The position numbers and the translations under genes were made by a program. A stretch of 24,386 nt of DNA from the NCBI GenBank assembly GCA_029556545.1, contig JAKQEQ010000147.1:1-24386 (forward strand). The letters run 5' to 3'. This DNA comes from Candidatus Hydrogenedentota bacterium. Its GTDB lineage: Bacteria; Hydrogenedentota; Hydrogenedentia; Hydrogenedentales; JAGMZX01. The notes below the pieces were generated by a model that saw nothing but the letters and a program-made list of their open reading frames with translations, did not search any database and was not told the DNA's origin. How positions within the stretch are numbered: the stretch's first letter is position 1; each line of letters starts with the position of its first letter. Shown here piece after piece: positions 1 through 24,386 of the stretch.

Positions 1-2
1 AT

Positions 3-1949
3 GCCGTCGGCATGATGACGGGCATCGCGTGGGGCGGCTACGAGGCCTATTTCGGGAGCGGCGACGCCTTCAAGAAAGACGAGATTCAGACGGCGAAAGA
101 CGGCCGCCTCTACATGCACGGCCAGAGCACGACCATCGGCTACAACGTCCCCACGACGGAGTACGTGGAATTTCTGAAGAAGTACGTCGAACCGGCGGTC
201 GAGGCCGGGGTGCGGGCGGTGTTCCTGGAAGAGCCCGAGTACTGGGCGGAGACGGGCTGGAGCGAGGCGTTCAAGAGGGAGTGGCAGGCGTTCTACGGCG
301 AGCCGTGGCAGCCGCCGGATTCGAGTCCGGACGCGCAGTATCGCGCGAGCAAACTGAAATACGAGTTGTATTTCCGCGCCTTGCGCGAGGTGTTCCGCCA
401 CGTCAAGGCGAAGGCGGCGGAACGCGGCGCGCCCATCGAGTGCCACGTGCCGACGCACAGCCTCATCAATTACGCGCAGTGGCGCATCGTGAGTCCCGAG
501 TCGCGCCTGATGGACCTCGAAGAAATGGACGGCTACATCGCGCAGGTGTGGACCGGCACCGCCCGGTCGCAGAACCTGTACCGGGGCGTAATGAAGGAGC
601 GGACCTTCGAGACGGCCTATCTCGAATACGGCCAGATGCTTGGGATGGTCCGTCCGACCGGGCGCAAGGTCTGGTTTCTCGCCGACCCCATCGAGGACAA
701 CCCGAACTACAGTTGGAAGAACTATCAGTACAATTACGAGTGTACGCTTATTGCCTCGCTGATGTGGCCCGAGGTGCACCATTTCGAGGTCATGCCCTGG
801 CCGGACCGCATCTTCCGGGGAAGCTATCCGAAAGTGGACCTCGACACGAAGTCCGGCGAGCGCGAGGGTATCCCGGCGGAATACGCGACGCAGTTGCTCA
901 TCGCGATCAATGCGCTGAACGAGATGGACCAGGGCGAGGTTGAATACGACACGGGCACGCGCGGCATCGCCGTCGTCGTGTCCGACACGATGATGTTTCA
1001 GCGGGCGCTGCCGGACCCGAGCGACCCGGCGCTGGCCTCGTTCTACGCGCTGGCGCTGCCGCTGGTGAAACACGGCCTTCCCATCGAAATCGTGCAACTC
1101 GAAAACACGCCGCACCCCGACGCGCTCAAGGATGTCAAAGTCCTCGTCATGACGTATGAGGGGCAGAAGCCGCTCAAGCCGGACTATCACGAGGCCATAG
1201 ACCGCTGGGTCCGCGCGGGCGGCTGTCTGCTCTTCGTCGACGACGGGGCCGACCCCTACCACGGCGTGCGCGAATGGTGGAACGAGGACGGCGCCAAGCC
1301 CGCCAGGGCTTACGACGACCTGTTCGCGCGGCTGGGCATCGGCGTGACGGCGCGGAACGAGCCGGAGCGCGTGGGGGAGGGATACGTCCGCGTATTCGTC
1401 GAGCGACCGCGCCGCCTGCCGCGATACCCCTACGGCGCGCGGAAGATCGTCGAGTTGGTCGCCGAATTGCTCGAACGGCGCGGCGAAACCCTGAAGACGC
1501 AGCATTACCTTCGCCTCCGGCGCGGGCCGTTTATCGTTGTCTCCGTGCTTGACGAATCCGTCTCGGATGACCCGGTAAGCATCGAGGGCGCGTTCGTCGA
1601 CTTGTTTGACGCGCACCTGCCCGTCGTGACCGCCTGCTCCCTTGCACCGAATGAGCGCACCCTCCTGTACGACCTCGAATGGGCCCGCGCGCGCGGAGTC
1701 ACCGCCAAGGTCGTGGCCGCGGGCAGCCGCATTCGGAACGAAAAGCCGACGGACACGGGGCTCGCCTTCACGGCGCGCGGCCCACTGAACACGACGGGCC
1801 GCGCCCGCGTCCTGCTGCCCGGGCCGCCGAAGTCGGTGACGGTCCGGCCCGAGGCCGAGATCGAGCAGGCTTGGGATGAGACCAGCCGTACCTTGTTGCT
1901 CACGTACCCGAACGTGGCCGCCGACCTGTGTTTTGATGTGGCATGGTGA
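3..1949 (+). CDS. Glycoside-hydrolase-like protein, 5' end outside window
   Basis: The frame is open from position 3, and the first ATGs (12 and 15) have no ribosome binding site, so the gene very probably begins upstream; 648 residues are visible. Counting from ATG 12, the first ~310 residues look like the end of a TIM-barrel sugar-acting domain: they are rich in Trp and Tyr and carry an EEPEYW motif at residues 73-78, whose Glu could be catalytic. Residues ~318-440 look like a Rossmann or glutamine-amidotransferase-like fold of the kind found in beta-galactosidase trimerisation domains (GIAVVVSD, then VLVMTYEGQ, then WVRAGGCLLFVDDG). The rest appears to be a beta-rich tail. The domain order resembles GH42-like enzymes, but I do not recognise a specific family, and the substrate is unknown. 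A secretion signal, if any, would lie before the window. Confidence 0.6.
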   Translation, partial: AVGMMTGIAWGGYEAYFGSGDAFKKDEIQTAKDGRLYMHGQSTTIGYNVPTTEYVEFLKKYVEPAVEAGVRAVFLEEPEYWAETGWSEAFKREWQAFYGEPWQPPDSSPDAQYRASKLKYELYFRALREVFRHVKAKAAERGAPIECHVPTHSLINYAQWRIVSPESRLMDLEEMDGYIAQVWTGTARSQNLYRGVMKERTFETAYLEYGQMLGMVRPTGRKVWFLADPIEDNPNYSWKNYQYNYECTLIASLMWPEVHHFEVMPWPDRIFRGSYPKVDLDTKSGEREGIPAEYATQLLIAINALNEMDQGEVEYDTGTRGIAVVVSDTMMFQRALPDPSDPALASFYALALPLVKHGLPIEIVQLENTPHPDALKDVKVLVMTYEGQKPLKPDYHEAIDRWVRAGGCLLFVDDGADPYHGVREWWNEDGAKPARAYDDLFARLGIGVTARNEPERVGEGYVRVFVERPRRLPRYPYGARKIVELVAELLERRGETLKTQHYLRLRRGPFIVVSVLDESVSDDPVSIEGAFVDLFDAHLPVVTACSLAPNERTLLYDLEWARARGVTAKVVAAGSRIRNEKPTDTGLAFTARGPLNTTGRARVLLPGPPKSVTVRPEAEIEQAWDETSRTLLLTYPNVAADLCFDVAW

Positions 1950-2085
1950 CAATGGTACGATACCGCGAACGCGGCTCACGGGAGGTTACGCTTGGGACTA
2001 GGACGGCGTGCAGGGCCCGCGATAATGGCGCAAGGATGCCGGAAGACTCCCTCCTGAGTTGTATGGTCAGGGAACCGAATCAGTA

Positions 2086-4596
2086 ATGATCGAGCAGAAG
2101 TTTATCGAGCGGATCGCACACGAGATTGGCGCGCAACCGGAACAGGTCGCCGTGGCGGTTCAGTTGTTCGACCGGGGGGCGACCGTCCCCTTTGTGGCGC
2201 ACTATCGTAGGGACCTCACCGGCGGCCTGGACGAGCAAGCGCTCGAACGCATCGAAGACCGGAACATTCAGTATACGGCCCTGACCAACCGCCGCAACGC
2301 CATCCTGCAAAACATCGAGAAGCAGCAGCCCCTGACGGATGCGCTTCGCGATCGCATCCTCGCATGTCACGATCCCATAGTCCTTGAAGACCTGTACCTG
2401 CCTTATCGCAGGCGCAGACGGACCCGCGCCAGCGTGGCCATCGAACAGCGGCTCGGGCCCCTGGCGGATTACCTGTGGGCGCAGCAACTCGGCATGCAGA
2501 GCCTCGAATCGTTCGCCAGCCAGTTCATCGACCCCACGAAGTCCATCAGTTCGACCGAAGAGGCGCTGGACGGCGCGCGTGCGATCCTCACCGAGAAGAT
2601 CGCGCAGGACGCCGACGCGCGGGCGTTTGTCCGCGAGCACATGCTCAAGGAAGGCCGGATAACCACCGCCGCGACGAAGAACGCGGCGGGACAGAAGACC
2701 AAATTCGAGGCGTTCTACAAGTTCTCCGAGCCGCTGGCCACAGTCTCGGCCCATCGACTGCTCACCGCCCTGCGCGGCGTCAAACTCGGCTATCTGCGAC
2801 TCGACTTGCTGGTCGACGATCAGCACCTTGTGCACGAACTGCTCGGGCGGTTCCTTGTCAATTCCGGCTCGTCCTTCGAGGAACATATCCGTATCGCGAC
2901 AGACGACGCGTATCGCCGCTACCTCAGACCCGAGTTGGAGAAGGATGTCCTCGAATGGTCGCATGATCGCGCCGAAGAAGAGGCCATACGCACGCTTCAG
3001 GACAATGCCCGCAGCCTGCTACTGGCCCCGCCCGCGGGCGCTGTGCCGGTTATCGGCATTGCGCCGGAAGCGCAGGGGGCCGTGGCGGCTGTCGTAGTGG
3101 ATGCCTCCGGCGCGTTCCAGGAACACGCGGTGCTGAAGCCGAAAGAGGAACCCGACCCCGCCGCCGCGATGCTTCTAGAATGGATGGGAAAGCACGGTAT
3201 ACGCGCCATCGCGGTCGGCAACGCGCCGGAGGCCCGCGACACGATGCGTTTCGTCGACGGGATTCTGATGCGGGACGGACAACGTCGCGCCTATGCCGTC
3301 TACGTGAATGAGTCGAGCGCGACGATCTATGCGGCCTCCAAGCAGGCGCGCGAGGAGTTGCCTCAACTGGACACCGCGGCGCGCACGGCGGTTTCCGTCG
3401 CGCGGCGGCTTCAAGACCCGCTCGCCGAACTGGTGCGGATCGAGCCCCGGAACATGGGCGTCGGGCAGTACCAGCACGACATCAACCAGCGCCGCCTCCG
3501 CGACGGACTCTCGCGCACGATTGTCTCGTGCGTAAACTGGGTCGGCGTCGACCTCAACACGGCATCAGTCCATCAATTGCGCTACGTAAGCGGCATCCAG
3601 ATGGGCACGGCCCAGAACATTGTGGCGCATCGGGAAAAGATTGGCGGATTCAAGACGCGCGATCAATTGCTCGAGGTGGACGGCGTTGGGCAGAAAACGT
3701 TCGAGCAATGCGCCGGGTTCCTCCGAATTCGAAACGGCGTAAACCCGCTGGACGCCACGAACATCCATCCCGAGGCGTACCCGGTCGTCGAAAAGATTGC
3801 GGAAAGCGTCGGGCAGACACCCGCTTCGCTGGTGGGCAATCGCGAAGTGCTCGATCCGCTCGATCTCGCGCCGTTTGTCATGGACGTGTTCGGCCCGCTG
3901 ACCTTGGCCGATATCCGAAGCGAACTCATGCGCCCCCACCGGGACCCGCGCCGGCGGTTCCGCCCGCCACATCTCATCGAAAACGTCTATTCAATCGACG
4001 AACTCCAGGAAGGCATGGAAACCGAGGGGACCGTGACCAACGTCGCGGATTTCGGCGCCTTCGTGGATATCGGTATCCAGCAGGACGGCCTCGTGCACCT
4101 GTCCGAACTGGCCAACCGCTTCGTCCGCGACCCGCGCCAGGTCATCCGGGTCGGCGACATCGTCCGCGTCAAGGTCATCAAGATTGATCGGGACCATCCC
4201 CGCATCTCGCTCTCGATTCGCGCCGCGGCGCCGCCGCCGCGCCGGAAACGACCCGTGCGGCGGGATCGCCCCGAAGCCGCGCAGGCCGCCGCGCCTGTGT
4301 CGGAAACCCCGCGAGAAGAGGCGCCGCGCCGCCGGCGCGAAGCCGGGCCGCGTCAGGAACGAGGCGAAGAACGTCGCCCCGATCGGCCGCGTCGCGACGC
4401 GCGGGACCGTGGCGCGGAGCCGCGCCGCGAACGCGGGCCGCGTCCCGACCGCAGGGACGGCTACGACGCGCGGCGCATGGGCTCGAAGCAGGGCGCGCCG
4501 ACGGAGGTCAAGTACAGCGACGGCAAGGAAGGCGGCCTGAATACGCTGTTGGCGGATCAACTGGCGGAACTCAAGAAGAAATTCGGCGCATCGTGA
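2086..4596 (+). CDS. tex: Tex, S1 RNA-binding transcription accessory protein
   Basis: Tex is a cytoplasmic nucleic-acid-binding protein linked to transcription and RNA metabolism. This copy has 836 residues. The N-terminal Tex domain is clear (RGATVPFVAHYRRDLTGGLDE near residue 30). A YqgF/RNase H-like domain spans ~320-445, helix-hairpin-helix repeats ~482-550 (VGVDLNTAS, VGQKTFEQCAGFLRI) and an S1 domain ~640-712 (GTVTNVADFGAFVDIG). I chose ATG 2086 over an in-frame TTG at 2059 because AGGGA lies ~11 nt upstream and Tex homologues begin near here. Two oddities stand out. The YqgF motif normally reading DPGxRTG is IAPEAQG, so the first acidic residue is lost. After the S1 domain there is a ~120-residue tail rich in Arg, Pro and Glu. 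The gene ends convergently with the DUF2007 gene. Confidence 0.95.
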   Translation: MIEQKFIERIAHEIGAQPEQVAVAVQLFDRGATVPFVAHYRRDLTGGLDEQALERIEDRNIQYTALTNRRNAILQNIEKQQPLTDALRDRILACHDPIVLEDLYLPYRRRRRTRASVAIEQRLGPLADYLWAQQLGMQSLESFASQFIDPTKSISSTEEALDGARAILTEKIAQDADARAFVREHMLKEGRITTAATKNAAGQKTKFEAFYKFSEPLATVSAHRLLTALRGVKLGYLRLDLLVDDQHLVHELLGRFLVNSGSSFEEHIRIATDDAYRRYLRPELEKDVLEWSHDRAEEEAIRTLQDNARSLLLAPPAGAVPVIGIAPEAQGAVAAVVVDASGAFQEHAVLKPKEEPDPAAAMLLEWMGKHGIRAIAVGNAPEARDTMRFVDGILMRDGQRRAYAVYVNESSATIYAASKQAREELPQLDTAARTAVSVARRLQDPLAELVRIEPRNMGVGQYQHDINQRRLRDGLSRTIVSCVNWVGVDLNTASVHQLRYVSGIQMGTAQNIVAHREKIGGFKTRDQLLEVDGVGQKTFEQCAGFLRIRNGVNPLDATNIHPEAYPVVEKIAESVGQTPASLVGNREVLDPLDLAPFVMDVFGPLTLADIRSELMRPHRDPRRRFRPPHLIENVYSIDELQEGMETEGTVTNVADFGAFVDIGIQQDGLVHLSELANRFVRDPRQVIRVGDIVRVKVIKIDRDHPRISLSIRAAAPPPRRKRPVRRDRPEAAQAAAPVSETPREEAPRRRREAGPRQERGEERRPDRPRRDARDRGAEPRRERGPRPDRRDGYDARRMGSKQGAPTEVKYSDGKEGGLNTLLADQLAELKKKFGAS

Positions 4597-4635
4597 CCGT
4601 TGCCGCGCTGACGTCACGATGACGGGGTAAGCGTT

Positions 4636-4917
4636 CTATTCTTGCCGGCTGCTATCCTCGGAAGCGCCCTCTGAGGCTGCGGATTCCGCCCGCTGCCGGA
4701 TGATTTCACGCGCCAGTGCCGCGTCCTCTTCGCGCACCAGCACCTGAATCTCGCCGAGTCCGTCCGTTGTAAGCGGCAAGATGGAGTGGGGGATTTCCGA
4801 GTTCGCGCGTGCCTCGATGTCATGAACGCGCAGGAAGCCGATGACAATCTCCGCTTCCGCGTCGTTCCAGCAGGTGTGTACGGCGATCATCGGACGGCCG
4901 TCGCTGTCCAGGATCAT
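4636..4917 (-). CDS. DUF2007 small protein
   Basis: A 93-residue soluble protein with the DUF2007 pattern (the family is sometimes called putative signal-transducing protein). It starts with a strand leading to HTCWNDAEAEIVIGFLRVHDIEA, followed by LPLTTDGLGEIQVLVREEDAALAREII. Proteins of this family are small alpha/beta domains that resemble the PII/ACT-type fold, and their ligand is unknown. The start ATG at 4917 overlaps the stop of the upstream methyltransferase gene as ATGA (4917-4914), so the two are probably translated together. The last ~20 residues are an acidic, Ser-rich tail. There is no hairpin with a T-run between this stop and the convergent tex stop; only a TGACGTCA palindrome is seen there. 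Confidence 0.8.
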   Translation of the reverse strand: MILDSDGRPMIAVHTCWNDAEAEIVIGFLRVHDIEARANSEIPHSILPLTTDGLGEIQVLVREEDAALAREIIRQRAESAASEGASEDSSRQE

Positions 4918-5828
4918 ATCTCGCTTCCTTCCTGCGTCGGCGTCGTGTCGTCGACTTTCTGGAACTCGAACACGTGGCCGACGGCGAGGGGCCAACGCAC
5001 ACCCGCGACGCGCCAGCCGACGCGGTTCACGCGTTCGAGCACGCGCTGCGCGATCCCCGTCAGTCCGGCGTCGCGCTGCTGCGGCGCGATATGGACGGCA
5101 TGTAGCCGGAACCCGTGCCGCCCGAGCAGCGCGCTCATGCCGTCAATCGAAAAGATCACCGTATGCCACGGCGGACATAGCACGTGGTGCAATTGCGGCA
5201 GCGGCAACCGGCGCATGCCGAAACGAATCACGGTCGCCGCGAACGTCGGAAACAGGGCCGTGGGTTGCAGGCTGATGAGGAAGCCGTTCGGCGCTAGCAG
5301 TGCGCGCGACGCTTCGAGGCATCGCTCGTGTTCCACGAGGTGCTCGAACACGGATGAGAACACGACCGCGTCGTAGCGCAACGGCGCATCGAGTGTTTCG
5401 AGTGTGCCCGCGTGGACCGTGTGGCCCTGTGTGACGCAATGGGCGCGCATCTCGCACGACGGCTCGACGCCCTCGCAGTCGATGCCGTGCTCGCGCATGA
5501 GGTCAAGCAGCGCGCCCCAGCCCGATCCCACCTCAAGCAAGTTGCTGCGTATGCCGTTGCGAGTTAAAGCGTCCACAAGCGCCTGAGACTGCCCCCGGAC
5601 GGCCGCGTTCCGTAGTCCGGGCCCTTGTTGCCAGTGGTCCGCGCGGGCGTACCCCTCCGCGTAATCGCGTCGCAGCGCTTCCGGGTCGGGCATGGGCACG
5701 AGTTGCAACGTGCCGCAGCCGCCGCACCGATAATAACGGTACCCCCGCCGCGCGCCGAACAGTGTCAGAGCGCGCCGCCGGCAGGCAACGCAGGGATCAT
5801 TCGATGATGTCGTGATTGCGTCTTGCAT
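4914..5828 (-). CDS. Class I SAM methyltransferase with N-terminal zinc ribbon
   Basis: The protein has 304 residues from ATG 5828. An in-frame TTG at 5885 would add 19 residues; neither start has a strong ribosome binding site, and I prefer the ATG. Near the N-terminus are two cysteine pairs, CVAC and CGGC, about 20 residues apart, which look like a zinc ribbon. The SAM-binding domain follows (LLEVGSGWGALLDLM with the glycine-rich loop, then CEGVEPS with an acidic residue at the end of strand 2, then FSSVFEHLVEH as in Methyltransf_23-type domains). Methyltransferases with this N-terminal zinc finger often act on nucleotide-linked sugars or lipids in envelope pathways, which fits the divergent glycosyltransferase gene next door, but the substrate here is inference. 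It overlaps the DUF2007 gene by 4 nt. Confidence 0.85.
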   Translation of the reverse strand: MQDAITTSSNDPCVACRRRALTLFGARRGYRYYRCGGCGTLQLVPMPDPEALRRDYAEGYARADHWQQGPGLRNAAVRGQSQALVDALTRNGIRSNLLEVGSGWGALLDLMREHGIDCEGVEPSCEMRAHCVTQGHTVHAGTLETLDAPLRYDAVVFSSVFEHLVEHERCLEASRALLAPNGFLISLQPTALFPTFAATVIRFGMRRLPLPQLHHVLCPPWHTVIFSIDGMSALLGRHGFRLHAVHIAPQQRDAGLTGIAQRVLERVNRVGWRVAGVRWPLAVGHVFEFQKVDDTTPTQEGSEI

Positions 5829-5972
5829 GAGGGTATGTATCTGCTCTTGAACCGCAGCATAGCCCAGCGTTTCATCACCGGACAACCACGCCGGTAGAAG
5901 TGCCGCCGCGCTTCCCTTATACTATGATCATGCCCACGGAGGTCAGAGGGGCCGTCCCGGGAAAGATTGCAA

Positions 5973-6941
5973 ATGGATGATAAGATCGACATATCCGTAG
6001 TAGTGCCTGTCTATAACGAGGCGCCGAATCTCAACGCCCTCTACCAGCGCATCGTCGCCACTCTCGATAAATTGAACCGCTCCTTCGAGATCATCGCCGT
6101 GGACGACGGCAGCACGGACGGCAGCCTCGATTTCTTGCGCGCGCTCCAGCAACGGGACCCGCGCCTGCGCGTTGTCCGCCTCGCCCGAAACTTCGGGCAG
6201 ACGCCTGCCCTCTACGCCGGGTTTGCCCACGTGCGCGGGCGGATGGTCGTGCAACTTGACGCGGACCTGCAAAACCCGCCGGAAGAGATGGTGAAACTCA
6301 TCGAGAAGCTCGAAGAGGGTTACGACGTGGTCCAGGGCTGGCGCGAGGATCGGCGGGACACCCTTGCCCGCCGCCTCCCCTCGCGCATGTTGAATCGCGC
6401 CATATCGCTGCTCATGGGCGCGAAAATACGGGACCTCGGCTGCGGCCTCAAGGCGTTCCGGCGCGACGTGGTCGAGCGCATGTCCGGGTTTACGCACCAC
6501 GCGCGCTACCTTCCCGCGGAGATGCTCTGGCTTGGCGTGCGCATGGCGGAGGTGAAAGTCGAGCATCGCGAACGGGCCGGCGGCGAGAGCAAGTACGGAC
6601 TGTTTTCCTTGCTGCGCCTGAATTTCGACATCATATCCAGCATATCCACCGCGCCAATCAAGATTATCGGGCTGGTGGGGGGACTGCTGTCGTTGGTCGG
6701 CTTCTTCATGGGCATCCTCATCTTCGTCCGACGGATTATCGACGTCAATTACGACCCGTTGGCCGGCTCGATCGCCAGCGTGACGGCCCTGTTCTTCATT
6801 CTCGCCGGCGTACAGATGATCGCGACCGGCATCATGTGCGAATACATCGGGCGGATATTCGTCGAGGTCCAGAACAAGCCGTATTACATCGTCAAAGAGG
6901 TCATCGAGGAATCTCCAACCTCCTCCGGGAACCTGCCGTGA
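5973..6941 (+). CDS. Family 2 glycosyltransferase, polyprenyl-phosphate type, with two membrane segments
   Basis: A 322-residue protein of the DPM1/GtrB/ArnC type, which moves a sugar from a nucleotide donor to undecaprenyl phosphate on the cytoplasmic face of the membrane. The GT-A domain opens with ISVVVPVYNEAPN; VDDGSTDGS is near residue 42 and the DxD region VQLDADLQNPPEE near residue 93. RLARNFGQTPAL and SKYGLFSLLRL are typical of this subgroup. Two membrane helices lie at about 229-251 and 266-290. ATG 5973 is preceded by GGGAAAG; a TTG at 5967 is less likely. The stop overlaps the GTG start of the next gene, so it heads a three-gene operon. The sugar cannot be told from sequence. Confidence 0.9.
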   Translation: MDDKIDISVVVPVYNEAPNLNALYQRIVATLDKLNRSFEIIAVDDGSTDGSLDFLRALQQRDPRLRVVRLARNFGQTPALYAGFAHVRGRMVVQLDADLQNPPEEMVKLIEKLEEGYDVVQGWREDRRDTLARRLPSRMLNRAISLLMGAKIRDLGCGLKAFRRDVVERMSGFTHHARYLPAEMLWLGVRMAEVKVEHRERAGGESKYGLFSLLRLNFDIISSISTAPIKIIGLVGGLLSLVGFFMGILIFVRRIIDVNYDPLAGSIASVTALFFILAGVQMIATGIMCEYIGRIFVEVQNKPYYIVKEVIEESPTSSGNLP

Positions 6942-8221
6942 ATGTCTTCGTGTTTCCCGCGTGCAACGAGCCCGGCCTCGAAATCATTCAGGCGTTGCGC
7001 AAGAGCAACAAGTTCGCCGTCTTCGGCGGCAGCACCGGCAAAGGCCCCTATGACCCGGCCCGCCAGCTTCTCGAAAATTACATCGAGTGCCCGCACTATC
7101 TCGAACCGGACTTCTTCTCCCGATTCGAGCAGTTGCTCGGGGAACTGCGTATCGACCTCGTTTTTCCCGCCTGGGACCCGATCGTGGCCCTGTGCTCGGA
7201 GATGCGCGTCGAGGGCGTGACGTTCGTCGCCCCGCGTCCCGAAATCGCCCGTCTACTGCTCTCGAAACGCGACACCTACGAGCGGTTGTGCGGCGTTGCG
7301 TCCGTGCCGCGACTCTTCTCGCCGGAAACCGCCGCACTCCCGCTTTTCGCCAAGCCCGACCGCGGCAGCGGCTCCCGCGGCAGCTACATTGTCCGTTCGC
7401 CGGAGGAACTGGCCGTCGCGACGCGCGAGGACGCCCTGCTGTGCGAATACTTGCCTGGCGAGGAATACACCGTCGATTGCGTCAGTGATCGCGCGGGGCG
7501 GCTGCTCTTCGCCAACGTGCGCGTGCGCGCCAGCATTGGCCGAGGCGTCGCGCTCGGCACGCGCCCGGTGGATGAACCGGACATACGGCGGCAGGTCGAG
7601 GCCATTGCGGCTGAATTGTGCATCGAGGGCCCCTGGTTCGCGCAATTCAAGAAGAACGCCGCCGGCAACGCGATATTGCTCGAGGTCAACGCGCGCGTAG
7701 GCGGCAGCATGACGCTCACCCGCCTCGCCGGCGTGAATATCCCCTTGATCGCCGCGTTCCTTTTCAGCGGCCACGAGGTGCGTGTCCCGCGACTCCGCGA
7801 AGACGTCGTGTTGAATCGCTGCCTGCGCAACCTCTGCGCCGGCGCGCCCTTCGACTGGGTCGTCTGGGACTTGGACGACACGCTGTTGCGCAAGGATGGA
7901 CGGCCGGACCCGGACGTTATGGCGTGCCTTTACGACCTGCACAACCGGGGGAAGCGTCAGTTGTTGTTGACGCGCAACCCCGACGCCGAGGCGGTGCTGA
8001 GTCAACGCCGGGTGCCGTTGTTCTTCGAGGAGATTTGCATCAGCGAAGACAAGCCGGGCGCGTTGGCGGCATTGACGGAACGGCACGGGATTCCGATAGA
8101 CCGCTGTGTCATGGTAAACGACTCGTACGCCGAGCGCTTTCCGCTCGAAGATGCCTTTCCTCAATTACGGATTGTCACGCCTGACGCCATCGAGTACCTG
8201 GGGCGGGAAGGCGCGCAGTGA
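6938..8221 (+). CDS. ATP-grasp ligase fused to a HAD-type phosphatase domain
   Basis: A 427-residue two-domain protein. It starts at GTG 6938, which overlaps the TGA of the glycosyltransferase gene and has CCGGGA just upstream; the protein then opens with a Rossmann-like strand ([12 protein letters not shown]). Residues ~100-290 form an ATP-grasp domain related to carbamoyl-phosphate-synthase-type and PylC-type ligases: [16 protein letters not shown] near 137, [13 protein letters not shown] near 167 and [12 protein letters not shown] near 247. From ~305 there is a HAD domain with motif I as WDLDDTLL, motif II as LLTRN, the motif III Lys in EDKPGAL and motif IV as [12 protein letters not shown]-grasp enzymes join a carboxylate to an amine or similar group; the HAD half should remove or transfer phosphate. 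The substrates are unknown, and the glycosyltransferase neighbour suggests a sugar or cell-surface pathway. Confidence 0.85.
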
Positions 8222-8244
8222 TCGCCGCACGAGGAGAGGCGCTT

Positions 8245-8730
8245 ATGATCGAGAGGGTCCATTCGGGCGGCCAAACCGGCGTGGACCGCGCCGCGCTCGA
8301 TGTCGCGATGCGCCTCGGCATTCTCTGTGGCGGCTGGTGCCCGAAGGGACGCTTGGCCGAGGACGGCCCCATCCCGTTCTCCTATCCGCTGCGCGAGACG
8401 CCGACCAGCGACTACGCGGATCGGACGCTGTGGAACGTGCGCGACACGGACGGCACGCTCATTCTCACGCACGGCGAGCCCATGGGCGGCACCGCGCTCA
8501 CGCGCGTCTTCGCGCTCAAGGAACAGAAGCCGCATCTCGTTGTCGATCTGGCCGCCGAGCCCCGCGTCGAGACCGTGCGCGCGTGGCTGCGCGCCCACGC
8601 CGTCCGCGTCCTCAACGTCGCCGGGCCGCGCACCAGCACGATTCCCGGGATATACGACCTCGCTTGCGCGTTCCTTGAAACACTCCTGCGCGAAGAACAA
8701 GAGGATCGAGTGTCGCCTCCGCCCGCCTGA
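8245..8730 (+). CDS. Putative molybdenum carrier, SLOG-like (PF12694 type)
   Basis: A 161-residue soluble protein that matches the putative molybdenum-carrier family. The nucleotide-binding loop [14 protein letters not shown] is at the N-terminus, followed by [16 protein letters not shown], then [22 protein letters not shown] and VVDL. Related SLOG/YpsA proteins bind nucleotides; molybdenum-cofactor binding has been shown for algal carriers and is inferred for bacterial ones. ATG 8245 is chosen because GAGGAGAGG lies 6 nt upstream; an in-frame GTG at 8218 overlaps the previous stop but has no better site. It is the last gene of the three-gene operon. No other molybdenum gene is in the window, so nucleotide or sugar-nucleotide sensing is an alternative role. 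Confidence 0.85.
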
Positions 8731-8763
8731 AGCCGCCCGCGCAGTCCGCCAACGCCGCGATAC

Positions 8764-10194
8764 TCACACGCGGACGTCGGAGGCCGCGCCCAGGCGCGCG
8801 GCGTGACGGTCGATAAACGGCTGCAGCTCCGTCGAGACAAACTCGACCACCTGCTCCGGCGCCCGCCCGATGAACCCGCGCACATCGAGCACCGCCTCGA
8901 TCTCGGCCCGGTTCATGCCGAGAGCCGGGTCGCCCGCGAGTCGTTCGAGCAGGTCGTTGTCGCCCCCTTCCTGCTTGACCTTCGCGGCGGCGGCATGGGA
9001 ATGAACACGCATAATCTCATGGAGGGTTTGGCGATCGCCGCCCCGTCTGACGGCCGCCATGAGGATGTTCTCGGTGGCCATGAACGGAAGTTCGGCGCAT
9101 AGTCGTTTTTTGATGGTTTGTGGATAAACTTGTGGGTTTTCGGCGATATTCAGATACAAGTTCAGCGTCCCGTCGGCGGCCAGGAAGGCTTCCGGAAGGC
9201 TCAGCCGACGAATGGCCGAATCGTCCAGCGTGCGCTCGAACCATTGCACCGCGCTCGTCATGGCCCCGTGCAACGGCGCGACCATGAGGAACCGCGCCAG
9301 GGCGCAGGCCCGCTCGCAGCGCATGGGATTGCGCTTGTAGGCCATGGCGGAACTACCGACCTGGGACGACTCGAAGGGCTCCTCGACTTCTTTGAGATTG
9401 GCCAGCAGGCGCATATCGGTCGCGAACTTGTGGACCGATTCGCCGATACCGGCTAAGACGCTAAGCACGTGGGTGTCCACTTTGCGCGGGTAGGTCTGGC
9501 CGGTGACGGGGTACGAACTGTCGAAACCGAGCTTCTCCGCAACGCGCCGGTCGAGTTCGCGCACCTTGTCGCCGTCGCCGTCGAAAAGGGTGAGGAACGA
9601 CGCCTGTGTGCCGGTGGTCCCTTTGACGCCCCGGCATCGGACCCGCCGGATTTCCGCTTCGAGGTCCTGCGCGTCCATAAGGAGGTCCTGCGCCCAAAGA
9701 CAGGCGCGCTTGCCCACAGTCACGACCTGCGCCGGCTGGTAGTGCGTGTAGCCGAGGGTGGCGAGGTCTTTCCAGCGCAACCCGAACTGCTTGAGCCGTT
9801 CGAGCACGTTGACCGCCTTAGTTAGTAGGATTTCGAGTCCCTCGCGGATCAGAATCAGGTCCGTATTGTCGCCCACGTAGCAGCTTGTCGCGCCCAAGTG
9901 GATGATCGCGCGCGCCTTCGGCGCGACGTCGCCGTAGGCGTGGATATGGGCCATCACGTCGTGCCGCGTCTTGCGCTCGTACCGTTCCGCTGCCTCGAAG
10001 TCGATGTCGTCGATATGCGCCCGCATCTCTTCGATTTGTTCGTCGGTAATGGGGAGCCCCAGTTCCTTTTCCGCCTCGGCAAGCGCGACCCAGCACCTGC
10101 GCCAGGTCGAGAACTTCCGCTGGGCGCTCCAGAGTTGCGACATTTCCCTGGTCGCGAAGCGCTCGACCAGGGGGGAGACATATTCGGTGGTCAT
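8764..10194 (-). CDS. purB: Adenylosuccinate lyase
   Basis: The enzyme cuts fumarate from SAICAR (giving AICAR) and from adenylosuccinate (giving AMP), in the cytoplasm. The 476-residue length and the signature [16 protein letters not shown] (usually SSAMPYKRNP) place it with the clade that includes the human enzyme, rather than with the shorter B. subtilis type. Other family motifs are visible: [22 protein letters not shown] and GTTGTQASF. The start ATG at 10194 gives MTTEYVSPL, as in homologues. It follows purO by 28 nt on the same strand, so the two are very likely co-transcribed. The Ala in place of Pro in the signature loop is a small departure from the consensus. Confidence 0.95.
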
Positions 10195-10222
10195 GGCCCG
10201 GCACTCCCGAAATGGTATTGGT

Positions 10223-10870
10223 CTATGCTTGAACGTCGTCGCGCGCCGCCAGTGCGAATCCCGCCTCGGAGGCCATCGCCGCGACCGCGGTGATCGGATT
10301 CTCGCGCTGGGCAAAGACCCCTTCGCGCAGGATATAGGCGCACGCGGCCTCGGCGGTTTCCGGCGCAAAAGCGTTGCATTGCGCCTCGCTCAAGGAATTT
10401 TCCTCATACGTCGCCACGTACCGGCACTGCCCCGGTTCCAGTGCGATGCGGCTTACCTCGATCCCGTCATCGCGCACCACGGCGAGCCACGCCGCGCCGT
10501 CCCGCTTGTCCGCCACGGCGCTGATGCGCGGCGTATTGTACTGGTCCTTCTCGTAGTCCAGCGCGAGCATGGCCAGCGCCAGCGCGTCGCGCACAGGCAT
10601 GCCTTGGGCGATTTTCTCCGCGATCGCGTCTGTGTGGCTGCCGTTAGTGACCACGGCGACCTGGCTGTCAGACACGACGCGGACACAGTTGTACGCGATG
10701 TACGGGTTCTTCTGCACGTCCGTTTCGTGGCCCGGTTTCGGCACGATGCTTACCTTATCCGCGCCGACGACCGCCGTCCGGTTGGGAAACGATCGGCTCG
10801 AAACACGATAGACCGCGCAGAGGCGTCCGTCCCGCGTTTTCGCCACGCTGACAATACGACCAATGTACAT
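10223..10870 (-). CDS. purO: IMP cyclohydrolase, archaeal PurO type
   Basis: A 215-residue protein that matches the single-domain IMP cyclohydrolase family first known from archaea, which closes FAICAR to IMP, the last step of purine ring synthesis. The N-terminus, [11 protein letters not shown] followed by [11 protein letters not shown], and the [12 protein letters not shown] stretch are typical. Most bacteria do this step with the C-terminal domain of PurH, so finding PurO beside purB suggests a modified pathway in this organism (inference). ATG 10870 follows GGAG at ~10 nt and lies ~30 nt downstream of a perfect TATAAT on the same strand. It is transcribed divergently from the kinase gene. 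Confidence 0.88.
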
Positions 10871-10900
10871 CTTGCTTGGACTCCCGTGGGTTGCCGCGCA

Positions 10901-10935
10901 ATTATACCGGAGTCGTCCCAATCGCGCGAATTGGG
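10901..10935 (-). promoter_or_regulatory. Probable purO-purB promoter with operator-like inverted repeat
   Basis: Read on the minus strand, a perfect TATAAT (10906-10901) lies ~30 nt before the purO start. There is no good -35 hexamer at the normal distance. Instead an inverted repeat, CCCAAT-7 nt-ATTGGG (10917-10935), covers where the -35 box would be. This is the layout expected of a regulated promoter, with the repeat as a binding site. The regulator is unknown, and PurR-type sites do not look like this. Confidence 0.45.
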
Positions 10936-10956
10936 CAAGGGATAGGGAACGGACGC

Positions 10957-11030
10957 CGGCCCGAAAGATAGGGGCCGTGTGGACGCTGTGGACGATATGG
11001 ACACGACGGACACTACAAGTCCCGAGTCCC
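10957..11030. repeat. Hairpin followed by 9-nt-period GGAC repeats
   Basis: In the divergent purO/kinase gap, CGGCCC (10957-10962) and GGGCCG (10972-10977) can form a 6-bp stem around a 9-nt loop. Directly after it GGAC occurs at 10981, 10990, 10999 and 11008, an exact 9-nt period with TG or AT before most cores. Two GTCCC words in the opposite sense follow at 11019 and 11026. It is not coding in the chosen gene models. The same period and core recur at 19712-19805. Confidence 0.6.
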
Positions 11031-11099
11031 GATCTCCGAAACCCCTTCATATATGCTACCATGCCGCTGTTGCCGAACCGGGCAAAGGGCATCGGGTGT

Positions 11100-11966
11100 A
11101 TGGCGGACACGGAACGTCCCAGAAAGATTATCGCGGGCCGATACGAAGTGCTGCGCCCTCTGGGCCGCGGCGGCATGGGGAAAGTATTTCTCGTGCGCGA
11201 CCGCACTACCGGGCAGCGGCTGGCCCTGAAGATGCTCCGTTCCCAGTGGCAATCGCGCAAGGCGGTTGTGGCGCGCTTTGTGCGCGAGATCGAGACCGCG
11301 CGCAAGCTGGACCATCCGTGCATCGTCAAGATTCACGATGCGTGCTATGACGACGACCTGCTCTTCTATACGATGGAGTACATCGAGGGGAAAAGCCTTC
11401 GACACTGGATGCGCCAGCGGACGCGCCTCGAATTCGGGTCCGTCGTGCGTGTGTTATGTCTGGTGGCGCACGCCCTCGAACACGCGCACCGGGTGACCAT
11501 ACACCGCGACCTGTCGCCCGAGAACATCATGGTCCTCGCCGACGGCTCGGTGCGCCTGCTCGATTTCGGCCTGGCGAAAGTGGACGACCCCAACCAGGGG
11601 CTGACTATGGTCGGGTCCAGTCTCGGAAAGATGCAATACATCGCGCCGGAACAGCGCAAAAACGCCGCGCAGGTGGACCCGCGGACGGACCTCTATCCGC
11701 TGGGCGTAATGTTCTTCGAGATGCTCTCGGGGCAGTTGCCCAACGGACGCGACCGATTGACGACGCTATGCCCCGAGTTGCCGCCGGAGACCGACGCCTT
11801 TGTCGAGCGGGCCATTGCGGCGGACCCGGAAGCCCGATTCCAGAGCGCCCGCGAGTTCCGCCACGCGCTGCTGGCGCTCTACGACGCAAGCAAGCGTCCT
11901 TGCGCCGCACCGCCGCCCCCGGGGTTGCTTGCCCGACTTCGCGCGTGGTGGCGCGGCCGGCAATGA
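11100..11966 (+). CDS. Soluble Ser/Thr protein kinase (Hanks type)
   Basis: A compact 288-residue kinase. All main subdomains are visible in order: glycine loop LGRGGMGKVF (~22-31), the ATP-binding Lys in LALKML (~45), catalytic loop HRDLSPEN (~137) with Asp intact, DFGLAK (~155), APEQ, then RTDLYPLGVMFFEML. HRDLSPEN has Ser where most family members have Lys. There is no membrane helix and no PASTA, TPR or other sensor domain after the kinase fold, only a Pro-rich stretch and a basic end. Start ATG 11100 gives a short leader before the kinase domain; ATG 11061 in the same frame has no ribosome binding site. Its targets are unknown. It lies divergently to purO and convergently to the dehydrogenase gene. 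Confidence 0.9.
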   Translation: MADTERPRKIIAGRYEVLRPLGRGGMGKVFLVRDRTTGQRLALKMLRSQWQSRKAVVARFVREIETARKLDHPCIVKIHDACYDDDLLFYTMEYIEGKSLRHWMRQRTRLEFGSVVRVLCLVAHALEHAHRVTIHRDLSPENIMVLADGSVRLLDFGLAKVDDPNQGLTMVGSSLGKMQYIAPEQRKNAAQVDPRTDLYPLGVMFFEMLSGQLPNGRDRLTTLCPELPPETDAFVERAIAADPEARFQSAREFRHALLALYDASKRPCAAPPPPGLLARLRAWWRGRQ

Positions 11967-12020
11967 CTGAGCCATTCATCCCGTAGGGCTACATAAGGCC
12001 CAAAGAAAAGCCGGGTGATT

Positions 12021-13028
12021 CTATTTCCGCGTGGTGCGGCATGCCTGCGCACTGAGCGCTTCCGGGTTCACGCAATTGGGCGGAATCTCCCCGCGAAGTC
12101 GCGCGATGATGTTTGCGGCGGCAATCTCGGCCATGCGGGCGCGGGTTTCGGCGGTGGCGCTGCCGAGGTGGGGGATCAGCACCGCATTTTCGCACCCGGC
12201 CAAGTCGGGGTGTACCGCCGGTTCCCGCTCGAAGACGTCCAGACCGGCGGCGAATATCTCGCCGTGCCGCAAGGCGTCCGCCAGCGCCGCCTCGTCGACG
12301 ACTGGGCCGCGGGCGGTGTTGACGAGAACGGCGGTGGCTTTCATGGCGTGGAACTCGGGCGCGGCGAAGGCGTGGCGCGTCTCCGGCGTCAGAGGACAAT
12401 GAATCGAAATGAAGTCCGACTCGCGCAGTAGCGTCGTCTTATCGACAAACGTCGCGCCGAGTGCGGCCTCCGCGTCGGGCGGCAACGGCGCGGTGTCGTG
12501 ATAGAGGACCCGCATGCCGAACGCGCCCGCCCGCCGCGCCACCGCCTGCCCGATGCGGCCCATGCCGAAGACGCCCAAGGTCTTGCGGTATACGTCCACG
12601 CCGAGCAGGAGCATGGGCGCCCAGCTTTTCCAGCGCCCCGCGCGCAGATAGCGTTCCCCTTCGCCGATGCGCCGCGCGGCGGCCATCATCAGTGCCCACG
12701 CGAGGTCGGCGGTGGTTTCCGTCAATACGTCCGGCGTATTCGTGACCGCGATGCCGCGGGCGGTGGCGGCGGGCACGTCCAAATTGTCGAAACCGACCGC
12801 GTAGTTGGCGATGATCTTGAGTTGCGGCCCGGCTGCGTCCATCACTTCCGCGTCCATGCGGTCCGTGAGTATCGGGAGCAGCGCCTCGACCCCGCGTACA
12901 GCGGCAAGCAAGTCCTCGCGTGGGATAACCCGGTCCTCCGGGTAGACCGCCACCTCGCGTTCTCCGAAGGCGTCGGTTAACACCGCCAGAGCGCTCTCCG
13001 GTAATCGACGGCATACAAAGACTCGCAT
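12021..13028 (-). CDS. D-2-hydroxyacid dehydrogenase (glyoxylate/hydroxypyruvate reductase-like)
   Basis: A 335-residue NAD(P)-dependent oxidoreductase that interconverts a 2-keto acid and a D-2-hydroxy acid in the cytoplasm. The nucleotide-binding loop [13 protein letters not shown] is clear, and the substrate-side motif [11 protein letters not shown] precedes it. The catalytic triad is complete: Arg in [10 protein letters not shown], Glu in [11 protein letters not shown] and His in IPHLGSAT. This pattern is closest to glyoxylate or hydroxypyruvate reductases. ATG 13028 has GGAAGGA ~10-15 nt upstream; an ATG at 13046 overlaps that site and is less likely. The gene stands alone. Its substrate cannot be fixed among the close relatives. 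Confidence 0.9.
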
Positions 13029-13561
13029 GATAGACAATCCTTCCATTCCTAACCCAGGATCAGCGGTATCCCACGCGTTGTCCCGCTGTTCGCAATCGTA
13101 CCCGCGATCGCTTCCGAATTCATAATCCCATGTCTCACATTCGCGGTCTTTTCAGGAACTGGCGCCCGGGACCGATGGCATCTGACGTGGCGGGCGGTAC
13201 CAACGACGATGCCTACAATTCCGTGGGATTGCCTCCGGCGCCCTACAACGCAGTAGGGGATTGGATGCCTCGTCTTGACCATGGTATATTGTGCGGAAGG
13301 CAGCGAGCGTTTGGGATCGTCTATATCGCCCCTCGTCGAGGATGTGCGCTTTAACCTACGCATTTGCAATAACTTACCGCTGTCTTCTCTCCCGGAAAGT
13401 TGTTCCTTTTGTGCCGGCTAGCTTCCTCTATTGCTTCCGGGGCTATGACTTGGCATGACTGTTGCTCCTTCCCCGCGCATGGACTTGGTCGGCGCTGTCC
13501 ACAGGCGGGCGGTGACGGGCGGGTCGTGGCAATGGCAAGGCAATCCAAAGGGAGGAACGCC
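13029..13561. other. Long intergenic region containing two tandem stem-loops
   Basis: There is no gene I can support in these ~530 nt. Two successive stem-loops lie at 13212-13227 (CCTAC/GTGGG, one G-U type pair) and 13241-13258 (CCCTAC/GTAGGG, perfect). The sequences around them are similar (CTACAA at the start, GGATTG after each), so they look like an imperfect tandem repeat of about 33 nt. The region is upstream of both the dehydrogenase gene (-) and the first small-peptide gene (+). TATATT at 13285-13290 could be a -10 box, but its -35 is poor. Confidence 0.4.
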
Positions 13562-13669
13562 ATGTTCAGTTTCGTGGAGTTAGTTGTCAGTTTCATTACG
13601 TTCGTGGTCGAGTACTTTGCGGCCCTGTTGCTCAGCATCCTTTTCCCCGAGGAGGAGGAAGAGGCGTAA
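13562..13669 (+). CDS. Small hydrophobic peptide 1 (35 residues)
   Basis: The ATG follows a strong ribosome binding site (GGGAGGA, 6 nt spacing). The product has 35 residues. Residues ~2-28 are almost all Val, Leu, Ile, Phe and Ala, interrupted by Glu6 and Glu17, then comes a Pro and a run of five Glu and Ala. It would be one membrane helix or an amphipathic helix with an acidic end. I know no family for it. It aligns without gaps to the next peptide: MFxF at 1-4, an acidic residue at 6 and ALLLS at 21-25. A hairpin follows the stop. The longer upstream frame from 13400 is not supported by a ribosome binding site. Confidence 0.65.
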   Translation: MFSFVELVVSFITFVVEYFAALLLSILFPEEEEEA

Positions 13670-13674
13670 CAGCG

Positions 13675-13700
13675 GCAGGGCGCGCCGGGCGCAACCCTGC
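13675..13700 (+). terminator. Hairpin between peptide genes 1 and 2
   Basis: GCAGGG (13675-13680) pairs with CCCTGC (13695-13700). The bases between can extend the stem with GCGC/GCGC around a CGG loop. A short GTTTG follows but no real T-run, so it may be a weak terminator, an attenuator or an RNA-stabilising end. It starts 6 nt after the stop of peptide gene 1. Confidence 0.4.
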
Positions 13701-13756
13701 GAAGTTTGCGTTCGTGTCAGGTGATGCAAAGCGAAACAAGGAGGTAAATGCGGATC

Positions 13757-13873
13757 ATGTTTGACTTCTCGGATTTCATTGCACAGTTGGCGGGATGGTT
13801 TCTCGGTGAAATCGTGGCCTTGCTGCTGAGTTTCGTCGAAGTACTTATCGCCGGACCGGCGTCGCTGGTATAG
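13757..13873 (+). CDS. Small hydrophobic peptide 2 (38 residues)
   Basis: A 38-residue product from ATG 13757; ATG 13748 in the same frame would add MRI. AGGAGGT lies upstream, only 3 nt before the first ATG and 12 nt before the second. The second start is preferred because the product then lines up residue for residue with peptide 1 (MFxF, acidic at 6, ALLLS at 21-25). The sequence is hydrophobic with Asp and Glu spaced along the helix and ends in a neutral GPASLV. No known family is recognised. An inverted repeat, GGACC/GGTCC (13876-13880 and 13894-13898), begins just after the stop. Confidence 0.6.
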   Translation: MFDFSDFIAQLAGWFLGEIVALLLSFVEVLIAGPASLV

Positions 13874-13983
13874 TCGGACCGGTTCCCCGTTCGGGTCCCG
13901 GGCGCGCGACTGCGTTGCTCGGGCCCGTGTGCTTGCGGCGTCCGAACGCGCGAGGCTCGGGTTCGGGGCTTCGCGCCCGCGCG

Positions 13984-14012
13984 TTGACTGCGTGTCGGAG
14001 AACGGATACACT
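13984..14012 (+). promoter_or_regulatory. Sigma70-type promoter for peptide gene 3
   Basis: TTGACT (13984-13989), a 17-nt spacer and TACACT (14007-14012) match the housekeeping promoter well. Transcription should begin near 14019, leaving a ~50-nt leader before the ATG at 14068. The presence of this promoter inside the cassette supports the peptide genes being real and suggests gene 3 can be expressed on its own. Confidence 0.6.
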
Positions 14013-14067
14013 CTGCAACCGTTAAGGCCGGTCGGCGGCCGCAAGCAAGTAGTAAGAGGGAACCGTC

Positions 14068-14184
14068 ATGCTCATCAATGTTCCGGGTCTGGTGGAAGAC
14101 TTTCTCGTGTGGTTTGTCACCAAGGTGGCTGGGGTGCTCATCGAGCTTATCCATTCCTGGTTCGAGACCGCGAGCCCGTGGTGA
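14068..14184 (+). CDS. Small hydrophobic peptide 3 (38 residues)
   Basis: A 38-residue product with ATG 14068 preceded by AGAGGG (7 nt) and by its own promoter at 13984-14012. The sequence has the same character as peptides 1 and 2: one hydrophobic helix with acidic residues near positions 10-11 and 26, Ala at 21, and extra Trp residues (15, 31 and 38). Identity to the other two is low, so common descent is likely but not shown. It has one Lys in mid-helix and ends FETASPW. A perfect 14-nt palindrome follows the stop. Confidence 0.6.
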   Translation: MLINVPGLVEDFLVWFVTKVAGVLIELIHSWFETASPW

Positions 14185-14189
14185 GCGGT

Positions 14190-14203
14190 CCCGCCGCGGC
14201 GGG
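14190..14203. terminator. GC-rich palindrome between convergent genes
   Basis: CCCGCCGCGGCGGG is a perfect 14-nt palindrome, 6 nt after the stop of peptide gene 3 and 18 nt beyond the stop of the convergent YcxB-like gene. It could fold in RNA from either strand and act as a shared transcript end. There is no T-run on either side, so intrinsic termination is not certain. Confidence 0.4.
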
Positions 14204-14220
14204 GTGCGCGGCGGGTGCCA

Positions 14221-14772
14221 TCATGTGCGGTCGCGCGAGCGAAAGCAGGCGTGAAGCGCCTGAAAACAGTTTGCCGCGTCCGCGTGATCGGCGAACGCGC
14301 GCTTCGGGATAATGAACGCGCGCAGGTGTCCCGTCACCAGGAAGATATGATCGGGGGTCTCGGCGACGTCTTGGACGCCGTCCCAGTTCATGACGCCGCG
14401 CCCGTGAGGGTTCTCGATGGTGATCCGGTCCGGCGCGATGGTCATGATGGTGTGCCCGAGCATTTCGTGCAGGGCGCTCGAACGGCAAATCCAGCCTACG
14501 ACGGCCGGTCGAACGTATTGCAGATATGTCGCGTACACCGCGGCGAGCAGCAACAAGAGCAGGGACAATCGCGCGGCGAATTGGAGTGGGGCCTCGATAC
14601 CGCTCACCGAGCCGCCGAACTCCGAGTATACAAACACACCCAACAACAGCAGGCCGAGGATCACCATGCGGCGCATCCCGCGTTTCCCCTCGGCCGTGTG
14701 TTTGTAGAAGTATTGCCCGAACGCGACAAAGTCGTCCTGCGTCACCTCGAATTCGAGTCGCACTGGTTCCAT
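14221..14772 (-). CDS. YcxB-like membrane protein
   Basis: A 183-residue protein. The N-terminus has the pattern FEVTQDDFVAFGQYFYKHT, seen in YcxB-type proteins. Two membrane helices follow at ~36-50 and ~66-85. After them comes a YcxB C-terminal-like domain (GHTIMTIAPDRITIENPHGRGVMNWDGVQDVAETPDHIFL), a small beta-rich region reminiscent of PH-like membrane-associated domains. The function of the family is unknown. The ATG at 14772 is separated by a single base from the gnd stop, so it is translationally coupled to gnd. Confidence 0.75.
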   Translation of the reverse strand: MEPVRLEFEVTQDDFVAFGQYFYKHTAEGKRGMRRMVILGLLLLGVFVYSEFGGSVSGIEAPLQFAARLSLLLLLLAAVYATYLQYVRPAVVGWICRSSALHEMLGHTIMTIAPDRITIENPHGRGVMNWDGVQDVAETPDHIFLVTGHLRAFIIPKRAFADHADAANCFQALHACFRSRDRT

Positions 14773-14773
14773 C

Positions 14774-16225
<1,452 letters not shown>

Positions 16226-16309
16226 CCTTCAGGTACTCCTTGCTCCGGTCCTCTTACAGGGGATCTCGACTCCCCCGTTTTCCAACATAAAACGCATGCG
16301 ACTTCGAGT

Positions 16310-16555
16310 CTACATGGATGAAGTCCGGCGCCGGCTCTTGGGATTCTTCATCCGCGCGATTCTTATGAGCAAGCGCAGGGCTTCGCTTACCGATTCCGAA
16401 TCCGGGAAAGCGCTGGCAACGTCTGGAGGCAGTACAACCACGCTGCTGCCCGGCGGAAAGCGCCTCGCATACTTGCCTCGAACACCGCCCCGAATCAACG
16501 CCGCGTCGTATTCAGGACGCAAGTCATCTGTCATTTCCTCATGTTTTTTCTTCAT
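16310..16555 (-). CDS. Antitoxin-like protein paired with BrnT
   Basis: An 81-residue protein with a basic/acidic start and the pattern LRPEYDAALIRGGVRGKYARRFPPGSSVVVLPPDVASAFPDSESVSEALRLLI. This is a common antitoxin-type pattern but not the usual BrnA. The final helices resemble those of ribbon-helix-helix regulators. ATG 16555 lies inside the end of brnT, and its ribosome binding site (GAGGAGAGC) is within the brnT coding sequence, giving a 17-nt overlap. It should neutralise BrnT and repress its own operon (inference from TA modules in general). Confidence 0.75.
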   Translation of the reverse strand: MKKKHEEMTDDLRPEYDAALIRGGVRGKYARRFPPGSSVVVLPPDVASAFPDSESVSEALRLLIRIARMKNPKSRRRTSSM

Positions 16556-16814
16556 ATGCTCTCCTCTCGAGGCGAGTCGCTCGACGGGCACTAATCAGTC
16601 GAATGGGACCACCCCTTTCGGTGTGGGCTACCACAAGGATGTGCCCCGTGTTCGATGCGCCAACCGTCACCTGTCGCATCTCTCCCGATGAGTGGTCAGG
16701 GTCTGGAAACGTGCTGGACAGCGGATCGCAGAATACAGTTGCTGCTTCCCGAAATGAGATATCATGCTTTTTCTCGTTTCTTGCAGCCTTTTCTTCGTTC
16801 CATTCAAATTCCAT
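16539..16814 (-). CDS. brnT: BrnT-family ribonuclease toxin
   Basis: A 91-residue protein with full BrnT features: FEWNEEKAARNEKKHDISFREAATVF, then DPDHS, then the strand pair ending HILVVAHTERGGPIRLISARRATRLERRAYEE. BrnT toxins fold like RelE and act as ribonucleases that slow translation. Toxin comes first and antitoxin second, overlapping by 17 nt, as in typical brnTA operons. The ATG at 16814 is preceded by an AT-rich stretch with TTGACT (minus strand, 16841-16836), but a matching -10 would overlap the start codon, so its promoter is unclear. Confidence 0.88.
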   Translation of the reverse strand: MEFEWNEEKAARNEKKHDISFREAATVFCDPLSSTFPDPDHSSGEMRQVTVGASNTGHILVVAHTERGGPIRLISARRATRLERRAYEEKT

Positions 16815-16918
16815 TGAACATTACTATGTGTGTACAGTCAAGCGAAACGCACGCTGGTGCGCGGAGTTCGCGCGGGACAGCAAGGCAATAAGAAAGAAGC
16901 AATCAGCAAAACAAACAT

Positions 16919-17143
16919 TCATTTCCGCCGCGCACCATGGAGGTAGTGGTCATGGTTCTCCGCGAAGTCGGGCGGAAGATCCTCGACCTTGCTGGCGACA
17001 CGCAGGAGTCCTTCCCTCATGGACCTCAGATTATCAACATCGTCCAGCCCAATCGGCTCGACGCGCACCGTAGTCCCTTCGGGCAGCAAAGGGCTACCCT
17101 CAACGACCACAACTCCATTTTCGATCTTGCCTAAGTAGACCAT
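16919..17143 (-). CDS. Small antitoxin-like protein, partner not seen
   Basis: A 74-residue protein starting MVYLGKIENGVVVVEG, followed by LPEGTTVRVEPI and ending LPPDFAENHDHYLHGARRK. This pattern, a short beta-rich start (DUF104/AF2212-like) and an ENHDHYLHG end, is typical of antitoxin partners of PIN-type or other small toxins. No PIN toxin gene follows: the next gene on this strand, 105 nt on, is brnT, which already has its own partner. It is therefore an orphan antitoxin or a gene of another role. AAGGA lies just before ATG 17143. Confidence 0.6.
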   Translation of the reverse strand: MVYLGKIENGVVVVEGSPLLPEGTTVRVEPIGLDDVDNLRSMREGLLRVASKVEDLPPDFAENHDHYLHGARRK

Positions 17144-17230
17144 GTTCCTTGTCCCTGTGTGCGTGCCGATTCTTTGGCATCGCACTGACATTATAGCGCA
17201 AACGACGACAGTTCTTGCACGTGTCGCGCC

Positions 17231-17443
17231 TCAAGCATGGAAGCCGATGCGTCGCGCGGGTTCGCCGTGCCGGCGGAGGTGATGCACCAGTGAGACGGTC
17301 TCGCCCCCGCGCTGCACGCTCGACACCGTGACCAGTTCCCAGCCGTCCGCGCCGAGGCGGTTCAGCACGTCGTCCAGCGCCTCGGGATCAAAGGCCCCGC
17401 TCTTCACCGGAGACGCCAATGTCTTGTATTCCCAACCTTGCAT
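17231..17443 (-). CDS. DUF4177 small protein
   Basis: A 70-residue protein starting MQGWEYKTLASPVKSG and containing LNRLGADGWELVTVSSVQRGG, which is the DUF4177 pattern. These are small alpha/beta proteins of unknown function, often found between other small accessory genes. It sits 25 nt after the solitary hicB gene on the same strand, and the two may be co-transcribed. Confidence 0.75.
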   Translation of the reverse strand: MQGWEYKTLASPVKSGAFDPEALDDVLNRLGADGWELVTVSSVQRGGETVSLVHHLRRHGEPARRIGFHA

Positions 17444-17468
17444 CTTGTTCTAACCTTGTGTTTGTTCC

Positions 17469-17651
17469 TTAGGTCGCCTGGGGCGAGAGTTCAATGGCAT
17501 CCGGTTCCAAGAACAGTGTTATCGCTTCGCGAATGTTATCGAGCGCTTCCGCCTCGGTGCGGCCGGCGGAGGTGCAGCCCGGGAGTTCCGGACACCACAC
17601 GGCATAGTCCCCGCTTTCGGGATCGCATTCCAATACGACTCGCCACTTCAT
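17469..17651 (-). CDS. Solitary HicB-family protein
   Basis: A 60-residue protein with the HicB fold pattern: MKWRVVLECDPESGDYAVWCPELPGCTSAGRTEAEALDNIREAI. It resembles a degenerate RNase H-like domain without the C-terminal DNA-binding part, as in short HicB proteins. No HicA toxin gene adjoins it, since the flanking genes are DUF4177 and phosphofructokinase. It could be an orphan antitoxin able to act on the HicA 4 kb away, but that is speculation. GGAGA precedes the ATG. Confidence 0.78.
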   Translation of the reverse strand: MKWRVVLECDPESGDYAVWCPELPGCTSAGRTEAEALDNIREAITLFLEPDAIELSPQAT

Positions 17652-17728
17652 AGGTTGGTCTCCATCTTTACGCTTAGAATATCACACCGGCCGTAGCCCC
17701 GCCACAGGGTATATTCATTCCGTCGCTG

Positions 17729-19015
17729 TTACTTCCGCAGCGCTTCGAGAGCATACGGCGGCAGTTTCTTCTCCGCGAAGACAGGCTTGAACCGCGCAAA
17801 CCGTTGGCGTCCGCTGATGACGGGCACGCTGGCCCAATCCTCGCCGATGAGCGGTCTCGCATAACGGACAAAGTCGTCGGTCACGTCGATCTTATTCGGA
17901 GTAATCCAGCCTTCGGGAAACGCGCGCTCGGAGTTCGCCACCTGTTCGAGGGGCGCCTTGTCGTAACGGACGTTATAGATGACACCCGGCTCGCGCAGGA
18001 TCGTCGCCATCCAGCCGTTCTCGCCTGCCCGCGCGATGAGCGCGGCCTGCTGGCCTACCTTGTACGCCTCGTCCAGGTCGACGATGGAGGCGTAGACGCA
18101 GGTATCGCGCTGGTCCGTGCCGGGGACCTGTCCGCGCGCACTGCCGGGAACCGGCAGCTTGTTCTCGTTCAGCAGATTGACGACCTTCTGCGCCACGGTA
18201 ATCTTAGAGGCGCTGAATTGCGTGTGGCCGAAGCTGTCCTTCGTCTCGCCGAGTTCGCCGACGTCGAATCCCTCGCTCACGACAATAATGCACCGCCCGT
18301 TGCGCTTGAGCTGGTCGTTCACGTTGTCGCAGAGCGCTTCCGCGCTTATTTTCGATTCGGAGAGGTAGATCTGGAGCGGCATCTCCCGTTTTGGGTCCGC
18401 GAGCCGCGCCGCCGCAGGGATGAACCCGATTCTTCGGCCCATCGCCTGCATGACGAGCACCGGGTCCGCCGGACAGGACCCCGCGTTCTCCTCGTTCGCG
18501 TTCTGCACCATGCCCATCCAGTAGCGCGCCACGCTGCCGTAGCCGGGCGTGTGGTCGATGAGCTTGAATTCCGAATCGCCCACGTCATTGTCAATGGTCT
18601 TAGGCACGCCGACGGCCACAAGGTCGAGCCCCCGTTCGAGGGCGAGTTGCGCCACCTTGTGCGCCGTGTCCATCGAGTCGTTGCCGCCCGTGTAGAAGAA
18701 GTAGCCGATATCGTGCGCTTTGAAGACCTCGATGACGCGGTTGAAGTCTTCCTGCTGGTCTTTCTTGAGCTTGTAGCGACACGTGCCGATGGACCCCGCG
18801 GCGGGCGTGTAGCGCAGGAGTGCGATCTCCTCCTCGTCCTGCGCGGAAATGTCAAGCAGTTCTTCCTTCAAGACCCCCTCGATGCCGTGCCAGCCCGCGT
18901 AGATACTGCCGAAGGCTTCCGGGAAGCACTTGCAGGTCTCGATGATCCCCCGCAGCGAACTGTTGATTACGGGACTCGGCCCGCCGGACTGGGCGACAAT
19001 GACATTCCTGGGCAT
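17729..19015 (-). CDS. 6-phosphofructokinase, probably PPi-dependent
   Basis: A 428-residue enzyme of the phosphofructokinase superfamily, phosphorylating fructose 6-phosphate in glycolysis. The start VIVAQSGGPSPVINSSLRG, the donor motif GGNDSMDTAHK (ATP enzymes have GGDGS) and PKTIDNDVG (PPi enzymes have this Lys before T-I-D) all favour pyrophosphate as donor, which makes the step reversible. MGRRIGFIPA is the MGR substrate loop. ATG 19015 follows AGAGGA ~10 nt upstream. It lies 54 nt after the TPR lipoprotein gene and probably shares its transcript. The donor should be tested, since sequence alone does not prove it. Confidence 0.88.
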   Translation of the reverse strand: MPRNVIVAQSGGPSPVINSSLRGIIETCKCFPEAFGSIYAGWHGIEGVLKEELLDISAQDEEEIALLRYTPAAGSIGTCRYKLKKDQQEDFNRVIEVFKAHDIGYFFYTGGNDSMDTAHKVAQLALERGLDLVAVGVPKTIDNDVGDSEFKLIDHTPGYGSVARYWMGMVQNANEENAGSCPADPVLVMQAMGRRIGFIPAAARLADPKREMPLQIYLSESKISAEALCDNVNDQLKRNGRCIIVVSEGFDVGELGETKDSFGHTQFSASKITVAQKVVNLLNENKLPVPGSARGQVPGTDQRDTCVYASIVDLDEAYKVGQQAALIARAGENGWMATILREPGVIYNVRYDKAPLEQVANSERAFPEGWITPNKIDVTDDFVRYARPLIGEDWASVPVISGRQRFARFKPVFAEKKLPPYALEALRK

Positions 19016-19069
19016 AATAGTGATCCTCTTGCGTTACTGCATATACGCGACCATGCGCCGGTCAGCCCG

Positions 19070-19732
19070 CTAATCACGACTCTCCGATGGCACGGAGGGG
19101 CCCTCCCCGGGCGACGCCCCGGCGCCGGACTGGATAGGCAGTCCGCGGCTGAGATACGCGTCGCGCTGGTCCGCGAGTATACGGTATTTGTGTGCGCGCG
19201 CCAACTCATTCTCGGGATACTTCTCGAGGACCTCGTTGATCGCTTTCAGCGCCTCGGTGCGGCCCCGCAGAAGATACAGCACCTGCACGCGCGCCAGGCG
19301 TCGGTCGAGATCGGTTTCCGGGCGCTCCGGCATCGCTTCATATTTATCGAGCGCGGTCGCGTAACAGACCCGCGCCTCGGCCTTGCGGTCCGCAAGTTCC
19401 AGGAAGATGCCCTGCGCCAGGTAGGCGTCGGCGTCGTGAGGATCGTGTTTGATCGCCTGCATCAGCGTTTCGACCGCATCTTCGTAGCGCTGGAGCGTGC
19501 CGAGCACGGCCGCCTTGCTCTTGTACGGCAGCGTGTACTTCGGGTCCGCCGCAATGGCGTCGTCAAACAGGCGCAACGCCTCGTCGAGATTGCCCGCCTC
19601 CGCCTCGATGGTTGCCTGCCGCGCGCACTCGATGGCCTGCGTCTTGGGTACATGCTCGCGGGAACGTTCGGGGCCGTAGCAACCGGCGACGCATAAGGCC
19701 AGAACGACGATAATGGGACTAATAGGACCCAT
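19070..19732 (-). CDS. TPR-repeat lipoprotein
   Basis: From ATG 19732 the product has 220 residues. It begins MGPISPIIVVLALCVAGC, a short lipoprotein signal with lipobox VAGC, so the mature protein should be anchored by lipid at a membrane. The rest is helical with TPR-like repeats: GNLDEALRLFDDAIAADPKY, LQRYEDAVETLMQAIKHDPHDADAYLAQG and a further GRTEALKAINEVLEKYPENELARAHKY. ATGs at 19777, 19795 and 19819 in the same frame would add residues encoded by the 9-nt repeat (Gly-Pro-Met-Gly-Arg-Ile type), so I think they are not the true start. It probably assembles other envelope proteins; the partner is unknown. Confidence 0.75.
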   Translation of the reverse strand: MGPISPIIVVLALCVAGCYGPERSREHVPKTQAIECARQATIEAEAGNLDEALRLFDDAIAADPKYTLPYKSKAAVLGTLQRYEDAVETLMQAIKHDPHDADAYLAQGIFLELADRKAEARVCYATALDKYEAMPERPETDLDRRLARVQVLYLLRGRTEALKAINEVLEKYPENELARAHKYRILADQRDAYLSRGLPIQSGAGASPGEGPSVPSESRD

Positions 19733-19805
19733 AGGACCTATGGGCCGAGTCCCCAATACGCGTATTATTCGTCCCATTGGTCCTATTCGTCCCATACGTC
19801 CTATT
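19712..19805. repeat. Mirrored 9-nt-period GGAC/GTCC repeats around a 12-nt palindrome
   Basis: On the plus strand GGAC occurs at 19716, 19725 and 19734 (GGCC at 19743), and GTCC occurs at 19771, 19780, 19789 and 19798. Both series have an exact 9-nt period. Between the arms lies AATACGCGTATT (19755-19766), a perfect palindrome. The arms are imperfect reverse complements (26 of 33 positions by my count), so RNA from either strand could fold into a long stem. It covers the 5' end of the TPR gene and most of the gap to the LarA-family gene. Confidence 0.7.
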
Positions 19806-19838
19806 GCCACCGCGAACATAACCGCTAAGGTGCCTCAC

Positions 19839-21104
19839 TCACGTCTCGGTACACGCTTCCGACCGCAGCCGGTAGAGGATTTCCCCGGCGTCGGGCACGT
19901 GCAGCCGGCCCGCGTCCTCACGATCCTTCCAGTCGTCTAGGTGGATGCTTGCCGGATCGCGATAGCCCAGGTTTATCGCCCGGCACTCGTCCTCCGGGAT
20001 GCCGGTGGCCAGCGTGACCTGCACGCGCGGTTTCTCGACGCCATTCTCGTAAACGCCCATGCCGCGCACGTGCGTCGAATGGGCCAAGATACCGCCGGGA
20101 ATGTCGCGGAACTTTTCCACCTGCGCGAGAAAATAGTCGCGACAGTGGTAGCCGATGCGCTTGATGAGCGCCCCGTGCGTCACGCTGACCTCGCGCACGT
20201 GCGGCGCGTAAATAATGAGTTCACCGCCGTCCGCGACCACGGGTTCGAGCTTGTACATGCACTTGCCCGCCACCCAGATATCGTCGTACATCTTCGGCGC
20301 GACGGCGAGCACGCTGTCGAAGGGCCGGTCCTTGTACACGACATGGACTTTCGCCGACAGGTCCGCCGCCGCGGACCACGCCTCCTCGGGCGCGCCGAAG
20401 AAGACCGCCTTGGTTTCCTTCTTCACCACGGTGAGGCAGAAACAGCGTTTCTCGACGGGGATGAGCGAAGCGGCCTTGTCCACCACCGCGCGCACCGGCG
20501 TGTGCTTTGTGCCGTTAATCCGATAGTTCGTGATGAGTGCGCCCAGCCAATGGAACAGGTTCAGGATTTCCGCGCCCGCCACGCCCGGAAAGAAGTACTT
20601 GTTGCCGCCGCTGAACCCGACCACTTCGTGCGGGAAAACAGGGCCCATGATGCACACGAGGTCGTATTCCAGAACGCGCTTGTTGATCATGACATCGACG
20701 GCCTGACGCATCCGGCCCTCGGAGAGTTCGGCGATGTCGTCTTCACCGAGCGTGCCAATGCACGCCAGCGCCGCCGGATTGTCCCACTCGTGGTTGAAGA
20801 TGCCCACCTCCGCGAAGGTCGTCTCCCGTTCGCGTGGCGTAATGCCCAGGCGCGGAAGAATTACGTCGTCCGGCTCCGGCGGATGCGTGCCGAGCGCGAT
20901 CAGCAGGTCCATCTTCTTCGCTCGTCCCCGCAGCGCCTCCCACGCCGCGCGGAACATGGTCGCCATCGGCATGCTGCGCGTATGGTCCGGAACGATGAAC
21001 AGCACCCGCTTGCCGTCCAGCGGCGTGCTGTCCAACGCCTCGCGCACGAAGCCGCGAATGGCGTCTTCGTTCAAGAAACCGTCTTCGCTGATCCGTGAAA
21101 GCAC
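19839..21104 (-). CDS. LarA-family nickel-pincer enzyme (DUF2088)
   Basis: A 421-residue protein, the same length class as lactate racemase LarA. The N-terminal motif VPDHTRSMP matches the LarA DHTR motif. In FPHEVVGFSGGNKYFFPG and the following NLFHW, the His, Lys and His spacing (-10, 0, +16) equals that of LarA H174, K184 and H200, the residues that bind nickel and carry the pincer nucleotide. It is therefore likely to use the NPN cofactor to racemise or epimerise a 2-hydroxy acid or a related alcohol. The substrate is not known, since the family is wider than lactate. Start GTG 21104 has AAAGG ~8 nt upstream. LarB, LarC and LarE are not in the window. Confidence 0.85.
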   Translation of the reverse strand: MLSRISEDGFLNEDAIRGFVREALDSTPLDGKRVLFIVPDHTRSMPMATMFRAAWEALRGRAKKMDLLIALGTHPPEPDDVILPRLGITPRERETTFAEVGIFNHEWDNPAALACIGTLGEDDIAELSEGRMRQAVDVMINKRVLEYDLVCIMGPVFPHEVVGFSGGNKYFFPGVAGAEILNLFHWLGALITNYRINGTKHTPVRAVVDKAASLIPVEKRCFCLTVVKKETKAVFFGAPEEAWSAAADLSAKVHVVYKDRPFDSVLAVAPKMYDDIWVAGKCMYKLEPVVADGGELIIYAPHVREVSVTHGALIKRIGYHCRDYFLAQVEKFRDIPGGILAHSTHVRGMGVYENGVEKPRVQVTLATGIPEDECRAINLGYRDPASIHLDDWKDREDAGRLHVPDAGEILYRLRSEACTET

Positions 21105-21166
21105 GTCGTACCTTTCTGAATAGTCTCCGCAATAGTGGCGAAATGCGCCTTCAACACACGAAAAGA

Positions 21167-21196
21167 ATAGTACTTTCCCGCCGATTGTTAAGGCAA
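21167..21196 (-). promoter_or_regulatory. Possible promoter of the LarA-family gene
   Basis: On the minus strand TTGCCT (21196-21191), an 18-nt spacer and TACTAT (21172-21167) give four matches each to the two housekeeping hexamers. It would start transcription ~60 nt before the GTG at 21104. The remainder of the 197-nt gap between this gene and hicA holds no gene that I can see. Confidence 0.35.
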
Positions 21197-21301
21197 GCGA
21201 ACCAAGGCGCACTGAGCAACACGAGCGATGAATCGCCGACGGCGCGCGCGTGCTGAATCCGAGGACGCTGTAGTCGGAATCCAAAGCCACGTTAGAACGG
21301 G

Positions 21302-21550
21302 TTAGAGCAGGCCCAGGCGTCGCAGGTCAGCCTCGGTCCAACGCGCCTGCGCGTCGAGCATACTTCGCAACGTACCCGGCGCGAAGGTATCGGACGAATG
21401 ATGGAATGACACCGTGACGCGCCGCCCGTCAGGATGCTTATAGTGACGATGACTGCCGCGCTGTCGCAGGAGGATGAAACCATCATCATGAAGCGCGGCG
21501 ACTATTCGCCGGGCCGTGAGGCCGGGCATCAACGCATAATTGATCGTCAT
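21302..21550 (-). CDS. hicA: HicA-family mRNA interferase toxin
   Basis: An 82-residue protein with the HicA double-stranded-RNA-binding-like fold: LTARRIVAALHDDGFILLRQRGSHRHYKHPDGRRVTVSFH. The conserved His of GSHRHY is the expected catalytic residue. HicA toxins cleave mRNA when not bound by HicB. The ATG at 21550 overlaps the hicB stop as ATGA, so the order is hicB then hicA, with translational coupling. The C-terminal ~25 residues (LDAQARWTEADLRRLGLL) form a longer helix than in the shortest HicA proteins. Confidence 0.87.
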   Translation of the reverse strand: MTINYALMPGLTARRIVAALHDDGFILLRQRGSHRHYKHPDGRRVTVSFHHSSDTFAPGTLRSMLDAQARWTEADLRRLGLL

Positions 21551-21780
21551 ACGGTCACGGCAATTGCCGGCTGTTCGTTCTGGCGAATACTCGTGGGAAG
21601 CGGCTCTCCGTCCTCGATGAGGGATTCAATCACCATTTGGGCCACTTCTTGGATATTTCGGATTGCCTCTTCTCTGGTGTAGCCCCATGTGGCGGCGCCG
21701 CGCGCCTCCAACTCGGGGACGTAGGCGCGCCACCTGTCCTCGTCAGCCTCGACAACGATAGGAATGATGTAGGACCGCAT
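21547..21780 (-). CDS. hicB: HicB-family antitoxin
   Basis: A 77-residue protein starting MRSYIIPIVVEADEDRWRAYVPELEARGAATWGYTREEAIRNIQEVAQMVIESLIEDGEPLP, the HicB pattern of the short form with a partial RNase H-like fold and no separate DNA-binding domain. It should bind HicA and block its active site. AAAGGA lies ~10 nt before ATG 21780. An AT-rich stretch with TATATT (minus strand, 21810-21805) lies just upstream, and a TTGACT further up (21840-21835) is too far away to be its partner (24-nt spacer). Confidence 0.87.
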   Translation of the reverse strand: MRSYIIPIVVEADEDRWRAYVPELEARGAATWGYTREEAIRNIQEVAQMVIESLIEDGEPLPTSIRQNEQPAIAVTV

Positions 21781-21847
21781 TGCACAGATTCCTTTTGCAT
21801 ATAGAATATAACACAACCCTCGAGTATTTGGCGGAGTCAACATGATT

Positions 21848-22984
21848 TCAGGGCGCGTGAAAGCCAATTCTTTGCAGCTTTCCCTCCAAACCCTCATCTG
21901 GCGGCGTTACGGCCACGCGCGTGTTCTGGAACTCGCGGCGGCGCGGATACTCCTTGCGCAGCCGGTCGAAATGGGCGGGTTGGGCCTCGGCGGGCAGAGC
22001 GAGCATATCGCGCATGGCCGCGTCGTCGCGCATGACGTCGTAGACGGCGCGTACCGCCCGCGGCAGCGCGTCCGGCTCGTCGGAATAGACCGTCAACTCG
22101 GGCACGTCCGGTTCCGGGAGCAGCGGCGCGGGCTCCCAGGCCGGTTGCAGGCCGAGGCAACGGCACGCCGCTTCATACACCTGGAGTGTGCCGTTGACCT
22201 TGCCGTCGAAGGAATAGCCGGCGATATGGGGCGTGGCGATGTCCACCATTTCCAGCAATTCGACGTCCACTGCCGGCTCGCCTTCCCACACGTCAAGCAC
22301 GGCCCCGCGCAGATGGCCACCCTCCAGTGCGGCCTTGAGCGCCCGGTTGTCGCAGACGGCGCCGCGCGCGGTGTTCAGGAAGTGCGCGCCCGGCTTCATG
22401 CGCCGCAGGAACCGTTCATCCGCCAGATGCCACGTCGGGTGCGCGCCGCCTTTTTCGAGCGGCACGTGCAATGTCACGATATCGCAATCGAGAATCTCCT
22501 CGATGGGGCGGTATTTCGGATTCCCCGACTGTTCGAGGAGGGGCGGATCATTGAGGACGCAGCGCAGGCCGAGCGGCTCGGCCTTCAGCAATACGCGCCC
22601 GCCTACGTTGCCGACCCCCACGATACCGAGCGACTTTCCTTCGAGGGCGAACGAATGCCGATCCGCAAGCGCCAGCAGCGCCGCAACGATATACTCGGCT
22701 ACGCTGTTCGCGTTGCAGCCCGGCGCGCTAGCAAAGCCTATCCCGCGCGACGCCAGGTAAGCCTTGTCGATGTGATCCTCGCCGATGGTGCACGTGCCCA
22801 CAAAGCGCACCGACGTCCCGCCAAGGAGCCGCGCGTCCACCGTCGTGATGGACCGCACGATCAGCAAATCTACATCCCGGAGCGCTTCCGGCGTAATGGC
22901 GCGACCGGGGCGCGTTCGCACCGCGCCCAGCGTTGAAAACGCCTCTTCCGCATAGGGGATGTTAGCGTCGGCAAGAACGACCAT
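21848..22984 (-). CDS. pdxB: 4-phosphoerythronate dehydrogenase
   Basis: The product has 378 residues, the same length as E. coli PdxB. PdxB oxidises 4-phosphoerythronate in DXP-dependent vitamin B6 synthesis. Motifs are VRSITTVD and FVGTCTIGEDHID in the substrate domain, GVGNVGGRVL as nucleotide loop, the Arg of NTARGAVCDN, the Glu of VWEGEPAVD and the His of TPHIAGYSFDGK. The last ~90 residues match the PdxB-specific dimerisation domain (DUF3410 type). ATG 22984 starts MVVLADANIPYAEEAF. Together with the dehydrogenase at 12-13 kb it makes two D-2-hydroxyacid dehydrogenases in the window, clearly different genes. Confidence 0.95.
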   Translation of the reverse strand: MVVLADANIPYAEEAFSTLGAVRTRPGRAITPEALRDVDLLIVRSITTVDARLLGGTSVRFVGTCTIGEDHIDKAYLASRGIGFASAPGCNANSVAEYIVAALLALADRHSFALEGKSLGIVGVGNVGGRVLLKAEPLGLRCVLNDPPLLEQSGNPKYRPIEEILDCDIVTLHVPLEKGGAHPTWHLADERFLRRMKPGAHFLNTARGAVCDNRALKAALEGGHLRGAVLDVWEGEPAVDVELLEMVDIATPHIAGYSFDGKVNGTLQVYEAACRCLGLQPAWEPAPLLPEPDVPELTVYSDEPDALPRAVRAVYDVMRDDAAMRDMLALPAEAQPAHFDRLRKEYPRRREFQNTRVAVTPPDEGLEGKLQRIGFHAP

Positions 22985-23135
22985 GATGTGCAATACCCTG
23001 CGTGGCGCGCCTTTCTCCGGTGGTGCGTCCCGCCTCACTCCGCCCGCGGGGACTGGCACAAGCGACGACGCGCCTCGCGTGGGAGACGCGCCTGTCCTCT
23101 CCCGGGGGCCGTGTGTTCACTCGAGGATAGAATAT

Positions 23136-23408
23136 CTACGCCAATGGCGACCCGCTCGAACGCGCCTGGCTCTCGACAGCGTTCTTGATATCGGTCAGCG
23201 TGTCATTCATTTTGAACAGGAGAATCAACAACTCCGCGTAAATGCGCACGAGCACGGGACCGAGGACAAGCATGAACAGACCCGCCACGCCGCTGCCTGC
23301 GATAATCGCTCCAAGTCCGCCAATTACGCACACGACCACGCCAATCCAGAAGACGACCTGGATAATGATCGGCGTCAACATCTTGCGAAAGGATAGAAAG
23401 TCTTCCAT
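23136..23408 (-). CDS. DUF4282 membrane protein
   Basis: A 90-residue protein starting MEDFLSFRKMLTPIIIQVVFWIG, with two membrane helices (~11-33 and ~38-60) and a soluble end (VRIYAELLILLFKMNDTLTDIKNA). The FLSFRKMLTP start and RIYAELLILLFKMND match DUF4282. The function is unknown. It lies 151 nt before pdxB on the same strand. A long hairpin lies in its upstream region at 23435-23481. Confidence 0.8.
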   Translation of the reverse strand: MEDFLSFRKMLTPIIIQVVFWIGVVVCVIGGLGAIIAGSGVAGLFMLVLGPVLVRIYAELLILLFKMNDTLTDIKNAVESQARSSGSPLA

Positions 23409-23434
23409 TGCGATTTCCTCCGTTCTGCGGTTGT

Positions 23435-23481
23435 GGCCGCCATTACCCGCGGGCGTGCGCAGACACGCCCGCGTCGCGGCC
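23435..23481. other. Long GC-rich stem-loop upstream of the DUF4282 gene
   Basis: CGCGGGCGTG (23448-23457) and CACGCCCGCG (23464-23473) form a perfect 10-bp stem with a 6-nt loop. An outer GGCCGC (23435-23440) pairs with GCGGCC (23476-23481). No T-run follows on either strand, so this is not a plain terminator. On the minus strand it would be in the leader of the DUF4282 gene, 27-73 nt before the ATG. Confidence 0.5.
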
Positions 23482-23566
23482 CCGATTGCTCAAGCCACAC
23501 GATAGCACACTTTCCGAGGAACATACACTGCACCGACCAGGCCGGGTTGAGACGCCGTTCGGGGTA

Positions 23567-23595
23567 TTGACAACTGCGCCTGTAATACGTACAAT
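23567..23595 (+). promoter_or_regulatory. Strong sigma70-type promoter of the second brnT
   Basis: TTGACA (23567-23572) is a perfect -35 box, followed by a 17-nt spacer and TACAAT (23590-23595), one base from consensus. This is the best promoter in the window. The start of transcription should be near 23602, only ~9 nt before the first codon of the BrnT-like frame. Confidence 0.75.
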
Positions 23596-23610
23596 GTACA
23601 TATACCCAGT

Positions 23611-23903
23611 CTGCGATTCGAATGGGATGAAACGAAGAACCGGGACAATACGAGAAAACACGGCGTCTCGTTTGAGGAAGCGCAAACCGTGTTCCTGGAC
23701 GAGCGCGCCATTCGATACTTCGACCCGGACCACTCTCAGCACGAGGACCGGTTCCTCATGCTGGGAATGTCAATCAAGCTCAGGACCCTTGTGGTGTGTC
23801 ATTGTTTTCGGGAGGGGGAGTCCGTGATCCGCATTATTTCCGCACGCAGGGCAAGCAGCAAAGAGACCCGGGATTACTGGGCGTTTTGGAGTTGGAGTCA
23901 TGA
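23611..23903 (+). pseudogene. Second BrnT toxin gene, abnormal start and stop
   Basis: The translated frame from 23611 reads LRFEWDETKNRDNTRKHGVSFEEAQTVF, then DPDHS and RIISARRASSKETRDYW, a near-complete BrnT of ~90 residues. Where BrnT normally has its first Met there is CTG, and no ATG, GTG or TTG is in frame between the upstream stop (23548-23550) and 23688; the GTG at 23689 would drop the first 26 residues. The frame does not stop at the end of the toxin but runs to 24207, across brnA. A stop overlapping the brnA ATG (TGA 23901-23903, as ATGA) is in the frame one base back, so a single-base indel near TTTT (23884-23887) would explain the loss. Decay, sequencing error and non-standard initiation or frameshifting are all possible. 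Confidence 0.7.
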
Positions 23904-24118
23904 GAGAACATTACGATTTTGCCAAGATGCAGGGGCGGAAGAATCCGCACATCAAGCAACTCAAGCAGCCTGTAACGATCCGCCTGGACCAGCCGACGGT
24001 CGCATATTTCAAGGCGCTGGCGAAAGAGGCGGGTATGCCGTATCAGAGCCTCATCAACCTGTACCTCCGGGACTGCGCGCAAAAGCGAAAAAAACTGTCC
24101 ATGAGGTGGGTGTCTTGA
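23900..24118 (+). CDS. brnA: BrnA-family antitoxin
   Basis: A 72-residue protein: MREHYDFAKMQGRKNPHI at the start, then the ribbon-helix-helix-like region QPVTIRLDQPTVAYFKALAKEAGMPYQSLINLYLRDC and a basic end. This is the usual BrnT partner pattern, with DNA-binding and toxin-neutralising roles. The ATG at 23900 overlaps the stop that the toxin gene should have. No clear ribosome binding site (GGAG is ~6-10 nt upstream within the toxin frame). It is intact, unlike the toxin. Confidence 0.82.
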   Translation: MREHYDFAKMQGRKNPHIKQLKQPVTIRLDQPTVAYFKALAKEAGMPYQSLINLYLRDCAQKRKKLSMRWVS

Positions 24119-24157
24119 ACAGTTCTCGTTATCGGCCTGAAGGAAGCCAACGCGCGC

Positions 24158-24386
24158 CTACCGCTTCCACGGCGGTGTCTCGGGCAGGTACTTCTCAAAT
24201 TCCGTGATGAGCTGCGCCTCGTAGTCGCCGGCGTAGGTTCCGGCGAAGAAGCGGTCAAGCCCTTCTTCATATAGGCGCTGCCACGAGGCATCCTCGTCGC
24301 CGGGGTTGATGGGGTAGAAGAGGGCGTGGTTATGGCGCGCGGCCTTGAGGTCGCCGTTGGCGTCGCCGATCATGAGAATCTTGGTC
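24158..24386 (-). CDS. HAD-family phosphatase, C-terminal part only
   Basis: The gene runs off the end of the window; 75 residues are visible. They begin TKILMIGDANGDLKAAR, which is HAD motif IV (a GDxxxD-type motif with Asp residues binding Mg2+), followed by NHALFYPINPGDEDASW and a helical end. The visible part resembles the phosphoglycolate-phosphatase-like cap-containing HADs, but the catalytic DxD motif is outside the window. The stop TAG (24160-24158) lies 39 nt after the convergent brnA stop. Confidence 0.75.
   Translation of the reverse strand, partial: TKILMIGDANGDLKAARHNHALFYPINPGDEDASWQRLYEEGLDRFFAGTYAGDYEAQLITEFEKYLPETPPWKR

What the first reader, a model, noticed from the sequence alone, without database searches (positions are those of the whole stretch)
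13562..14184. Cassette of three tiny genes for hydrophobic, acid-dotted peptides
Three ORFs of 35, 38 and 38 codons lie in a row on one strand, each with a ribosome binding site (AGGAGG-like or AGAGGG), each followed by a hairpin or inverted repeat, and the third with its own promoter. The products are single hydrophobic helices with acidic residues at spaced positions. I know no family for them. Possibilities are membrane-active peptides, small subunits of a membrane complex, regulators of a membrane enzyme, or type I toxin-like peptides.
Basis: partly seen in the sequence, partly recalled or inferred. Interest (0 to 1): 0.75.

Follow-up and report, generated by a model that had tools for sequence, protein, structure and literature searches.

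The report
σ54-driven trio of tiny membrane peptides
Three real but previously unrecognised genes for 35- to 38-residue membrane-type peptides sit together in an uncultured Hydrogenedentota bacterium, two of them behind a conserved σ54 "on-demand" promoter, which makes them likely stress or nutrient-response membrane helpers, although their exact job is unknown.

Summary
The three tiny ORFs are real genes. All three are kept in a second species of the genus with the same lengths, 63-68% amino-acid identity, no frameshift and substitutions concentrated in third codon positions. None occurs by chance in 100 shuffles of the window. They are not one transcription unit. Pep3 has its own conserved σ70-type promoter, and in the second species it lies on another contig. 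In related families the order 6PGD-ycxB-reductase is uninterrupted, so the cassette was inserted between ycxB and reductase before the two species split. The peptides look like distant paralogues of one another. They match nothing in Pfam, NCBIfam, PHROGs, PADLOC, PDB, Rfam, 66 other genomes of the phylum, or GTDB (one degenerate pattern). Pep1 and pep2 are predicted to be single helices, with no Lys or Arg and a conserved mid-helix Glu. Best reading: σ54-inducible inner-membrane microproteins (Psp/PspG-like in logic, not homologous) that modulate the membrane or a membrane protein. Toxin-like pore formation is the main rival. Function is inferred, not shown.

The parts
13450..13466 (+). σ54 (-24/-12) promoter TTGGCATG-ACTG-TTGCT of the pep1-pep2 operon
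   Evidence: Only match of TGGCAYG-N4-TTGCW in the window, 0.00 expected in 100 shuffles; conserved as TTGGCATG-ACGT-TTGCT 70 nt before pep1 in the second species; RpoN is encoded in both genomes
13549..13555 (+). ribosome binding site of pep1 (AGGGAGG)
   Evidence: Read from the sequence; the block AAGGGAG[AG]AACGCC-ATG is conserved in the second species
13562..13669 (+). pep1, 35 aa: MFSFVELVVSFITFVVEYFAALLLSILFPEEEEEA
   Evidence: Orthologue of equal length in G001, 22/35 identical residues, 17 of 31 substitutions at codon position 3, NG86 dN 0.23 / dS 1.63; AlphaFold2 single helix 2-27, mean pLDDT 89
13738..13744 (+). ribosome binding site of pep2 (AAGGAGG)
   Evidence: Read from the sequence; AGGAGGT conserved at the same distance (12 nt) in the second species
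13757..13873 (+). pep2, 38 aa: MFDFSDFIAQLAGWFLGEIVALLLSFVEVLIAGPASLV; the ATG at 13748 is unlikely because the extension is not open in the second species
   Evidence: Orthologue of equal length in G001, 26/38 identical, 21 of 36 substitutions at codon position 3, NG86 dN 0.22 / dS 2.18, permutation p 0.0002; AlphaFold2 helix 4-32, mean pLDDT 90.5
13892..13928 (+). GC-rich hairpin, possible transcription end of the pep1-pep2 operon; no T run
   Evidence: Energy z -1.67 here and -1.31 at the same place in the second species; modest evidence
13984..14012 (+). σ70-type promoter of pep3, TTGACT-17-TACACT
   Evidence: conserved as TTGACA-17-TAGACT upstream of pep3 in the second species
14054..14060 (+). 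ribosome binding site of pep3 (AAGAGGG)
   Evidence: Read from the sequence
14068..14184 (+). pep3, 38 aa: MLINVPGLVEDFLVWFVTKVAGVLIELIHSWFETASPW
   Evidence: Orthologue of equal length in G001:C113, 24/38 identical, no gaps, permutation p 0.028
12021..13046 (-). flanking 2-hydroxyacid (glyoxylate-type) dehydrogenase; divergent neighbour of pep1 in both species
   Evidence: Pfam 2-Hacid_dh_C 1.2e-60; synteny
14221..14772 (-). flanking YcxB-like protein; convergent neighbour of pep3 in both species
   Evidence: Pfam YcxB 2e-13; synteny

Best explanation
Pep1 and pep2 are a two-gene operon of inner-membrane microproteins that is silent until σ54-RNA polymerase is activated by an enhancer-binding protein, i.e. 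under a particular stress or nutrient signal. The two are made from one mRNA and inserted as acidic single helices. They probably associate with each other through the narrow polar strip that carries the conserved mid-helix Glu (E17 in pep1, E18 in pep2), and they adjust the bilayer or a membrane protein, in the way small σ54-dependent Psp proteins do. Pep3 is a distant paralogue expressed separately from a σ70 promoter; in the aligned register its conserved K19 stands where pep2 has E18, so it could be a constitutive partner. Shown: the genes are real and conserved, and there are two transcription units by promoter sequence. Strongly inferred: σ54 control and membrane helices. Inferred only: partner choice and biochemical role.
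For: Frames, lengths and residues conserved in a second species. σ54 site is the only one in the window and is conserved in position while the sequence around it has diverged. RpoN present; the same consensus precedes rpoN, P-II and a response-regulator/histidine-kinase protein in this genus and, elsewhere in the phylum, pspABC, P-II, ammonium transporters, GvpA, pilins, ClpB. Single helices by AlphaFold2; hydropathy peak 1.6-2.2 in the window's three peptides; polar residues on one side of the helix. Pep1-pep2 and pep2-pep3 similarity p 0.00055 each by column shuffle. A second σ54-driven tiny membrane-type ORF, 30 aa followed by a terminator-like hairpin and T run, is in another family (L217).
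Against: No expression, localisation or phenotype data. No enhancer site or activator identified. PspA was not found in the window's own genome, so a direct Psp link is weak. Pep3 has a different promoter and is unlinked in the second species, so its tie to pep1-pep2 rests on weak similarity and adjacency. Only two species carry the family, so conservation statistics are shallow; helical-moment p values are 0.01-0.07. G001's pep3 has a hydropathy peak of only 1.25.
Confidence: 0.45

Rival explanations
1. Toxin-like membrane-depolarising peptides (TisB-like): amphipathic helices whose induction permeabilises the cell's own membrane and slows growth.
For: Length, hydrophobicity and amphipathic pattern are in the TisB range; tight on-demand promoter; several tandem copies.
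Against: No antisense promoter found and no Rfam RNA match; no Pfam match; pep1 and pep2 carry no Lys/Arg at all, whereas TisB relies on alternating Asp/Lys (PMC8309996). That paper also notes exceptions without C-terminal positive charge (IbsC, ShoB, DinQ), so charge alone does not exclude it.
Confidence: 0.17
2. Dedicated small subunits of a particular membrane enzyme or transporter encoded elsewhere (KdpF/CydX/MgtS-like).
For: Conserved buried Glu and aromatic positions suggest a specific protein partner; σ54 regulons of the phylum include ammonium transporters.
Against: No transporter or respiratory enzyme beside the genes in either species; three peptides in one small family is unusual for a single-complex subunit.
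Confidence: 0.22
3. Leaderless secreted amphipathic peptides (phenol-soluble-modulin or leaderless-bacteriocin type).
For: Short leaderless amphipathic helices in tandem, anionic overall.
Against: No dedicated exporter or immunity gene nearby; no Pfam match; aggregate hydrophobicity is that of membrane-spanning helices.
Confidence: 0.07
4. Spurious ORFs or translated leaders without function; the conserved element is the promoter for something else.
For: Very short, found in only two genomes.
Against: Codon-position bias, equal length, no frameshifts in three independent genes; no other gene follows on that strand before convergent ycxB.
Confidence: 0.04

Closest known systems
Psp membrane-stress proteins PspB, PspC, PspG (σ54/PspF regulon)
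   Same: Small membrane proteins from σ54 promoters; PspG is an integral inner-membrane effector (PMC2763126); pspABC with a σ54 promoter occurs in this phylum
   Different: No sequence similarity; PspG is predicted to have two membrane helices, these one; no PspA found in the window's genome
Type I toxin peptides such as TisB, IbsC, ShoB
   Same: About 20-35 residues, hydrophobic helix with a polar strip, sometimes in tandem (PMC8309996; tandem arrangement from general knowledge)
   Different: No antisense RNA found, no basic residues in pep1/pep2, no Pfam match
Single-helix accessory membrane microproteins (KdpF, CydX, MgtS, YohP; from general knowledge)
   Same: Size, single predicted helix, unlinked to obvious enzymatic function
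   Different: No partner gene adjacent; three related copies; strongly acidic
Uncharacterised intergenic microproteins under purifying selection (Enterobacteriaceae survey, PMC11188072)
   Same: Hydrophobic, potentially transmembrane, no Pfam domain, under purifying selection
   Different: Here with identified promoters of two sigma classes, paralogy, and a dated insertion site

Membership tests
σ54-dependent operon (pep1-pep2) | -24/-12 element with GG and GC spaced correctly | tested here: met
   TTGGCATGACTGTTGCT at 13450-13466, conserved in G001
σ54-dependent operon (pep1-pep2) | RpoN encoded in the genome | tested here: met
   PF04552 E 8.2e-64 in G000, 2.9e-64 in G001
σ54-dependent operon (pep1-pep2) | Upstream enhancer site and activator | tested here: inconclusive
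   No conserved dyad found in 330 nt upstream
Phage shock protein system | PspA/IM30 homologue in the genome | tested here: not met
   None in G000, one in G001; G000 is 96% complete, so a gap is possible
Phage shock protein system | Sequence similarity to PspB/C/D/G | tested here: not met
   No Pfam or NCBIfam match at E <= 1
Type I toxin-antitoxin | Antisense or adjacent RNA antitoxin | tested here: inconclusive
   No σ70-like promoter on the opposite strand, no Rfam match; needs RNA-seq
Type I toxin-antitoxin | Match to known toxin families in Pfam | tested here: not met
Type I toxin-antitoxin | Growth arrest on expression | not testable with these tools
   Needs experiment
Bacterial single-helix membrane microprotein | Under 50 residues with one predicted hydrophobic helix | tested here: met
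   Pep1 and pep2 by AlphaFold2 and hydropathy; pep3 by hydropathy only
Bacterial single-helix membrane microprotein | Translated and membrane-located in vivo | not testable with these tools
   Needs Ribo-seq and fractionation
Phage or defence protein | Match in PHROGs or PADLOC | tested here: not met
   PHROGs best E 0.05 for pep2 only, PADLOC none; no viral-contig relatives of pep2 or pep3

The most novel reading that the evidence does not exclude
The three peptides are one new paralogous family that forms a mixed-charge membrane assembly: an inducible acidic pair (E17/E18 in mid-helix) and a separately controlled partner with Lys at the aligned position (K19), switched by σ54. Convergent trios of tiny hydrophobic peptides at the same 6PGD-reductase locus in another Hydrogenedentota family would then be a recurrent, undescribed kind of membrane-peptide cassette in this phylum.
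Probability: 0.12. Interest if true: 0.75.

Novelty: new member of a known kind. Interest (0 to 1): 0.42.

Why it matters
Genes this short are rarely annotated, and none of the family libraries searched here has a model for these three. Here comparative evidence gives three real ones plus the promoter class that turns two of them on, in a phylum known, in the records found here, mainly from metagenome-assembled genomes. If the σ54 link holds, the regulon of this phylum (nitrogen control, Psp, chaperones, pili, gas vesicles) includes uncharacterised membrane peptides, and the condition that induces them can be guessed and tested from the activator. The mid-helix Glu/Lys pattern gives a direct mutational test of whether such peptides act as an assembled unit.

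Tried and rejected
One operon of three genes: rejected, since pep3 has its own conserved promoter and sits elsewhere in G001. An 89-aa protein starting at TTG 13400 that contains pep1: rejected, since conservation starts at the pep1 Met and the σ54 site lies inside the longer frame. Homologues elsewhere: none convincing in 66 other genomes of the phylum (all other hits E > 0.02, mostly inside long ORFs), none in GTDB by one degenerate pattern, viral contigs, plasmids for pep2 or phages for pep3, or PDB for pep1 and pep2 profiles. A structure-carrying RNA: no Rfam match, hairpins mostly at shuffle level. A shared enhancer dyad upstream of the σ54 site in the two species: not found. PspA neighbourhood as functional key: G000 has no PspA hit. 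Homology of pep1-3 with the hydrophobic trio of genus g14: not supported (12 comparisons, best p 0.005 for pep3-x3b, not significant after correction).

Full report
WHAT IS THERE. The window is one 24.4-kb contig of a 6.1-Mb genome. Its best relatives by the neighbouring dehydrogenase are records titled Candidatus Hydrogenedentota. Three ORFs lie in a row on the + strand: pep1 13562-13669 (MFSFVELVVSFITFVVEYFAALLLSILFPEEEEEA), pep2 13757-13873 (MFDFSDFIAQLAGWFLGEIVALLLSFVEVLIAGPASLV) and pep3 14068-14184 (MLINVPGLVEDFLVWFVTKVAGVLIELIHSWFETASPW). Hydrophobic SD-preceded ORFs of this kind never arise in 100 dinucleotide shuffles of the window.

ARE THEY GENES. The one other genome of the genus that is held (G001) encodes all three with the same lengths and no gaps. 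Identity is 63, 68 and 63%. Substitutions by codon position are 7/7/17, 10/5/21 and 11/6/13. When the same substitutions are placed at random, amino-acid identity as high as observed is reached in 1.3, 0.02 and 2.8% of trials, and 34-46% of random outcomes contain a stop codon. NG86 dN/dS is about 0.14, 0.10 and 0.35; with so few sites these are rough.

PROMOTERS. Upstream of pep1 lies TTGGCATG-ACTG-TTGCT (13450-13466), a σ54 -24/-12 element. It is the only match in the window, 0.00 expected. G001 has TTGGCATG-ACGT-TTGCT 70 nt before its pep1, although the sequence around it has otherwise diverged. Both genomes encode RpoN. In this genus the same consensus precedes rpoN itself, a P-II protein and a response-regulator/histidine-kinase protein. 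Of 113 perfect sites inspected across the phylum, many stand before pspA, P-II, ammonium transporter, gas-vesicle, pilin and Clp genes, so the element is a working promoter class here. Pep3 instead has TTGACT-17-TACACT, matched by TTGACA-17-TAGACT in G001.

TWO UNITS, ONE ORIGIN. In G001 pep1-pep2 stay beside the dehydrogenase, while pep3 is on another contig beside ycxB and 6PGD. In five genomes of family f11 the order is 6PGD-ycxB-dehydrogenase, all co-directional, with no peptide genes found by the scan. The window keeps that order but has about 1.2 kb with the three peptides on the opposite strand between ycxB and dehydrogenase. The simplest history (inference) is insertion of the trio in the genus ancestor, then a rearrangement in the G001 lineage. 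Column-shuffle tests give p 0.00055 for pep1-pep2 and for pep2-pep3, and 0.04 for pep1-pep3, so a common origin is likely but not proven.

WHAT THE PRODUCTS LOOK LIKE. AlphaFold2 gives one helix for pep1 (2-27) and one for pep2 (4-32), mean pLDDT 89 and 90.5; pep3 was not modelled. Net charges are -7, -4 and -3, with no Lys/Arg in pep1 or pep2 of either species. Polar residues cluster on one side, with moderate support (helical-moment p 0.01-0.07). E17 (pep1), E18 (pep2) and K19 (pep3) are conserved in mid-helix; pep2 E18 and pep3 K19 fall in the same aligned column.

KNOWN FAMILIES. No match in Pfam, NCBIfam or PADLOC at E <= 1; PHROGs gives one weak hit (E 0.05) to a family of unknown function. 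No PDB match to profiles of pep1 or pep2, and no convincing homologue outside the genus. These searches are weak for 35-residue peptides, so 'genus-specific' means 'not detectable further out'.

HOW IT MOST LIKELY WORKS. σ54 control means on-demand expression. A small acidic membrane helix pair made on demand fits a membrane or transporter modulator, as the Psp effectors do in E. coli (PMC2763126). No PspA was found in this genome, so I claim analogy, not membership. A TisB-like depolarising role is possible but lacks an antitoxin RNA candidate and the alternating charges (PMC8309996). Confidence in the modulator reading is 0.45; in the genes being real, above 0.95; in σ54 control of pep1-pep2, about 0.9 (my estimates).

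SIMILAR THINGS NEARBY. Genome G021 (family f9) has three other tiny hydrophobic ORFs in tandem between a CorA-like gene and the same dehydrogenase, one of them conserved in G015. G058 has a 30-aa membrane-type ORF directly behind a σ54 site and followed by a terminator-like hairpin and T run. Neither is demonstrably homologous to pep1-3.

Noticed in passing
L227 and L085 (G021), 3' of a CorA-like gene, convergent with the dehydrogenase; L083 (G015): Three tandem tiny hydrophobic ORFs (MEIWVQIFAVLAAVIFNLVIWFAE, MTVMEIVIRVVLSIISVVAASMAFWL, MSVSAIIQLVIAVLNIVAMIVSFFVPSA) at the same 6PGD-dehydrogenase locus in another family; the third is conserved in a sister species.
   Followed up: partly
L217 (G058:C100), about 79 nt downstream of the σ54 site: σ54 site, then a 30-aa ORF MERGIAKERIISLLAGGAVIAAVWLIMAGL with AAGAGGAGG, then a strong terminator-like hairpin with a T run.
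   Followed up: partly
L211 (G046:C353:10260-13750): Three tandem paralogous ORFs of about 90 aa, signal-peptide-like and Gln/Gly-rich, each 95 nt behind its own identical σ54 site.
   Followed up: no
L047 (G000:C63) and L051 (G001:C65): A σ54 site lies 34 nt before the rpoN start codon in both species, suggesting autoregulation.
   Followed up: partly
L118, L122, L151, L184 and other phylum loci: σ54 sites before pspABC, P-II, ammonium transporter, GvpA, pilin, Hsp20-like, ClpB and GroES-like genes: an outline of the σ54 regulon of Hydrogenedentota.
   Followed up: partly
window 14221-16225 against G001:C113: 6PGD-ycxB is followed by purD-pep3 in G001, marking a rearrangement breakpoint between pep2 and pep3 relative to the window.
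   Followed up: yes
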